Assembly: GCF_900119145.1 (NCBI RefSeq)
Contig: NZ_FPIY01000002.1
Span: 124,001-188,000 of the forward strand
DNA length: 64,000 nucleotides
Origin: Cellulophaga fucicola
GTDB lineage: Bacteria > Bacteroidota > Bacteroidia > Flavobacteriales > Flavobacteriaceae
Direction: 5' to 3'
The translations under genes were made by a program, and so were the position numbers. How positions within the stretch are numbered: the first letter of the stretch is position 1; each line of letters begins with the position of its first letter. Shown here in pieces: positions 1 through 64,000 of the stretch. A model generated the notes under the pieces. That model worked only from the letters and a program-made list of their open reading frames with translations, was not told the DNA's origin and did not search any database.

Positions 1-537
1 AGTAGATCTAACTTAAACACAAGTACATCTAGATCTAATGTAAGTTACAGATCTGGGAAGTCTGCAACATCATCAAGAAGCAACACAAGCTACAGAAATT
101 CTGGAACATACAGTAACCGATCTAATGTTAGCGCAGATGGCATAGACCGTAATAGATCTTACAGAACTAGCCGAAGCACAAGAACACAACCTAGATATAG
201 CTCATCTAGAAGTAACACATATAACAGAGGAACATCTACTTCTGCTAACAGAGGCTCAACATACAGTCGCAGCAACTCTAGCAGCACTAGACCAACATAC
301 AGAACATCTTCTAGCTCATCTAGATCTAATTCTACGTACTCTAAACCATCATCATCTAGAAGCACTGGAACTAGCACAAGAAGCTCTGGAACAACAACTA
401 CAAGAAGTAGTAGTTCTTCTTCTAGATCATCATCTGCAGGTAGATCTTCTTCATCTAGTAGTAGGTCATCTTCTAGCGGAAGGTCATCTTCTAGTAGTAG
501 ATCTTCAGGCGGTAGATCATCTGGCGGTAGAGGGTAA
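1..537 (+). CDS. C-terminal part of a Ser/Arg-rich low-complexity protein (5' end outside window)
   Basis: An open frame enters the window at base 1 and ends with TAA at 535-537, giving 178 codons with no start required here. The product is almost entirely Ser, Arg, Thr, Asn, Gly and Tyr: irregular SRS/SSRSS units first, then runs of serine broken by single arginines, ending in Gly-Gly-Arg repeats. The DNA carries many AGATCT/TCTAGA hexamers because Ser-Arg pairs are often coded TCT AGA. The segment is probably a disordered, very basic tail of a larger protein whose folded part lies upstream. It is followed after 40 bases by an outer-membrane protein on the same strand, so the two may be cotranscribed. 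I do not recognise the family and cannot assign a function. Confidence 0.75.
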   Translation, partial: SRSNLNTSTSRSNVSYRSGKSATSSRSNTSYRNSGTYSNRSNVSADGIDRNRSYRTSRSTRTQPRYSSSRSNTYNRGTSTSANRGSTYSRSNSSSTRPTYRTSSSSSRSNSTYSKPSSSRSTGTSTRSSGTTTTRSSSSSSRSSSAGRSSSSSSRSSSSGRSSSSSRSSGGRSSGGRG

Positions 538-577
538 ACTATAAAATTTAATAAAGAAATAACTAAAAACTCAAAGG

Positions 578-2077
578 ATGAAAAATTACATCGTCTTAGC
601 GTTTGGGCTGGTATGCTCTATGGCTACTGCTCAAAATATAAATGACGCATTACTATATAGTCAGCAAAACACACAGGGAACAGCGCGTTATCAAGGAATG
701 AGTGGTGCTTTTGGAGCTTTAGGAGGAGATTTATCTGCCCTAAATATTAACCCTGCTGGTGCTGCAGTTTTTAACAATCACTTGTTCTCTGCAACCCTAT
801 CTAACTACAATAAAAAAAATAGTTCTAATTATTTTGGAACCAATAGAGAGTCTAAGGAAAATTACTTAGAAATTAATCAAGTTGGTGGAGTTATGGTTTT
901 TAAAGCCAACAACTCTAACTGGAAAAAAATTGCTATTGCTGCCAATTACGATTTAGTTCAGAATTTTGATAATAATTTTACTATTTCTGGAAATAGCAAT
1001 CAAGGTATAGACCAGTACTTTTTAAGCTATGCAGACGAAACTCCTTATGGACCTTTAAAAGTAAGAAGTGGCGAATACCTAGAAGAAGCTTATTTAGACA
1101 TTGGTAACTCTTTAGGATTTAGAGATCAGCAAGCATTTTTAGGTATTGAAGGAGGCATTATAAGCCCCGTAAGTACTAATGACAATAATAATTCTTATGT
1201 TAAAAACGCAGATTACACTACAGTAGACCAAAATTATTTTGAAAACACAACTGGTTATAACAGTAAATTTATTTTAGATTTTGCAACACAATACCAAGAC
1301 AATTTATACTTAGGAGCATCTTTAAATTTTCACAGTATAAATTACGACAAATACACTGAGTTTACAGAAACAGGCTATGCTTCTGGATCTCCTATTTCTA
1401 GAACTACTTTTGATAATTATTTACACACAGAGGGTAACGGTTTTTCTTTTGCTTTAGGAGCAATTGCTAAAGTAAACGAATTTGTAAGAATTGGAGCAAG
1501 TTACGAATCTCCTACTTGGTACAGGTTAACTGATGATACTGCACAACGTATTTCTTCAGACTTAGCTAACCCCGACATTAATTTTATCAACTTTAATATT
1601 GTAAATCTATATGAAGAATACAAAATTAAAACTCCAGCTAAAGCTACAGGTAGTTTAGCTGTAATTTTTGGAAAATCTGGATTATTGAGTTTAGATTACG
1701 GTTACCAAGATATGAGTAATGCAGAAATAAGACCAACAAATGATCCTGGCTTCGCAAGTGCTAATGAAGATATTTCTAATGAGTTAGGAGCTGTATCCAC
1801 ACTAAGATTTGGTGGTGAGTACAGAATTGATGACGTAAGCCTTAGAGCTGGTTACAGATACGAACAAAGTCCTTACCTAGACGAAGAAACTATTGGAGAT
1901 TTAAATGGTTTTTCTTTAGGGTTTGGATATTCTTTTGGTCCTAACAGAATAGATTTAGCATATAACAGAGTAGAACAAGATGTTAACAAACAATTATTTA
2001 ATACTGGTTTAAATACACCTGCATTTGTAAATAACGTAAACACTAATATTACTGTAGGCTATACAGTAAACTTCTAA
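578..2077 (+). CDS. OmpP1/FadL-family outer-membrane transport protein
   Basis: This 499-residue protein starts with a signal peptide cleaved near Ala18-Gln19. Around residues 45-66 it has the Gly/Ala-rich stretch with Asn-Pro-Ala-Gly that is typical of the FadL/OmpP1 N-terminal hatch. The rest is a pattern of alternating beta strands and it ends in an aromatic residue (Phe), as expected of an outer-membrane barrel. Members of this family carry hydrophobic compounds across the outer membrane; in Bacteroidota they are often labelled hemin receptors, a label I would not rely on. A hairpin terminator follows at 2102-2131. The substrate cannot be inferred. Confidence 0.85.
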   Translation: MKNYIVLAFGLVCSMATAQNINDALLYSQQNTQGTARYQGMSGAFGALGGDLSALNINPAGAAVFNNHLFSATLSNYNKKNSSNYFGTNRESKENYLEINQVGGVMVFKANNSNWKKIAIAANYDLVQNFDNNFTISGNSNQGIDQYFLSYADETPYGPLKVRSGEYLEEAYLDIGNSLGFRDQQAFLGIEGGIISPVSTNDNNNSYVKNADYTTVDQNYFENTTGYNSKFILDFATQYQDNLYLGASLNFHSINYDKYTEFTETGYASGSPISRTTFDNYLHTEGNGFSFALGAIAKVNEFVRIGASYESPTWYRLTDDTAQRISSDLANPDINFINFNIVNLYEEYKIKTPAKATGSLAVIFGKSGLLSLDYGYQDMSNAEIRPTNDPGFASANEDISNELGAVSTLRFGGEYRIDDVSLRAGYRYEQSPYLDEETIGDLNGFSLGFGYSFGPNRIDLAYNRVEQDVNKQLFNTGLNTPAFVNNVNTNITVGYTVNF

Positions 2078-2101
2078 GTCATATTTTTTCAACAATAAAC
2101 A

Positions 2102-2131
2102 AAAAAGCTATCCTGTTGGATAGCTTTTTTT
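2102..2131. terminator. Bidirectional hairpin terminator between convergent genes
   Basis: A near-perfect inverted repeat (AAAAAGCTATCC, 4-base loop, GGATAGCTTTTTT) lies 25 bases after the OmpP1 gene and before the convergent type IX cargo gene. A-tract and T-tract on its two sides let it act on both strands. Confidence 0.85.
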
Positions 2132-2179
2132 GTTTAATATATCTTTTTTTTGATTTTCTATTCACTCTTTTTACTTCAT

Positions 2180-3562
2180 CTATCTCTTTAAAGTAAAATG
2201 ATTCTGCAATGTCTTAGCTACAATAACACCACCCTCTGTTTCCGCATATTCCATACGAAACCAATAATCAGATTCTGGCATATCCTTACCATTAAAAGTA
2301 CCGTTCCAGGTTACGCCGGCAGCCAACTGCTTCAATAACTTTCCATACCTATCATAAATATATACTCTTGCATCTACTAATTCTTCAATTCCAAGAACAT
2401 TCCAACCATCATGAAAACCATCTCCATTAGGTGTAAAAAACTTTGGATATCCTATTACTAAAAAAGGAATCTCTTCTGTAATACCGCAACCATTTTTATC
2501 ATTTACAATTAATGTATTTTGTCCTGGTGGCACATCATGAAAAAGTGTTTCATCTTGAAATTCTCCCCCGTTAATTGCATACTCATAATCGCTATTACCA
2601 TTAACAAGAACTTCTATCTTATTTCTATCTACCAGATAATCTACAACTGTAATTTCTATATCTGATACAATTGGTGCTGCGTGAAAATATATTAAAATAT
2701 CATCTACAACAGTAGTTGGAGTTCCTGATATTGTTGTAATTTCTACAAAGTATCTTCCTGTGTTTGGACTAGTAACCGTATATTCTGTACCTGTTGCTAA
2801 GTTTGCATTATCAATTACTCCATCATCTTCATAATCTACAGACCAAACTACACTAGCAACATCTGGACCAACTGGAGAACGAAAAGCACTTAAAACTACA
2901 TCTGGATCACCTTCGCAACCAACAATATCTAACCCCAAAAACTCATCTCTAAAAGTACAATCTAAAGCATCTACATCACCTGTAAAAGTTAAAGTAAAAG
3001 GCTCTGGATCACCATCAAAATTTGTATTGTAATTATTTATAAGAATATAGTAAATTTCACCTGCCGCAATATCTAATAACTCGTCGTACGTATTTTTACT
3101 TCCTTTAACAAATTCAAAACCATCTTGCCCAGATTCAGGATTTGTACCTAAACCAGTAAAAGATGTATTATTAGCCTCATAGTTACATCGCAAAGGTTGC
3201 GCCGTACCATTACTTATACTTGCACAATCTGTATCTGGTCCATAAATAGCAAAATCCCACTCGGCCGTATCCGTAGTGGCCTCAATATCAAAACCAATAC
3301 TACCATCTTCTAATGCCCTAAAAGCATACCAAGAGGTGTTATTTTCTATATTTGCAGAACTATTACTGCCCTTTTCTAAACAACCAGTTTGACGTATATC
3401 ATCAGGGTCAAAATCGTCTATATCTCCACGGCCATCTGCTATACCAGAGATAGGAGCATCACCACAAACGGGTATTGCCGATCTACAATCTGGAGTAAAC
3501 TGCGCGTTGCTAATTAGAGTAAAAAAAAGAAATCCTACTACTATTTTATATTGTAATCGCAT
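2180..3562 (-). CDS. Secreted protein with type IX secretion type B sorting domain (shorter paralog)
   Basis: The 460-residue protein has a signal peptide (about 1-20), then a Cys-containing domain rich in Asp and Asn that begins with DCRSAIPVCGD. Its last ~89 residues (from about 372) form the gliding-motility-associated type B C-terminal domain: FFTPNGDGFHDGW, then IYDRYGKLLKQL, WNGTFNGKDMPESDYWF, and a terminal FTLKR. This domain directs export by the type IX secretion system and attachment or release at the cell surface. The middle section resembles Ig-like modules. The next minus-strand gene upstream, 127 bases away, is a longer paralog with the same N-terminal and C-terminal domains. 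The sorting domain is clear, but the surface role (adhesin or gliding-related) is unknown. Confidence 0.9.
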   Translation of the reverse strand: MRLQYKIVVGFLFFTLISNAQFTPDCRSAIPVCGDAPISGIADGRGDIDDFDPDDIRQTGCLEKGSNSSANIENNTSWYAFRALEDGSIGFDIEATTDTAEWDFAIYGPDTDCASISNGTAQPLRCNYEANNTSFTGLGTNPESGQDGFEFVKGSKNTYDELLDIAAGEIYYILINNYNTNFDGDPEPFTLTFTGDVDALDCTFRDEFLGLDIVGCEGDPDVVLSAFRSPVGPDVASVVWSVDYEDDGVIDNANLATGTEYTVTSPNTGRYFVEITTISGTPTTVVDDILIYFHAAPIVSDIEITVVDYLVDRNKIEVLVNGNSDYEYAINGGEFQDETLFHDVPPGQNTLIVNDKNGCGITEEIPFLVIGYPKFFTPNGDGFHDGWNVLGIEELVDARVYIYDRYGKLLKQLAAGVTWNGTFNGKDMPESDYWFRMEYAETEGGVIVAKTLQNHFTLKR

Positions 3563-3689
3563 AAATTTTATTACTGTATGGAATGTTACATAACCATATT
3601 ATAAGCGTCAAGTAATAAAATTTATTGCATTACATCGAATATTTTTTTTTATAATCGACGAAATACCCTTTTGACTTCTAGTTAAAAAT

Positions 3690-5489
3690 TTATCGTTTTA
3701 AGGTAAAGTGACTCCTTATATGTTTTGCATACACTTTATCTCCTGTAGTATTTATGTAGCTTAACTTAAACCAATAGTCTGACTCTGGAAGCAATTTACC
3801 TCCGTAAGCACCGTTCCAACCTTGATTACCGCTCAGTTGCTTTAATAACTTCCCATATCTATCAAAAATATGTACAACTGGTTCTTGTAAAGAAGACATT
3901 CCTTTTATTTGCCAAGTATCATTTATTCCGTCTCCATTTGGAGTAAAATAATTATCAAAACCAACCACAACAATATCTTCTGTCACAAAACCACAACCAT
4001 TTTTATCTATAATAGAAACGGTATGCGCACCAGCAGAAACGTCTGCAAAAACATTACTATCCTGCACAGGCATACCATCAATTTGGTATTCAAAATTACC
4101 AATAATATCAGTCTCAACCGTTACCTTATTATTTGCATTAAAATCTTCTATAACAACATTAGATATTGTTGGCGTCTGCCAAACTACAACAGAAATTTCC
4201 ACCGTATTTACACAAGTTAAACCTGCATTAGTAAACATAATATCTAAGACATATGTACCCGCAGAAAACACTTCTATAGCTGGAGTGGTTTCTCCACTAC
4301 TCCAACTGTAACTATAATTTACATTTGGACTTGTTTCTCCTATTGTTTCAGACGTAGTTCCTTCACACAAAAACACTTCTGTTTCTGCAGTTGTTGTTGG
4401 CGTTTCAATTACAGTAAATTCAAATTCCTCAGAAACATCAAAGCATTTTGGATTTTTTGCTGATGTGGTTCTTACATATACAGTATGTACTCCAGAAGGA
4501 GGACTGTATTGCATTGGCAAACTAGCTGTATTATTAACTGCATCTATTGGGGTTGCGTGGTAGCTAATAATAAAATCGTCTGGAGATTGCGCACCCAAAG
4601 CTTCACTATTTTTAGATTCTAAGTTAAAAGGAAGAGTTTCTTCACATAAAGCAACATCGGTAACAACACTAGTTGTTGGCGCAGCTGAAAAAGCAACTTG
4701 TACATCACTAATTAAAACATCTGCTGTAATAGAAATAACCTCTGCTCTATACATAGCACCTGTGGTAACATCTATAGTTGCATTTGTTTCTCCTAAAATT
4801 TCTGTATATCCCAAGCCAATATCTCTATACCAAGTGTATGATGCTGTGTTTGGCGTAGTTGCATCTAACCGAACTATATCACCATCACAAGCAGCAATTG
4901 GCGGACCTAATAAATTACTTATTATAGAACAATCTAATGCCGTATTTGGATAATCTATAAATATTTGTCCAGAAAACTGAATTGAAAAACCTGAATTTAA
5001 ATTACTAAAATTATTTATTAGCAAGTAATACTCTTCGCCTGCCTCTACATCTAACCAATCTTCATACTGTACATTTGTTGCTCCAGTTGGGTCTTCTCCT
5101 ATTCCTGTAAACGAATTACTATCTCCGTTATCAAAAAAATTACAACGGACAGGATCACCTAAACTACTACAATCCGTAGCTCTATAAAGTGCAAAATCCC
5201 AATCTTCATTAACATCAAAACTAATATTAAATCCTAATTGCCCCGCTTCACCCGTTTTAAACCTATACCAAGCAGAATTAGATTCTATTGCTCCAGACAA
5301 GGTTTTTTCTAGACAACCAGTTTCATCTGCTCCTCCAAAATCATCTACTCCATAACCATCTGTACCACCATTAGTTGGCGTATTATTACAAATAGGTATA
5401 GCAGTGCTACAATCTGCAGATACTTGCGCACTAGCAGACAGCAACCCTAACGTATATAAAAAAAACGCTATTGCGTAAAACCTTTTCAT
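3690..5489 (-). CDS. Secreted protein with type IX secretion type B sorting domain (longer paralog)
   Basis: This 599-residue protein has a signal peptide ending near Ala-Gln at 21-22. The N-terminal domain opens with DCSTAIPICNN and shares with its neighbour the Gly-Cys-Leu-Glu-Lys and 'WDFALY' patches. Several repeated Ig/PKD-like segments carrying Thr-Thr-Ser-Val motifs occupy residues ~180-430. The last ~89 residues are the type B sorting domain (FTPNGDGINDTWQIKG, IFDRYGKLLKQL, LPESDYWFKL, terminal FTLKR). Compared with the gene at 2180-3562 it carries about 140 extra residues in the repeat region. The pair looks like a tandem duplication followed by length change. Export through the type IX system is well supported; its ligand or function is unknown. 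Confidence 0.9.
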   Translation of the reverse strand: MKRFYAIAFFLYTLGLLSASAQVSADCSTAIPICNNTPTNGGTDGYGVDDFGGADETGCLEKTLSGAIESNSAWYRFKTGEAGQLGFNISFDVNEDWDFALYRATDCSSLGDPVRCNFFDNGDSNSFTGIGEDPTGATNVQYEDWLDVEAGEEYYLLINNFSNLNSGFSIQFSGQIFIDYPNTALDCSIISNLLGPPIAACDGDIVRLDATTPNTASYTWYRDIGLGYTEILGETNATIDVTTGAMYRAEVISITADVLISDVQVAFSAAPTTSVVTDVALCEETLPFNLESKNSEALGAQSPDDFIISYHATPIDAVNNTASLPMQYSPPSGVHTVYVRTTSAKNPKCFDVSEEFEFTVIETPTTTAETEVFLCEGTTSETIGETSPNVNYSYSWSSGETTPAIEVFSAGTYVLDIMFTNAGLTCVNTVEISVVVWQTPTISNVVIEDFNANNKVTVETDIIGNFEYQIDGMPVQDSNVFADVSAGAHTVSIIDKNGCGFVTEDIVVVGFDNYFTPNGDGINDTWQIKGMSSLQEPVVHIFDRYGKLLKQLSGNQGWNGAYGGKLLPESDYWFKLSYINTTGDKVYAKHIRSHFTLKR

Positions 5490-5594
5490 AGATAGATAAA
5501 AGCTTGAGGTATGTAAAACTAAACCTTAACAAACTTTAGCACTAATTAATGTTGTCAAACACCTAAACAATGATATTAAATGCCATATTATGTA

Positions 5595-5602
5595 TATCTT
5601 TG
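5595..5602 (+). promoter_or_regulatory. Bacteroidota -7 promoter element (TATCTTTG) for folE
   Basis: TATCTTTG matches the TAnnTTTG consensus of the primary sigma factor of Bacteroidota. Transcription should start near 5607-5609, which is downstream of the upstream in-frame ATG at 5580, so the ATG at 5625 is the likely start of folE. Confidence 0.65.
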
Positions 5603-5624
5603 CTTTTCTAAAAAATTTAGGCTG

Positions 5625-6305
5625 ATGAAAATAGGAAGCACTATAGAAGGGTTTGATGAAGATATGGATAATGACCATTTATCTGCAGCTGAAAACACCC
5701 CTTTAAGAGAAGACGCTTTTGATCTTAATGATGACCAAAAGATAGAAAAAATACAGGCCAGCGTTAGAGATATATTAACGACCCTTGGGATGGATTTAAC
5801 AGACGACAGCTTAAATGACACTCCTAAGCGTGTTGCTAAAATGTTTGTAAAAGACATTTTTGGCGGTTTAAACCCAGAAAGAAAACCAAAATCTTCTTCG
5901 TTTGACAATAAGTACAAATACGGAGAAATGTTGGTAGAAAAGAACATTACACTTTACTCTACTTGCGAACACCATTTACTACCTATAGTTGGTATTGCAC
6001 ACGTTGCTTACATATCTAAAGGTACTGTTGTGGGTTTATCTAAAATGAACCGTATTGTAGATTACTACGCAAAAAGACCACAAGTACAAGAAAGACTTAA
6101 CATACAAATTGTTAGAGAATTACAAGAGGTATTAGGAACAGAAGATGTTGCTTGCGTTATAGATGCAAAACACCTTTGCGTAAACTCTAGAGGTATTAGA
6201 GACATACAAAGTAGCACTGTTACCGCAGAATATGGTGGTAAATTTAAAGAGCACAATACTCGTAAAGAATTCTTAGACTACATAAAGCTAGACACCAACT
6301 TTTAA
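5625..6305 (+). CDS. folE: GTP cyclohydrolase I
   Basis: The enzyme converts GTP to 7,8-dihydroneopterin triphosphate, the entry step to tetrahydrofolate (and to queuosine via the same product). From the ATG at 5625 the protein has 226 residues, typical of type I enzymes. The zinc ligands are visible: Cys114 in STCEHHLLP with His117 beside it, and Cys185 in HLCVNSRG. The GTP-binding and active-site block around GLSKMNRIV is intact. An earlier in-frame ATG at 5580 adds 15 residues but lies upstream of the TATCTTTG promoter element, so I reject it. cysS begins 15 bases after the stop codon and is probably cotranscribed. Confidence 0.97.
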   Translation: MKIGSTIEGFDEDMDNDHLSAAENTPLREDAFDLNDDQKIEKIQASVRDILTTLGMDLTDDSLNDTPKRVAKMFVKDIFGGLNPERKPKSSSFDNKYKYGEMLVEKNITLYSTCEHHLLPIVGIAHVAYISKGTVVGLSKMNRIVDYYAKRPQVQERLNIQIVRELQEVLGTEDVACVIDAKHLCVNSRGIRDIQSSTVTAEYGGKFKEHNTRKEFLDYIKLDTNF

Positions 6306-6320
6306 TTACTTTCACCTATA

Positions 6321-7805
6321 ATGCAACTTTACAAAAATCAAACAATAAAAGTTTACAATTCCCTTTCTGGAAAAAAAGAAGAGTTTAAACCCATAAACGA
6401 CGGTCATATTGGTATGTACGTATGTGGACCTACAGTCTACAGCAATGTACACCTAGGTAACTGCCGTACGTTTATGTCTTTTGATATGATTTTTAGATAC
6501 TTTAAGCATTTAGGGTACAAGGTACGCTATGTACGTAATATTACAGATGCCGGACATTTAGTTGATGATGCAGACGAAGGTGAAGATAAAATTGCAAAAA
6601 AGGCACGTTTAGAACAAATAGAACCTATGGAAGTAGTACAACGCTACACCGTAGATTTTCATAACACATTACAAAAATTCAATTTTTTACCTCCAAGTAT
6701 TGAGCCAACAGCAACAGGACACATAATAGAGCAGATAGAGATTATTAAAGAGATAATTGAAAAAGGACTGGCATATGAAGTTAATGGTTCTGTTTATTTT
6801 GATGTAGTTGAGTTTAACAAAACAAACAATTACGGTATACTTAGTGGCAGGAAATTAGAAGATATGATTGCGAATACTCGTGAGCTATCTGCTCAGAGTG
6901 ATAAGAAAAATCCGCAAGATTTTGCACTTTGGAAAAAAGCAGAACCAGAGCATATTATGCGCTGGCCTTCTCCTTGGGGAGATGGTTTTCCTGGCTGGCA
7001 CTTAGAGTGTACTGCTATGAGTACTAAATACCTAGGAGAGACTTTTGATATTCACGGAGGCGGAATGGACTTAAAATTTCCACACCACGAATGCGAAATT
7101 GCACAGGCACAAGCCAGTAACGGAGCTGCTCCAGTAAACTATTGGTTACACGCAAACATGCTTACTCTAAACGGTAAAAAAATGTCTAAATCTACAGACA
7201 ATAATATTTACCCTAACGAGATTTTTAGCGGAGATAATAAAATATTAAGCAAAGCATTTTCTGCTTCTGCTGTTCGCTTTTTTATGATGCAAGCACACTA
7301 CACTAGTATTTTAGACCTTAGTAATGATGCATTGTTGGCATCAGAAAAAGGATACTTAAAACTAATGGAAGCAATTTCATCTTTAAAAACAATAGAGACT
7401 GGTAGCAAAACTGAATTTGGCGTAGCTGCTTGGCAACAAAAATGTTATGATGCAATGAATGACGATTTTAACTCGCCCATTCTAATTGCTCATTTATTTG
7501 AAGCCGTAAAGCATATTAACCTAATAAAAGACGACAAAGAAACTATTACCAAAGAAGACAAGGAATTATTAGAGAATACACTAAACACCTTTGTTTTTGA
7601 CATTTTAGGACTTACCGGTGTTAATGAAGACGCTAATGGTAACTCAGAAAAACTAGAAGAAGTAGTAAACTTGCTAATACAATTACGTAATGATGCACGT
7701 AGCAATAAAGATTTTGCTTTATCAGACCAAATACGTGACCAATTATTAGCAATGGGTATACAATTAAAAGATGGTAAAGACGGTACTACGTTTAGCTTAA
7801 GTTAA
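6321..7805 (+). CDS. cysS: Cysteinyl-tRNA synthetase
   Basis: This class I aminoacyl-tRNA synthetase charges tRNA-Cys. At 494 residues it is the normal length. The zinc-binding and HIGH-like segment [15 protein letters not shown] sits at residues ~33-47, with Cys35 as a zinc ligand. [10 protein letters not shown] and HHECEIAQ, which complete the zinc site, are present, and KMSKS lies near residue 290. The C-terminal DALR-type helical domain ends with [18 protein letters not shown], a characteristic family signature. It follows folE by 15 bases. Its 3' end overlaps the convergent AraC-family gene by 14 bases, and no intrinsic terminator is visible between them. Confidence 0.98.
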
Positions 7806-8715
7806 GCGTAGTTTTAAATTTAGACTGGTATGCACTTGGTGATACCAGTTTTTCTCTTTTAAAAAGCCTATTAAAATAAGATCTGCTCTCAAATCCGCAT
7901 TCAAAATACACTTCTTTTATTTTTTTATTAGGATTTTGCAGTAATTCAACAGCCAACTTTATACGCTCATTATTTATAAATTCTATAGGAGAAAGTCCTA
8001 TTTCATTTTTAAACACCTTGTAAAAATGAGACTCACTCATACAAGCTTTTTTACTTAAACAAGCAATAGATAATGGTTCATCTAAATTATTTTTAATATA
8101 CTCTACTATAAAAGATATTCTACTGGTTTTATACAGTTTATGATTTGGGTTTGTATGTATTTTTCTTGAGTTACATTGTAAAATGCGCATTATTAATTCT
8201 TGCAACATATTATCTACAAAAAAATCTTTAGAAGGATGATTCTCTGTAAACAAATACAACAAACGTTTTATTATACCATAAATTGATGGATCATTAATAA
8301 AATGAAAATTATAATCCATTACATCCCACTCCACTCCATCTGCCTTAGGCATTGTCTCATTCATTAAGGTGGTTATTTGTTTTATTTTATCATTAGAAAT
8401 AGCCATTGCCAAACATCTAGTAGGACTATCACTTTTGGCCTCTGGAAAATCTATACACATAGGCTCATTAGCTGGTAGTATTAAAGATTCTCCAGGCAAA
8501 AAGTCAAAAGATTTTTCATTACTTAAGTGCATAATTTTTCTACCAACAATCATACTTGCTAAAACAGGGTCATTAAACTGCAGCAACACTTTTTCTGCTT
8601 CTACATATGTTTCAAAAACATGCATCTCTGCATTGTTTAGCGTATAGGAGGTTTGGTTTTCTACCAAGTTCTCTAGCTTTCTTCTCTTAAAAAAATCATT
8701 AGACAGGTTAAGCAT
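7792..8715 (-). CDS. AraC-family transcriptional regulator (probable regulator of the adjacent aldehyde dehydrogenase)
   Basis: The 307-residue protein has an N-terminal sensor domain of about 190 residues and a C-terminal pair of helix-turn-helix motifs at ~212-300. The segment [18 protein letters not shown] is the first HTH, and the second includes [16 protein letters not shown], matching the AraC signature. The N-terminal half resembles the AraC_N domain found in regulators of alcohol and aldehyde metabolism genes. It is divergent from the aldehyde dehydrogenase/DUF779 pair starting at 8935, with 219 bases between. That arrangement suggests it controls those genes, probably sensing an aldehyde or alcohol. 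The inducer is an inference; the family assignment is firm. Confidence 0.9.
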
Positions 8716-8867
8716 AACTCACAACATATAATTAATACTTCATAAAACAACAACTAATATTATTAAAAATACAAAAATTAAGCTAACAAAATATCAATTT
8801 AACAAACCTAAATAGAATTGTACACACAAACAATAGAATAGGTCAGCTATTAATCTGTTTAAATAAA

Positions 8868-8875
8868 TAATTTTG
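8868..8875 (+). promoter_or_regulatory. Bacteroidota -7 promoter element (TAATTTTG) before the aldehyde dehydrogenase
   Basis: TAATTTTG fits TAnnTTTG and lies 60 bases before the start codon in the divergent region shared with the AraC-family gene. No clear -33 TTG was found at the usual distance, which would suit an activator-dependent promoter. Confidence 0.45.
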
Positions 8876-8934
8876 AAAAACCCACAAAGGGAACATTAAC
8901 CTATTTTCTAATATTAAGTTAACACCCATTAATT

Positions 8935-10458
8935 ATGAGTAATTTAAAGACCAGTGAAAAACAGCAAATACAAAAACCAGAATTTAAACAGCAATATGAA
9001 AACTATATAGGCGGTAAATGGACATCTCCTAGCAAAGGAAATTATTTTGAAAACACATCTCCTGTAGACGGTAATAGTTTTACAAAAATACCTAGATCTA
9101 CAGAAGAAGATATAGAGTTAGCCATAGACGCTGCCTGGAAAGCAGCTCCCGAATGGAACAATTCTTCTGCTACTACCAGAAGCAATATGCTTTTAAAAAT
9201 TGCAGATATTATGGAGCAAAATCTAGAGATATTAGCAAGAGCAGAAACTTGGGACAATGGTAAAGCCATAAGAGAAACTACAGCAGCAGATTTACCGCTA
9301 GCCATAGACCATTTTAGATATTTTGCTGGTGTAATAAGAGCAGAGGAAGGCTCTGTAAGTGAATTAGACTCCAATACTGTTGCATTAAATGTTACAGAAC
9401 CTCTTGGGGTTGTTGCTCAAATAATTCCGTGGAATTTCCCTTTATTAATGGCAAGTTGGAAATTAGCTCCTGCATTAGCTGCTGGTAATTGTGTAATTAT
9501 AAAACCAGCAGAACAAACACCTGTAGGCATACTTATTTTAATGGAACTTATTGAAGACGTTTTACCTGCTGGCGTATTAAACATTGTTAATGGCTTTGGC
9601 GCTGAAGCCGGAAAACCATTAGCTAGCAGCCCAAGAATTAATAAAGTTGCTTTTACAGGAGAAACTACAACAGGGCAATTAATTATGCAATACGCATCTA
9701 AAAACATAACTCCTGTAACACTAGAGCTTGGTGGTAAATCTCCAAATATTTTCTTTGAAAGCATTATGGAAGCAGATGATGATTTTTTTGATAAATGTAT
9801 TGAAGGAGCAGTGATGTTTGCTTTAAACCAAGGAGAGGTGTGTACGTGTCCGTCAAGAATGCTAATTCAAGAAAATATTTATGATGCATTTATAGAACGT
9901 GTTATTGAGCGTACCAAAGCCATTAAGCTTGGACATCCTTTAGACAAAACAACAATGATGGGTGCACAGGCTTCTAATGATCAATATGAAAAAATATTAA
10001 ATTACATAAAAATAGGAAAAGAAGAAGGCTGCGAAATACTAGCTGGTGGTGATGCTGCCTTTAACGAAGGGCTAGAGGGCGGCTACTACATACAGCCTAC
10101 GATACTTAAAGGAAATAATAAAATGAGAGTTTTCCAAGAAGAAATTTTTGGACCAGTTGTATGTGTAACTACATTTAAAGATGAAGCAGAAGCTATAGAA
10201 ATTGCAAACGATACGCTGTATGGTTTAGGTGCTGGTGTATGGACAAGAGATACGCACCAAGCATATAAAGTTTCTAGAGCAGTACAATCTGGCAGAGTTT
10301 GGGTAAACTGCTATCATTTATACCCTGCACACGCCCCATTTGGTGGATATAAAAAATCTGGAATTGGGAGAGAAAATCATAAGATGATGCTAAGCCATTA
10401 CAGACAAACAAAAAATATGCTTATCTCTTACGACAAAAAAGCAATGGGATTCTTTTAA
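8935..10458 (+). CDS. NAD-dependent aldehyde dehydrogenase (ExaC/AldB-like)
   Basis: This 507-residue enzyme of the aldehyde dehydrogenase superfamily oxidises an aldehyde to a carboxylate with NAD(P)+. The general base Glu264 lies in LELGGKSPN, and the catalytic thiol Cys303 in [10 protein letters not shown] is followed by a second cysteine two residues on. The oxyanion-hole Asn in PWNFPLLM and the C-terminal [13 protein letters not shown] are present. The length and the paired DUF779 gene 10 bases downstream resemble acetaldehyde dehydrogenases of the ExaC/AldB group, which act on acetaldehyde and other short aldehydes. An AraC-family regulator is divergently encoded. Substrate is inferred from family and context. 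Confidence 0.93.
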
Positions 10459-10468
10459 AAATTAGCAT

Positions 10469-10849
10469 ATGACAGTAAAAAGAATCTTAGCCACAAACGC
10501 AGCAGAAGAAGTAATAACACAATTACAAAAAACTCACGGTGACTTAATGTTTCATTTAAGTGGTGGCTGTTGCGATGGTTCATCACCTATGTGTTTTTCT
10601 AAAGGAGAACTACTACTCAACAACGCAGATATATGGCTAGGAACTATACTAAATTGTCATTTTTATATATCCAAAGATCAGTTTGAATATTGGAAACATA
10701 CACAACTAACTATTGATGTAACCAAAGGAAGAGGGTCTAGTTTTTCTTTAGAAATACCTTTAGGGTTACGTTTTATTATAAACTCCAGGCTATATAACAA
10801 AGAAGAAGCCCTAAACCTATCTCCCATTAAAGAAGGAGAGCAGTTATAA
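10469..10849 (+). CDS. DUF779 family protein
   Basis: This 126-residue soluble protein carries the family's conserved cysteine-rich block, GGCCDGSSPMCF, at residues ~31-42, and a C-terminal FSLEIPLGLRF segment. DUF779 proteins are usually encoded beside aldehyde dehydrogenases, as here with a 10-base gap, so the two are almost certainly cotranscribed. The cysteines could bind a metal or react with aldehyde, but no biochemical role is established that I know of. A hairpin terminator follows at 10857. Confidence 0.9.
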   Translation: MTVKRILATNAAEEVITQLQKTHGDLMFHLSGGCCDGSSPMCFSKGELLLNNADIWLGTILNCHFYISKDQFEYWKHTQLTIDVTKGRGSSFSLEIPLGLRFIINSRLYNKEEALNLSPIKEGEQL

Positions 10850-10856
10850 CAAGCAT

Positions 10857-10882
10857 AAAGACTTACCTGTTGGTAAGTCTTT
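10857..10882 (+). terminator. Hairpin terminator of the aldehyde dehydrogenase/DUF779 operon
   Basis: AAAGACTTACC and GGTAAGTCTTT form an 11-base-pair stem with a 4-base loop. It starts 8 bases after the DUF779 stop codon and is followed by an AT-rich tail. Confidence 0.75.
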
Positions 10883-10913
10883 ATTATTTAATGTAACAGT
10901 ACTATAAATATTG

Positions 10914-10921
10914 TAAATTTG
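10914..10921 (+). promoter_or_regulatory. Bacteroidota -7 promoter element (TAAATTTG) for yidD
   Basis: TAAATTTG fits TAnnTTTG. It lies 32 bases upstream of the GTG start of yidD and just after the preceding operon's terminator. Confidence 0.55.
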
Positions 10922-10946
10922 AAACTCAAACAAAGAAATTAAATTG

Positions 10947-11168
10947 GTGAAAAAAATTTTAATAGCTCCATTTCTTCTATTGGTAAAAATATATCAAACA
11001 ATTATATCACCTTTAACTCCGGCTAGTTGTAGGTATTCACCAACGTGCTCACAATACACTTTAGAAGCTTTAAAAAAGCACGGTTTATTTAAAGGGGGTT
11101 GGCTAGCAACTAAACGCATTTTTAGTTGTCATCCTTGGGGTGGCAGCGGTTATGATCCCGTTCCGTAG
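10947..11168 (+). CDS. yidD: Membrane protein insertion efficiency factor YidD
   Basis: This small protein (73 residues from the GTG at 10947) helps YidC insert proteins into the inner membrane. It begins with an amphipathic helix ([16 protein letters not shown]). It has the family core [17 protein letters not shown] and ends with [15 protein letters not shown], both diagnostic. A TTG immediately upstream (10944) could also start translation, adding one residue; there is no ATG. Unlike the classic rnpA-yidD-yidC arrangement, it stands alone here with its own promoter element, between the aldehyde dehydrogenase operon and lgt. Confidence 0.95.
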
Positions 11169-11271
11169 AACGGTATTAAAAGAATAGGATAAAATTAACT
11201 TTTAATCACAGTTTCTTTTTTAGCCCCTTACTCAAAATACGTATATTAGCCATTCACAAAACGGAAAATAA

Positions 11272-12228
11272 ATGCATTTTTTAAGTATATTATGGAATCC
11301 AAATGAAACTTTATTCAGTCTTGGACCAGTACAAATAAAATACTATAATCTACTATGGATTACCTCTTTTGCCTTAGGATGGGTAATTATAAAGAAGATT
11401 TTTTCTAACGAGAAAAAACCAATAGAACAGTTAGATTCTTTATTTTTATACACAGTTATTGCTACAATGCTAGGCGCTCGTTTAGGACACGTTTTCTTTT
11501 ACGATTGGGCCTACTACCAAAATCATTTAATAGAAATACTATTACCAATTAGAGAAAACCCAAGCGGAAGACTTTTTGGTATTATTACAGGGTATGAATT
11601 TACTGGTTTTGCAGGTCTTGCCAGTCACGGCGCAGCATTAGGTGTAATTATAGGTATGTATTTATACAACAGAAAATACCCTGATTATAAAATATTATGG
11701 CTATTGGACAGACTAGTTGTTCCTGTTTCTTTAGGAGCTTTTTTTGTGAGGTTAGGTAACTTTTTCAATTCTGAAATTAACGGTAAAATCACAGAAAAAG
11801 CATTTGTATTTGCTACTAAATTTATAAGAGATTCTGATGATATGCCAGCTTCTAGAGCTATGGCTTTAACAAAAGAAAGAACTGCAAGCGCAGCTTACAA
11901 CGCTATAGAAAACAATCCAAAATTTGCTTCAATTTTAGAAAGCATTCCTTTTAGACATCCCGCGCAATTGTATGAAGGCGTTTGCTATATTTTTGTTTTC
12001 ATTATACTATCCTACTTCTATTGGAAAACAGATAAAAAGGACAAGGCCGGATTTTTATTTGGTTTATTTTTAATGCTACTATGGACCATTCGTTTCTTTG
12101 TAGAGTTTGTAAAGAAAAGTCAAGGTGGATTTGAAGAGTCTTTAGGCACATTATCTACAGGGCAATGGTTAAGCATTCCTTTTATACTAATAGGCGCATA
12201 TTTTGTATTTAGACCTAAAAAAGCGTAA
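11272..12228 (+). CDS. lgt: Prolipoprotein diacylglyceryl transferase
   Basis: This inner-membrane enzyme transfers diacylglycerol from phosphatidylglycerol to the lipobox cysteine, the first step of lipoprotein maturation. It has 318 residues and about seven membrane segments. The catalytic-region GLASHGAALG and the Lgt signature RLGNFFNSEINGKI are both present, as is RHPAQLYEG. A soluble segment of about 40 residues (~195-235, rich in Ala, Ser and charged residues) follows the signature. It makes the protein slightly longer than the E. coli enzyme, as is common in Bacteroidota. The next gene, itself encoding a lipoprotein, starts 1 base after the stop codon. Confidence 0.96.
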   Translation: MHFLSILWNPNETLFSLGPVQIKYYNLLWITSFALGWVIIKKIFSNEKKPIEQLDSLFLYTVIATMLGARLGHVFFYDWAYYQNHLIEILLPIRENPSGRLFGIITGYEFTGFAGLASHGAALGVIIGMYLYNRKYPDYKILWLLDRLVVPVSLGAFFVRLGNFFNSEINGKITEKAFVFATKFIRDSDDMPASRAMALTKERTASAAYNAIENNPKFASILESIPFRHPAQLYEGVCYIFVFIILSYFYWKTDKKDKAGFLFGLFLMLLWTIRFFVEFVKKSQGGFEESLGTLSTGQWLSIPFILIGAYFVFRPKKA

Positions 12229-12229
12229 T

Positions 12230-12721
12230 ATGAAAACATTAAAGAATTATTCTTTTTTATTAATTACTATTGTTTCTTTAATAACAAGTTGTAAAGAAAA
12301 CAAAACAGAAGTTATACAAACTCCTGAACCTGCTTTTACAAAAGAAGGCACTTTAACAATTACCAAAAGTACAGATAATAGCACAGCTCTAACATTAGAC
12401 ATAGAAATTGCAGAAACAGATTACGAAACGCAAACTGGTTTAATGGAAAGAACTAGTATGAAAGATAAACAAGGAATGTTATTTATTTTTCCTGATTCTA
12501 GAGTACATTCTTTTTATATGAAAAACACCAAAATAGCTTTAGACATTATTTATATTGATGAAAATCTACGTATTGCTAGTTTTCAAGAAAACGCAAAACC
12601 ATTAGACGAAACAGGGTTAACTTCTAAAGTCCCAGTAAAATATGTATTAGAAATTAACGCTGGCTTATCAGAAAAACACCTTTTAGAAGTAGGCGATAAA
12701 ATAGATTTTACCAGACTATAA
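12230..12721 (+). CDS. DUF192 family lipoprotein
   Basis: The protein (163 residues from the ATG at 12230) has an N-terminal signal with a lipobox ending in Thr-Ser-Cys near residue 21. The DUF192 domain follows: EIAETDYETQTGLMER, then GMLFIFPDSRVHSFYMKNT and KYVLEINAG. These proteins are secreted or membrane-anchored beta-fold proteins of unknown activity. A start at an upstream TTG within lgt is possible but would spoil the signal peptide. Its start lies one base after the lgt stop, indicating translational coupling with the enzyme that will lipidate it. Confidence 0.9.
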   Translation: MKTLKNYSFLLITIVSLITSCKENKTEVIQTPEPAFTKEGTLTITKSTDNSTALTLDIEIAETDYETQTGLMERTSMKDKQGMLFIFPDSRVHSFYMKNTKIALDIIYIDENLRIASFQENAKPLDETGLTSKVPVKYVLEINAGLSEKHLLEVGDKIDFTRL

Positions 12722-12728
12722 TACAACT

Positions 12729-13247
12729 ATGAAATATCTTCTAAATGGCGAATCTACAGAAAGATTAATATTTAGAAATCTAAAAGAATCGGACTTTGAT
12801 TCTTGGCTTCCTTTTCATAAAGACCTTAGATCATCTGAGTTTTGGAATGGCTTACCAAAAAACCCAAAGACAGCTTGCCAACAACAATTTAATCGTGTTT
12901 TTGAGCGTTACAAGCAAGACTTAGGAGGTATGAACGCCCTTATATGCAAAAAGACCAATCTCTTAGTTGGTTTATGCAGATTACTAATACAAACAGTAGA
13001 TAACATAGAAGAGTTAGAAATAGGCTATTCTATATTGCCTGAACTTTGGCAAAAAGGCTACGCTACCGAAGCTGCTAAAAAATGTAAAGAATTTGCTTTT
13101 AACAACAATTTTAGAGATTCATTAATCTCAATTATTCACATAAACAACATTCCCTCTATAAAAGTTGCTTTAGCAAATGGTATGCAGTTAAGCAAAACCA
13201 CAAAATACCACAACAACCCAGTACATATCTATAGAGTTTTTAATTAA
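12729..13247 (+). CDS. GNAT-family N-acetyltransferase
   Basis: This 172-residue protein has the fold pattern of the RimJ/RimL type of GNAT. It opens with RLIFRNLKESDFDSW, has the acetyl-CoA-binding segment IGYSILPELWQKGYATEAAK (with the Q-K-G-Y-A pyrophosphate loop), and a C-terminal HINNIPSIKVALANGMQ block with the conserved Asn and Ser. It would acetylate a protein N-terminus, an amine or a small molecule; the acceptor cannot be told. It sits 7 bases after the DUF192 gene and 13 bases before the ABC ATPase, so it belongs to the same plus-strand run. Confidence 0.9.
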   Translation: MKYLLNGESTERLIFRNLKESDFDSWLPFHKDLRSSEFWNGLPKNPKTACQQQFNRVFERYKQDLGGMNALICKKTNLLVGLCRLLIQTVDNIEELEIGYSILPELWQKGYATEAAKKCKEFAFNNNFRDSLISIIHINNIPSIKVALANGMQLSKTTKYHNNPVHIYRVFN

Positions 13248-13260
13248 TGTTCTTATTAAG

Positions 13261-14502
13261 ATGATTAAACACATTACAATATTTACCACAAATGAGTCTA
13301 ATACCTCTTCATTTATTACATCACTTCTTAAAGATGAAAAACCAGAAGAGTTCAATTTTTTAAAAGGTATAGACACAGCGCTCTTTTCTAAATCTGAAGT
13401 ATTAAAATTTATTAAAGAAGAAGAGATTCACGATATAAAGACGCTTACCGCAAATACAATGCAGAGTCTAAAATCTATGTCTAGTGGTGAGCAAAAAAGA
13501 GTTTTATTAAAATATCTTTTAGATCAAAAACCAAAATATATTATTTTAGACAACCCATTTGACAACCTAGACACAGCATATCAAACAAAACTAAAAGAAC
13601 TTTTTCTAGAGATTTCAGAATCTATAGGAATTATACTTATTTGCAACAGACAAGAAGACAGATTACCAATAGCCTCTAAAATATACAAATTAGAAAAAGA
13701 CTATTTAAAGCACTACTCTTCATTAACAGAGTACAATACTTCAATTAATAACCAAACGTCTTTAGAACGCCTAGAAATACCAAAAAACAACACTGCTATA
13801 AACTATGCTTACACAGAACTTATTCGATTTAAAGATGTTTCTGTTTCTTTTCAAACTAAAAAAGTATTACACCAAATAAATTGGCAAATAAACAAAGGTG
13901 AGTTCTGGCAACTAATAGGTAAAAATGGAAGTGGAAAAACTACTCTTTTATCTATGATAACAGGAGAAAACAACAAAGGTTACGGACAAGAATTGTATTT
14001 ATTTGGACAAAAAAAAGGAAGCGGAGAAAGCATTTGGGATATCAAAAAAAAGATTGGCTACTTTACCCCTTCACTAACAGATAACTTTAAAGGAAACCAC
14101 ACCATAGAACATATGGTTTTAGCTGGTTTTACAGATGCTATTGGCTTATATACAAAACCAACAGAAACACAATTAAACTTGACTAATCAATGGTTAAAAA
14201 TAGCTGGTTTATCAGAAATAAAAAATAAATTATTTAACCAGATTACCAGGGGAGAACAACGCCTTGTTATGTTATTAAGAGCAATAGTAAAACAACCGCT
14301 GCTATTAATACTAGACGAACCTACAGCTGACCTAGATGATAACAATGCAGCTTTATTTGTTTCTCTTGTAAACAAAATAGCTAAGAGCAAACAAACAGCT
14401 TTAATTTTTGTATCTCACAGAAAAGAACCAAACCTAGAACCTCTAGCAATTATAGAGCTACAAACAACACCCAACGGCTCTATAGCAAACATCTTAAAAT
14501 AA
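13261..14502 (+). CDS. Duplicated ABC ATPase, ModF-like, with a degenerate first P-loop
   Basis: The 413-residue protein contains two ABC ATPase halves. The second is complete: Walker A IGKNGSGKTT at ~219-228, signature ITRGEQRLVML at ~327 and Walker B LLILDEPTADLD at ~347. The first half has only a signature-like SSGEQKRVLLK (~74) and a Walker-B-like YIILDNPFDNLD (~94). Where a P-loop should be, its N-terminus reads TTNESNTSSFITSLL, without the Gly-Lys-Ser/Thr. There are no membrane segments. This layout resembles E. coli ModF (two ATPase halves, no transporter partner). No permease gene is adjacent. Molybdate involvement is only by resemblance. A strong terminator overlaps its stop codon. 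Confidence 0.85.
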   Translation: MIKHITIFTTNESNTSSFITSLLKDEKPEEFNFLKGIDTALFSKSEVLKFIKEEEIHDIKTLTANTMQSLKSMSSGEQKRVLLKYLLDQKPKYIILDNPFDNLDTAYQTKLKELFLEISESIGIILICNRQEDRLPIASKIYKLEKDYLKHYSSLTEYNTSINNQTSLERLEIPKNNTAINYAYTELIRFKDVSVSFQTKKVLHQINWQINKGEFWQLIGKNGSGKTTLLSMITGENNKGYGQELYLFGQKKGSGESIWDIKKKIGYFTPSLTDNFKGNHTIEHMVLAGFTDAIGLYTKPTETQLNLTNQWLKIAGLSEIKNKLFNQITRGEQRLVMLLRAIVKQPLLLILDEPTADLDDNNAALFVSLVNKIAKSKQTALIFVSHRKEPNLEPLAIIELQTTPNGSIANILK

Positions 14503-14536
14503 AAAAAGCTGCTTACAAAATGTAAGCAGCTTTTTT
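14501..14536. terminator. Bidirectional hairpin terminator between the ABC ATPase gene and secDF
   Basis: AAAAAAGCTGCTTACA and TGTAAGCAGCTTTTTT form a perfect 16-base-pair stem with a short A-loop. It starts within the stop codon of the ABC gene and serves convergent secDF as well. Confidence 0.9.
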
Positions 14537-14559
14537 ATTTTATAATTAGGTATTAAGAA

Positions 14560-17553
14560 TTATTCGTTGTCTTCAACTTTATCTTCTTTACCTGCTTGTA
14601 TTCTTTTCTTTAAAGTATCAAACATAACTGGTGTTGCAATAAATAAAGATGAGTATGTACCTACAAGCACACCAATAATCATAGCGAACATAAATCCTCT
14701 TAAAGACTCACCTCCAAAAATAAAGATTGCCAATAACACCACTAAAGTAGTTAAAGAAGTATTTAACGTTCTACTTAATGTACTGTTTAATGCTAAACCA
14801 ACATTATCTCCAGAACTCCATCCTCTTTCTTTTACAATCTCTCTAATACGGTCAAAAACAACCACGGTATCATTTAACGAGTAACCAATTACAGTTAATA
14901 TTGCCGCAATAAATGCCTGATCTATTTCCATATTAAAAGGCATTATTTTACCAAATATAGAGAACACACCTAATACAACTAATACATCATGGAAAACTGC
15001 AACAACAGCTCCTAATGAGAATTGCCATTTACGGAAACGGAATAAGATATATAAGAACACTACTAATAATGATCCTAAAATAGCCCAAACTGCGTTTTTC
15101 TTAATATCATCTGCTATCGTTGGTCCAACTTTTTTAGACTTTACAATACCTATTGACACATCATCAGTACCTCCATTATTAAACTCAGCCAATGTTAAAC
15201 CACTTGGCAATAAGTCTTGTAATGAATTAAATAATTTTTCTTGAATCTCTTCATCAACAGCAATACCATCTTCATCTACCTTATAAGAAGTTGTAATCAT
15301 AATCTGATTATCATCTCCAAAAGTCTTAACATTTGTCCCTTTATCAAAAACAGTAGTTAACTTAGATGAAATTTCACTAGTACTTACACTATTCTCAAAA
15401 CGAACTTGATATGTTCTACCTCCAACAAAATCTACACCTTGTTGTAATCCTGTAGTAAATAAAGAAACTAACGCAACTACTATTAAAGTTCCAGAAATAA
15501 CGTAAGCTATTTTTCTTTTCTTTAAAAAGTCGATACTTAAATTCTTGAAAAGGTTTCTTGTTAAACCTGTACAGAATTCTAACACTTTTCCTTTACCTCC
15601 ACTGTATCCTTCAACAAATAACCTTGTAACAAATATTGCAGTAAATAAAGATGTTGCAATACCTATTAATAATGTAGTAGCAAAACCTTTAATTGGTCCT
15701 GAACCAAATATAAATAAGATAACAGCAGTAAGACCTGTTGTAATGTTAGCATCTAATATAGAAGACAAAGCATTTCCAAAACCATCAGAAATTGCTAAAG
15801 CCTGACCTTTACCTTTTGCCAATTCTTCTTTTATACGCTCAAATATAAGTACGTTAGCATCTACAGACATACCTATAGTTAATACAATACCAGCAATACC
15901 AGGCAATGTTAACACAGCTCCTAAGCTTACCAACACTCCAAATATTAATAAAATGTTTAATAATAATGCAATATCCGCAGCTACACCAGCTTTACCGTAA
16001 TAGAAAACCATCCAAAGCAATACTAATGCCATTGCAATTAAGAAAGACATTAAACCACTATTAATAGATTCGTGACCTAAAGATGGGCCAACAACTTCTG
16101 ATTGAATGATATCTGCTCTAGCTGGTAATTTACCTGCTCTAAGAACGTTTGCAATATCTTTTGTTTCTGCTAGTGTAAAATCTCCTGAGATTTCTGTACT
16201 ACCACCAGATATACCACCAACTACAGAACAACCTGGAGCAGTGTAAACTCTATTATCTAAAACTACGGCAATACCAGTTTGGTTTAAGTTAACCTCACTT
16301 GTAAATTTCTGCCATTGCTTAGCTCCTTTAACGTTCATATCCATTCCAACAGCCGGCCTGTTAAATTGATCGAACTGAGCACGAGCACCACTAACAACAT
16401 CTCCACTCATTTCTGGAGCATTTTCTCTATTACCTTTTAAAGCAAATAAACCAATTACCTCAGAACCTTTTGCAGGACGCTCCCATACAAACTTAATGTG
16501 CTGTATAGCATTTGGAATTAATCTTTTAATTTCTGGCATTCTAAGGTATTCGTTAACCTTAGCTGTATCTTTTATTGCAAATTCTGCAACAGCATAACTA
16601 TTAGGAATACCGGCAATTAAATCTCCTAAAGGGTTTACTTGACTAGCAACATCTAAAGAATCTTGTGTAACATCAGATAATAAAGAATCAATTTCAGATT
16701 CTGGCTTAGCTTCTGTATCAGCAACCGCAGCCTTATTATCTACTAAAGATCTTAATTTTTCGTTTGCAAGATTAATAAACTGCATTACGTTAGGGTCGTT
16801 TTTAGGATATGTTTCCCAAAACTCTAACTGTGCTGTACTAGAAAGCAACTCTTGTGCTCTTGCCTTATCTTTAGCACCCGGTAATTCTACCAAGATACGT
16901 CCAGAATTTCCTTCTCTTTGTATATTAGGCTGTGTAACACCAAAACCATCTATACGTTCTCTTAATACTTCAAAAGCAGATTCTACTGACTCATCAATTT
17001 TTCTACGGATGATAGGCTTCACCTCTTGATCAGAAGCATCCATACTTTTTATCTCTTCACTTAATGTTTTAGTAAAGAAAATATCTGGAGAAGCTAACCT
17101 TGTATCACCTTTATTAGCATCAAATGCTTCAAAGAATAAGTCTACATAAGTTTTATCACTGCTTTTAGACGCCTCATCAGCATCTTCTAATGACTTAAGA
17201 AAAACAGGGTTTTTAGTGTTATTTGCTAAGCCAGATAAGATATCTTTTATCTTAATTTGAAGCGTAACGTTAATACCACCTTTAAGGTCAAGACCTTTGT
17301 TTAATTCTTTTTTCTTAGCCTCGTTGTAGCTTGTGTATCCAAATACAGATTCACCTCCTATAGAGTCTAAGTATTTAGTTTCCAATGCTTCTCTCTTGTC
17401 TGCAAAATCTGAATCTGATTCAGATATTTTACTTGCTGCAAAAGTTGCCGCTTCATTTTCGATCTTACTACTTATAAAAGTATAGGATAACTGATAGATA
17501 CTTACGATCCCAAATAAAAAAGCAAACAGCTTTATAAGTCCTTTATTATACAT
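14560..17553 (-). CDS. secDF: Protein translocase subunit SecDF (fused)
   Basis: The 997-residue inner-membrane protein joins SecD (about 1-650) and SecF (about 690-985). These use the proton gradient to pull secreted proteins through SecYEG. After a first membrane helix comes a large periplasmic region containing RIDGFGVTQPNIQREG. It is longer than in E. coli and has an acidic stretch near residues 270-310. The SecD membrane signature DANVLIFERIKEE and the matching SecF signature LNDTVVVFDRIRE are both present. Fused SecDF is normal in Bacteroidota. The gene stands alone, with a TATATTTG promoter element upstream and a bidirectional terminator downstream. Confidence 0.98.
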   Translation of the reverse strand: MYNKGLIKLFAFLFGIVSIYQLSYTFISSKIENEAATFAASKISESDSDFADKREALETKYLDSIGGESVFGYTSYNEAKKKELNKGLDLKGGINVTLQIKIKDILSGLANNTKNPVFLKSLEDADEASKSSDKTYVDLFFEAFDANKGDTRLASPDIFFTKTLSEEIKSMDASDQEVKPIIRRKIDESVESAFEVLRERIDGFGVTQPNIQREGNSGRILVELPGAKDKARAQELLSSTAQLEFWETYPKNDPNVMQFINLANEKLRSLVDNKAAVADTEAKPESEIDSLLSDVTQDSLDVASQVNPLGDLIAGIPNSYAVAEFAIKDTAKVNEYLRMPEIKRLIPNAIQHIKFVWERPAKGSEVIGLFALKGNRENAPEMSGDVVSGARAQFDQFNRPAVGMDMNVKGAKQWQKFTSEVNLNQTGIAVVLDNRVYTAPGCSVVGGISGGSTEISGDFTLAETKDIANVLRAGKLPARADIIQSEVVGPSLGHESINSGLMSFLIAMALVLLWMVFYYGKAGVAADIALLLNILLIFGVLVSLGAVLTLPGIAGIVLTIGMSVDANVLIFERIKEELAKGKGQALAISDGFGNALSSILDANITTGLTAVILFIFGSGPIKGFATTLLIGIATSLFTAIFVTRLFVEGYSGGKGKVLEFCTGLTRNLFKNLSIDFLKKRKIAYVISGTLIVVALVSLFTTGLQQGVDFVGGRTYQVRFENSVSTSEISSKLTTVFDKGTNVKTFGDDNQIMITTSYKVDEDGIAVDEEIQEKLFNSLQDLLPSGLTLAEFNNGGTDDVSIGIVKSKKVGPTIADDIKKNAVWAILGSLLVVFLYILFRFRKWQFSLGAVVAVFHDVLVVLGVFSIFGKIMPFNMEIDQAFIAAILTVIGYSLNDTVVVFDRIREIVKERGWSSGDNVGLALNSTLSRTLNTSLTTLVVLLAIFIFGGESLRGFMFAMIIGVLVGTYSSLFIATPVMFDTLKKRIQAGKEDKVEDNE

Positions 17554-17590
17554 TAGTTTTTGTTTATTATTGGTAATTTTATATAGCGTG

Positions 17591-17598
17591 CAAATATA
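17591..17598 (-). promoter_or_regulatory. Bacteroidota -7 promoter element (TATATTTG, minus strand) for secDF
   Basis: On the minus strand this reads TATATTTG, a TAnnTTTG match 38 bases upstream of the secDF start codon. Confidence 0.6.
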
Positions 17599-17642
17599 TC
17601 ATTTAAGATAAGAATTGCCAATATATTTACAATATTATATAA

Positions 17643-17678
17643 AATAAGGGTGTACAAATAAATTTGTCACCCTTATTA
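17643..17678 (-). terminator. Hairpin terminator of mdh
   Basis: AATAAGGGTG-ACAAAT and ATTTGT-CACCCTTATT form a long stem just beyond the mdh stop codon. On the minus strand it is followed by an AT-rich stretch, so it ends mdh transcription. Confidence 0.7.
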
Positions 17679-17697
17679 TTATCGTTTTGTTGTAATA

Positions 17698-18624
17698 TTA
17701 TAATTCTAAAAGGCCGTTAGTTTTAGAAACTCCAGCAGCACTTTCTTGCATCTTTGCTTTTTCAGCATCACTCAACTTAATCTCAACAATTTTCTCTATA
17801 CCGTTTTTACCTAAAATTACAGGTACACCAATACAAAGATCATTTAAACCATATTCACCTTCTAACAATGTAGAACATGGAAACATTTTTTTCTGGTCAC
17901 AAGCAATAGCCTGTACTAAACCAGAAACAGCTGCACCAGGAGCATACCATGCACTAGTTCCTAACAACTTAGTTAATGTAGCACCACCTACTTTAGTATC
18001 TGCAGCAACTTGTTCTAATCTTTCTTCAGATAAAAACTCAGAAACTTTTACACTATTTCTTGTTGCGTGTGCAGTTAAAGGTACCATACCAGTATCACTA
18101 TGACCACCGATTACCATACCGTCCACATCAGATATTGGAGCCTCTAAAGCTTCAGCTAATCTGTATTTAAAACGAGCACTATCTAAAGCACCACCCATAC
18201 CAATAATTCTGTTTCTTGGTAAACCTGTAGTTTTATGCACTAAATAAGTCATAGTATCCATAGGGTTACTAACAACTACAAGAATAACATTTGGAGAATG
18301 CTTAATTAAATTTTCTGATACAGTTTTTACAATACCTGCATTAATACCAATTAATTCTTCTCTTGTCATTCCTGGCTTACGAGGAATACCAGAAGTAATA
18401 ACGGCAATATCACTATCTGCTGTTTTAGAATAATCGTTAGTAGAACCAACAATCTTAGTATCAAAACCATTTAAAGATGCCGTCTGCATTAAGTCCATTG
18501 CTTTACCTTCTGCATATCCTTCTTTAATATCCAACACAACAACTTCTGATGCAAAATTTTTAATTGCAATGTATTCTGCACAACTAGCGCCTACTGCACC
18601 TGCACCTACTACCGTTACTTTCAT
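17698..18624 (-). CDS. mdh: Malate dehydrogenase (LDH-like type)
   Basis: This TCA-cycle enzyme interconverts malate and oxaloacetate with NAD+. It has 308 residues. The N-terminal Rossmann motif VVGAGAVGASCAE is at ~4-16, and an Asp in VVLDIKEG accounts for NAD preference. The mobile substrate loop GIPRKPGMTREEL supplies the arginines that bind malate. The catalytic His lies in IGGHSDTGMVPL at ~173-184. The sequence belongs to the LDH-like group of malate dehydrogenases usual in Bacteroidota rather than the E. coli type. It is monocistronic, with a terminator downstream. Confidence 0.97.
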   Translation of the reverse strand: MKVTVVGAGAVGASCAEYIAIKNFASEVVVLDIKEGYAEGKAMDLMQTASLNGFDTKIVGSTNDYSKTADSDIAVITSGIPRKPGMTREELIGINAGIVKTVSENLIKHSPNVILVVVSNPMDTMTYLVHKTTGLPRNRIIGMGGALDSARFKYRLAEALEAPISDVDGMVIGGHSDTGMVPLTAHATRNSVKVSEFLSEERLEQVAADTKVGGATLTKLLGTSAWYAPGAAVSGLVQAIACDQKKMFPCSTLLEGEYGLNDLCIGVPVILGKNGIEKIVEIKLSDAEKAKMQESAAGVSKTNGLLEL

Positions 18625-18879
18625 AAGTATATATTTATTTAATTTTTAATAATTTTTTTAATGACTGTAAAAATAAAGAATTTTAACATTATAAATAAGG
18701 TATACAATAACTTTAATATTCTTTTATAAGTATTAAATAGATTGAAACGCTACCTAATGTTAAAGAAAAAGGTATTTAAACGAAAAACTACAAAAAAAGG
18801 CGTTATACATCGAAAAAAATGAAATACACAACAAAAGTCGACGTTAGAACAATATCCAAATTAATTAAAATACCTACTT

Positions 18880-19281
18880 ATGAAAAAACCCCTACATTTT
18901 TTCATGGCAACATTTGTATTCAGTACAATTTTTGGTTGCTCTGAAATTCCAGAAAGCAATGATCCCATTCTTGGCATTTGGGCAAAAACCACAACTTTAG
19001 AATCAGGAAAAGATTCTAAAGAAGAATGGATTTTTAACGATGCTCACAAAGGTCGTTTTCACAGTTACACCAATGATAATGTTGCTTTTTTAACAGACTT
19101 TAGATGGACAAACGATGGAGACACCTACACCATTACATATCCAGGTACCGATATGCCAAATGACAATGTTTCAATTAAAACAACAGAACTAAGTAATAGC
19201 ACTGAAAAAAATACAGAACAAGCTTCTAGTAATGTTATTCTAGAAGAAACTAATGGTGAAACATTAGCGTTTAGAGAATAA
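18880..19281 (+). CDS. Small lipoprotein of unknown function
   Basis: The 133-residue protein has a short signal ending in Phe-Gly-Cys at residue ~20, a lipobox. The mature part contains DPILGIWAKTT, EEWIFNDAHKGRF and a Tyr-Thr-Ile-Thr-Tyr strand. This is the pattern of small lipocalin-like proteins in which a Gly-x-Trp starts the barrel. It lies alone on the plus strand between divergent mdh and a convergent outer-membrane protein gene, with a shared terminator downstream. No specific function can be assigned. Confidence 0.75.
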   Translation: MKKPLHFFMATFVFSTIFGCSEIPESNDPILGIWAKTTTLESGKDSKEEWIFNDAHKGRFHSYTNDNVAFLTDFRWTNDGDTYTITYPGTDMPNDNVSIKTTELSNSTEKNTEQASSNVILEETNGETLAFRE

Positions 19282-19300
19282 ATAAAAGTTTACAACATTT

Positions 19301-19337
19301 AAAAAAGCCCTAGAAATTTATTTCTAGGGCTTTTTTT
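19301..19337. terminator. Bidirectional hairpin terminator
   Basis: AAAAAAGCCCTAGAAA and TTTCTAGGGCTTTTTTT form a 16-base-pair stem with a tiny loop. It lies between the convergent lipoprotein and DUF6588-like genes. Confidence 0.9.
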
Positions 19338-19359
19338 ATATGAAAAAATTACAATACTA

Positions 19360-20358
19360 TTATCTAAAACCAAAGTTAACACCAACAGATAAGTTGTTGT
19401 ATTTAGCTAGAGAATAATCTGCATGCAATCTAAAGAAACCTAATTTAAGTTTAGCCCCTATATTACCCGTAACACCACTAGCATTTGTTTTTACAGAAAA
19501 AGGATCTGTTACAGGCTGTGTTAAAAAACCTCCACTATATGTTCCTAAGACATCTATAGTTGACTTTCCTGATAAGTAACCAACACCTCCATAAAAATTA
19601 ATTATAGGCAACTTAGTAGACACTACTGCCTGAAAAACCCAAGTATTCATTTTAACATCTAGCCTCTGATTTTCTCCTGACACAACCCCTTGATCTGTAA
19701 AATCGTACGAGCCTGTTAAATGCGTATATCCAATAACACCAGATATTGCAACTGGCAATATTTTATCTGCTGGTAGTAGCTTAGTAAAATCGTGCTGAAG
19801 ACCAATACCATACAAACCTAATTCTACATCATCTGTTTCTACTTTTGGTAAAAAGCGAGCTTTTATCTCAGTTCCCTTTATTAAACCTACACTCACTTGC
19901 AAAAAAGCCGTTGGCACAAAGTTTATATTTTCTGATGCTAAACCAGATGGAAGTTCAAACTCTTCTCGATCAACATCACCCGGCAAAGGTCCATCAACAA
20001 AAACATCTATACCATCTAGATCCCCTAAAGCAGAAGAAACTTCTTTTGAAACACTACCATCTACAAACTTTAAATTTTCATAATCTTCTGTATTTAGTAT
20101 AAATGATTTTTTATCATTCGGAGATTGTGTCATATTACCAATAATAGATATTTCAAAACCACCTAATGGTTTTGCATCTGCAGTATTATACCAACCACCA
20201 CCAAGGCCATATAACATTCCCTCAGAAACAGGAGACAAATAGCCATTAATAAACTTATTTGCATCTTCTATACCTGCAGCAAAAACTTCGTTTGCACTAG
20301 ATTGAGCAGATGCATATGCACTGAATGCCAAGAAAATAACTAAACTAAATTTTTTCAT
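19360..20358 (-). CDS. Outer-membrane beta-barrel protein, DUF6588-like
   Basis: The 332-residue protein has a signal peptide cleaved after Ala-Ser-Ala (~18), then FAAGIEDANKFINGYLSPVSEGMLYGLGGGWYN, which I associate with the DUF6588 family of Bacteroidota. The rest alternates strands and ends in a typical barrel strand with terminal Phe-Gly-Phe-Arg. Such proteins are predicted outer-membrane barrels of unknown role. It lies just downstream of gyrB on the same strand, but a terminator at 20383-20411 separates them. Confidence 0.75.
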   Translation of the reverse strand: MKKFSLVIFLAFSAYASAQSSANEVFAAGIEDANKFINGYLSPVSEGMLYGLGGGWYNTADAKPLGGFEISIIGNMTQSPNDKKSFILNTEDYENLKFVDGSVSKEVSSALGDLDGIDVFVDGPLPGDVDREEFELPSGLASENINFVPTAFLQVSVGLIKGTEIKARFLPKVETDDVELGLYGIGLQHDFTKLLPADKILPVAISGVIGYTHLTGSYDFTDQGVVSGENQRLDVKMNTWVFQAVVSTKLPIINFYGGVGYLSGKSTIDVLGTYSGGFLTQPVTDPFSVKTNASGVTGNIGAKLKLGFFRLHADYSLAKYNNLSVGVNFGFR

Positions 20359-20382
20359 AGAAATATTTTTTTTATAAAACTA

Positions 20383-20411
20383 AAAAACTCGCACCAATGG
20401 TGCGAGTTTTT
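20383..20411 (-). terminator. Hairpin terminator of gyrB
   Basis: AAAAACTCGCACCA and TGGTGCGAGTTTTT form a 14-base-pair stem with a 1-base centre, 20 bases after the gyrB stop codon. It also lies close upstream of the next minus-strand gene. Confidence 0.85.
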
Positions 20412-20430
20412 GTTGTATAAACCTACTTTC

Positions 20431-22443
<2,013 letters not shown>

Positions 22444-22612
22444 TCATTAATTTTAAACCGTTTTAAGACTGTTTCAAAATAGTTATCAACATTTTTTAAT
22501 TACTCACAAAAGTCTCTTAAACAAGCTTAAATTAATTTTAAATAGCTAATGATACCAAAACAACAATTTTTAAAAATTCAAAAAAAATAAAAATGCCTTA
22601 GAAGAGCTGTAA

Positions 22613-22644
22613 ACAAAAAAGGAGCACCAAAATTTGGTACTCCT
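22613..22644 (-). terminator. Hairpin terminator of asnB
   Basis: On the minus strand a stem of GGAGTACCAAA and TTTGGTGCTCC is followed directly by a run of T residues, 56 bases beyond the asnB stop codon. Confidence 0.8.
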
Positions 22645-22699
22645 TAAAGACTAATTATAATTAAAACTGAAAAAACAGTTGCTAATTCAGGCTAAAAAA

Positions 22700-24373
22700 T
22701 TATTGCACAACGTAAGCATCTGTATGCACTTTAGCTACAGCTCTACCAGATGGGTCGTTCATATTCTTAAACGCTTCATCCCACTCTAAAGCAATTCTTG
22801 TACTACATGCTACAGAAGGTTCTTGAGGCACACATAATGCTGCTGCATCACTTGGGAAATGCTCTTCAAAAATAGACCTGTAATAAAACTCCTCTTTAGA
22901 TGTTGGCGTTTGTAACGGAAATCTATATTTAGCATTTGCCAATTGCTCATCTGTAACTTCTTCTGCTACTACTTCTTTTAAAGTATCTATCCAACTATAA
23001 CCTACACCGTCAGAAAATTGTTCTTTTTGTCTCCACGCTACACTTTCTGGTAACATATCTTCAAAAGCTTTACGAACAACCCATTTCTCCATACGTTCCC
23101 CGTTAATCATTTTATCTTTTGGGTTAATACGCATAGCTACATCCATAAATTCTTTATCTAAAAACGGAACTCTACCTTCTATACCCCAAGCAGCTAAACT
23201 TTTGTTTGCTCTAAGACAATCGTACATGTGTAGTTTATCTAACTTACGAACAGTCTCTTCATGAAACTCTTTTGGATTTGGCGCTTTATGAAAGTATAAA
23301 TACCCGCCAAATAACTCATCTGCTCCTTCGCCAGACAATACCATTTTAATACCCATAGACTTTATTACACGTGCCATTAAATACATAGGCGTTGAAGCTC
23401 TAATGGTAGTAATATCGTAAGTCTCTAGATTATAAACTACATCTCTAATAGCATCTAAACCTTCTTGTATTGTAAATTTAATCTCGTGGTGCACAGTACC
23501 AATATGGTCTGCTACGATCTGTGCAGCTGCTAAATCTGGAGAACCATCTAAACCTACAGAAAAAGAGTGTAATTGCGGCCACCAAGCATCTTTAGTATCT
23601 CCAGATTCTATTCTTTTTTGAGAATATTTCTTTGCTATTGCAGAAGTTACTGAAGAATCTAAACCACCAGATAAAAGAACACCGTATGGTACGTCTGACA
23701 TTAACTGTCTGTGAACTGCAGCCTCTAACGCTTCTTTAATTTCTTGTATGCTAGTTTCATTTTCTTTAACCGCATCATACTCCATCCAATCACGAGAGTA
23801 CCATTTCTTTAATTCGCCATCTTTACTATGTAAGTAGTGGCCCGGAGGAAACAACTCTATTTTAGTACATGTACCCTCTAAAGCTTTTAATTCTGATGCC
23901 ACATAAAAAGTACCATTTGCATCCCACCCCATATATAAAGGAATAATACCCATATGGTCACGAGCTATAAAATACTCGTCTTTATCTACATCGTAAATAG
24001 CAAAGCCAAAAATACCATTTAACTCATCTAAAAAAGATGTTCCTTTTTCTTTATATAACGCTAAAATAACTTCACAATCAGACTCTGTCTGAAATTCATA
24101 ATTATCTTTAAGTTGCGCTCTTAATTCTTGGTGATTATATATTTCTCCGTTAGCCGCTAAAACCAACTTACCATCTTTACTAAATAAAGGTTGCTTACCA
24201 GAAGCTGGATCCACAATTGCCAAACGCTCGTGTGCTAAAATAGCTTTATCGTCTGCATATATACCGCTCCAGTCTGGACCTCTATGTCTAATTTTTTTAG
24301 ACATATCTAACAATTGAGGTCTTAATGCCTCAGTGCTCTCTTTTACATCAAATGCACAAACTATTCCACACAT
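22700..24373 (-). CDS. asnB: Asparagine synthetase B (glutamine-hydrolysing)
   Basis: The enzyme makes asparagine from aspartate, ATP and glutamine. It has 557 residues, close to the E. coli length of 554. The N-terminal nucleophile is Cys2 (MCGIVCAFD). The glutaminase domain includes RHRGPDWSG and AANGEIYNH, and the synthetase domain has the pyrophosphatase loop LSGGLDSSVTSAIAKK. LSGEGADELFGGY and the C-terminal GIEGRVPFLDKEF are also clear. It is flanked by its own terminator, and a CATCTTTG element (one mismatch to TAnnTTTG) lies upstream on the minus strand near 24402-24409. Confidence 0.97.
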   Translation of the reverse strand: MCGIVCAFDVKESTEALRPQLLDMSKKIRHRGPDWSGIYADDKAILAHERLAIVDPASGKQPLFSKDGKLVLAANGEIYNHQELRAQLKDNYEFQTESDCEVILALYKEKGTSFLDELNGIFGFAIYDVDKDEYFIARDHMGIIPLYMGWDANGTFYVASELKALEGTCTKIELFPPGHYLHSKDGELKKWYSRDWMEYDAVKENETSIQEIKEALEAAVHRQLMSDVPYGVLLSGGLDSSVTSAIAKKYSQKRIESGDTKDAWWPQLHSFSVGLDGSPDLAAAQIVADHIGTVHHEIKFTIQEGLDAIRDVVYNLETYDITTIRASTPMYLMARVIKSMGIKMVLSGEGADELFGGYLYFHKAPNPKEFHEETVRKLDKLHMYDCLRANKSLAAWGIEGRVPFLDKEFMDVAMRINPKDKMINGERMEKWVVRKAFEDMLPESVAWRQKEQFSDGVGYSWIDTLKEVVAEEVTDEQLANAKYRFPLQTPTSKEEFYYRSIFEEHFPSDAAALCVPQEPSVACSTRIALEWDEAFKNMNDPSGRAVAKVHTDAYVVQ

Positions 24374-24586
24374 ATTATTATATCTTTATATCAATTTGAT
24401 TACAAAGATGAATTAAATGTTTCGATTTAAAAACATATATAGTAATATTGGTTTCAATTTAAAACATTTTTAAGCTTATTACATTACAATTAAAACTACG
24501 AGTTAGTTTAATCATAAAAAAAATGATCATTTTGTAAGTTGGCATAATTTTAGCGACCATTAATTCTATTACTGCGAAATTGTCGC

Positions 24587-24594
24587 TAAATTTG
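24587..24594 (+). promoter_or_regulatory. Bacteroidota -7 promoter element (TAAATTTG)
   Basis: TAAATTTG fits TAnnTTTG and sits 22 bases before the ATG at 24616. It lies downstream of an alternative in-frame start at 24580, which it therefore argues against. Confidence 0.55.
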
Positions 24595-24615
24595 AAAAAA
24601 ACAAAAACAAACTTT

Positions 24616-25149
24616 ATGAAAAGATTACTTGCATTATCAGTACTTGTATTAACAATGGTATTTTCTACTAGTGCCACTGCTCAAAAATTTCCTGGATTAG
24701 ATAAGAGTCCAGCAGATATAGCTACACAACCATCTAGCTACAAAATATCAAAGAAGAACATTCGTGTTATATACAGTCGCCCTCAATTAAAAGGGAGAAT
24801 GATAAAAGATTTAGCTCCTGCAGGAAAAGTATGGAGAACTGGTGCTAATGAAGCAGCAGAAATTACTTTTTACAACGATACTAACTTTGGTGGTAAAGCT
24901 GTAAAAGCTGGCACTTATTCTTTATTTACTATACCTGGAGATAAAGAATGGACAGTTATATTAAACAAAAACTTAAACCAATGGGGTGCTTATTCTTACG
25001 ATAAAGCTGCTGATGTACTTAGAGTAACTGGTAAAGCAACTAAAAGCAATGAGTCTTTAGAAGCTTTTTCTGTAACATTTACAGAGACAGATATGGTAAT
25101 GGGCTGGGGAACTACTTTAGTTTCTGTTCCTTTTGCACTTTCTATGTAA
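24616..25149 (+). CDS. DUF2911 domain secreted protein
   Basis: From the ATG at 24616 the protein has 177 residues with a signal peptide cleaved after Ala-Thr-Ala-Gln. The DUF2911 domain follows: IRVIYSRPQLKGRMI, then KVWRTGANEAAEITF, KAGTYSLFTIPGDKEWTVILN and NQWGAYSYD. These are all conserved positions of this Bacteroidota-rich family of periplasmic or secreted beta proteins of unknown activity. A start 12 codons earlier would add a charged segment before the signal and lies upstream of the TAAATTTG element. It is monocistronic with a terminator downstream. Confidence 0.9.
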   Translation: MKRLLALSVLVLTMVFSTSATAQKFPGLDKSPADIATQPSSYKISKKNIRVIYSRPQLKGRMIKDLAPAGKVWRTGANEAAEITFYNDTNFGGKAVKAGTYSLFTIPGDKEWTVILNKNLNQWGAYSYDKAADVLRVTGKATKSNESLEAFSVTFTETDMVMGWGTTLVSVPFALSM

Positions 25150-25173
25150 GCTAACAGCATACTATAAAATATA

Positions 25174-25204
25174 AAACCCGAAACTATTAAGTAGTTTCGG
25201 GTTT
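25174..25204. terminator. Bidirectional hairpin terminator
   Basis: AAACCCGAAACTA and TAGTTTCGGGTTT form a 13-base-pair stem between the convergent DUF2911 and amidohydrolase genes, with T-rich sequence on the plus side. Confidence 0.85.
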
Positions 25205-25230
25205 ATTTTTACTGCTATTTTTAGTATTAT

Positions 25231-26850
25231 TTACTTTACTTGTTTACCTCCTATAAAAACCTGTTCTGCAGTAATACTAGGTATTTTAGCCTCTTCAATT
25301 TCCATTATATTATCACTTAAAATAACAAAATCTGCTTTTTTACCTGCTTCAATACTTCCTTTTTCATTTTCTTCAAAATTAGAGTAAGCAGCCCAGATTG
25401 TCATTCCCTTTAAAGTTTCTTCTCTAGACAATGCGTTTTCTTTCTGAAAACCATTTTCAGGATAGTTCTTTGTATCTTTTCTTGCTACAGCGGCATAAAA
25501 AGTTAAAAACGGACTAACACGTTCTACTGGAAAATCTGTACCTAAAGCAATAACACCAGCAATGTCTAATAATTTTTTAAAGGCATATGCTCCTTTTACA
25601 CGTTCTTTTCCTAATCTGTCTTCTGCCCAATACATATCGCTAGTTGCGTGTGTTGGCTGCACAGATGGTATAATACCTAATTTAAAATAGTCAAAATCCT
25701 GAGGTGCTATTATTTGTGCGTGCTCTACTTTCCAACGTCTATCTTCTTTGTTTTTTAAAGCCGATTTATAAGCACGTAAAACTGCTACATTGGCAGAATC
25801 TCCAATAGCATGCGTATTCATTTGATATTCTGTTTTTGCAATTCTGTTTGCAAGATTATTTATTTCTGCAACAGGAGTTACCATTGCTCCGTAATGATTA
25901 TGCTTATCTGAGTACTCCGCTTTTAAGGCAGCTCCTCTAGACCCTAAAGCACCATCTCCGTATACTTTTACAGAGCGCACATTAAGTTTATCTGTTTTTA
26001 CAATTCCTTTAGTTAAATAGTAGTCTAAGTTTTCTTTGTTTGCACTAATCATTGCGTAGACACGAATGTCCATTTCATTATTTTGCTGTAGACTATCTAT
26101 AATCTCTATTGTTTGCTTATCTAAACCTGCATCGTTAACTGTTGTTAAACCATAATCTACACAGATTTTTTCCGCATCTTTTAATGCCTGTACCTGCGTA
26201 GCAACACTTGGCTTTGGCAAAACATTATCTATTAATGCCATAGGATTATCTACTAAAACACCTGTAAGCTTACCATTAACTTGTACAATTTCGCCACCAT
26301 CTACAACAGTTTCAGTTGTAATGTTAGCAAGATCTAATGCATATTGATTAACAATATAAGCATGACCATCTATACGCTGTAGAACAACAGGTATTGCCGG
26401 GAACAATGAATCTAAAACTTCTTTAGAAGGAAATTCTTTCACTTCCCAGTCGTTTTGATCCCAACCTCTACCTGCAATAAATGTTTTGGTATTTGTTTTT
26501 TGAAAAGCAGAAACACGTGCTACTACCTCATCAAAACTTTTGGTATCCAGCAAATCTACCACTTGCTGGTTCATCCCTAAACCAAAAAAATGACAATGCG
26601 CATCTATTAAACCTGGAGTAATTGTTTTACCACCTGCATCTATAGTTTTTTCTGAAGTGTATTTTTCTGTTATTTCTTTATCGGTTCCAACAGCAATAAA
26701 CACATTGTCTTTTACAGCAAAAGATTGTGCTTTTGTAAAAGTAGAGTCTACTGTGTACACATTTGCATTAGTCACAATAAAGTCGACCTTTTCTTTTTTA
26801 GGACTACACGCACTTATTGTTACGAGCAGTAATAGTATTAGTTTTTTCAT
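25231..26850 (-). CDS. Amidohydrolase lipoprotein (YtcJ-like)
   Basis: This 539-residue metal-dependent hydrolase has a lipobox (Ser-Ala-Cys at 13-15), so it is membrane-anchored and exported. The small N-terminal beta domain IVTNANVYTVDSTFTKAQSF precedes TPGLIDAHCHFFGLG, with metal ligands His85 and His87. AGRGWDQNDW, KVYGDGALGSRGA, MNTHAIGDSAN and EHAQII follow, and ALGTDFPVERVSPF carries the catalytic Asp. These are the landmarks of the YtcJ/exoenzyme-regulatory AepA group. The substrate is unknown; the family includes amide and imide hydrolases. A terminator of the upstream operon separates it from the TonB-receptor-like gene. Confidence 0.9.
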   Translation of the reverse strand: MKKLILLLLVTISACSPKKEKVDFIVTNANVYTVDSTFTKAQSFAVKDNVFIAVGTDKEITEKYTSEKTIDAGGKTITPGLIDAHCHFFGLGMNQQVVDLLDTKSFDEVVARVSAFQKTNTKTFIAGRGWDQNDWEVKEFPSKEVLDSLFPAIPVVLQRIDGHAYIVNQYALDLANITTETVVDGGEIVQVNGKLTGVLVDNPMALIDNVLPKPSVATQVQALKDAEKICVDYGLTTVNDAGLDKQTIEIIDSLQQNNEMDIRVYAMISANKENLDYYLTKGIVKTDKLNVRSVKVYGDGALGSRGAALKAEYSDKHNHYGAMVTPVAEINNLANRIAKTEYQMNTHAIGDSANVAVLRAYKSALKNKEDRRWKVEHAQIIAPQDFDYFKLGIIPSVQPTHATSDMYWAEDRLGKERVKGAYAFKKLLDIAGVIALGTDFPVERVSPFLTFYAAVARKDTKNYPENGFQKENALSREETLKGMTIWAAYSNFEENEKGSIEAGKKADFVILSDNIMEIEEAKIPSITAEQVFIGGKQVK

Positions 26851-26887
26851 TATTTCTGAGTTTCTTCAAAAATAATGAAAATAAAAA

Positions 26888-26935
26888 AAAGGATATAAAA
26901 CAACTCACTTTATTAACGAGTCATTTATATCCTTT
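26888..26935 (-). terminator. Hairpin terminator of the TPR/receptor operon
   Basis: AAAGGATATAAA and TTTATATCCTTT pair across a loop that holds a second short stem (ACTC/GAGT). On the minus strand it is followed by a run of T residues. Confidence 0.75.
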
Positions 26936-26958
26936 AAAAAAATAGCTTTTCTATTCTA

Positions 26959-28728
26959 TTACCAATCGAACTTATAAGTTGCTCCGGCTAACACCTGAAA
27001 ACCTTGTACCGGATAGTTAGCCCAACGCTGGTAACTATTACCTGTTATATTTGCTGTTTTTATAAAAAGTGATAATTTATCATCTAAACGATAGCCTACG
27101 TGTGCATTTGCATCAAAATAACTATCTAATGTTACTACAGTAGAAGCAAAGTCTTGCGGTAATGTACCAGTTGCTGCAATTGAACCTAAGTCTTCTCTTT
27201 CGCCAACAAAAAACAAGTTAGCCCCCATATACCATTTTTCATCTATTTGATAATCCATAAATAGAGATCCTTTTACTTTTGGCAAGTTCCAAGCTGGGTT
27301 ATCTGTTTCTGTTGTGTAACTAAAAACTTCTGCATTTACGCCCAAAGCAAAGTTTCTATTTACATCTACATTAAGCTCTCCAAAGAATGAAAATGTTTTG
27401 ATATCATCATAAAAAATATCAAACGTATTTCCTAAGTGATAATCTTTATCTTCATCTGCTCTAAATACATTTTCTGGATTTAACTTATACAATGCCGTAT
27501 TGTTTTCTGCTTTGTAAGATGCTTTTACATTGTACCCTAAATTAGTTAACAACTGACCTTTTAAACCTACATATGCATTGTATTGACTATCTGTTGGCAA
27601 AATAGTAAGCGTTGGAGACACAAACGGATTCTCTTCTACAAAATCGTGATAAGAATTCTGATGTAAATCTCCCTCTAAACCACCATATGCAATAGCAGTT
27701 TCTCCTGACAATCTATAAGATGCCGTTACAGCAGGGTAGATATAAAAATTACTATTATTTGCCTCCGTATTTAAACCGTAAACAATATTAGCCCCCAAGT
27801 TTAACGTAAGATCATCTCTTAAAATTACCAAACTTGGATTTACACCAAACTGCACTTGGCCAAATTTAATTTCGCCAGTATTATCTGTACTATTTAAACT
27901 AGCGTTTTTAAACTTACCTCCAAGGTAGTCTAGCTTTACATTAAAATTTATAAGCTCATCAGAAATAGGAACCTCAACTGCTGCATTAATCACCGCTCTG
28001 TTTTCTCCAGATTCTGTAGCATCCCAAAAACGTCTTAATAATACATCACCACCTTTTATTAGGTAATCATTCATTATTAGTTCGCCTCCAACCTCAGCAT
28101 CAAAATAATGCTGCTTTTCATCTATTAAACTTTCTGGTGTTGTACCTAAAGCATCTTCTGTAATACCATACCAACTGTATAATTTATGTTGCAATCCAAG
28201 ATTAGCACTCCACTCTAAGTCTCTTTCTCTTCTTGTATATATACCTTTTACTTTGGTATCGTAAAAAACATTATCTACAAGAGCCTCATCTATATCTCCA
28301 CGAGAAGAATGATGATTTAACCCTATGTCTAAAGTCTCATTTCTATTGATAGGTCTACTTGTATAAAAGTCTACTAAACCATTACTGTAATTACCCAAAC
28401 CAACAGATACGTAAGAATTGTATAACTCTTCTACTTTTTTCTTTTTAACTGCTGTAGCCTTGCCTTTTGCAGGTGTAAAAGTAGATGCCACTGGCACAGA
28501 AAAAATGCTGTACTTAATTGGTTTTTTCTTTAATTCTACAGCACCATTAATAACTGGTGTAGATTTTATTTTAAAAGCATCTGCAATAGTAGGCTTATAT
28601 GCTTTTACTACAGTTACCGTTTCTGTTCCTAAATCTTTTTCTTCTTTATCCTTGTCTTTATCTTGTGCAAAACCTACTTGCGATAGGCCTAAAAATAAAG
28701 TGAATGTTATATAGATATACTTTTGCAT
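26959..28728 (-). CDS. TonB-dependent-receptor-like outer-membrane beta-barrel
   Basis: This 589-residue protein has a signal peptide (cleaved after Gly-Phe-Ala), a short charged Lys/Asp/Glu segment, then GTETVTVVKAYKPTIADAF. That last segment resembles the start of a plug domain but lacks a full plug. A barrel of alternating strands follows, with a C-terminal GATYKFDW ending in Trp. The length is short for a classic TonB receptor (usually 700-1000), so it may be a barrel without gating plug. The gene upstream on the same strand encodes a 1007-residue TPR protein with only 15 bases between, so the two form an operon. Confidence 0.8.
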   Translation of the reverse strand: MQKYIYITFTLFLGLSQVGFAQDKDKDKEEKDLGTETVTVVKAYKPTIADAFKIKSTPVINGAVELKKKPIKYSIFSVPVASTFTPAKGKATAVKKKKVEELYNSYVSVGLGNYSNGLVDFYTSRPINRNETLDIGLNHHSSRGDIDEALVDNVFYDTKVKGIYTRRERDLEWSANLGLQHKLYSWYGITEDALGTTPESLIDEKQHYFDAEVGGELIMNDYLIKGGDVLLRRFWDATESGENRAVINAAVEVPISDELINFNVKLDYLGGKFKNASLNSTDNTGEIKFGQVQFGVNPSLVILRDDLTLNLGANIVYGLNTEANNSNFYIYPAVTASYRLSGETAIAYGGLEGDLHQNSYHDFVEENPFVSPTLTILPTDSQYNAYVGLKGQLLTNLGYNVKASYKAENNTALYKLNPENVFRADEDKDYHLGNTFDIFYDDIKTFSFFGELNVDVNRNFALGVNAEVFSYTTETDNPAWNLPKVKGSLFMDYQIDEKWYMGANLFFVGEREDLGSIAATGTLPQDFASTVVTLDSYFDANAHVGYRLDDKLSLFIKTANITGNSYQRWANYPVQGFQVLAGATYKFDW

Positions 28729-28743
28729 GATGTGTTCTTATTT

Positions 28744-31700
28744 TTAATTACCGTCAGGGTTTATAGATGAGTTGCTAAGAGATTCTTTTTGCTTAACAAC
28801 ACGTTGCTCTGCTTTTGCCTCTGCTACTATATCTGGGTAACTGCCAAAGTTTTTAATAATATTTTCTAAAATGTAATTTGCCTGGTATGCATCTCCCAAT
28901 GCATCGTAATTCTTAGCCATTAACAGCAAGCCTTTTCCTGCCCATTCTTTATATCCAGAAAAATCTTTTACTAGCGCTTGTACTGCTGTAGAAGAAGCTT
29001 CAAAATCTTGTTCTTTATGCTTAAAGTATGCATTATAGTACCAAGCCTCTGCTCCTCTTTCTCCTGTAGCTATCTTTTGCACTGTAGCGTATGCTTCTTT
29101 TGCTCTAGACTCGTTATTTGTTTTTATTGCAGAACGCGCTATCATTATATGCGCATCACTCTTAATACGATTATCTATACTCTCTGTAGCTAACACTTTT
29201 TCTGCATAAGCAATAGTTTTACTATAGTTCTTCTGGTTATAATAGCCTTTCATTAAGTTAGACTGCGCAAAAGTTACATTTTGCTTAATGTTTGCTGTTT
29301 GTTCTAGTTTTTCTAAATACGGAAACGCACTAGTGTAATTGTCTTTACCTATGTAAATTTCGCATACACGTGCAATTGCTTGTTCTGTAAATTCTGCTGC
29401 TCCTTGATCTGCAACATATTTATAATGCGGTAAAGCATTATCTTTTTGTCCTTTACCAAAATACAATTGTGCCAATTTAAAATTGGCATCTAAAATATGA
29501 GAGCCGTTAGGAAAATCTTTTATATAATTATCATAACCTCGTATTGCTGCATCTGTTTTATTTTCTATAAACTGTTTTTCTGCCGACTCGTATGTAGCAT
29601 TATCTAGCTCAGAATCTGTAACCTCTACAAAATCTAAATCTCTAACCCAATTAGCATACTCGTCTACCCTACCTAAATCTACATACACCAATTTAGCAGT
29701 TGCAACTGCTTGTATAGCTTCTTGCGTTTTAGAATGGTCACGTACTACAGTTTTAAACTTAGCTAAAGCCCGCTCATTTCTGTTTGCATTGTAATGCACC
29801 AAACCTTCACGTAATAATGCTCTTGGCACTAAACTACTACCTTTATATTCTTCAATTAATTTGTTATACGCTTGTAGACCTAACTCTTCTTTTCCTAATT
29901 TAATGTATGTATTACCAAGCTCATATAAAGCATCATCCTTTAACGTAGAGCTGTTGTATTTGGTCACAAAACTTTTTAACTCATCTATCTTAGTATCACT
30001 CTTACCAACAAAACCATAACTTAAAGCTCTTTGGTACGCTGCATAATCTTTTTGTCCGCCTCTATTCTTTAAAGCAACATTATATGTCTCTATAGCTGGC
30101 CAGTATTTACTTGTTACAAAATAACAATCTCCTAAACGCAGGTAAGCATCATTTAACTTAGCCTGGTCTTCTGGTTTACTTTCTGTATACTTTTTATAGT
30201 AAGCAGTTGCGTTAGTGTAATCATTAAGCTTAAAGTAAGTATATGCTAAATTATAGTCTAACTCTTTATTTTCATCTGTAGAAACAGACATTGGATTTTG
30301 CTGAAAAGCAACAAAAGAAACTAAAGCTTCTGAAAATTTATTTAATAAATACTCCGACTCCGCTTTCCAAAAATGTGCTCTAGCTTTAAACTTAGGATCT
30401 TCGGCATTATCTAAAGACAAATTAAAAATAGACAAAGCCTTCTCATAATCTTGTTCTAAAAACAACTCTACTCCTCTATAAAAAGCTACTTTTTGGTATG
30501 TTGCCTTACTAGCATAGTTCTTGTTCTTCTCTAACAACTCTAAAGCTCCTTTGTAATTTTTAGAAGTTATATAAGAATCTACCAAAAGCTCTTGAATTTC
30601 TTTGGTATGCTCTGTATCTGGATACATCTCTATATAATTTGTAAGTACAGATGGTACACTCTCGTAGGCATTACCAATCTCGTAACTTAACCTTGCATAG
30701 TTTAGATAAGCATCTTTTTTAATTCCCTCAGAATAATCCATCTGAGCCGCATTTTTAAATGCATTTAAAGCTTCTTGTTTTTTATCTAACTTTAGATAAC
30801 ACTCTGCCAAATGGTAGTATGCGTTTTGTGCTACACTATTATCTGCTCCAATAATATTATTAAACTGGTCTATACCATTAGTATAATCTCCCTGCTTGTA
30901 GTAACTGTAACCTAGTAAATAGTAATCTGTATTATTCCACTTACCACGTTTACCTTTATATTCCGTTAAATAAGGTATAGCATTGTTGTATTGTTTTAAG
31001 TTAAAGTAACTCTCTCCAATAATTTTATTTAATTCTGATACTTCGTTTCTATCTGCCTTTGGTAATTGCTCTTTAGCTAGTGCAATTGCTTTTTCAAAAT
31101 TACCAAGCTTAAAATTCATATCTGCTTGGTAGTATGATAGTTTTTCTTTTAACTCATCTTGATCTGTAATCTGATCAAAACGTTCGTTTGCCTCCTCATA
31201 ATCGTTTTGCTCATAAGAAATGTACCCTAAATAATATTTTGCCTGAGAACCGTAAGTAGCCGAGTTTGTAACACGACTTAAATAACGTTCTGCATCTTTG
31301 TATTTTTTAGACGAAAAAAGTGCGTAACCATTGTTAAACTCAAATCGTTCCTTATCCTTTCTAGACATAGAAGATTGGTCTACTTTAGAATACCACTTTA
31401 ATGCGTGCGGATATTTACCCGTTTCAAAGTAATAATCTGCCACATCTAAATACGCTGTATTTCGTTTTGTAGATGTTGGGTAATCTGTAACAAATTGCTC
31501 CATTAGCTTATCTGCACCAAGCTGATTAAGACGTATAGCCGCAGTAGCAATGTAGTAATTGCTATTTGCTTTAGTCTCGTAATCGTTGGTGCTTTTGGCT
31601 ACCTCTTTAAAAACAGCCTGCGATGCCTGGTATTGTTTGTCGTTATATAAAGACAGAGCCTTTACGTAATCTTTATTCTCGTGAGTGTAAATTTCTGTTT

Positions 31701-31767
31701 TTTGGGCATATCCATAGATAGACATTCCCATAAAACATAGGAGTATTGCTATTTTTTTCATTTTCAT
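28744..31767 (-). CDS. Large periplasmic tetratricopeptide repeat protein
   Basis: The 1007-residue protein has a signal peptide (cleaved after Tyr-Ala-Gln at ~20-22). The rest is almost entirely TPR units of about 34 residues, recognisable by recurrent Tyr-x-x-Gly/Ala-x-x-Tyr patterns such as YYLGYISYEQNDYEEAN, YYLLGYSYYKQGDYTNGI and YYHLAECYLKLDKKQEAL. At least 20 units can be counted by eye. Such proteins act as periplasmic scaffolds, for example for envelope machines. It is the first gene of an operon with a TonB-receptor-like barrel, so the pair may work together at the outer membrane. Start at the first Met or at Met3 cannot be decided. Confidence 0.88.
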   Translation of the reverse strand: MKMKKIAILLCFMGMSIYGYAQKTEIYTHENKDYVKALSLYNDKQYQASQAVFKEVAKSTNDYETKANSNYYIATAAIRLNQLGADKLMEQFVTDYPTSTKRNTAYLDVADYYFETGKYPHALKWYSKVDQSSMSRKDKERFEFNNGYALFSSKKYKDAERYLSRVTNSATYGSQAKYYLGYISYEQNDYEEANERFDQITDQDELKEKLSYYQADMNFKLGNFEKAIALAKEQLPKADRNEVSELNKIIGESYFNLKQYNNAIPYLTEYKGKRGKWNNTDYYLLGYSYYKQGDYTNGIDQFNNIIGADNSVAQNAYYHLAECYLKLDKKQEALNAFKNAAQMDYSEGIKKDAYLNYARLSYEIGNAYESVPSVLTNYIEMYPDTEHTKEIQELLVDSYITSKNYKGALELLEKNKNYASKATYQKVAFYRGVELFLEQDYEKALSIFNLSLDNAEDPKFKARAHFWKAESEYLLNKFSEALVSFVAFQQNPMSVSTDENKELDYNLAYTYFKLNDYTNATAYYKKYTESKPEDQAKLNDAYLRLGDCYFVTSKYWPAIETYNVALKNRGGQKDYAAYQRALSYGFVGKSDTKIDELKSFVTKYNSSTLKDDALYELGNTYIKLGKEELGLQAYNKLIEEYKGSSLVPRALLREGLVHYNANRNERALAKFKTVVRDHSKTQEAIQAVATAKLVYVDLGRVDEYANWVRDLDFVEVTDSELDNATYESAEKQFIENKTDAAIRGYDNYIKDFPNGSHILDANFKLAQLYFGKGQKDNALPHYKYVADQGAAEFTEQAIARVCEIYIGKDNYTSAFPYLEKLEQTANIKQNVTFAQSNLMKGYYNQKNYSKTIAYAEKVLATESIDNRIKSDAHIMIARSAIKTNNESRAKEAYATVQKIATGERGAEAWYYNAYFKHKEQDFEASSTAVQALVKDFSGYKEWAGKGLLLMAKNYDALGDAYQANYILENIIKNFGSYPDIVAEAKAEQRVVKQKESLSNSSINPDGN

Positions 31768-31943
31768 ATAGACTTAGGTATTATAGTGAGATACCTCTAG
31801 TTAAATTATATAACGTTTAAAATGACTAAAAGTATATCTAGTACTAAGAAAAATATTTTTTACCAAAGCACGTTACTTTTAACCTTAAACTTATTACTTT
31901 TATATCAACAATAATACCAGTAAATTTATTTACATCAAAATTT

Positions 31944-32627
31944 ATGCAAGACATCATTTTAGAACTTAAAGACGTAGCTGTATACCAAAAAGAAAGCCTT
32001 GTCCTAAACAACATTTCTTTAGAAATAAAAAAGGGCGAGTTTGTATACCTAATTGGAAAAACAGGGAGCGGAAAAAGTAGTTTTATGAAAACACTTTATG
32101 GTGACTTAGCACTTAGAGAAGGTACAGGGAATATTGTAGATGTAGACTTAAAAACAATGCAAGAAAAAGATATTCCTTTTTTACGACGTAAACTAGGTGT
32201 AGTTTTTCAAGATTTTAAACTTCTTCCAGACCGTACAATAAATAATAATTTACTATTTGTTTTAAAAGCTACAGGTTGGAAAGACCGCACTAAAATGGAT
32301 TCTAAAATTGAAGAAGTTTTAGATAAGGTTGGTATGAAAACTAAAGGGTTTAAGTTTCCGCATGAGCTTTCTGGCGGAGAACAACAACGTGTAGCAATTG
32401 CTCGAGCATTACTTAACGACCCTGAACTTATTTTAGCAGATGAACCCACAGGTAATTTAGACCCACAAACCAGCGTAGAGGTTATGAAGGTGTTGCAAGA
32501 TATAAACAAAACTGGACGTACTATTTTAATGGCTACGCACGATTATGCTTTAATTTTAAAATACCCTTCTAAGACTTTAAAGTGCGATGACAATAAGGTT
32601 TTTGAAGTTGTACAAAGAGCAGTTTAA
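31944..32627 (+). CDS. ftsE: Cell division ATP-binding protein FtsE
   Basis: This is a 227-residue ABC ATPase. Walker A is [17 protein letters not shown] at ~36, the Q-loop [13 protein letters not shown] is typical of FtsE/LolD-like ATPases, the signature is [15 protein letters not shown] and Walker B is [12 protein letters not shown]. FtsE pairs with the membrane protein FtsX to activate peptidoglycan hydrolases during division. No ftsX lies next to it here; the next gene is a cation diffusion facilitator. In Bacteroidota ftsX is often unlinked, but identity as another member of the LolD/MacB-type ATPases cannot be fully excluded. Confidence 0.85.
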
Positions 32628-32813
32628 CTACTACTAAAATATTTAAATAAAAGCTATTTTTTGCTAAAAAATTAATAGCAATTATTATAACCTTATAATA
32701 CAAAGAAACCAATAATTTAACAGTAATTCTGCTGTGGGTAAACACTGGTAAGCAGACCAAAATATCTACCTTTACGGTATACAAACAAACCTACTTAGGC
32801 ATTGCAGAATATT

Positions 32814-33689
32814 ATGAATATTGAAGATACAGCCATAAAAACCACTTATTTTAGCATCGTTGGTAACATCTGTTTGGCAATAATAAAAGGACTTGCTGGT
32901 TTCTTTGGCAACTCTTACGCATTAATTGCAGATGCAATAGAATCTACCACAGATATTTTTTCTTCGCTATTAGTATTGCTTGGCTTTAAATATGCAAAAC
33001 GACCAGCAGATGAAAATCACCCATACGGCCACGGAAAAATAGAACCCTTAATTACATTTTTGGTTGTTGCTTTTTTAGTTACTTCTGCTACAATTATTGC
33101 ATACGAGAGCATACAAAATATACAAACACCACATAAAGTACCAAAAGCTTGGACACTTATAGTTTTAGGTGTTATTATTATTTGGAAAGAAACACTATAC
33201 CGTATTGTTCTAAAAAAGAGCAAAGAAATACAAAGTACATCTTTAAAAGCTGAAGCTTGGCACCACAGAAGTGATGCCATAACATCTATAATGGCATTTA
33301 TAGGCATTTCTATTGCTGTAATTTGCGGTAAAGGATATGAGACTGCAGATGATTGGGCAGCTCTACTTGCTTCCGGCTTTATATTATATAATAGTTACTT
33401 AATTTTAAGACCTGCTTTAGGCGAGGTAATGGACGAACAGCTATATGACGATTTACTACTAGAAATTAGAAATAAAGCTTTAGAGGTTGATGGTGTTTTA
33501 GGAACCGAAAAATGCTTTATTCGTAAAGCCGGAATGAAATTCCATATCGATTTACACGCCATTGTAGACGGAAAAATTACAGTAAAAGAAGGTCATGACA
33601 TATCTCACAAATTAAAAGATTACTTAATGGAAGAAATTCCTAATCTAGAGTATGTTTTAATACATATAGAACCAGACAAATACGAGTAG
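32814..33689 (+). CDS. Cation diffusion facilitator family transporter
   Basis: From the ATG at 32814 the protein has 291 residues with about six membrane helices followed by a cytoplasmic ferredoxin-like domain. The metal site is visible: ADAIESTTDIFSSL in helix 2 and HHRSDAITSI in helix 5 give the His/Asp ligands. HPYGHGKIEP is the CDF signature. The C-terminal domain includes KAGMKFHIDLHAIVDG. CDF proteins export zinc, iron, manganese or other divalent metals in exchange for protons; which metal cannot be told. A TTG start 12 bases earlier is possible but less likely. Confidence 0.94.
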   Translation: MNIEDTAIKTTYFSIVGNICLAIIKGLAGFFGNSYALIADAIESTTDIFSSLLVLLGFKYAKRPADENHPYGHGKIEPLITFLVVAFLVTSATIIAYESIQNIQTPHKVPKAWTLIVLGVIIIWKETLYRIVLKKSKEIQSTSLKAEAWHHRSDAITSIMAFIGISIAVICGKGYETADDWAALLASGFILYNSYLILRPALGEVMDEQLYDDLLLEIRNKALEVDGVLGTEKCFIRKAGMKFHIDLHAIVDGKITVKEGHDISHKLKDYLMEEIPNLEYVLIHIEPDKYE

Positions 33690-33705
33690 CATAAATACAT
33701 TAAAA

Positions 33706-33885
33706 ATGGATAACAAACAGCATCACAAAGGTAAACAGCTAGCAACATTTGGTATTTGCGGCGTAATAGGCGGTATTGCTTTACTTACACTACAACAAAA
33801 AATTATTGGTATTATATGTATTCTGAATGGCGCATTGCTTGCTTACACTGGCTACAAAAAAATGAAGACCGCCAAGAATAAATAA
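33706..33885 (+). CDS. Small two-helix membrane protein
   Basis: An ATG at 33706 opens a 59-residue frame ending at 33885. The product begins with a hydrophilic His/Lys/Gln stretch, then two hydrophobic segments (FGICGVIGGIALL and IIGIICILNGALLAYTGY), and ends in a Lys-rich tail. It lies 16 bases after the CDF transporter and could be cotranscribed with it. I do not recognise the family. The following membrane-protein frame, in the +1 frame relative to this one, overlaps its end and lacks a normal start codon, so the two may be linked (see findings). Confidence 0.55.
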   Translation: MDNKQHHKGKQLATFGICGVIGGIALLTLQQKIIGIICILNGALLAYTGYKKMKTAKNK

Positions 33886-34648
33886 AAGTTCTAGATTCCC
33901 TAATAAAATTGAACAATCTATTATTGAAAGATGCGCAAGAAACATTCGTATTTTACATGTAGATTTTTTTATTTTAGCTATTTTATTAAGTATAGTTTTC
34001 TGGTATTTTACATACCTATCCTTTTATGAAAACTTTTTTCTGGGCGTATTAATTCTAGTTTTTGATATAGTATTAGCATTCTATACTTTGGCAATTTGGA
34101 TAACCATCAAAGACGCTAAGGTAAAACCAACCTATCTAATAAATTCTGAAAAAGGACAATGGAAAATACTTTTAAAAGGAACAAATGCCAGAAATATGCA
34201 CTACTCATCTGAAGTAGACGGAAAGAGAATTACTATAATTACTCCGGATATGATTACAATTCCTAAAAAAGAAGAAATAGTAAACATTGAGTATGAATAT
34301 GTACCAATTTTTAACTCACCTCCACTTTATGGTTACAATAATATTTTTATATCTATTAACAAAAACAGATTTACAGAGAAGCACAAAACATATATTAACA
34401 AACTTAAACCCTTAGGAATACTGTCTGTTATACTAAGCATAGCATTTTGCGTCTTATTTACATTTTGTGTTATTATAGAATTTAATGATTCTATACTTTC
34501 ATACATAAGCTTAGCTTTATCTTTTATATTTATAAGAACTGTTATTATTCTTATTTATAACAAACAATTGACAAGAAATTTGATGAAAAAAAATGAAGCA
34601 AATACTCATTTAAAAACATCAATGACAACACACAAAAAAACCCGATAA
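33866..34648 (+). CDS. Membrane protein of unknown function; start codon unresolved
   Basis: The frame is open from 33866 to the stop at 34646-34648. It reads as protein from at least 33908: two N-terminal hydrophobic helices, a soluble region of about 100 residues with GKRITIITPDMITIP, and two C-terminal helices (IILSIAF-type and ISLALSFIFI). There is no in-frame ATG or GTG before the soluble part. The first conventional start is TTG at 34088, which would remove both N-terminal helices. Candidates are a rare ATT/ATA start, translational coupling, or a +1 frameshift from the 59-residue gene at 33706-33885. An indel is also possible. No family is recognised. Confidence 0.55.
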   Translation, partial: RPPRINKSSRFPNKIEQSIIERCARNIRILHVDFFILAILLSIVFWYFTYLSFYENFFLGVLILVFDIVLAFYTLAIWITIKDAKVKPTYLINSEKGQWKILLKGTNARNMHYSSEVDGKRITIITPDMITIPKKEEIVNIEYEYVPIFNSPPLYGYNNIFISINKNRFTEKHKTYINKLKPLGILSVILSIAFCVLFTFCVIIEFNDSILSYISLALSFIFIRTVIILIYNKQLTRNLMKKNEANTHLKTSMTTHKKTR

Positions 34649-34672
34649 ACGCTAGTAAAGTTTATCGGGTTT
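34638..34672. terminator. Bidirectional hairpin terminator
   Basis: AAACCCGATAAAC and GTTTATCGGGTTT form a 13-base-pair stem between the membrane protein gene and the convergent FKBP-type isomerase gene. Confidence 0.8.
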
Positions 34673-34693
34673 ATATTTTATAAAAAGGGATGC

Positions 34694-35122
34694 TTATTTA
34701 ATCTCTACTACTTCAAGATCAAAAATAAGGTCTTTACCTGCTAAAGGATGGTTTGCATCTACAACAATGCTCTCTTCTTTAACTTCTACAACAAGTAAAT
34801 TCATTTCTCTTCCGTCAGGAGACTGAGAAACTAACCCCATACCAACTTTAGGTTCCATATCTTGAGGAAGTTCTGCCTTTTTTACTTCTTGTATTAAAGC
34901 TTCATTAACCTCACCATATGCTTCTTCTTTGGCAATTGTTATTGTCTTTTTTTCATTTACTTTCATATCAATTAACCCTTTTTCAAAACCAGGTATTAAT
35001 TGTCCTTGTCCTAAAGTAAACTCTAACGGTTCTTTTCCTTCAGAACTATCAAAAACTTGCCCGTCAGATAACTTTCCTGTGTAATTTACTTTAACCGTAT
35101 TGTTCTCTTTAACTTGACTCAT
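34694..35122 (-). CDS. FKBP-type peptidyl-prolyl cis-trans isomerase, SlyD-like
   Basis: This 142-residue cytoplasmic protein has the FKBP strands VKVNYTGKLSDGQVFDSS and LGQGQLIPGFEKGLIDM. A SlyD-type insert-in-flap chaperone domain occupies about 70-120 (AYGEVNEALIQEVKKAELP, and NLLVVEVKEESIVVDANHPLAGKDL). The last motif, DxNHPLAGxxL, is diagnostic for the SlyD subgroup. It lacks the His/Cys-rich metal-binding tail of E. coli SlyD and stops right after the FKBP fold. Role: folding helper with prolyl isomerase activity. It is monocistronic, convergent with the preceding gene. Confidence 0.94.
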   Translation of the reverse strand: MSQVKENNTVKVNYTGKLSDGQVFDSSEGKEPLEFTLGQGQLIPGFEKGLIDMKVNEKKTITIAKEEAYGEVNEALIQEVKKAELPQDMEPKVGMGLVSQSPDGREMNLLVVEVKEESIVVDANHPLAGKDLIFDLEVVEIK

Positions 35123-35482
35123 ACTCTTTATTCTTTTTTAAAAATATTCTTTGCACAACTCTTATGCAGCAAATACTTTATTTTAAACTTAAGTTAAGAG
35201 TAGCTGCCAAAACCACGCCAAAGGCTAAAAAGCAGAAATAAATTTAATTAAACCTATTAATTATCAATATTAAAAACAAAAAATAAGCTCTCAGTGCCCT
35301 GAACATAGTAAATCAACATTTTAAAAACCGATTGTGCCTAAATAACAAAAAAATAGCAAAATGCGCAAATATGTCAGTTATATATAAAAAAGACGATTAC
35401 AAACTAGTAGCAAGCAGTTACAAAACGTTACTATTACACATCTAAATAATAGTTATTTTAGCTATTAATACAACTATATACT
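35123..35482. other. Divergent intergenic region without recognisable gene
   Basis: These 360 bases lie between the SlyD-like gene and the divergent gene at 35483. They are AT-rich and contain no convincing frame or RNA. A TATTTTAG near 35454-35461 (near-match to the -7 element) is the likely promoter of the downstream gene. Confidence 0.5.
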
Positions 35483-36103
35483 ATGGACACAAACCTACAA
35501 GAGTTTTCTAGCACATTAAAAGAGTTTAAGCAAATTCTACAAACAACAAGGTTTGGAAGTCACAAAGATTTTACCACTAGAGAAAATACAAAACCACTTA
35601 GAGAATTAGAAGAACACCCTTTATCTCCAGAATTGAGGTATTTATACTCTAACTACATTACACTTTTAATTTTACCACACATACATATTAACACCTACTC
35701 TAGCCTGTTCCCTAAAATGCACATATTTGGTAAAACTGGAGCAATGTCATCAAAACACAATCCCTGGAAAGAAGGTAAAGTTGTTATTGGACATTCTTTT
35801 AATAAATCGAGCAGAAAAATATGGGCAGATACCACTCAAAACCTCACCCCTATTCACATTACAGATTTAGAAGGTAATTTTATGCGCCTAACATCTAGTA
35901 TAAATTTGTTTTTTAAACTATTAATTGAGTTATGCCTTAGCTACAATGAGAATAGAGACAAAGAACCTAAATGTGGTAGCCATACAGATCTATGGGATTT
36001 ACACAGAGAAGAAATAGTTTCTCCTTATTTTGCAAACCGAATAAAAGACTTAATACCAGCTAGCGATTTATTTATAGTAACTGCCGTTTTTACACAAGAA
36101 TAA
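35483..36103 (+). CDS. Uncharacterised protein, possibly SMI1/KNR4 (SUKH)-like
   Basis: This is a 206-residue soluble protein without signal peptide. The layout hints at the SUKH superfamily: an early PLSPELRYLYSNY segment resembles the Leu-Pro...Leu-Tyr start of SUKH domains. The later VVIGHSFNKSSRKIWADTT, followed by PIHITDLEGNFMRLTSSINLFF, resembles the strand-strand-helix core where an 'all-Ser-Phe' segment precedes the last helices. SUKH proteins are often immunity proteins against secreted toxins. No toxin gene is adjacent. The assignment is weak and based on pattern only. Confidence 0.55.
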   Translation: MDTNLQEFSSTLKEFKQILQTTRFGSHKDFTTRENTKPLRELEEHPLSPELRYLYSNYITLLILPHIHINTYSSLFPKMHIFGKTGAMSSKHNPWKEGKVVIGHSFNKSSRKIWADTTQNLTPIHITDLEGNFMRLTSSINLFFKLLIELCLSYNENRDKEPKCGSHTDLWDLHREEIVSPYFANRIKDLIPASDLFIVTAVFTQE

Positions 36104-36209
36104 ACTCCTAGCTACTTATACATTCTTAATCAATTTTATGTAGTATTTTTACCACGCCTTTTTACGCTATAAAAAAGGCATCATTTTTTTTACTGAACAA
36201 ATCTACATT

Positions 36210-36596
36210 ATGACTCTAGAAGAAAGAATTAAAAAATCTACAACTACAATTTTTAAAGCCGTTTTTCCTAACACCACAAACCATTACGACACTCTTTTTG
36301 GTGGTACTGCAATGCAACTTATGGACGAGACTGCTTTTATTTGCGCAACCAGGTTTAGCAGACAACAAATGGTAACTGTTAGTAGCGATAAAATAGATTT
36401 TAAAATGCCTATTCCGGCTGGTACAATTGTAGAATTGTCTGGTTACGTTACTCACGTTGGTAATACTAGTTTAAAAGTTGCAGTAGATATTTATATTGAA
36501 GAAATGTACTCTAACTACAGAGAAAAAGCTGTGTTTGGTGAATTTACTTTTGTTGCTATTGACGAGAACAAAAAGCCTGTTACTATTTTAAAGTAA
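36210..36596 (+). CDS. Acyl-CoA thioesterase (hotdog fold, YciA/BACH-like)
   Basis: The 128-residue protein is a single hotdog domain. It has FPNTTNHYDTLFGGTAMQLM with the catalytic Asn/Asp region on the long helix (DETAFICATR), and then SSDKIDFKMPIPAGTIVEL and GNTSLKVAVDIY. These blocks characterise the YciA/BACH group that hydrolyses acyl-CoAs. Chain-length preference is unknown. It is followed after 75 bases by a Crp/Fnr regulator on the same strand, with no terminator visible between. Confidence 0.92.
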   Translation: MTLEERIKKSTTTIFKAVFPNTTNHYDTLFGGTAMQLMDETAFICATRFSRQQMVTVSSDKIDFKMPIPAGTIVELSGYVTHVGNTSLKVAVDIYIEEMYSNYREKAVFGEFTFVAIDENKKPVTILK

Positions 36597-36671
36597 ATAC
36601 AACATTTTTTTAGTTACCTTATAACTCTTATAAATAAGTTATAACTTTTAGTCCTTTATTTTTTTTATAGA

Positions 36672-37235
36672 ATGACAATAGATTCAATACTAAACAATGT
36701 CTACCAACTTCCTGTTGCTTCATTAACTAAAATTAAAGACAACATTACAGAAGGTAACTATCCTAAGTCGCACATTGTAATAAAAGACAACACTGTAGAG
36801 CCAACTATTTATTTTATTAAAAGCGGAATTGTAAGAGCCTACTCTAATTTAGATGGCACAGAGGTTACCTTTTGGTTTGGTAAAGAATCTGAAGCTATCA
36901 TATCTATGCGTAGTTATATTGAAAACAAAAAAGGTTACGAAACCATAGAGCTTCTTGAAGATAGCACGTTATATAAATTAGAAGCTAAAAAATTGAAACA
37001 ACTTTTTTTAGAAGATATACACATTGCCAATTGGGGTCGTAAGTTTGCAGAGCAAGAACTTATTAAAACTGAAGAGCGTCTAATTTCTAGACAATTTAGA
37101 GCTGCCACAGAACGTTACACAGAACTTTTAGAACATAATAGCGATCTAATAAAAAGGGTTCAATTAGGGCACATAGCATCTTATTTAGGCATTACACAAG
37201 TTAGTTTAAGTAGAATTAGAGCTACCATAAAATAA
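36672..37235 (+). CDS. Crp/Fnr-family transcriptional regulator
   Basis: The 187-residue protein has an N-terminal cyclic-nucleotide-binding-like beta barrel (IVIKDNTVEPTIYFIKSGIVRAY) and a C-terminal helix-turn-helix ending in HIASYLGITQVSLSRIRATI. The canonical cAMP phosphate-binding Arg-Ser pair of E. coli CRP is not evident, as is usual for the many Crp-like regulators of Bacteroidota, so the ligand is unknown. The small multidrug-resistance exporter gene lies 78 bases downstream on the same strand. The pair is a plausible regulator/target unit. Confidence 0.9.
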   Translation: MTIDSILNNVYQLPVASLTKIKDNITEGNYPKSHIVIKDNTVEPTIYFIKSGIVRAYSNLDGTEVTFWFGKESEAIISMRSYIENKKGYETIELLEDSTLYKLEAKKLKQLFLEDIHIANWGRKFAEQELIKTEERLISRQFRAATERYTELLEHNSDLIKRVQLGHIASYLGITQVSLSRIRATIK

Positions 37236-37312
37236 TTGTATTTTTTATCATTTGTAAAATTTATTGTCAACTCCATTTCAGAAATTTGCTATTCAAAATA
37301 ATAGAAAAAAAA

Positions 37313-37639
37313 ATGAATTGGATTATTTTAATAATAGCAGGTTTTTTTGAAGTTGCTTTTGCGTTTTCCTTAGGCAAAGCCAAAGAAGCTACAGGCACAG
37401 AAGCATACTTATGGTACACAAGTTTTTTTATATGCTCTCTAATTAGTTTTGCTTTATTAATTAAAGCAATGCAAACCATCCCTATTGGTACTGGCTATGC
37501 AGTTTGGACTGGTATTGGCGCTGTTGGCACCGTATTGGTTGGCATTTATGTATTTAAAGACCCTACTAGCTTTTGGCGCGTATTCTTTATTGTTACGCTA
37601 ATTGCTTCTATTATTGGATTAAAAGTAGTTTCACATTAA
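37313..37639 (+). CDS. Small multidrug resistance transporter, Gdx/SugE-like
   Basis: The protein (108 residues from the ATG at 37313) has four membrane helices. It begins MNWIILIIAGFFEV with the essential Glu13, has the SMR signature PIGTGYAVWTGIGAVG and ends GLKVVSH. These features are closer to the Gdx/SugE guanidinium exporters than to EmrE. At position 16 it has Phe where E. coli Gdx has Trp, so substrate range may differ. An upstream in-frame start 9 codons earlier would place charged residues before helix 1 and is unlikely. No guanidine riboswitch is visible in the 77-base leader. Confidence 0.92.
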   Translation: MNWIILIIAGFFEVAFAFSLGKAKEATGTEAYLWYTSFFICSLISFALLIKAMQTIPIGTGYAVWTGIGAVGTVLVGIYVFKDPTSFWRVFFIVTLIASIIGLKVVSH

Positions 37640-37650
37640 TAAAAAAAACT

Positions 37651-38052
37651 ATGTCTAGTAACACAAATTTATCAGATTTAATAAAAGGAATGACCCCTAA
37701 ATTAAACAAAGGGGAATACGTTTTCTGCACTATAGAAAACAGTACTAATCTAGATCGAGAACATATTTTATGTGAATTTAAAGAAGCAGAAGGCACAACT
37801 ATTGTAACCACAAAAGAAAATGCAGATGCATTAGGCTACACCTACAGCTTTATTGCTAGCTGGATAACATTAAGCATACATTCTTCTCTAGAGGCTGTTG
37901 GTTTAACAGCTGCATTTTCAACTGAACTTACAAAGCACAATATTAGCTGCAATGTTATAGCTGCTTATTATCATGATCATATTTTTGTAGATAAAAATGA
38001 TGCAAAAAAAGCAATTTCTGTGCTAGAAGAGCTTTCTAAATCTCACAAATAA
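37651..38052 (+). CDS. ACT-domain protein (DUF2241-like)
   Basis: From the ATG at 37651 the protein has 133 residues. It resembles the two-ACT-domain family once called DUF2241: LIKGMTPKLNKGEYVFCTI at the start, SWITLSIHSSLEAVGLTAAFSTEL in the middle, and ISCNVIAAYYHDHIFV, the second ACT strand, toward the end. ACT domains bind amino acids or other small ligands. The gene starts 11 bases after the SMR exporter stop and is probably cotranscribed; whether the functions are linked is unknown. Confidence 0.85.
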   Translation: MSSNTNLSDLIKGMTPKLNKGEYVFCTIENSTNLDREHILCEFKEAEGTTIVTTKENADALGYTYSFIASWITLSIHSSLEAVGLTAAFSTELTKHNISCNVIAAYYHDHIFVDKNDAKKAISVLEELSKSHK

Positions 38053-38106
38053 CTGTATTACAATTATTTCACTGTAAACAGGGTATAACATTTTGTGGTA
38101 CTTTTT

Positions 38107-38114
38107 TAATTTTG
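38107..38114 (+). promoter_or_regulatory. Bacteroidota -7 promoter element (TAATTTTG)
   Basis: TAATTTTG fits TAnnTTTG. It lies 36 bases before the ATG at 38150 and downstream of an alternative in-frame start at 38093, which it argues against. Confidence 0.45.
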
Positions 38115-38149
38115 GTTATTTACATAACTACATTAAAAAATACCACAAA

Positions 38150-38626
38150 ATGACTATTGATTCAATTAAGCAAAAATTAAATACAGCAGGGATTTATCAT
38201 TCTGATAGCCCTATACTAAACAGACCAACTGTTATTGGTTACGAGAAAAAATTTAAGTTAAGTTGGGCTGCCACACAATTAAATACATTTGTTGTTGCTA
38301 CCGACTTTAAAGATGAAAAAATTACACCAGCAATAATAGACAAGCACTTAACTGATGCTTTTAACTTTACCAAAAAAAATTACACTGGTTGGCCAAGAGG
38401 TCTTCAATCTGCCATTGGTGTAATCTCAATTATAATATCTAATTCTGTAGATGAAGATGCTAAGGAATATTGCATCAAATTAAAGTCGGGTAAAAAATGG
38501 GCCGGATTTACAATTCCTGTAATTTTTAATCCAGATACAAAAGAAGTATATCAATTTACTAACAGTCCACTTTGGGGCAGACTCTATTATCCTCATTTTA
38601 AAAAAATGATAAACAATTTAAAGTAA
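38150..38626 (+). CDS. Uncharacterised soluble protein
   Basis: From the ATG at 38150 the protein has 158 residues, no signal peptide and no membrane helix. The middle reads like a compact alpha/beta domain: KKFKLSWAATQLNTFVVAT, then GLQSAIGVISIIISN and GKKWAGFTIPVIFNP, then LWGRLYYPHF near the end. I do not recognise the family. It stands between the ACT-domain gene and a small TPR protein on the same strand, with its own promoter element. Function unknown. Confidence 0.7.
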   Translation: MTIDSIKQKLNTAGIYHSDSPILNRPTVIGYEKKFKLSWAATQLNTFVVATDFKDEKITPAIIDKHLTDAFNFTKKNYTGWPRGLQSAIGVISIIISNSVDEDAKEYCIKLKSGKKWAGFTIPVIFNPDTKEVYQFTNSPLWGRLYYPHFKKMINNLK

Positions 38627-38732
38627 AATTTACTTTAGACGTAAAATGTTTCACAAACGTTAAGTTATAATTGCATTTGTGCAAAGTACCTGTGTAGTCT
38701 TAAAAGAAGCTGTACTTTTTGCATCAAAAAAA

Positions 38733-39200
38733 ATGAAAGAATTAAACGAGGATATTTACTTTACCATTTTACAACTATCTAAAGCCGCAGATAACCACTT
38801 GGAAAACGGAGAAAAATCTGCTGCTTTACTTAAATACTGGAATGCTTATGACCTAATTCCGGAACCAAAAAAGGACTCTGAAACAAGTACCTGGCTACTA
38901 ACAGCAATAGGAAATATTAATTTTTTAAACGAAGATTATAAAGCCGGCGTAGCAAACTTAACTAGTGCTATGCGTTGCCCTGATGCGGTAGGTAACGCAT
39001 TTATGCACTTAAGATTAGGACAATGCCAATTAGAGGTTGGTAATTTAAGAAGAGCAGAAAACGAACTAGCTAGAGCATACACCATTGATGGAAAATCTAT
39101 TTTTAATAAAGAAGACAAAAAGTATTTTGAATTCTTAAAAACTAAAATTGATATTCAACCAAAGAAAAAAAAGTGGTGGAAGCTTTTAAAAAGCGAATAA
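38733..39200 (+). CDS. Small tetratricopeptide-repeat-like protein
   Basis: From the ATG at 38733 the protein has 155 residues. Helical repeats resembling TPRs cover residues ~10-125: ALLKYWNAYDLIPEP, AIGNINFLNEDYKAGVANL, and LRLGQCQLEVGNLRRAENELARAY. The C-terminus is strongly basic and aromatic (KKKKWWKLLKSE), which could bind membrane or nucleic acid. A longer frame reaches back to 38679, but its extra residues look non-coding. No partner is evident and the function is unknown. Confidence 0.75.
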   Translation: MKELNEDIYFTILQLSKAADNHLENGEKSAALLKYWNAYDLIPEPKKDSETSTWLLTAIGNINFLNEDYKAGVANLTSAMRCPDAVGNAFMHLRLGQCQLEVGNLRRAENELARAYTIDGKSIFNKEDKKYFEFLKTKIDIQPKKKKWWKLLKSE

Positions 39201-39257
39201 AACCTTTACTAACTATGGTTTTGTATCTTTATGTAAGATTTTAAAAACTTACATAAA

Positions 39258-40544
39258 ATGCCCAAAGAAGAGTCCAAAATAAAATTACGAGATGCCATTT
39301 CTATTGGTATTGGCGGTATGGTTGGCGGAGGAATTTTTGCTGTACTAGGTTTAGCTGTATCTCTTGCAAAAGGCGGCACCCCTGTAGCTTTTTTATTTGC
39401 TGGCATATTAGCATTAATAACATCTTACAGTTATGTAAAACTTTCTAAAACTTACCCAGACAGAGGTGGTACAGTAAAGTTTATAAATAAAGGTTTTGGT
39501 ATTTCTATTTTTAGTGGTGCTATAAATAATTTACTTTGGGTTAGTTATATTATTATGTTATCTCTCTACGCTAGTGCCTTTGGTTCTTATGCGCCAAACT
39601 TATTAGAAATTACCGCACACAAAACCTTAGATTTTCATATTTACGCCAGTGGCATTATAATTTTAGCAACAGTTATAAATTATTACAGTATTACTGTTGT
39701 AGGCAAAATAGAGTCGTATGCTGTAATTATTAAGTTAGTAATACTTATTTCTTTTATTTTTATTGGTGCTTACGGTTTAATTGGCAACCCAAACATATCT
39801 CAACTTGCTGTTTCGCAATGGGAAAGCCCTATTAAATTGTTTGCTGGCGGTATGGTTATTTTTGTTGCTTATGAGGGGTTTGAGCTTATTGCCAATGCTG
39901 CACCAGACATTATAAACCCTGAGAAAAACATACCTCGCGCATATTACTACTCTGTAATCTTTGTAATTTTACTTTATATTATTATTGCATTTGTTACAGT
40001 TGGTTCTTTACCTTTTTCTAAAATAGCAACTGCTCAAGATTATGTTTTAGCAGAAGCAGCAGAACCTATGCTTGGTAAAATTGGATTTTCAATTATTACT
40101 GTAGCCGCTTTAATCTCTACTTTTTCTGCTATTAACGCATCTTTATACGGAGGCAGTCGCGTTAATTTTGAAATTGCTCAAGATGATGAACTTCCACATA
40201 ACTTTTTATCACAACTATGGAATCAACCTATAGGCTTATTAATTACAGCTATTGCAACATTAGTCTTGGTTAACATATTAGACTTAGAAAGTATATCTAC
40301 AGCTGGTAGTGTTGGTTTTTTACTCATTTTTGGAATTGTAAATTTAGCTGGCTATAGACGAGCCAAAGAAACAGGTTCTAAAAAAAGCATACCACTAATT
40401 GGTTTTATCTTATGTTTAATTGCTACCGCAACACTATTACAACAGCAATACACTTCTAATATTTTAGGGGTAATTATATCTTTAAGCATTATTATTTTTT
40501 GCTTTTTAGTAGAGTGGATTTATAAAAAAACTGAAAAAAAATAG
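39258..40544 (+). CDS. Amino acid permease (APC superfamily)
   Basis: The 428-residue membrane protein has about 12 hydrophobic helices. The first includes the APC glycine-rich substrate-binding motif ISIGIGGMVGGGIFAVLG (residues ~14-31), and helix 6 contains GGMVIFVAYEGFELIANA. Other family landmarks are NPEKNIPRAYYYSV and FSAINASLYGGSRVNFEIA. It likely imports or exchanges an amino acid or polyamine; the substrate cannot be read from the sequence. It is monocistronic, with an antiporter gene 114 bases further on. Confidence 0.93.
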   Translation: MPKEESKIKLRDAISIGIGGMVGGGIFAVLGLAVSLAKGGTPVAFLFAGILALITSYSYVKLSKTYPDRGGTVKFINKGFGISIFSGAINNLLWVSYIIMLSLYASAFGSYAPNLLEITAHKTLDFHIYASGIIILATVINYYSITVVGKIESYAVIIKLVILISFIFIGAYGLIGNPNISQLAVSQWESPIKLFAGGMVIFVAYEGFELIANAAPDIINPEKNIPRAYYYSVIFVILLYIIIAFVTVGSLPFSKIATAQDYVLAEAAEPMLGKIGFSIITVAALISTFSAINASLYGGSRVNFEIAQDDELPHNFLSQLWNQPIGLLITAIATLVLVNILDLESISTAGSVGFLLIFGIVNLAGYRRAKETGSKKSIPLIGFILCLIATATLLQQQYTSNILGVIISLSIIIFCFLVEWIYKKTEKK

Positions 40545-40627
40545 CCCTAAAAAATAAGAGTTACATATTTATACAAGCCAGAGCAATAGATTAACAGAAA
40601 TACATATATTAATAAAATAATATCCGT

Positions 40628-40635
40628 TATTTTTG
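40628..40635 (+). promoter_or_regulatory. Bacteroidota -7 promoter element (TATTTTTG)
   Basis: This is a TAnnTTTG match 23 bases before the ATG at 40658 of the antiporter gene. Confidence 0.5.
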
Positions 40636-40657
40636 TCGCTTAGTAAAATTGAACCGA

Positions 40658-42118
40658 ATGAACTTAACTATTGAAAATATTTTATTGGTTGGCTCTATTT
40701 TGCTTTTTATAAGCATAATAGTAGGTAAAACATCTTATAAATTTGGCGTACCAACATTACTTTTATTTTTAATTATAGGGATGCTAGCCGGTTCTGATGG
40801 TATTGGAGGTATTCGTTTTGACGATCCCAAACTAGCACAGTTCATAGGTATAGTTTCTTTAAATTTTATTCTTTTCTCTGGAGGATTAGACACCAACTGG
40901 AATACGGTAAAACCTATACTTAGAGAAGGCTTTGTACTCTCTACCGTAGGTGTACTTTTAACCGCCATTACACTTGGCACATTTGTATGGTATGTAACAG
41001 ACTTTACAATTTACGAAAGTATGCTGCTGGGTTCTATTGTATCTTCTACAGATGCCGCAGCTGTTTTTTCTATTTTAAGATCTAAAAGTTTAGCTCTTAA
41101 AAACAATCTAAGGCCAACCTTAGAGATGGAAAGCGGTAGTAACGATCCTATGGCTTACGTTTTAACACTTGCTTTTTTAACACTGGTTATTAATCAAGAT
41201 AAAGATTTAGCCTCTATAATTCCTATGTTTTTACAACAGATGGCTTTTGGCGCTATTGCAGGTTTTGGCTTTGGTAAACTAAGTAAATATATAATTAACA
41301 AGATTAAATTAGATTTTGAAGGACTTTATCCTGTACTGGTAATAGCTTTAATGTTTATTACTTTTTCTGCAACCGATTTTGTTGGTGGTAATGGCTTTTT
41401 AGCTATTTATATCTGTGCAGTTTATTTAGGCAACCAAGACCTTATACATAAAAAAACTATTTTAAAAATGTACGATGGTTTAGCTTGGCTAATGCAAATT
41501 GTACTTTTCTTAACGCTAGGTCTACTTGTTTTTCCTTCTAAAATTGTTCCCATATTTGGAATAGGAATGTTGATTTCTGTGTTCTTAATTTTAGTTGCTC
41601 GTCCTGTAAGTGTACTTTTAAGCCTTATGTTTTTTAAAATGAAATTTAGAAGACGTCTATACATTTCTTGGGTTGGCTTACGTGGCGCTGTACCAATTGT
41701 GTTTGCAACATACCCATTATTGGCTGGTATAAATAAAGCAGATATGATTTTTAATATTGTATTCTTTATCTCCGTCTCTTCCGTAATAATACAAGGCACA
41801 ACCCTATCTGTAATGGCAAAATGGTTAAACGTAGCATTACCAAATGAAGAGAAAAAATTAAATGCAACAGATTTATTATTTGCAGACAATCCTAAAGCTT
41901 TAATAAAAGAGATTCCCGTTTCTGCTAACTGTTATGCCGCAGATAAAAAAATAGTAGATCTAAGCTTTCCTAAGCACGCTATTATTGCAATGATCAGGAG
42001 AGACAACCAATACATTACTCCTAACGGCTCTACAATTATACTAGATAAAGATGTACTTGTTGTTCTTGCAGATAAGCAAGAAGCCATAGATAATGTAAAA
42101 GAATGCCTAAACAAGTAA
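40658..42118 (+). CDS. Potassium/proton antiporter of the CPA1 family (NhaP2/CvrA-like)
   Basis: From the ATG at 40658 the protein has 486 residues. About 12-13 membrane helices are followed from residue ~400 by a cytoplasmic RCK_C (TrkA-C) domain with IVDLSFPKHAIIAMIRRD and DKDVLVVLADKQEA. The transport core has the paired acidic residues of CPA1 antiporters (LGSIVSSTDAAAVFSIL and LEMESGSNDPMAYVL). The combination matches NhaP2/CvrA K+/H+ antiporters used for cell-volume and pH control. A TTG start 9 bases upstream exists; ATG is preferred. The -7 element TATTTTTG lies just upstream. Confidence 0.93.
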   Translation: MNLTIENILLVGSILLFISIIVGKTSYKFGVPTLLLFLIIGMLAGSDGIGGIRFDDPKLAQFIGIVSLNFILFSGGLDTNWNTVKPILREGFVLSTVGVLLTAITLGTFVWYVTDFTIYESMLLGSIVSSTDAAAVFSILRSKSLALKNNLRPTLEMESGSNDPMAYVLTLAFLTLVINQDKDLASIIPMFLQQMAFGAIAGFGFGKLSKYIINKIKLDFEGLYPVLVIALMFITFSATDFVGGNGFLAIYICAVYLGNQDLIHKKTILKMYDGLAWLMQIVLFLTLGLLVFPSKIVPIFGIGMLISVFLILVARPVSVLLSLMFFKMKFRRRLYISWVGLRGAVPIVFATYPLLAGINKADMIFNIVFFISVSSVIIQGTTLSVMAKWLNVALPNEEKKLNATDLLFADNPKALIKEIPVSANCYAADKKIVDLSFPKHAIIAMIRRDNQYITPNGSTIILDKDVLVVLADKQEAIDNVKECLNK

Positions 42119-42159
42119 CATTTAATATAAATTAACATTTACCTATTTATTTTATAAAG

Positions 42160-42167
42160 TAACTTTG
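42160..42167 (+). promoter_or_regulatory. Bacteroidota -7 promoter element (TAACTTTG) abutting a start codon
   Basis: TAACTTTG is a clear TAnnTTTG match, but it ends only 4 bases before the GTG start at 42172. The predicted transcript would start at or next to the start codon (leaderless). Confidence 0.5.
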
Positions 42168-42171
42168 CAGC

Positions 42172-42546
42172 GTGAAAAAGAATATAAAACTTATAAGCGT
42201 AATTTTACTTACAGCACTCTATTGTTTAGCAATGGGAGCCGTAACACAATCGCTTGTTACCTATTCTGCAGACAATACAGCTAAAAGTAACGAAGTACAA
42301 CTTTCTTACAACAAGCCTAACACTTCATTTTTTCAGAGAATACAAACAGAGAATACAATAGATATTCCGAGTAACACAAATGTACCCTCTGATTTTAAAA
42401 ACCCGTTTCAGAATTTCTTAACTCCTGCTATTGCCATAGCGCAAACCACAGAGGTTTTATATTCTAAACACATAAACACATCTTTAAACTTTTTAATTCA
42501 ACTTAAAAAATCGAGTTTATTATATCCTTTCCATTTTTTCTGGTAG
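42172..42546 (+). CDS. Small secreted or membrane-anchored protein with aromatic C-terminus
   Basis: The GTG-started protein has 124 residues. It begins with a Lys-rich start and one hydrophobic helix (LISVILLTALYCLAMGA), either a signal peptide or an anchor. A Ser/Thr/Asn-rich segment follows, and the end is strongly aromatic: YPFHFFW. I recall short Flavobacteriaceae proteins with a similar aromatic end, but know no function. GTG follows a -7 element almost immediately, so translation may be leaderless. It precedes an unrelated hypothetical gene on the same strand by about 100 bases. Confidence 0.65.
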   Translation: MKKNIKLISVILLTALYCLAMGAVTQSLVTYSADNTAKSNEVQLSYNKPNTSFFQRIQTENTIDIPSNTNVPSDFKNPFQNFLTPAIAIAQTTEVLYSKHINTSLNFLIQLKKSSLLYPFHFFW

Positions 42547-42646
42547 AATAAATTGTTACCACAAGCGCTGTTTTACAGCAAATAACAATTTAACAAAAGG
42601 CTTTGCAAACGCATTGCCCACATACTACACACAATATTTTAAAAAA

Positions 42647-43144
42647 ATGCAAATGGATTTAGGAACAGATATCATAGCTACTATAGTTGTAGTTGTATGC
42701 GTTATACCTTTTATATTAATAGCTAAAGGTCGAAAAAAAAGGGAGAAAAAAATGCTTGCCTCTTTAGAAGAAATAGCAAATAGAGATAATTGCACAATTA
42801 ATGATTACGAAATAAATGCCGATTTTATTATAGGAATAGATCATAAACAAAATCAAGTTTTTTATTACAAGAATGAAGAAGGTGTAATAAATGAAGGATC
42901 TGTTAACCTATCTGGTATTGAAAAATGTAAGCTTGCTACACACAGCAAAACAATTAATGGTAAAAACCGAAAAGAATCTATAATTAAAGGATTAGACTTA
43001 AAATTTATACCTCGTTACAAACAAGATCCAGAAGTATCTTTTACTGTATATGATTCCGATTTAAAAATGCAACTTACTGGAGAGCTGCAATTAGCAAAAA
43101 AATGGGAAACGCTAATAAACAAAAAGCTACTACAGTTTAATTAA
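42647..43144 (+). CDS. Membrane-anchored protein of unknown function
   Basis: From the ATG at 42647 the protein has 165 residues. One hydrophobic helix (IIATIVVVVCVIPFILIA) near the N-terminus is followed by a Lys/Arg-rich stop-transfer segment (KGRKKREKKM). The cytoplasmic domain of ~125 residues has a strand-rich pattern (NADFIIGIDHKQNQVFYYK, GSVNLSGIEKCKLA) that recalls small PH-like or ligand-sensing modules. Starts at Met 42653 or at an upstream TTG are possible. No family recognised. Confidence 0.7.
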   Translation: MQMDLGTDIIATIVVVVCVIPFILIAKGRKKREKKMLASLEEIANRDNCTINDYEINADFIIGIDHKQNQVFYYKNEEGVINEGSVNLSGIEKCKLATHSKTINGKNRKESIIKGLDLKFIPRYKQDPEVSFTVYDSDLKMQLTGELQLAKKWETLINKKLLQFN

Positions 43145-43149
43145 TTTAA

Positions 43150-43181
43150 AAAAAGCCCTTTACTTTTGTAAAGGGCTTTTT
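43150..43181. terminator. Bidirectional hairpin terminator
   Basis: AAAAGCCCTTTAC and GTAAAGGGCTTTT form a 13-base-pair stem between the convergent membrane-protein and GH16 genes. Confidence 0.85.
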
Positions 43182-43201
43182 CTATTTCATTTGTTTAAAG
43201 A

Positions 43202-44128
43202 TTATTCATCTTTTAATTCCCAAGATCTAACCCAATCATAATAAGTTGTCCTCTCTGATTTAGTTCCTGTCATTCCCCCATCTTCAGGAACAGGATTCCA
43301 ATCGTAAGTTTCTACGACCAACCTTAAGTACATTTGCAAACTAAACTCTGCTTTAGGAGTTATAGTATAAACTTTTTTACCATCAAGATAAAACTCTATT
43401 TCTGTTGGGCTCTTCCACCAAGCACCGTAGATATGATAATCTTCCCAAACCTTTTCACCTGTAGTTACATTTTTACCTTCAGATCCAACTGGAGTCTCAT
43501 CACAAGCGGTATTTCTACTGTGCGTATTTGAATGCATTGTTTCATCAAAAGTTTTAGCAAAATTTGCCGATCCTGTAATTTGCCCTACACATTCTTGTAT
43601 ATCTAATTCTGTTACTCTCTTATTACAAGCTTCTCCCTCACCAACAACATTAATTAACCAAAATGTAGAAGACATAAAAGTTTTATTTGCTTTCATACTA
43701 CACTCTACATAAGTACCAACCTGTACTGCGTTTTTAGAGTAAATATTAGAACCTGCGTGAGTAAAAGTGTCTCCATTAACTACTTCTGGTTCGTTTAACT
43801 TATATGGAGTAAGCATTAAATTACCATCAGCTTGTGAAACAGTATTTGCTTTAAAAATACCGGGAGCTCTACCTATCCAGCGTGTACTGGTATTTTCCCA
43901 TTTGGCTTCATCAAAACTATTATTATTAAACTCATCTGATATGCTTTCTATTTTAGCCCATTTTTTACCCGAAGGAGTAGGACTGTTACCTTCTACAAAA
44001 AACGGAGTTTCTTTAGCAATGGCTTTTTCTAAAGCACTATTAACAGTATCATCATCACCAGAACTACTGCATGATAAACTACTAAAAATCATCAATACAA
44101 CTACATATTTTAAATTCACCTTTAACAT
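43202..44128 (-). CDS. Surface lipoprotein, glycoside hydrolase family 16 (agarase/porphyranase-like)
   Basis: The 308-residue protein has a lipobox at Cys20 followed by SSSGDDD, an acidic stretch resembling the lipoprotein surface-export signal of Bacteroidota. The GH16 jelly-roll catalytic motif ELDIQE gives nucleophile Glu174, Asp176 and acid/base Glu179. WRYDGRAP-type substrate-cleft features include TRWIGRAPGIFKANT, and the C-terminal TYYDWVRSW is typical of algal-polysaccharide GH16 enzymes such as agarases and porphyranases. It would cut galactans from red algae, but the exact substrate (agar, porphyran, carrageenan) is not decided. No SusC/SusD pair or sulfatase is adjacent, so it is not in an obvious utilisation locus. 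Confidence 0.9.
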   Translation of the reverse strand: MLKVNLKYVVVLMIFSSLSCSSSGDDDTVNSALEKAIAKETPFFVEGNSPTPSGKKWAKIESISDEFNNNSFDEAKWENTSTRWIGRAPGIFKANTVSQADGNLMLTPYKLNEPEVVNGDTFTHAGSNIYSKNAVQVGTYVECSMKANKTFMSSTFWLINVVGEGEACNKRVTELDIQECVGQITGSANFAKTFDETMHSNTHSRNTACDETPVGSEGKNVTTGEKVWEDYHIYGAWWKSPTEIEFYLDGKKVYTITPKAEFSLQMYLRLVVETYDWNPVPEDGGMTGTKSERTTYYDWVRSWELKDE

Positions 44129-44399
44129 TTATAACTGTTTTTCTTACAAATATATAAAAAACAACTAGTGTAGATCTAAAATAGACTTAAAACCTACATC
44201 TAAATAATTGCTTGTAAACTTTGAAAGAATTTAAGAGTATCAATATAAAAATTCGTAAACAAATCATTAATAGTGTGTTATAAAAAATCAACCTTATTTT
44301 AATGAAATATAAAGTCCTTTTAATATTACATAGATTTATTTAATACACTCTCTTTAAAGTTTTTTTATTACTTTGTTAATCTAACTACAAAGAAACTAC

Positions 44400-45137
44400 A
44401 TGGAAGTTCTAGGTATAGACATTGGCGGCTCTGGTATAAAAGGAGCTATTGTAAACATTAAAACGGGAGAAAAACTTACCGAACGTTTTAGAATACCTAC
44501 TCCGCCCACTAAAAAGCCTAAAGAAATGGCTAAAGTGGTACACAAAATAATAAAACACTTTAATTACAACGGTCCTGTTGGCTGCGGATTTCCTACTTTA
44601 ATAAAGAAAGGAATTTGTAAAACACCTGGTAACTTACATAATAAATGGGTAGATACAGATGTAACTAAGCTTTTTTCTGAAACTACAGGTTTGCCTTTTA
44701 CAGTTATAAATGATGCAGATGCAGCTTGCTATGCAGAAATGAATTATGGTATTGGCAAAGACCTAAAAGGTTTTGTTATAATGATAACTATTGGTACAGG
44801 TTTAGGAAGTAGCGCTTATTTAGACGGTAAGCTTATCCCTAATTTTGAACTTGGACAAATACCTTATAAAAAACACAAAAAAATAGAGCTTTGGGCAGCA
44901 GATTCAGCTAGACAACGAGAAGAACTATCTTTTAAAAAATGGGCTAAAAGATTAAACACATTTTTAGAATACATAGAGCTTTTAGTTGCTCCAGACACTA
45001 TAGTTCTTGGTGGCGGAATCTCTAAGGAATTTGATAAATTTAGCAAACATATAAAAATTACAACTCCAGTTTTACCTGCCGTTTTAGAAAACCACGCTGG
45101 CATTATTGGCGCAGCTTCTGCTACATTAAAGAAGTAA
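44400..45137 (+). CDS. ROK-family polyphosphate glucokinase-like kinase
   Basis: The 245-residue sugar kinase has phosphate-binding motif 1 at the N-terminus (GIDIGGSGIKGA, residues 5-16). NDADAACYAEM at 104-114 carries the catalytic Asp, and the second phosphate loop is ITIGTGLGSS (~129-138). It lacks the Cys-rich zinc motif of classical ROK repressors and kinases. This fits polyphosphate:glucose phosphotransferases, which can phosphorylate glucose with polyphosphate or ATP. It is divergent from the GH16 gene, with 271 bases between, and ends with a strong terminator. Phosphate-donor choice is inferred from sequence type only. Confidence 0.85.
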   Translation: MEVLGIDIGGSGIKGAIVNIKTGEKLTERFRIPTPPTKKPKEMAKVVHKIIKHFNYNGPVGCGFPTLIKKGICKTPGNLHNKWVDTDVTKLFSETTGLPFTVINDADAACYAEMNYGIGKDLKGFVIMITIGTGLGSSAYLDGKLIPNFELGQIPYKKHKKIELWAADSARQREELSFKKWAKRLNTFLEYIELLVAPDTIVLGGGISKEFDKFSKHIKITTPVLPAVLENHAGIIGAASATLKK

Positions 45138-45151
45138 TTTTATCTAAAATT

Positions 45152-45191
45152 AAAAAGAGCCTTTATCTAAATCTAGATAAAGGCTCTTTTT
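45152..45191. terminator. Bidirectional hairpin terminator
   Basis: AAAAAGAGCCTTTATCTA and TAGATAAAGGCTCTTTTT form a perfect 18-base-pair stem between the glucokinase-like gene and the convergent lipoprotein gene. Confidence 0.9.
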
Positions 45192-45210
45192 ATGCACTTA
45201 ACTTACTGTT

Positions 45211-46113
45211 TTATTTTAATACCTCTGCTCCTTCTAGCTTAGAAAAGAAATTCTCTTCTACAGTTGATGAAAAGCTAATATCACTAACATCTATTTTAGT
45301 TATGTATTCTCCCAATCCGTCTTTATCAGCCGTAGACCAATATGTTTTAAAATCAGTTGCAAACACAATACCGTCTACAGTTGTTGTTCCTTGAGTTACC
45401 GTAATTTTTTCTGGTGCGTGACCTCCGTTAGGGAAATATTCAGGATAAGAAACAATGTACTTAAATGCATCTACTAAATTTGTTTTAGCATTAACGTACA
45501 TAATATAATAATCATCTGGCGCAGAACCTACACCTTTGTCATACGTTACTTTTACTACGTTCTGCATAGCTCCTTTGAATTCTACTTGCGGCAACAATTC
45601 TAGATTTACACCTGTACCATCAAAAACAAAAGGTTGACCAGAAAAGTAAATAGGAGTTAATGCCCAAAACTTAGTATCATATGCAAAAGAAGTACTGTCT
45701 TTTGCTTTTATCCAAGACTCTTTACCATCCCATCCAAAAACATCGTTATTGTCTGTAATACTATTATGTCTTGCTTTATTGTTCCAAGTATCTATAGTTT
45801 GGTAAGAGTCTCTTATACCTTTACCATTTACTGGCTGGTAATTAAACCTAAGCGATAAAAAACCATTAGCATACCAATTTTTTAGTCCGCCGTGAGCTTC
45901 CATAGCACTCCATAAAACCTTACCTGCATCTGTTGCATTTAATCTTTTATTAGCAGCAGTAACTCTTTTTTCTATCCAAGAATTTGGTATTTGATAACCT
46001 AACTCTTCTGTTTGCTCTACTATAGTTTTATCAGCTTCTTTTTTACTTGTTTCCTTACAAGCTACAAAACTCAATATTGTAAATAAGCTTACAAGTTTTA
46101 CTGTTATTCTCAT
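45211..46113 (-). CDS. Uncharacterised lipoprotein (possibly DUF6503 family)
   Basis: The 300-residue protein has a lipobox ending Val-Ala-Cys at 17-19. The mature part contains MEAHGGLKNWYANGFLSL, DVFGWDGKESWIKAKD and YYIMYVNAKTNLVDAFKYIV. These are patterns of the outer-membrane lipoprotein-sorting-like fold, where a beta sheet begins after a helix containing Ala-His-Gly-Gly. I associate it with the DUF6503 proteins of Bacteroidota, with only moderate confidence. It probably sits in the periplasm facing a membrane and may bind a lipid or ligand. It is monocistronic, with a bidirectional terminator downstream. Confidence 0.75.
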   Translation of the reverse strand: MRITVKLVSLFTILSFVACKETSKKEADKTIVEQTEELGYQIPNSWIEKRVTAANKRLNATDAGKVLWSAMEAHGGLKNWYANGFLSLRFNYQPVNGKGIRDSYQTIDTWNNKARHNSITDNNDVFGWDGKESWIKAKDSTSFAYDTKFWALTPIYFSGQPFVFDGTGVNLELLPQVEFKGAMQNVVKVTYDKGVGSAPDDYYIMYVNAKTNLVDAFKYIVSYPEYFPNGGHAPEKITVTQGTTTVDGIVFATDFKTYWSTADKDGLGEYITKIDVSDISFSSTVEENFFSKLEGAEVLK

Positions 46114-46186
46114 TGTATCCTTAATTTATATGTTAATATGTAATAGTCGTTTTAACTTACAAAACATTTCAAAAATAAATAAAAAA

Positions 46187-46213
46187 AATCCCAAGACTTA
46201 CGACTTGGGATTT
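46187..46213 (-). terminator. Hairpin terminator of typA
   Basis: On the minus strand a stem of AAATCCCAAG and CTTGGGATTT with an 8-base loop ends in a T tract, 21 bases after the typA stop codon. Confidence 0.8.
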
Positions 46214-46234
46214 AAGTATGTATAAAGCAATTAA

Positions 46235-48034
46235 TTATGCTATTTTATTACGTTTACGTTCGTTTTCTGTTAAGTAAATTTTACGTAATCTCAAATGAGC
46301 AGGAGTTACCTCTACGTACTCATCTTTTTGTATGTATTCTAATGCTTCTTCTAAAGAGAATTTTATAGCTGGTACAATTTTAGCTTTATCATCTGCTCCC
46401 GAAGAACGTACGTTAGACATTTTTTTAGTTTTAGTAATATTCACAGACATATCATCGCCTCTAGAATTCTCACCAATTACTTGTCCTTCGTAAATATCTT
46501 CACCTGGCTCAACAAAAAACTTACCTCTATCTTGTAATTTATCAATAGAATAAGGAATAGCTTTACCCATTTCCATAGAAACCAAAGAACCATTTTGACG
46601 TTGAGGAATATCTCCACGCATTGGTTGGTATTCTAAGAAACGGTGTGCCATAATAGCTTCACCAGCAGTTGCAGTTAATAATTGGTTTCTAAGACCAATA
46701 ATACCACGAGAAGGAATTAAGAATTCGCATACCATACGCTCTCCTTTTGCTTCCATACTAGTCATTTCACCTTTACGCATAGAAACCATCTCTACTGCTT
46801 TACCAGATACAGTTTCTGGTAAATCTATAGTTAATGCTTCTATAGGTTCACATTTAACACCATCAATCTCTTTTATAATAACTTGTGGCTGTCCAATTTG
46901 TAGTTCGTAACCTTCTCTACGCATTGTTTCTATAAGTACAGATAAGTGTAATACACCACGTCCAAATACTAAAAATTTATCAGCACTGTTAGTTTCATTA
47001 ACACGTAATGCCAAGTTTTTCTCTAACTCACGTGCTAAACGATCTTTAATATGACGAGAAGTAACAAATTTACCATCTCTACCAAAGAAAGGAGAATCGT
47101 TAATTGTGAACAACATACTCATTGTTGGCTCATCAATAGCAATACTCTCTAATTTCTCAGGGTTTTCTATATCAGCAACAGTATCTCCAATTTCAAAACC
47201 TTCTAAACCTACAATAGCACAGATATCACCAGTAGCAACTTCTTCTACTCTTAATCTACCAAGACCTTCAAAAGTATAAAGTTCTTTTATTTTAGATTTA
47301 GTAATACTACCATCTCTTTTTACAAGAGAAATTTGTTGACCTTCTTTTAAGCTACCACGTTGTAATCTACCAATAGCAATTCTTCCTGTAAAAGAAGAAT
47401 AATCTAAAGAAGTAATAAGCATTTGAGTATTTCCTTCTTCAACTTTAAAAGTTGGGATATGCTCAATAACCATATCTAATAATGGCTCAATATTTTCTGT
47501 TTCGTTTTTCCAGTCATCACTCATCCAGTTATTCTTAGCTGAACCATAAACTGTTGGAAAATCTAACTGCCACTCTTCTGCTCCTAACTCAAACATTAAG
47601 TCAAAAACTTTTTCATGTACTTCTTCTGGTGTACAGTTTTCTTTATCAACCTTATTAACAACAACACAAGGTTTTAAACCAAGGTCAATTGCTTTTTGCA
47701 ATACAAAACGAGTTTGTGGCATAGGTCCTTCAAAAGCATCTACTAAAAGTAAAACTCCATCTGCCATATTTAATACTCGCTCTACCTCTCCACCAAAATC
47801 GGCGTGACCAGGAGTATCTATAATGTTAATTTTTGTGTCTTTATAGACTACAGAAACGTTTTTAGATACGATTGTTATTCCGCGTTCGCGTTCTAAATCG
47901 TTGTTATCTAATATAAGATCACCAGTATTTTGGTTCTCTCTAAATAACTGACAGTGGTACATAATCTTATCTACCAAGGTCGTTTTCCCGTGATCTACGT
48001 GGGCAATAATTGCAATATTCTTCGTTGTTGACAT
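46235..48034 (-). CDS. typA: Ribosome-associated GTPase TypA/BipA
   Basis: This 599-residue translational GTPase is related to EF-G and assists 50S assembly and stress or cold adaptation. The GTPase domain has the P-loop AHVDHGKTT (~10-18), DTPGHADFGGEVERV and the NKVD element. Domain II and the EF-G-like C-terminal domains follow. The BipA-specific C-terminal domain includes MVSMRKGEMTSMEAKGERM and ends with TPAHLRLRKIYLTENERKR. The length matches the family. It is divergent from kdsA, with -7 elements for both genes in the shared 170 bases. Confidence 0.98.
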   Translation of the reverse strand: MSTTKNIAIIAHVDHGKTTLVDKIMYHCQLFRENQNTGDLILDNNDLERERGITIVSKNVSVVYKDTKINIIDTPGHADFGGEVERVLNMADGVLLLVDAFEGPMPQTRFVLQKAIDLGLKPCVVVNKVDKENCTPEEVHEKVFDLMFELGAEEWQLDFPTVYGSAKNNWMSDDWKNETENIEPLLDMVIEHIPTFKVEEGNTQMLITSLDYSSFTGRIAIGRLQRGSLKEGQQISLVKRDGSITKSKIKELYTFEGLGRLRVEEVATGDICAIVGLEGFEIGDTVADIENPEKLESIAIDEPTMSMLFTINDSPFFGRDGKFVTSRHIKDRLARELEKNLALRVNETNSADKFLVFGRGVLHLSVLIETMRREGYELQIGQPQVIIKEIDGVKCEPIEALTIDLPETVSGKAVEMVSMRKGEMTSMEAKGERMVCEFLIPSRGIIGLRNQLLTATAGEAIMAHRFLEYQPMRGDIPQRQNGSLVSMEMGKAIPYSIDKLQDRGKFFVEPGEDIYEGQVIGENSRGDDMSVNITKTKKMSNVRSSGADDKAKIVPAIKFSLEEALEYIQKDEYVEVTPAHLRLRKIYLTENERKRNKIA

Positions 48035-48074
48035 AACTGATTTTTAAATGCATTTACCTTACTAAATGCGCGCG

Positions 48075-48082
48075 CAAAGATA
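48075..48082 (-). promoter_or_regulatory. Bacteroidota -7 promoter element (TATCTTTG, minus strand) for typA
   Basis: On the minus strand this is TATCTTTG, 41 bases upstream of the typA start codon. Confidence 0.65.
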
Positions 48083-48176
48083 CTCTATTTTTTTTAGCAA
48101 AAAGAAAAAGATTAAAATTTCTTATTATACTGATTTTGAGCTTGTTTACAAATGCTAAATTCCTAGTAAAAACTAC

Positions 48177-48184
48177 TATCTTTG
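48177..48184 (+). promoter_or_regulatory. Bacteroidota -7 promoter element (TATCTTTG) for kdsA
   Basis: TATCTTTG lies 22 bases before the kdsA ATG at 48206, so the leader would be about 15-17 bases. Confidence 0.65.
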
Positions 48185-48205
48185 CAAACATAAATTATAC
48201 TACAG

Positions 48206-49027
48206 ATGAACTTAGATCTTATACCTCAAATAAAACACACAAAAAGCGACAATTTTTTCTTGCTATCTGGCCCTTGTGCTATAGAAGGTGAAGAAATGGC
48301 TTTGCGTATTGCTGAAAAAATAATGACTATTACAAACAAGTTAGAAATTCCTTATGTATTTAAAGGAAGTTTTAAAAAAGCGAACCGTAGTAGAGTAGAT
48401 TCTTTTACAGGAATTGGTGACGAAAAAGCACTTAAAATACTAAGAAAAGTTTCTGAAACATTTAATGTACCTACAGTTACAGATATTCATGAAGTATCTG
48501 ATGCTAGTATGGCTGCAGAATATGTAGATATATTACAAATACCAGCATTTTTAGTAAGACAAACAGATTTAGTTGTGGCTGCTGCTAATACAGGTAAGGT
48601 TGTTAACCTTAAAAAAGGACAGTTTATGAGTCCGGAAAGTATGAAACATGCTGTTACTAAGGTTACAGATAGTAACAACCAACAAGTTATGGTTACAGAT
48701 CGTGGTACTATGTTTGGTTACCAAGATATGATTGTAGATTTTAGAGGTATACCAACGATGAAAGAATTTGCTCCTGTTGTATTAGACGTAACACACTCTT
48801 TACAACAACCAAACCAATCTTCTGGTGTAACAGGCGGAAGACCAGATATGATAGAAACTATTGCAAGAGCAGGTATTGTAACTGGAGCAGATGGTATTTT
48901 TATGGAAACTCATTTTGACCCAGCTAATGCAAAAAGTGATGGTGCAAATATGTTACACCTAGATCATTTAGAGAAATTACTAACAAACCTAGTTGCTATT
49001 AGAAAAACTGTGAATAGTTTAAAATAA
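48206..49027 (+). CDS. kdsA: 3-deoxy-8-phosphooctulonate synthase (KDO-8-P synthase)
   Basis: The enzyme joins phosphoenolpyruvate and arabinose 5-phosphate to form KDO-8-phosphate, a precursor of lipopolysaccharide inner core. It has 273 residues. Its landmarks are FFLLSGPCAIEGEEMA near the N-terminus, FKGSFKKANRSRVDSF for substrate binding, MVTDRGTMFGY in the barrel, and PVVLDVTHSLQQPN with the conserved His. It confirms a Gram-negative envelope. It is monocistronic, with its own -7 element and a downstream terminator. Confidence 0.97.
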   Translation: MNLDLIPQIKHTKSDNFFLLSGPCAIEGEEMALRIAEKIMTITNKLEIPYVFKGSFKKANRSRVDSFTGIGDEKALKILRKVSETFNVPTVTDIHEVSDASMAAEYVDILQIPAFLVRQTDLVVAAANTGKVVNLKKGQFMSPESMKHAVTKVTDSNNQQVMVTDRGTMFGYQDMIVDFRGIPTMKEFAPVVLDVTHSLQQPNQSSGVTGGRPDMIETIARAGIVTGADGIFMETHFDPANAKSDGANMLHLDHLEKLLTNLVAIRKTVNSLK

Positions 49028-49051
49028 AATTTACTAATTTTAGTATTATAG

Positions 49052-49085
49052 AAAACCAATTCTTAAATTTAAGAGTTGGTTTTTC
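49052..49085 (+). terminator. Hairpin terminator of kdsA
   Basis: AAAACCAA-TTCTTAAA and TTTAAGA-GTTGGTTTTT form a long stem with one mismatch and a T tract, 25 bases after the kdsA stop codon. Confidence 0.75.
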
Positions 49086-49249
49086 TTGTTTTAAACAAGT
49101 TACCAACGTCCAAAATAACTCATTAATAATATTAAAAAAGTCCCATTAATTCATAATTAATAAAAATTATCACAAATAACTCAGATATAGCTAGTTAATT
49201 TCTTACAAATCCAATACTTTTATCTTTCAACTAAAAATTTAGATCTAAG

Positions 49250-51166
49250 ATGAAAACTACAAATTGTTTATTTGCTCTTGCATTAACAGCGCTTTGTTTT
49301 TCTTGTAAAGAAACTCCCAAAGATACAGGGGCCAACATAGGTTCTTTATATATTTCTGATGCTACGCCAAGCCCAGGAGAAACTCTAAACCTTGCATATA
49401 GCACAGACGTTAACAAAGAAGATTTTAGTGCTTTTTACTATTATACTGTTGGCAGCAGTGCTTATCCCGTAGATTTAGATGTAACTAAAACAGATAGCTT
49501 ATACAAAGCATCTATTGTTATACCTGACTCTGCTACGGCATTAGCTTTTAATTTTAAATTAAAAAAAGACTTTGATTCTAATAATAAAAACGGGTATATA
49601 ATTCCATTAACAACAACATCTGGAGATACTATTGCAGGTGCACTAGCAAGTATTGGCACCTATAAATTAAGGCTTGCTCCAAGTTACGGTGTAGAAGTAG
49701 ATAAAAAGGAAGCTTTTAACCTTATGAAAGCAGATTTATTTGCTCACGAAGATCTTCAAGAAAAATGGGATGGTATTTTTCCCCGCACATTTATGTCTGA
49801 AGAAAAAGCTGAAGCTGAAAAATACATTACTAACAGAATAGCTGCTTACAGAAGTAAATCATCGTTAACAGAAAAAGAATACAGAAACTTAAATTCTCTT
49901 TATCAAATTAATGGAAATAAAGAAAAAATAGACTCTTTACAATTAGTAATGGTAGAGAAGTTTCCTAAAGGACTTATTGTACAGCAACAAGCTTGGTCTG
50001 AATTTTATAAAGAACAAGACTATTCTAAAAAGAAAGAATTGTTTAATGATTTTAATCAAAAATTTGGTAACAAGAGTCGTATTAGAAATATAATGGCAAC
50101 AAGGTTAGCTAGTGAAGCTATACAAAATGGAAATAAAGAAGAATACACCTCTATTATGGCACAAGTAACAGACAAAGCTATGTTACCAAATGCATATAAT
50201 AGTATTGCTTGGAACTATGCTGAAAAAGGTGAAAACCTAGAATTTGCCGCTGAAATATCTAAAAAATCTTTAGACTTAGTTAAAGCTTCTATTAATGATA
50301 CTAAAGATAAGCCAGTTTACAATACTGTGTCTCAGTATAAAGAAAATATGGTAAGTACTTATAATATGTATGCAGATACATACGCTTTAATTAAATTTAA
50401 ACAAGGAGATATTGACGAAGCTATAACATACCAAAAAGAAGCTATTGGTAAAGGTTTAGATGTAGAACTTAACGAGAGATATATTCAGTTTTTGACTGAA
50501 GGAAAAAAATATGATGCTATTTTAAATGAAGCTTCAAAATTTATTGAAAACGGAAATGCCAATGCTAAGATTAATAAATATTATAAAGAGGCATTTGTAC
50601 AAAAAAATGGTTCTGAAGATGGGTTTACAGAAAAGTTAGAAGCTTTAGAAAAAGTTGGTTATGACAAATTAGTTGCAAAAACTAAGGAAGAAATGATTAA
50701 CAAAAAAGCAAAAAACTTTACACTTAAAAATACAAATGGCGAAGTTGTTGAATTAGCAGCCTTAAAAGGTAAAACTGTAATTCTAGATTTTTGGGCTACG
50801 TGGTGTGGTCCTTGCAAAGCTTCTTTTCCAGGAATGCAAGTAGCAGTAGACAAATACAAAGACAATGAAAATGTAGTTTTCTTGTTTGTAGACACTATGG
50901 AAAGTGGTGATTATGACACTAGAAGTAAACTAGCTGGTGACTTTGTAAAAAATAACAATTACAGTTTTGAGGTTATAGTAGATAACCCCGTAGAAGAAGG
51001 TAGCCGTGCTTACCAAGTAGCTTCTAATTTTGAGGTTACTGGCATACCAACCAAAGTAATTATTGGCCCAGACGGAAATATAAAGTTTGTATCTGTTGGC
51101 TACAGCGGTAATTCTGACAAATTAGTTAAAGAATTATCATTAAAGATCGATTTACTAAACTCGTAA
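49250..51166 (+). CDS. TlpA-like thioredoxin-family lipoprotein with helical repeats
   Basis: This is a 638-residue exported lipoprotein (lipobox Cys near residue 19). The long N-terminal part has an Ig-like strand region (~25-150) and a helical, TPR-like region (~180-470). The C-terminal thioredoxin domain begins near 480 (KAKNFTLKNTNGEVVEL) with the active-site WATWCGPCKAS (Cys519, Cys522) and the cis-Pro loop VTGIPTKVI. This is the TlpA/ResA-like plan in which membrane-bound thiol oxidoreductases reduce or isomerise envelope disulfides; in Bacteroidota the fused N-terminal domain is common but poorly understood. It is monocistronic with a terminator. Confidence 0.9.
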   Translation: MKTTNCLFALALTALCFSCKETPKDTGANIGSLYISDATPSPGETLNLAYSTDVNKEDFSAFYYYTVGSSAYPVDLDVTKTDSLYKASIVIPDSATALAFNFKLKKDFDSNNKNGYIIPLTTTSGDTIAGALASIGTYKLRLAPSYGVEVDKKEAFNLMKADLFAHEDLQEKWDGIFPRTFMSEEKAEAEKYITNRIAAYRSKSSLTEKEYRNLNSLYQINGNKEKIDSLQLVMVEKFPKGLIVQQQAWSEFYKEQDYSKKKELFNDFNQKFGNKSRIRNIMATRLASEAIQNGNKEEYTSIMAQVTDKAMLPNAYNSIAWNYAEKGENLEFAAEISKKSLDLVKASINDTKDKPVYNTVSQYKENMVSTYNMYADTYALIKFKQGDIDEAITYQKEAIGKGLDVELNERYIQFLTEGKKYDAILNEASKFIENGNANAKINKYYKEAFVQKNGSEDGFTEKLEALEKVGYDKLVAKTKEEMINKKAKNFTLKNTNGEVVELAALKGKTVILDFWATWCGPCKASFPGMQVAVDKYKDNENVVFLFVDTMESGDYDTRSKLAGDFVKNNNYSFEVIVDNPVEEGSRAYQVASNFEVTGIPTKVIIGPDGNIKFVSVGYSGNSDKLVKELSLKIDLLNS

Positions 51167-51188
51167 CCATTTACACTTAGTTATCAAT

Positions 51189-51214
51189 AAAGGCAACTCT
51201 AACCGGTTGCCTTT
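51189..51214 (+). terminator. Hairpin terminator of the TlpA-like gene
   Basis: AAAGGCAAC and GTTGCCTTT form a 9-base-pair stem with an 8-base loop followed by CCTTTT, 22 bases beyond the stop codon. Confidence 0.7.
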
Positions 51215-51241
51215 CCTTTTGCTTAATTTTTAAAATTTGAA

Positions 51242-51595
51242 TTAAAACTTTTTGTTTCTAACAACAAAAGCATCATTTAAAACTGCTTCTAAAACCATAT
51301 TATCTATCTCTTCTAAAGAAGTATAACGCAGTGATTTCATCTTCTTACGTCCATCTACAACCAACAATTCGGTAAACTTTGTTAAGTGTTGTCCGCTTTT
51401 AAAAACTAAATCTACATAGTTTTTACTACAATTTAAATGACAAAAAGGCTTCTCCTCTATATAAAAGTAAGGTAAACTATATTTAAATTTTAAATCTACA
51501 CTTGGCAACGTGCGCACAATAACAGCCTGCAAATGCATTAAAATATCTCTATAAGGCTCTTGCGCATTGTAAATATATTCTTCGGCTGGTTTCAT
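51242..51595 (-). CDS. DUF1801 (YdhG-like) protein
   Basis: This 117-residue protein has the DUF1801 fold pattern: PAEEYIYNAQEPYRDILMHLQAVI, then LKFKYSLPYFYIEEKPFCHL, YVDLVFKSGQHL, and RYTSLEEIDNMVLEAVL. These small cytoplasmic proteins resemble the Fe-S-independent YdhG family and are of uncertain role. It is convergent with the TlpA-like gene and divergent from the regulated operon beginning at 51677; its promoter region lies against the first copy of the palindrome at 51650-51668, so the same regulator could affect it. Confidence 0.85.
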   Translation of the reverse strand: MKPAEEYIYNAQEPYRDILMHLQAVIVRTLPSVDLKFKYSLPYFYIEEKPFCHLNCSKNYVDLVFKSGQHLTKFTELLVVDGRKKMKSLRYTSLEEIDNMVLEAVLNDAFVVRNKKF

Positions 51596-51649
51596 ATTTT
51601 AAATATATAAATTTTACAATGACTATTGCACAACACAATAATTTTACTT

Positions 51650-51673
51650 TACTTTGTTTTTCAAAGTACTTTA
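51650..51673 (+). promoter_or_regulatory. Palindromic operator-like element, copy 1 (TACTTTG-N5-CAAAGTA then CTTTA)
   Basis: Bases 51650-51668 are a perfect 7+7 inverted repeat with a 5-base spacer, and the next five bases (CTTTA) extend it so that AAAGTACTTT is also palindromic. The element ends 4 bases before the ATG of the membrane protein gene at 51677. The identical arrangement occurs at 52613-52636. It most likely binds the winged-helix regulator encoded at 52303. Confidence 0.75.
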
Positions 51674-51676
51674 TAT

Positions 51677-52300
51677 ATGGATTCTAAAAAATACTTAGAC
51701 GACATTTCTGAGATTAAAAATATGATGAGCAAGTCGTCTCGTTTTATGTCCTTAAGCGGACTGTCTGGAATATTAGCTGGTGTGTATGCATTAATTGGAG
51801 CCTATTTAGCACACAGCGTAATACATACAATTAAAACTGAGCAAAATGGGTTAAGTAGATTTTTTATGACATTTGGTGCATTAGACAGTTTACTAATAAT
51901 TGCATTAAGTGTTATGGTTCTTGCGTTAATTACAGGAACAGTATTAACCTATTTTAAAGCCAAGAAAAGTGGCGAAAAAATGTGGGATGTATCTAGCAAG
52001 CGTTTACTGCTAAACTTTTTATTACCATTAATAGTAGGCGGACTTTTCTGCTTAGCTCTAATACAGTATGAATACATAAAAATTGTTGCACCTGCCACAC
52101 TAATCTTTTACGGTCTTGCTTGTGTTAATGCCAGTAAATATACCTTAGGAGGCGTACGTTATTTAGGGATTACTATAATTACAATTGGTTTAATATCTAC
52201 ACAATTTGTTGGTTATGGTTTGTATTTCTGGGCATTAGGTTTTGGTGTTTGTCATATAATTTATGGTTCTTTAATGTACTTTAAACACGACCGCAACTAA
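51677..52300 (+). CDS. Six-helix membrane protein, first gene of the regulated operon
   Basis: From the ATG at 51677 the protein has 207 residues: a hydrophilic start (SKKYLDDISEIKNMMSKSSRFMSLSG) then about six hydrophobic helices, among them GILAGVYALIGAYL, LLIIALSVMVLALITG and LGITIITIGLISTQFVGYGLY. A start 17 codons earlier would fall upstream of the palindrome and is unlikely. The wHTH regulator gene begins 3 bases after its stop codon, so both genes come from one transcript. I do not know a function; membrane proteins paired with such regulators in Bacteroidota are uncharacterised. Confidence 0.8.
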   Translation: MDSKKYLDDISEIKNMMSKSSRFMSLSGLSGILAGVYALIGAYLAHSVIHTIKTEQNGLSRFFMTFGALDSLLIIALSVMVLALITGTVLTYFKAKKSGEKMWDVSSKRLLLNFLLPLIVGGLFCLALIQYEYIKIVAPATLIFYGLACVNASKYTLGGVRYLGITIITIGLISTQFVGYGLYFWALGFGVCHIIYGSLMYFKHDRN

Positions 52301-52302
52301 GT

Positions 52303-52593
52303 ATGAGTATTATAAACAATATTAACAAAGCATTTGATCACCGTATTAGACTAGGCATTATGTCTATTTTAATGGTGAATGATTATGCCGATTTTAATAT
52401 GCTGAAAGAATTACTAGGTGCAACAGATGGCAACATAGCTAGCCATACAAAAGCTTTAGAAAAAGTAGAATACATTAAGGTTGAAAAACAATTTATAGGT
52501 AGAAAACCCAATACAAGATATTCTGCAACGCAACTAGGTAAGCTAGAGTTTAAAAAGCATATAGATGCACTTGAAAAATTAATAGGAAGATAA
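52303..52593 (+). CDS. Winged-helix transcriptional regulator
   Basis: This 96-residue single-domain DNA-binding protein resembles the HTH_27/MarR-like winged helix: FDHRIRLGIMSILMVND, then DFNMLKELLGATDGNIASHTKAL as the recognition helix-turn-helix, and RKPNTRYSATQLGKLEFKKH as the wing and last helix. Small regulators of this type (no sensor domain) usually act as dimeric repressors. It lies between two copies of the TACTTTG palindrome, one before its own operon and one before the genes that follow. That is the layout expected for autoregulation plus one further target. It is linked by a 2-base gap to the membrane protein gene. Confidence 0.9.
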   Translation: MSIINNINKAFDHRIRLGIMSILMVNDYADFNMLKELLGATDGNIASHTKALEKVEYIKVEKQFIGRKPNTRYSATQLGKLEFKKHIDALEKLIGR

Positions 52594-52612
52594 AACTATT
52601 TTTTTATAATTC

Positions 52613-52636
52613 TACTTTGAAATACAAAGTACTTTA
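52613..52636 (+). promoter_or_regulatory. Palindromic operator-like element, copy 2 (TACTTTG-N5-CAAAGTA then CTTTA)
   Basis: Bases 52613-52631 repeat the 7+7 inverted repeat of copy 1 with a different spacer (AAATA instead of TTTTT) and again continue with CTTTA. Conservation of the arms but not the spacer is typical of a protein-binding site. It begins 20 bases after the regulator gene and ends 11 bases before the Coq4-like gene. Confidence 0.75.
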
Positions 52637-52646
52637 AATAATAAAT

Positions 52647-53102
52647 ATGAGAGCATTACTGTTAGAAAAACTATACGACTGGAGTAAAATTCCCTATCAA
52701 AAATTCTTAAAAAAGAACGATGCTTGGAACATAGAAGTATCTAAACTCTTGCGCTATCCTAAAGATTCTTTAGGCCAAGGATTAGGCTTGTTTATTACCA
52801 AGCACAATTTTGAGTTACAAGATAAATTAGAAAGTCATGATGTGTTCCACGTGTTAACAAATACGGGAATTACAGTGCCAGAAGAAGTAAGTATGCAGTT
52901 TTATTTATTAGGGAATGGTAAGCGCAGTCTTTATTTATTCTCGGTTGTATTCTTAGGCCTACTACTCTACCCCGATTATTTTACAACTTTTAAAAACACC
53001 TACAATAGAGGTAAAAAAGCATTGCAATTTCATCAACTAGATTTTTTAAAAATGCTGCATTTACCAATACAAAAAATTAAAACAACCTTTTTAATATCTT
53101 AA
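52647..53102 (+). CDS. Coq4-family protein
   Basis: This 151-residue protein has the exact Coq4 metal motif His-Asp-x-x-His-x11-Glu: His64, Asp65, His68 and Glu80, in SHDVFHVLTNTG followed by VPEE. The C-terminal third has a hydrophobic segment (LYLFSVVFLGLLLYPDYF) as in other Coq4 proteins, which are membrane-associated. Coq4 acts in ubiquinone synthesis, decarboxylating and hydroxylating a ring intermediate in organisms that have ubiquinone. Flavobacteria generally use menaquinone, so the role here must differ or be unknown. It lies behind the second operator copy and 3 bases before a DUF1361 gene. Confidence 0.85.
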   Translation: MRALLLEKLYDWSKIPYQKFLKKNDAWNIEVSKLLRYPKDSLGQGLGLFITKHNFELQDKLESHDVFHVLTNTGITVPEEVSMQFYLLGNGKRSLYLFSVVFLGLLLYPDYFTTFKNTYNRGKKALQFHQLDFLKMLHLPIQKIKTTFLIS

Positions 53103-53105
53103 AAA

Positions 53106-53750
53106 ATGAAACAGAAATTAATTTTAATTGCAAAATCTAACTTAAGCTTAATAACATCTATAAGCTTTGCTTTCTTAATTTTAGCCGTACGTATAAAAAT
53201 TACAGGGTCTTTATTCTTTAGTTTTCTTGTTTGGAATCTTTTCTTGGCCGGTTTGCCCTACTTGTTTTCTCAGATTTTAAAACAGTTACACGCCACTAAC
53301 GCCAATAAATTAATACAGTTTGGAGTCTTTGGTTTATGGTTGCTATTTTTACCAAACAGCCCATATATTATTACAGACCTCATACATTTACAAAATGAAA
53401 GCGCTACTATGGTATGGCTAGACTTACTTATTGTATTTGTGTACGCTATTAATGGTTTGTTATTTGGTTTGTTTTCTATGATAGATATTTACCAGATTCT
53501 AAAGAGTAAGTACGACGTTAAAAATGCCAACTTTTTTATGATATACTTATGTTTACTATGTGGTTATGGCGTATATCTAGGCAGGTTTTTACGCTTTAAT
53601 TCTTGGGATTTGTTTACAAAGCCACACATACTAGCCTACAATATTGTCCATAGTTTAACCAACTACAATGTTTGGGCAATGACATTTGCTTTTGGTGGCT
53701 TATTATGGATTTTATTCTGGACGTTACAGTCTAAGCTTTACAAACAATAA
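53106..53750 (+). CDS. DUF1361 membrane protein
   Basis: The 214-residue protein has about seven hydrophobic helices and the DUF1361 signature FLPNSPYIITDLIHL, followed by FGLFSMIDIYQ and GVYLGRFLRFNSWD. The conserved Asp/Asn/Arg residues face one side and suggest an enzymatic or transport site in the membrane, but no activity is known to me. It is the last gene of the Coq4-like unit (3-base gap) and is convergent with the dehydrogenase-like gene ending at 53766. No terminator hairpin is visible in the 15-base gap. Confidence 0.92.
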   Translation: MKQKLILIAKSNLSLITSISFAFLILAVRIKITGSLFFSFLVWNLFLAGLPYLFSQILKQLHATNANKLIQFGVFGLWLLFLPNSPYIITDLIHLQNESATMVWLDLLIVFVYAINGLLFGLFSMIDIYQILKSKYDVKNANFFMIYLCLLCGYGVYLGRFLRFNSWDLFTKPHILAYNIVHSLTNYNVWAMTFAFGGLLWILFWTLQSKLYKQ

Positions 53751-53765
53751 GTGTTGCACACCAAA

Positions 53766-54968
53766 CTATTTGCCGTCTACATAATCTTGCAAGTAAGAAA
53801 ATCTTGGTGTTAGTTTACCATCTTTTGTCATTCTGGCACGTTCTAACACTCCGTCTTTATCATTATTAAAAAAGGCGGGGATTACGTGTTTTGTAAAAGA
53901 TTCTCCAAAACCAACACTTGCATCTCTTGGTAGCTCGCACGGTAAATTATCTACTGCCATAACTGCTATAGCATTTGGATTTTTATAATCTGTTTCTTTT
54001 TCTGTTTCTGGATTATACCCATATACAGGATCTGCTATTGTAGATGCTTTTATGGTAGATGCTACTGGCCCATCTATATCACAACTAACATCTGCTACAA
54101 CTCTAATTTTAAAATCGGGGTGTTTTGCATCTTCTTTTGTAAAAAGGTATGGTGCACCATCGCCATAAAAATGACCTGCAATGTAAAAATCTGTTACTTT
54201 GGCAAACCTAAAAAAGTTAGATTTATACTCGCTTGGCTTATCAAAAAATTCTTGTTTGCTACTGCGTTCACCATCTTTACGCTTGTTGTACTCTAAAGCA
54301 TCTATTTGGCAATATACTGGTGTATTAAATTCTTCTTCTAAATAGGCTTTAAGGGTTACTTTTTGTAAGCCCATACCATCTAGCATTTCTTTAGCTCCAT
54401 TGCCTACACGACCTTTACCAGTTAACAGTATTTTTATATTGGGTAATTGTATTTTTTTTAATTCTGCTATTAGTGCTGGTTGGTCTTTTACTGTTTCGGC
54501 TTTTGGCAATGCATAAGAGCCATACTTTAGTCCGTATGCTCTAAAACCGTTATACGCACCAACTATGCCAGCGTAACGTCCAAAAGCTACTAAACGAGCT
54601 CCTTTTGCATTTACAATAACTTCATGATCGTAAAATTCTATGTTTTTTTCTAAAAATGCCTTTAACAGGTTTCTGTTGTAAGGTTGTTTTTTTATGGTAT
54701 GCGAAAAGAAAAAGTACTTCTTATTTGGCAGTAAAGCATCAATAGGCACTTCTTTTACACCAATAAGCACATCGCAATTTTGCATTTCTGATGCTACAGT
54801 TATGTCTTTGTCTGTATATTCTGAATCTTTGTAAACCCTAATGTCTGATGGCTCTACCACTATTTTTGCACTGCTAAAAGTAGTTTCTACTTTTTTACAA
54901 GCTTCTGGTGATAATACTACGCGACGATCTGGTGGGCTTTTACGTTCTTTAATGATTCCGAATTTCAT
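53766..54968 (-). CDS. Saccharopine/alanine dehydrogenase-like NAD(P)-binding enzyme
   Basis: From the ATG at 54968 the protein has 400 residues. The N-terminal domain begins MKFGIIKERKSPPDRRV, typical of the alanine-dehydrogenase/pyridine-nucleotide-transhydrogenase and lysine-forming saccharopine dehydrogenase group. KILLTGKGRVGNGAKEMLDGMG is a Rossmann segment with Gly-x-Gly-x-x-Gly (~202-222). RVVADVSCDIDGPVAST closes the active-site domain. Substrate is not decided: the length and sequence type are closest to saccharopine dehydrogenase-like proteins, but lysine synthesis in Bacteroidota normally goes through diaminopimelate. A longer upstream start (55037) is less likely. Confidence 0.85.
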   Translation of the reverse strand: MKFGIIKERKSPPDRRVVLSPEACKKVETTFSSAKIVVEPSDIRVYKDSEYTDKDITVASEMQNCDVLIGVKEVPIDALLPNKKYFFFSHTIKKQPYNRNLLKAFLEKNIEFYDHEVIVNAKGARLVAFGRYAGIVGAYNGFRAYGLKYGSYALPKAETVKDQPALIAELKKIQLPNIKILLTGKGRVGNGAKEMLDGMGLQKVTLKAYLEEEFNTPVYCQIDALEYNKRKDGERSSKQEFFDKPSEYKSNFFRFAKVTDFYIAGHFYGDGAPYLFTKEDAKHPDFKIRVVADVSCDIDGPVASTIKASTIADPVYGYNPETEKETDYKNPNAIAVMAVDNLPCELPRDASVGFGESFTKHVIPAFFNNDKDGVLERARMTKDGKLTPRFSYLQDYVDGK

Positions 54969-55063
54969 AGAAAATACTTTTATAACTTTAGGCTTATGCT
55001 TAGTTGTAAATGTAACATATGACAAGATGACAAGCAAAACTTTTTTTGGAATACTTTTTGCTC

Positions 55064-55071
55064 TATCTTTG
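55064..55071 (+). promoter_or_regulatory. Bacteroidota -7 promoter element (TATCTTTG) for the small RNA/ssrA unit
   Basis: TATCTTTG is a perfect TAnnTTTG with a TTTG about 15 bases further upstream (near 55045). Transcription should begin near 55076, just before the inverted-repeat RNA at 55078-55162. Confidence 0.65.
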
Positions 55072-55077
55072 CAGACT

Positions 55078-55162
55078 GCGTTAGGGATAGAAGCGGCATC
55101 TTTTTTAAGATTCTTTTTTTTAGAAGATTAAAAAAATACAGCGAATAGCCCGTTAAAACGCC
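55078..55162 (+). ncRNA. Structured small RNA candidate between promoter and ssrA
   Basis: The segment pairs with itself. GCGTT (55078-55082) matches AACGC (55157-55161), GGG (55084-55086) matches CCC (55149-55151), T6AA (55101-55108) matches TTA6 (55128-55135), and TTCT (55111-55114) matches AGAA (55122-55125) around a T-rich loop. Between the stems are purine-rich internal loops with GGGATAGAAGCGG on one side and AGCGAATAGCCC on the other. I recall a GGGAT-GAAGCGG/AGCGAA-AGCCC element recurring in flavobacterial genomes, possibly the Flavo-1 motif, but cannot confirm that. It could be a free RNA or the 5' leader of pre-tmRNA. Confidence 0.55.
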
Positions 55163-55182
55163 ATAATAATTATTAAAATTCT

Positions 55183-55575
55183 GGGGCCGACTGGTTTTGA
55201 CAGCGAGACTAATTGGACAGTAAGCACGTCGTGTAATGGCATTGAAACACGTTAAAGGCTAGACCAACTTTTTAAACGGCGAGAATAACTACGCTTTAGC
55301 TGCATAATCCGAATTATAGTAGGATTGGCCTAGGTACACAAGGTGTACAAGCTTTATGTCTCCGGAAAGCCTTGATTGACGGCGTTCCATTTTGAGATAT
55401 CGTAAAAGTCGATATAGATTAGGCAGTGCTTTGTTGCCTTTTTGAAACTAAAGAAGATAAGTTATAAGTGGGTTGTCTTTAACCAGCTTATAAACGAAAA
55501 TCCAAGAAAAGAATAAGCGTGTAGAAAGCTCTTTGATTACTTGTTTGGACGAGAGTTCGATTCTCTCCGGCTCCA
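55183..55575 (+). ncRNA. ssrA: Transfer-messenger RNA (tmRNA)
   Basis: tmRNA rescues stalled ribosomes and tags the unfinished protein. The 5' acceptor strand GGGGCCG (55183-55189) pairs with CGGCTCC (55568-55574), followed by discriminator A at 55575. The genome continues CA, so the CCA end is not fully encoded and is added later. The T arm is GAGAG-TTCGATT-CTCTC. The tag frame starts at GGC 55278 and reads GENNYALAA, then TAA at 55305-55307, the usual flavobacterial form ending in Ala-Ala. The small-RNA structure lies just upstream and a hairpin terminator downstream. Confidence 0.97.
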
Positions 55576-55604
55576 CAAGAAAAACTAGGTTGTAAACCTT
55601 AAAA

Positions 55605-55635
55605 ACCTGCTCATTTATTTTGAGCAGGTTTTTTT
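55605..55635 (+). terminator. Hairpin terminator of ssrA
   Basis: AAACCTGCTCA and TGAGCAGGTTT form an 11-base-pair stem with a short AT loop and a T tract, about 30 bases after the tmRNA. Confidence 0.9.
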
Positions 55636-55737
55636 ATGTCTAAAATTAGGTATGTTTAGTGTTACTGCTATATATGCTTAAACACTTTTTACTTATTTAA
55701 AATAAGAATATAAAACACTGTTTTACAACCTTATAAA

Positions 55738-56673
55738 TTAATTAGGCGAGTCTGTTTTTATTACTCGATTTATGCTCTTGTATTTATTATATGAGGTAAT
55801 TTTTCCGGTATCATAAACATATTCATCATAATAATCTTGCGTAATATGGTACACAAAATAATGTCCTTGAAACGGTTTATTATTTTTGTATTTGCACGTT
55901 ACAAATTTACCCGTAAACGGATTTAAACTTTTGTTTAAGACAAGTACATCATTAGCAAATGTATTTTCTACAATTAATTTACCTTCATAAAATATGTTTT
56001 GTACTCCCTCTTTTTTTCCGTTCTTATAAAACGTATGTGTAACCTCTAACCAACTCTTTTTAATATCTAATCCGTTTATAGTTTTAGTGCCTTTGTAGGT
56101 GCCAAATCCTATTTTTTTACCTTTACTTGTATACCAATAAACAGTATCTCTTTCTTTACCGTATACTGTAGTTGCCAAAGGGTAATAATCATTTGGAGAT
56201 AAAAACTCAATTCTCTTGGCAGTTACACCGTTTTTATACAAGTATTTAACTGTTGCAGCCTTATATATACCATTGTATATATCGCCATTTTTATATTCAC
56301 TAGTATACTCTATTTTGCCGTTTTTTAAGTAAACAATACTTGGTCCGTTTAGAACACCATTTACATAATTTGCGCTATTTGTTATTTTCCCTTTTTCATC
56401 ATAAAAGGTAATTTTACCCTCCATAACTTCTTGTTCTAAGTTAGAGAAATGACCATTCATTTGTAGCACACCACTTATAAAATAGTCTCTAATATAAAAA
56501 AGAGAATCGTTCTTTTTAGCTACAACTCTATAAAAACGAGCTTCTTCTTTGGTTGTTTTTTTCCAGTCCTTATCAAAATAAATTTTTGATTGACCGTAGG
56601 TACTCTGAAAAAGAAAAAAGCACACCAATGCTATTATACTATTCTTTATACCTCTTGTTTTTACATTGTTCAT
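55738..56673 (-). CDS. Secreted MORN-like/YwqK-like repeat protein
   Basis: This 311-residue protein has a signal peptide (cleaved after Gly-Gln near 27-28). Short strands with the Tyr-x-Asn-Gly pattern recur: YVNGVLNGPSIVYLKNGK, EYKNGDIYNGIY, YLYKNGVTAKRIEF and FYKNGKKEGVQNIFY. This matches the repeat type labelled YwqK/MORN, sometimes annotated as toxin-antitoxin antitoxin, but here it is exported, so a cytoplasmic antitoxin role is unlikely. It is the first gene after ssrA and heads an all-minus block of unknown genes. Function unknown. Confidence 0.75.
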   Translation of the reverse strand: MNNVKTRGIKNSIIALVCFFLFQSTYGQSKIYFDKDWKKTTKEEARFYRVVAKKNDSLFYIRDYFISGVLQMNGHFSNLEQEVMEGKITFYDEKGKITNSANYVNGVLNGPSIVYLKNGKIEYTSEYKNGDIYNGIYKAATVKYLYKNGVTAKRIEFLSPNDYYPLATTVYGKERDTVYWYTSKGKKIGFGTYKGTKTINGLDIKKSWLEVTHTFYKNGKKEGVQNIFYEGKLIVENTFANDVLVLNKSLNPFTGKFVTCKYKNNKPFQGHYFVYHITQDYYDEYVYDTGKITSYNKYKSINRVIKTDSPN

Positions 56674-56845
56674 TATAATTCTATTTTTATACTTTAAATT
56701 GATAGTCTTTCTAAATCTACCTCATCTATTAATTTAAGTAACATATATTTTTTTAGTAAAAAAATTAAATATTCTCCCACTTGCTTAGAACAGCTACTTT
56801 TAAAGTAGTATTGATTCTGAATTATTTCTACATCTAGTAATAAGG

Positions 56846-57343
56846 CTAGTGAATTTCTTTTATATGTTCTTCCATTTTTTTAAACCAATATTCATCTTCT
56901 TCAGGTTTAAAAGAGAATTTGGTTAACAGTCCTGTCGCCAACATTAACCAAGCAAAAATGTTAATTGGTTTCATCTTTTTTACACTTAAAGAGAATTTTT
57001 GTGTTTCTGTAATAATTGTTCCTTTTGCATTTTTCTCTAGCTTAAAAATTGTAGTGTTTTTAATTCCTGCTTGATGCCTTACCGTAGTAAACAAATTATA
57101 CTTATAAACATCCGTAATTTTACATGTAACAACATCTCCCAAGCAGTCTTCTCCCGTGTGTATTTCTTTCCATTTATTGTTTTTTTCTAATTTAAAAGAC
57201 TCACTAATTTCATTATTATAGCAAGGTTCTAAACTAAAACCAACTGCATATTTAGGATGTGTTAGATACTCCCAAATTTGCTCTGGTTGATAATCACTCT
57301 GAAATTGAAAAATAGTTTTTGTGTGTTTTTTTTCTATCCTCAT
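56846..57343 (-). CDS. SRPBCC-fold (START-like) protein
   Basis: The 165-residue protein fits the START/polyketide-cyclase-like helix-grip pattern: FQFQSDYQPEQIWEYLTHPK at the start is the usual first strand and helix. Alternating strands follow (WKEIHTGEDCLGDVVTCKI, TIFKLEKNAKGTIITETQKF), then a long C-terminal helix. Near the C-terminal helix is a hydrophobic stretch, IFAWLMLATGLLT, which could line a ligand pocket or touch a membrane. The ligand is unknown. It lies in the post-ssrA block of minus-strand accessory genes. Confidence 0.7.
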   Translation of the reverse strand: MRIEKKHTKTIFQFQSDYQPEQIWEYLTHPKYAVGFSLEPCYNNEISESFKLEKNNKWKEIHTGEDCLGDVVTCKITDVYKYNLFTTVRHQAGIKNTTIFKLEKNAKGTIITETQKFSLSVKKMKPINIFAWLMLATGLLTKFSFKPEEDEYWFKKMEEHIKEIH

Positions 57344-57396
57344 TTGGTACGCTTAAATAGGTATACGATGATATCCAAGATTAAATGATTCGTTTT

Positions 57397-58005
57397 TTAA
57401 TTAAATGCTAAACTATCTTGTGGTTTAGACTCTTGATAAGCTTTAGATAGAGCAACGTAATACACCACATCTTGTTCATTATAAAAAAATACTATACGCG
57501 TTTCTTTAAAACTATATTCCAACACATAATTACTCTCATGTATAGGCTTCCCAAGCTTTCCTTTTACTTCTGCTATAGTAGACTTACCTAGTATAATTCC
57601 GTTATAAAACTTTACTTTTGCTTTGTTTAATGTAATTCTGTTTAGTACTTCCTCTTTAGGTTTTGGTGTATTCTCTACCCAGTTTTTACTAAAATTTAAT
57701 TCTATCCCTAAAGTGTCATTTTTAACATTGGTGCTAGAGCTCCACATTGGACTAGAGTCTCCGCAACTTAAACTACCGTGTTTGGTTTCTTCAAAAATAA
57801 CTTTATTCTGCTTTATAAAATCTGAGTAGGTTAACGATTCAATTTTTAAAAAAGGTACACCAAAGTCCTCATTAATTAATAATGTGTCATTTAATTGTAA
57901 ACTATAGTTAGTTTCCTTTTTCTCGGGATGTTTCATTTCTTTTTTTTGGTTATTCCCGCAAGAGAATAAAAAGAAAAGTATAATATAAAAGAGGCTTTTT
58001 TTCAT
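57397..58005 (-). CDS. Lipoprotein of unknown function
   Basis: This 202-residue lipoprotein has a lipobox Phe-Ser-Cys at ~14-16. The C-terminal third, GIILGKSTIAEVKGKLGKP, followed by YVLEYSFKETRIVFFYNEQDVVYYVAL, resembles the small beta-lactamase-inhibitor/BamE-like fold found in many exported lipoproteins, where 'Gly-x-Ser-x-x-Glu-Val...Gly-x-Pro' starts the domain. The N-terminal part is unique. No functional clue from neighbours; it lies between the SRPBCC gene and a membrane protein gene in the accessory block. Confidence 0.7.
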   Translation of the reverse strand: MKKSLFYIILFFLFSCGNNQKKEMKHPEKKETNYSLQLNDTLLINEDFGVPFLKIESLTYSDFIKQNKVIFEETKHGSLSCGDSSPMWSSSTNVKNDTLGIELNFSKNWVENTPKPKEEVLNRITLNKAKVKFYNGIILGKSTIAEVKGKLGKPIHESNYVLEYSFKETRIVFFYNEQDVVYYVALSKAYQESKPQDSLAFN

Positions 58006-58246
58006 TTGTGTACCGCTTATTAATTTAAGGTTTGCACCTTTATTTTCATTAGCAATAATACATACACTTATGCTACAACCAAGCCAGCAATTAATATTCG
58101 TAAGGGTGCGTTGTATATTTAAAACTAGACTAAAGACCTTTATTTACTTACGCTTCAACATAAAAATAACTGCAACTAATTATTAATAGTAATTCTAAAG
58201 CTGTAACCTACACTGCTACATATAATTACATCTAGCATTTTTTTTA

Positions 58247-59233
58247 CTAATTCGTTGCGTTGTCTTTTTTAGCTTGTTTTTTAAGTAAAATCATTCTATA
58301 GGTTAGCCCTAAAAACAAAATAAAAATAACGCAGATATTACTAATTATCTCTGTAGAGTTATAAGATCCGTTCATGTTATTACTAATCATTTCAATTACC
58401 TTATAGCTATACAAATAAATAGCAATACCTGCTATAACTACTACAAATGGGTGTTTATTTTTAAGGTTAAAACCTAGTACAATACCATAAGCAACAAAAA
58501 AGAACGTCAAGAAAATAGTAAGATAATACTTTGCTTCTTCCCAATTTGATAGCTTAATTTCTTTAATTAATTGCTTGTGTAAACTTACCTCATACTTTAA
58601 TTTATTTAGCGTAAACAAACTAAATTCTGATGTGTTTTTAGGTTTATTTTGAATATATTTATTTAGGTAAGAGTTAGGGAAAACACTTTCTAATATACTA
58701 TCTGGTGTATTTAATACGAACTCTTTTATATTAGTTTCTTTAACAGACATTTCTGTTTGTAATGAATCTTTGTATTTATTTATGGATAAAACATTCATTA
58801 TTGACAATCTATTTCTTCTTAAATCGTCGCTCATTTCTCTTCTTTCTTCTGCGTTTAGTTTTTCTCTAAGGGCATACTCATACCTACTTATATAAGACAT
58901 AATTTTAAGCTCAGGAACCACCGTGTTTTTAACTAAAAAAAGTATTCCTGCAAATAAAATTGACATTGCTAAACCTAATCTTAATAATTTTATTAGGCTA
59001 AGTTTATTCTGAAACCAGTAGACAGTAAACAATAGAGTAGAAATAAATAAACCAAAAAGTATAATAGTATCTATTAGACTTAAACTAAGTAAGCACGTAT
59101 TAATTATATTGATTAAAATATCAGCTTCAGCCATAAAATGTACAATTACTTGTACTACTGAAAACAAATAATAAAAAAAACAACTTATTGTAAAGTACTT
59201 TAAAAATTGAAGTAATAATTTCTTTGTGGTCAT
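58247..59233 (-). CDS. Multi-helix membrane protein with central soluble segment
   Basis: The 328-residue protein has about three hydrophobic helices in the first 110 residues (FTISCFFYYLFSVVQVIVHFM, and LIDTIILFGLFISTLLF) and two to three at the end (YYLTIFLTFFFVAYGIVLGF, ISNICVIFILFLGLTY). A charged region of ~110 residues sits between (~115-220). It is followed by a small membrane protein gene only 21 bases upstream on the same strand, so the two may be an operon. No family recognised. Confidence 0.7.
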   Translation of the reverse strand: MTTKKLLLQFLKYFTISCFFYYLFSVVQVIVHFMAEADILINIINTCLLSLSLIDTIILFGLFISTLLFTVYWFQNKLSLIKLLRLGLAMSILFAGILFLVKNTVVPELKIMSYISRYEYALREKLNAEERREMSDDLRRNRLSIMNVLSINKYKDSLQTEMSVKETNIKEFVLNTPDSILESVFPNSYLNKYIQNKPKNTSEFSLFTLNKLKYEVSLHKQLIKEIKLSNWEEAKYYLTIFLTFFFVAYGIVLGFNLKNKHPFVVVIAGIAIYLYSYKVIEMISNNMNGSYNSTEIISNICVIFILFLGLTYRMILLKKQAKKDNATN

Positions 59234-59254
59234 AACAGTCTAAATAATGGTTTT

Positions 59255-59566
59255 CTAATGAGAAATAGCTTCTATAATTTTGCCAAAAACTACATATAAA
59301 CCAAAACTAATTGCACTAACTAATAGTACCAAAAATACTAGTTTAAAAATGGGTTGTTTGGTTTTAAAACGCCTTAAAGCTCTTATTACTAAATAGAAGA
59401 TTAAACTAAATAGAAACAAAGGGATTCCTATAAAAAAACTATTTCTAAAAACGTTGTATACATCTAAAAAATGAACAACAACTCCGGTACCTATAACCAG
59501 TAATGAGATTACTAGTAAGACTTTACATAGTGACTCTAAAAAAGTAATTATTTTTAATTGATTCAT
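59255..59566 (-). CDS. Small three-helix membrane protein
   Basis: The 103-residue protein is mostly hydrophobic, with helices near 10-30 (SLCKVLLVISLLVIGTGVVVHFL), 37-62 (GIPLFLFSLIFYLVIRAL) and 74-96 (LVFLVLLVSAISFGLYVVFG). It lies 21 bases upstream of the larger membrane protein and could be its partner. No function can be given. Confidence 0.65.
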   Translation of the reverse strand: MNQLKIITFLESLCKVLLVISLLVIGTGVVVHFLDVYNVFRNSFFIGIPLFLFSLIFYLVIRALRRFKTKQPIFKLVFLVLLVSAISFGLYVVFGKIIEAISH

Positions 59567-59702
59567 TCTTAAATCCTAGTGGTTTACCTATAAAAACAAC
59601 GCTTAAAACCGTAATTTTTATCTAACAATAATAAACACTAGCATTAAACAAGCATAACTGCAATTTATATTCGTTAGCGTCTATACTATATTTAAGAGAG
59701 GT

Positions 59703-60551
59703 TTACTGTTTTTTAAAATGAATGTATTTTTCGCTACAGTCTTTTAGTTTTACATAGTAATTCATTGCATTACCGTAATTCTGAATTGTTAACTCGCCCG
59801 GACTATAGTAGCACTCTACACCTAATCTGCGCTTGCCTATTTCTTTGAGTTTTGCATATTCATTTTCTTTTTCTGGATCTTCTTCAAACAAAGCAACATC
59901 AAAATAATCTTCGGCATATTCAATTTCTGTTAGGTTAATATATAAATCGTCTCCTCTAGAGAAGCTTAATTTCCCTGTTAAAGTTCTCTCATTAGATTTA
60001 TATGTATAGTAATATTCGCCTTTAGTTTTAGCAAACGTAAGCGTAACATCGCAAATATCGTTATAATACTCACCTTCTATATTTTCTGGTAAAGGTGTAA
60101 TGGCTGTGTCTGTTTTTTCTAAAGTAAATGGGAGTTCTTTTTTACGTTGTGTACTTATCCATTTTCCTTTAATAGCAGCCTTACTAATTTTTCCTTTTAA
60201 AATAGCAAGCGTGTCGTTTTTATAATTTAGCTCGTATGCAAGTAGACTATCTGCTACCACAGTACCTACAACTTTGATATCTATTCCTATTTTTTTGTAA
60301 TAATAAAAGCCGTCTATTACACCATTGCTATTTGGCAAATTAAAAGCAACTTCTAAATTACTACCTATTTTACCTGTATAACTCCCTAAAACTATAGCTT
60401 TATTTAATTCCTTAGACGGACTTTCTTCTTTTTTAGCATCTACATTATCCTTGGCATTAAGCTCTGTATTCTTAAAATCTTCTGTTTTAGTTTTTTTCTC
60501 CGCACAAGAATTAAGGGCTATTAAAAAAGCTACAAGTAGTATTTTTTTCAT
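59703..60551 (-). CDS. Lipoprotein of unknown function
   Basis: This 282-residue lipoprotein (Asn-Ser-Cys at ~14-16) has a Lys/Glu-rich linker before residue 50. Beta-rich segments follow: GSYTGKIGSNLEVAFNLP, GVIDGFYYYKKIGIDIKVV and GEYYNDICDVTLTFAKT. The repeated Gly-x-Tyr/Trp-strand pattern suggests two lipocalin-like barrels. Unrelated to its neighbours in sequence as far as I can see; part of the minus-strand accessory block. Confidence 0.7.
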   Translation of the reverse strand: MKKILLVAFLIALNSCAEKKTKTEDFKNTELNAKDNVDAKKEESPSKELNKAIVLGSYTGKIGSNLEVAFNLPNSNGVIDGFYYYKKIGIDIKVVGTVVADSLLAYELNYKNDTLAILKGKISKAAIKGKWISTQRKKELPFTLEKTDTAITPLPENIEGEYYNDICDVTLTFAKTKGEYYYTYKSNERTLTGKLSFSRGDDLYINLTEIEYAEDYFDVALFEEDPEKENEYAKLKEIGKRRLGVECYYSPGELTIQNYGNAMNYYVKLKDCSEKYIHFKKQ

Positions 60552-60586
60552 TTTTGATAGTGGATTAATATAAATTAAAGTTATAA

Positions 60587-61411
60587 TTATATATTATTTA
60601 GTTCTATTCTTGATTTTGTTTTTTGACTAAATTGATTTCTCCATTCTTTGATGTCAAAATTGTTTCTTTCTTGAAAAGAAGATGTTTCCCAATACATCAT
60701 TAATGCATAATTTTGCTCTAGCAACAAAGCTCTATTATGATCTCCTAGCTCGTAAAGTTCTGTAAAAATAGCCTTAATTACCTCGTAATTTTTATTCTCT
60801 TTTTGTCCTCCAAAATTAAAGTCGATTTTTTCTCTATTTCTAAGTAAAGGATGGTCTTTTAATTCTGCTACAGGAGTTAAATTCTTAAGCATTCTTACTG
60901 CGTTTTGAGAAGGAAAATCTATTGCCCAGTTAGAAATTACTGCGTTAATTATACTTTTCTGAAAATCTAATTCGTTTCCAATTCTTTTATATTGCGATGC
61001 AAGTTTAAACCAGTTTTCGCTTAATTCTCCAAAACTTTCTGTGCTTGCCTTATAAAACTCAATAGCCTTTTCTACGTTATTTTGTTGTAAACATTGGTTT
61101 CCTTTCTCTAGATAATTATACACTAATTTTTCATCGTCAATTTCTTCATCGCCATAATCAAAATCGTTTAGTGTATACCACTCCAAAAATTTATCAAGAG
61201 AAGAAAAACTAGGTTTTATAATTCCCTCATCGTGTATCATTTCACAAACTATAGGCTCTTCATTTTCTTTACCAAACTCCCAGTACAAACCAAAGTAATC
61301 TCCGTTGCCTAAGCCTGCTTCATAAAATTGTAAAAAACCATTTGGCGGATATACTCCAACTTGTATTTCTGTATCTATAGAAACTTCTTTTATTCTCTTG
61401 GGTAACTTCAT
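60587..61411 (-). CDS. SUKH-like N-terminal domain plus TPR protein
   Basis: This is a 274-residue soluble protein. The first ~90 residues contain GNGDYFGLYWEFG, then PIVCEMIHDEG and SFSSLDKFLEWY. These resemble the SMI1/KNR4 (SUKH) pattern of a strand with 'Gly-x-Gly-Asp-x-x-Gly', an Asp/His-rich edge strand and a 'Ser-Ser-x-x-x-Phe' helix. Residues ~100-180 form TPR-like helices (LEKGNQCLQQNNVEKAIEFYKAS, WFKLASQYKRIG). SUKH proteins often protect against secreted nucleases. No toxin is visible in the window; the gene block continues past its end. Tentative. Confidence 0.65.
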   Translation of the reverse strand: MKLPKRIKEVSIDTEIQVGVYPPNGFLQFYEAGLGNGDYFGLYWEFGKENEEPIVCEMIHDEGIIKPSFSSLDKFLEWYTLNDFDYGDEEIDDEKLVYNYLEKGNQCLQQNNVEKAIEFYKASTESFGELSENWFKLASQYKRIGNELDFQKSIINAVISNWAIDFPSQNAVRMLKNLTPVAELKDHPLLRNREKIDFNFGGQKENKNYEVIKAIFTELYELGDHNRALLLEQNYALMMYWETSSFQERNNFDIKEWRNQFSQKTKSRIELNNI

Positions 61412-61491
61412 CTTCTATTATTGACTTTCTATTATTAAGACCATATATTTTACTCCACTAAAGTATTAATCTCTTGATAAAAGAATCTAAA

Positions 61492-61866
61492 TTACAACTT
61501 TTTGTTCTCTGCTCGTTCTTTTACAACTCCGCCTACCAGTATACCAAGCACGCCTATAATTATATAAAATGGCAATCCTAAAAGTAGAAATAAAGGAAAA
61601 TCTATCCAACTACTTACAGAGTATATTATTAAAAATAATAGTGTTGAAAAAAAAGGGTAAAAGAAAAGTTTTATTTTAGATCTGTAAATACCTGTAGTTA
61701 CATAACAAACAGGTACTAAACTTATAATTGCGGGTACAACAAAAATGAATATAAAGTTCTCATTAGAAACATCAAAATAGTCCCTTAAAACTCTTAAAAA
61801 AACTCCGTAAAACACAGCAAATAGTACACCTGAGTAACTTTGTATTTTTATCTTTTTTCTAAGCAC
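61492..61866 (-). CDS. Small four-helix membrane protein
   Basis: The 124-residue protein has four hydrophobic segments (GVLFAVFYGVFLRVL, FIFVVPAIISLVPVCYV, YPFFSTLLFLIIYSV, and LLGLPFYIIIGVLGILVGG) and a charged C-terminal tail. No conserved motif recognised. It lies between the SUKH/TPR-like gene and the large DUF2723-like protein, spaced 25-80 bases from each. Confidence 0.65.
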   Translation of the reverse strand: MLRKKIKIQSYSGVLFAVFYGVFLRVLRDYFDVSNENFIFIFVVPAIISLVPVCYVTTGIYRSKIKLFFYPFFSTLLFLIIYSVSSWIDFPLFLLLGLPFYIIIGVLGILVGGVVKERAENKKL

Positions 61867-61900
61867 AGTATTAAAATTAACTACTTACTTTACAATAATT

Positions 61901-63826
61901 TTATTCTTCAAAATTACGAAGCTGCTCCATAAAATACTTTTTTAACGTATACAAACGAGAAGTTAAATTAGTATTTACCTCTTCTATATTTGATATATCT
62001 GTAATGACATACGAATAAAACTCTAGTTTATTTTCACTTAATTTATCATTAACCTCATCTCCAAAAATTAATTTTTTTAAAGCTGCTGCTTTGGTAGTGG
62101 TTGTACTCTCTTTGTTATTTCTTTTTATACGCTCTAAATTTTCAATAAGATTTTCAACCATAAGATCTCCATTTTTAAAATCTTTTATGGCATACGCATT
62201 TTTAGCCATAGATGCAATCATAAAACTAATATCTGCGTAAAGGTCTTTTGGATAAAAATTTGTGAACGCATCTAAAACTTCCTTACATTCTTTAATTTCT
62301 CCTGCTTTTTTGTAATGATTAATAAGAGTTTCATAAGAAGATGCATAACTTATTAAAACAGAAAGCTCAGTTTTTGAGCTATTTTTTGTGTTTTTATGAT
62401 ACTGAAACTTATCCACTAAAACAGAATAGGTTTTATCTGCATCTATGCCTGCTAAATACCTATCATTTTCTATTTTGTTTTTAGGGCTAGCTGCTATTTT
62501 ATAAGCAAAACCAGATTTCTCTAAATAGTTAAATACTACAGGCAACTCATTAAATGTACAGTATACAGGTCTTGTTTTTATGTTTGAGGCTATAATATCT
62601 AACGCAAGTAATTCTCCCTTTACTATATAATTTGTTTTGTACGTAAGTTTTAAGGTGTCTTGATTAATAGCAATAGCTATTTTATTTGTAGACAATTTAG
62701 CATTCTCTTTTGCTGCTTTATAAACAACAGATGAATCTTTTTCATTTATTAGTTGTAGTGTGCTTTTTAAATCTAAGTACTTATCATCATTTTTGTTACT
62801 ACCTAAAACTATATAAGATAAATTTTCTTTTGCATATGCATCTGGTTTTAATGCAAACTTAATTGGTGAGGAAGCTAAAACCATATCATCTCTTAAATGA
62901 TTTACATAACTGTTTTGGTTTAACAAACTTGTATTTACAATAGCAACATCTTGGCGGTGTTTTAGCTTTGCTTGTGCATACATAAACGGAAATGTATCAT
63001 TATCACCTGTGGTAAATAAAATTGCATTTGGTTCTAAGGAGTTTAAATAGTTTTTGGCATAATCCATAACAAAATCTGTATACAAATCCTCTGGTAAAAA
63101 TGCTAAAGCTTCTGCCTGGTTTTGGTAAATACTAAGGTTTAAATAAGTACTAACATACTCGTTATCTAATTTATTACAAATATTACCTACAACTGTTGGA
63201 TAATCTGGATTTTTTTGACATAGTATGTTATAATTTTCTATAGCCTTTTCTTCATAATTAATATATGTTTTAAGCTGCTCTTTTGTAAATTGATTTTTAC
63301 CAGATTCTAAAAAATTAAATTGATCTTTAGGATCGCCAAATTCATAACTATTATTTAATAAATGACTTGCACTGGCACTGTATGCTCTTCCTAAAGCATA
63401 GTATTCTATATCTTTAAGATTAGATTTTTGTTCTAAAAAAGCAATAACATCTTTTGTCCACCCCACATAACCATAGTAAGGCAGCACATTAAACCTTTCT
63501 TTATTATGGTATGTTAAATGGTAATTAGCATACTCGGCATTTAACCCTTTACCTTTAGGAAAATTTAACTCCTGGTATGTATTCTTAGAAGCACTCCAGA
63601 ACAAAACTGTTTTTTTATAATCATTAGTATCATAATTATACTCTTGAATATAGTAACCCTCTTGTTTTTTAACAAATCTAATATCATCTGTTCCCTGCTC
63701 CTTACGTAGATCATAACTTGTAAAAAACGTAGTTACTACATCATCAAAAGAAGGAAATTTATGTTGTGCGCTTTTGCAGTTAACACAAAAAATAAAACAC
63801 AATAAGAGAATGCTTTTTTTAATCAT
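61901..63826 (-). CDS. Secreted protein resembling the soluble domain of DUF2723 glycosyltransferases
   Basis: The 641-residue protein starts with a signal sequence; Cys17 in VNCKSAQ could be a lipidation site. Residues ~270-305 contain LFTTGDNDTFPFMYAQ and RQDVAIVNTSLLN, the hallmark of the C-terminal soluble domain of DUF2723 membrane proteins of Bacteroidota (O-mannosyltransferase-like). Here no membrane helices follow, and instead the protein continues for another ~330 residues of unrecognised sequence ending in helices. So this domain has been detached and exported. Function unknown. It is the largest gene of the accessory block and has 34 bases to its downstream neighbour. Confidence 0.75.
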   Translation of the reverse strand: MIKKSILLLCFIFCVNCKSAQHKFPSFDDVVTTFFTSYDLRKEQGTDDIRFVKKQEGYYIQEYNYDTNDYKKTVLFWSASKNTYQELNFPKGKGLNAEYANYHLTYHNKERFNVLPYYGYVGWTKDVIAFLEQKSNLKDIEYYALGRAYSASASHLLNNSYEFGDPKDQFNFLESGKNQFTKEQLKTYINYEEKAIENYNILCQKNPDYPTVVGNICNKLDNEYVSTYLNLSIYQNQAEALAFLPEDLYTDFVMDYAKNYLNSLEPNAILFTTGDNDTFPFMYAQAKLKHRQDVAIVNTSLLNQNSYVNHLRDDMVLASSPIKFALKPDAYAKENLSYIVLGSNKNDDKYLDLKSTLQLINEKDSSVVYKAAKENAKLSTNKIAIAINQDTLKLTYKTNYIVKGELLALDIIASNIKTRPVYCTFNELPVVFNYLEKSGFAYKIAASPKNKIENDRYLAGIDADKTYSVLVDKFQYHKNTKNSSKTELSVLISYASSYETLINHYKKAGEIKECKEVLDAFTNFYPKDLYADISFMIASMAKNAYAIKDFKNGDLMVENLIENLERIKRNNKESTTTTKAAALKKLIFGDEVNDKLSENKLEFYSYVITDISNIEEVNTNLTSRLYTLKKYFMEQLRNFEE

Positions 63827-63864
63827 TTTGTTTTTAGTTAGATTCGTATTTACAAAGTTCTATT

Positions 63865-64000
63865 TTATCCATTAAACTCGTAATACTCAAATTTATATAC
63901 CCAAGATGTATTAATAAGCTCTAGCGTAAAATTACCACCATAGCAATCGCCAGGACTACCTTCTAGGTTACCATATAACCTATAATTACCATCTACTTTT
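63865..64000 (-). CDS. C-terminal fragment of an unknown protein (start outside window)
   Basis: On the minus strand a frame enters at the window edge and stops with TAA (63865-63867), giving 45 codons. It reads as protein: an Asn-Tyr-Arg-Leu-Tyr-Gly-Asn-Leu strand, Gly-Asp-Cys-Tyr-Gly-Gly, a Phe-Thr-Leu-Glu-Leu strand, and an aromatic-rich tail ending KFEYYEFNG. It resembles the end of a small beta-sheet protein. The cysteine and aromatic tail are the only distinctive features. It continues the minus-strand run. Confidence 0.45.
   Translation of the reverse strand, partial: KVDGNYRLYGNLEGSPGDCYGGNFTLELINTSWVYKFEYYEFNG

Follow-up and report, generated by a model that had tools for sequence, protein, structure and literature searches.

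The window, a 64,000-nucleotide stretch of the Cellulophaga fucicola genome, carries two palindromes with identical arms, one ahead of a gene pair for a membrane protein and a small winged-helix regulator and the other ahead of a pair for a Coq4-like and a DUF1361 protein. The initial annotation had placed the palindromes at 51650-51673 and 52613-52636, and both their sequences and the coordinates it gave for the flanking genes proved accurate. The features of the locus are as follows.

51626..51628 (+), TTG, candidate -33 box of the site 1 promoter, taken from column conservation
51650..51673 (+), putative operator site 1, TACTTTG-TTTTT-CAAAGTA-CTTTA, read directly in the sequence
51677..52300 (+), membrane partner protein of 207 residues, an N-terminal helix followed by six predicted long transmembrane (TM) helices
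52303..52593 (+), HTH_34 (PF13601) winged-helix regulator of 96 residues, proposed repressor of both sites
52599..52605 (+), seven-T tract (ATTTTTTTA with its flanks), at a fixed spacing before site 2
52613..52636 (+), putative operator site 2, TACTTTG-AAATA-CAAAGTA-CTTTA, with the same tripartite layout as site 1, before the downstream arm
52647..53102 (+), Coq4-like protein (PF05019) of 151 residues, which in this lineage opens the downstream arm
53106..53750 (+), DUF1361 membrane protein (PF07099, 156 bits) of 214 residues, second gene of the downstream arm

The two arms of the palindrome are as first described, but a two-part operator overlooks a third half-site, ACTTT, that abuts the second arm; the layout is ACTTTG-N5-CAAAGT-ACTTT, an inverted pair with a 5-bp spacer and the third half-site directly adjoining. 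Sites 1 and 2 are the only exact palindromes in the window. They are also the only two exact copies in the 3.92 Mb genome, which answers the earlier question of whether the motif is scattered at random, and the reversed-pattern control has no exact match across the same genome. With up to two mismatches, three matches are found in the 64-kb window against 0.91 expected, a number reached in 8 of 100 shuffles. When the third half-site is added to the pattern, nothing else in the genome matches with fewer than two mismatches, and at up to three mismatches the genome totals (20 + 17) are close to those of the control (17 + 16). Two exact sites, a control of zero and near-control totals at looser mismatch thus rule out both chance and a scattered repeat.

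The regulator covers the whole of the PF13601 profile (positions 1-80 of 80) with 102.2 bits, against a cut-off of 27. A Pfam scan at E values up to 0.1 returned HTH_34 alone and no PadR-type winged helix; the protein is without a sensor domain. The only solved chain found by sequence search is PH1061 (PDB 1UB9; E 2.5e-9), an archaeal protein deposited as hypothetical; the AlphaFold2 model of the regulator itself is poor (mean pLDDT 62.8). The membrane partner matches no Pfam family above cut-off, and its AlphaFold2 model (pLDDT 80.3), an N-terminal helix and six long helices, gives no structure match in the PDB at E ≤ 0.001. No HAAS (DUF1700-like) domain is found in it at E up to 0.1, or in two relatives at E up to 0.05. 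The partner lies upstream of the regulator, on the same strand and within 3 kb, at 114 of 114 ortholog loci, and a hydrophobic protein is encoded directly upstream of the HTH_34 gene at 68 of 88 wider loci; locus L262 gave no regulator ORF. At some ortholog loci a small gene intervenes between partner and regulator.

The downstream arm is more variable. The Coq4-like protein is a marginal match to PF05019 (23.7 bits, cut-off 22.9) that spans only profile positions 119-216 of 221, and a relative scores 22.6 bits, just under the cut-off; an HDxxH-x11-E motif can be read in the sequence. Bacteroidota mostly use menaquinone, and the protein likely has a lipid role other than ubiquinone synthesis. 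A Coq4-like second arm, proposed initially as part of the module, is present here but does not hold as a general rule, being one version among several: the first recognised gene past the regulator is Coq4-like at 51 of the 114 loci, CreD at 33, DUF4153 at 11, MpaB-like at 9 and another gene at 10. Anywhere downstream of the regulator, DUF1361 is encoded at 69, DUF2809 at 66 and CreD at 35 of the 114 loci, counts that are lower bounds as the loci are of limited length. CreD was not found in the window's own genome, and DUF2809 is not among the genes of the window's operon. The module at Psychroserpens loci includes an MpaB gene with a site of its own (read in L153 and L192, placed by spacing in L156 and L170).

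The sites are kept along with the regulator. Allowing one change, site 1 occurs at 114 of 114 ortholog loci and site 2 at 112 of 114, so the palindrome is indeed retained upstream in homologous operons; the two loci without site 2 (L079 and L080) are also without Coq4, CreD, DUF4153 and MpaB genes. The co-occurrence of motif and regulator homologs that had been anticipated is likewise borne out. Among 100 genomes, the exact site is present in 34 of the 44 with a regulator ortholog (a match of at least 100 bits) and in 2 of the 56 without, and all ten ortholog genomes that lack it carry variants with one or two changes; the reversed-pattern control is found at one place in each of 3 of the 100 genomes. 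Within the genus, the site is present in 13 of 13 genomes with the regulator and in 0 of 5 without. An inverted repeat over the regulator's own putative promoter is thus conserved together with the gene. Of 80 contig loci, 10 were dropped as duplicates by an exact 300-base match. The column counts required a 'CT' right after the second arm, which left L097 out of the site 1 counts and cost L153, L156, L170 and L192 the first of their two downstream sites, so that the CTTT conservation quoted is slightly flattering.

The resemblance of the arms to the -7 promoter element, also part of the initial annotation, stands in part: TACTTTG alone falls one base short of the sigma-A consensus TAnnTTTG. 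With the preceding base included, site 1 reads TTACTTTG, one mismatch from the consensus, and site 2 reads CTACTTTG, two mismatches from it; several relatives have AACTTTG as first arm and with it a perfect -7 box, TAACTTTG. Columns k = -24, -23 and -22 are T in 52%, T in 71% and G in 58% of 113 loci, which is the -33 position if transcription starts at k = 11. Site 1 is compatible with the -33/-7 spacing and its predicted start lies near 51661; the operator would then span -12 to about +12, over the presumed -7 box and the start point. The end of the palindrome lies 6-9 nt ahead of the ATG of the membrane protein at 111 of 113 loci. By the column counts over aligned loci, the TTG box is absent at site 2. 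The seven-T tract that precedes this site is 91-100% T per column over 112 loci; when it was considered as a general promoter feature, its pattern had 103 + 109 matches in the own genome against 59 + 64 for the reversed control, an excess to which we attach no interpretation.

Much the same switch appears in many Bacteroidota families, a wider distribution than first claimed. A scan of 148 Bacteroidota genomes gave 49 copies of the exact 22-mer, spread over 30 of them, and none of the reversed control; an HTH_34 match of at least 85 bits is found in all 30, and in 86 of the 148 overall. Thirty-nine of the 49 copies are within 2.5 kb of an HTH_34 gene. Seven of the 10 distant copies precede module families: the small membrane protein of the module (4), a Coq4-like (1), a CreD-like (1) and an MpaB-like protein (1, 394 nt away). 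After one further distant copy the second gene is Coq4-like, and the genes that follow the remaining two, L311 and L314, belong to no module family. L120, a distant palindrome, has an MpaB-like gene after it but is in the opposite orientation. Comparison across sequenced genomes thereby establishes the sites, their conservation and their association with both the regulator family and the families of target genes.

Ahead of distant paralogs of the regulator the 5/0 geometry recurs, but the half-site there is [G/A]GTTTA and, unlike at site 1, the site lies immediately before the -7 box. The 77 phylum loci are a chosen subset of the HTH_34 matches listed. The HTH_34 domain alone does not imply an operator: at 12 of 13 loci from two other families (L294-L306), neither a hydrophobic partner nor a credible operator was found, only scattered weak matches. 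No operator was seen in the stretch scanned at six loci of class B type that do have a membrane partner (L108, L111, L114, L236, L245 and L254). Residue 42 of the regulator is Asp at 45 of 45 class A loci, with L108 set aside as its class A call is a weak match, and at 0 of 15 class B loci, where Ala, Ser and Gln also occur. A pairing of Asp with cytosine as against Lys or Arg with guanine is chemically sensible. Since the class B residues are mixed, the co-variation with operator class amounts to one change on the tree, and no operator was found for partnerless HTH_34 proteins with TDGNL, such a specificity code is not independent evidence.

We consider it likely, on sequence comparison, that the palindromes are operators for the 96-residue HTH_34 regulator, which would repress its own synthesis and control a small envelope regulon. 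A dimer of the regulator would bind the inverted half-sites ACTTTG and CAAAGT, with a further contact at the abutting ACTTT. At site 1 the first half-site falls on the presumed sigma-A -7 box, and the start point lies under the remainder; occupancy of this site would therefore be expected to block RNA polymerase and to shut off the membrane protein/regulator transcript. Site 2, and further sites in other genomes, would place downstream envelope genes under the same regulator: Coq4-like and DUF1361 here, and CreD, DUF4153, MpaB-like or DUF2809 elsewhere. The membrane protein, with its conserved N-terminal helix and six TM helices, is the best candidate for a sensor that passes an envelope or membrane-lipid signal to the regulator. 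What we infer is physical binding, repression over activation, a role for the membrane protein as sensor, and the nature of the signal.

That the regulator binds these sites as an activator or a dual regulator is unlikely. The lack of a -33 TTG at site 2, together with the T7 tract at a fixed place shortly before its -7-like box, suggests that the site 2 promoter may need help; but an operator over the start point, or directly upstream of the -7 box, is placed as is typical of steric repression, and these are the positions taken by site 1 and by the paralog sites, respectively. Repression also fits the position of the operator over the presumed -7 box and start point. Still less probable is that another global regulator binds the palindrome, or that an alternative sigma factor uses it as a promoter element, with the HTH_34 gene merely a target. 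The first arm does overlap the -7 box, and at many loci site 1 fits TAnnTTGY (T or C at k = 7 in 91%), an alternative promoter motif known in Flavobacterium psychrophilum from the text of PMC9723704. However, the two sites in this genome make no scattered regulon, genomes of the genus without the regulator are also without the site (0 of 5), a strong HTH_34 protein is encoded in all 30 genomes with the 22-mer, and the paralogs have another half-site in the same geometry at a different place relative to the -7 box.

The closeness of the palindrome to the ATG of the membrane protein (6-9 nt at 111 of 113 loci) would suit an RNA hairpin in the leader, acting in translation control or attenuation, a reading we regard as very improbable. 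A start at k = 11 would leave the first arm untranscribed; the arms hardly vary and show no compensating changes; and at 16 of 68 wider loci an AAAAGT second arm loses one pair with the remainder intact. Moreover, a hairpin leaves the third half-site unexplained. Binding by the HTH_34 regulator may also be seen in a larger frame, to which we give about even chances: a phylum-wide envelope-signalling dyad of the Bacteroidota, like HAAS/PadR but separate, in which a six-TM protein with a conserved N-terminal helix would hold or release an HTH_34 repressor that reads a tripartite operator. Paralogous dyads, with the same geometry and another half-site, would then each run a small circuit of their own, and the ACTTTG pair would govern isoprenoid- and envelope-related membrane proteins (CreD, Coq4-like, MpaB-like, DUF2809 and DUF4153).

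The view that the module had not been described requires amendment, as section 26 of the Lipocone survey (eLife 2025, PMC12419801) reports, from in silico work, an operon that joins a wHTH regulator to a 6TM protein and DUF2809; the operator is not described in that section, nor was a description of it found in our literature searches. These Skillet-DUF2809/6TM/wHTH operons combine the wHTH and 6TM pair with DUF2809 and envelope-lipid genes, as the HTH_34 and 6-TM proteins are paired here. Judged from the text of the survey, and since DUF2809 lies downstream of the regulator at 66 of 114 loci, the two are probably the same system, although the window's operon is without a DUF2809 gene; section 26 names no operator or regulon, and the main text of the survey mentions neither CreD nor Coq4. 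The HAAS/PadR two-gene systems, proposed in the text of PMC11237479 as an alternative to two-component systems for envelope stress, likewise encode a sensor-less wHTH regulator beside a membrane protein, but the regulator here is HTH_34, not PadR, and no HAAS domain was detected in its partner. The PadR-type LltR/LstR of Listeria, thought in PMC6624303 to respond to envelope-active compounds, is also a small autoregulated wHTH repressor with transmembrane-protein genes in its own operon, although of another protein family and phylum. CreD, an envelope-integrity protein in the account of CreBC/CreD in PMC4689548, lies downstream of the regulator at 35 of 114 loci, where it adjoins a one-component regulator.

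The analysis thus proposes a regulator, an operator and a regulon for widespread genes of obscure function (CreD, Coq4-like proteins of presumed menaquinone users, DUF4153, DUF1361, DUF2809 and MpaB-like), which one envelope circuit would tie together. As the 22-bp operator is well kept between families of the phylum, targets can be proposed by pattern in genomes with this regulator class, and the circuit is small enough to be directly testable. It may reveal a second route, besides HAAS/PadR, by which a membrane protein is coupled to a sensor-less winged helix.

The two identical palindromes that the initial annotation had proposed as operators of a small regulator, TACTTTG-N5-CAAAGTA followed by CTTT(A), were confirmed by direct reading of the sequence: positions and identical arms are correct and the spacers differ. 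They are the only exact copies in the whole 3.92 Mb genome, in which the reversed pattern, used as a control, has none, so that the motif is not scattered at random but confined to the module. The sites and the genes around them are:

51242-51595, minus strand, DUF1801 gene, starting 54 bp from site 1
51650-51673, palindrome, site 1
51677-52300, membrane protein of 207 residues, no Pfam family above the cut-off
52303-52593, regulator, HTH_34 winged helix (102 bits), closest named relative from a Cellulophaga (97% identity), the probable genus of the window
52598-52606, ATTTTTTTA, at a fixed spacing 5' of site 2 (T columns 91-100%, 112 loci)
52613-52636, palindrome, site 2
52647-53102, Coq4-like protein, marginal Pfam score (23.7 bits against a cut-off of 22.9)
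53106-53750, DUF1361 protein (156 bits)

As expected from the initial annotation, homologous operons keep the palindrome: with presence counted at no more than one change within 12 core bases, site 1 is found in 114/114 ortholog loci (44 plus 70 non-duplicates out of 80 further loci) and site 2 in 112/114. Each letter of the CTTT after the second arm is conserved at 98-100% at both sites, columns slightly flattered by a filter that demanded CT directly after that arm. In all 114 loci the membrane-protein gene lies 5' of the regulator gene and in the same orientation, with a small gene intervening in some; it starts 6-9 nt 3' of the palindrome in 111 of 113. The two loci lacking site 2, L079 and L080, have DUF2809 next, and their locus stretch contains no Coq4, CreD, DUF4153 or MpaB gene; a tie between lack of the site and absence of its putative targets is suggestive only, because site 2 is retained in another 15 loci that have neither CreD nor DUF4153. 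The DUF1801 gene, whose cluster is represented in 20/60 loci, has a promoter that a symmetrical operator at site 1 could also touch.

The predicted co-occurrence of palindrome and regulator homologs was borne out in 100 genomes (our own and 99 relatives). Of these, 36 contain the exact palindrome and 44 encode a strong ortholog (100 bits or more): both in 34, ortholog only in 10, palindrome only in 2 and neither in 54 (Fisher p 2e-15, kinship ignored). Within the genus, 13/18 genomes have both and 5/18 neither, and the 10 ortholog genomes without the exact palindrome carry variants with one or two changes instead. By hand count, 53 of the 58 exact copies lie at the operon. The other five are at L117 and L119, within long reading frames, at L118 and L121, outside such frames, and at L120; the first four lack the CTTT extension. 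The L120 copy has it and precedes by 43 nt an MpaB-like gene, of a family that is an operon member in other loci, with its CTTT side pointing away from that gene.

The sigma-A -7 box of Flavobacterium psychrophilum, TAnnTTTG, occupies positions -12 to -5 (PMC9723704, in excerpt). When T[T/A]ACTTTG of site 1 is taken as this box (T at operator column -1 in 99% of 113 loci), transcription would begin at the final base of the spacer, and -33 would correspond to column -22, where the loci prefer a TG dinucleotide (T 71%, G 58%); the site-1 operator thus extends from the -7 box to about +12 of the predicted start. Column counts at site 2 reveal no TTG box comparable to that of site 1. There, ATTTTTTTA ends 5 nt upstream of the -7-like box; the tract was not seen at site 1 and recurs 5' of the second downstream site in loci L153 and L192.

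The operator has three parts, the CTTT extension of the palindromes belonging to a third half-site, ACTTT, that directly follows the second. A related arrangement, GGTTTA-N5-TAAACT-AGTTT, occurs at distant HTH_34 paralogs, each adjoining a different membrane protein. PF13601 matched in 126 of 148 Bacteroidota genomes (105 above the cut-off), and of 88 wider loci (77 fetched, plus L106-L116) the regulator frame was identified in 87 and a hydrophobic partner immediately upstream in 68. When 77 spacer/gap combinations were scanned over 68 loci (at least 10/11 matches), the geometry of two inverted half-sites 5 bp apart with a third abutting (5/0) was far ahead, with 38 loci versus 0.9 in shuffles; the following ranks (3/2, 1/4, 7/-2) are all register shifts of it, and the fifth, 2/-2, has 8 loci versus 0.55. 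Since 34 of the 38 share the ACTTT(G/A) half-site (class A), independent support comes from class B, 15 loci with a [GAT]GTTT(A/G) half-site. The third element is NCTTT in 41/45 class A loci; in class B it is NGTTT in 8, ACTTT in 3 and another sequence in 4. In 11/15 class B loci a TAnnTTTG box begins 21 nt past the first base of the initial half-site (23 nt in one more), placing the operator directly 5' of the -7 box, whereas the class A operator lies on the box and the start. Given this difference, the third half-site is unlikely to act as a promoter element or as a signal in the leader. A second site lies 3' of the regulator in 38/45 class A loci. Partner proteins are alignable across classes at the profile level in 6/7 comparisons (probability 73 to 99.9); the remaining one, pE-pF, failed (1.8). 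Loci L253, L259 and L263 combine the class A palindrome with AAATC or ACACA as third element and another partner subtype, and may represent a two-half-site variant. L294-L306 encode HTH_34 proteins mostly of two other families, mostly with a TDGNL motif; in 12 of these 13 loci the hydrophobic partner and a credible operator are missing, and the domain is perhaps put to a different use.

The exact tripartite 22-mer occurs 49 times, in 30/148 genomes, and its reversed control 0 times in the 148. All 30 genomes have an HTH_34 match of at least 85 bits (86/148 overall), and 39/49 copies lie within 2.5 kb of one. Four of the ten distant copies are 23-53 nt upstream of the module's small membrane protein (C13). 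The others precede, one each, a Coq4-like gene (96 nt), a protein with a CreD-like C-terminal part (36 nt; 55.6 bits), an MpaB-like gene recognised by eye (394 nt), a C92 peptidase followed by a gene Coq4-like by eye, a weakly DoxX/MauE-like protein below the cut-offs and a 110-residue protein without family. Judging from these neighbours, the sites tend to accompany target families relocated outside the operon.

In the 114 ortholog loci, the first recognised gene 3' of the regulator is Coq4-like in 51, CreD in 33, DUF4153 in 11, MpaB-like in 9 and another in 10. Over the stretch examined, CreD is present in 35 and DUF4153 in 62; they occupy a similar slot and never occur together, as if mutually replaceable. 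CreD is found in 20/100 genomes, in 16 of them at the module by position; neither was found in the genome studied here. Four loci have two downstream sites (L153 and L192 by direct reading, L156 and L170 by spacing): the first, without the third half-site, precedes an MpaB-like gene, and the second, complete, precedes DUF4153.

The initial annotation knew of no description of the module. This holds for the operator and regulon, of which we found no account in the open-access literature among the matches listed. It probably does not hold for the gene set: gene neighbourhoods have been used to link DUF2809 with a wHTH factor and a 6TM protein (PMC12419801, in excerpt), and this association is probably the HTH_34 module described here.

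The regulator is a bare winged helix of 96 residues. Its membrane partner is best conserved in the N-terminal 45 residues (mean entropy 0.75 versus 1.52 bits for the rest), and the predicted structure model has six TM segments and an N-terminal helix of low confidence. In the simplest reading, the regulator would act as a repressor and the 6-TM partner would determine its state. HAAS/PadR pairs have been proposed to work in this way (PMC11237479, in excerpt), and the autoregulated PadR repressors of Listeria (PMC6624303, in excerpt) are in keeping with it. Because CreD has been linked with envelope integrity (PMC4689548, in part) and DUF2809 has been given a lipid-enzyme character (in the excerpt of PMC12419801), we suggest that the module may respond to an envelope or isoprenoid-lipid signal.
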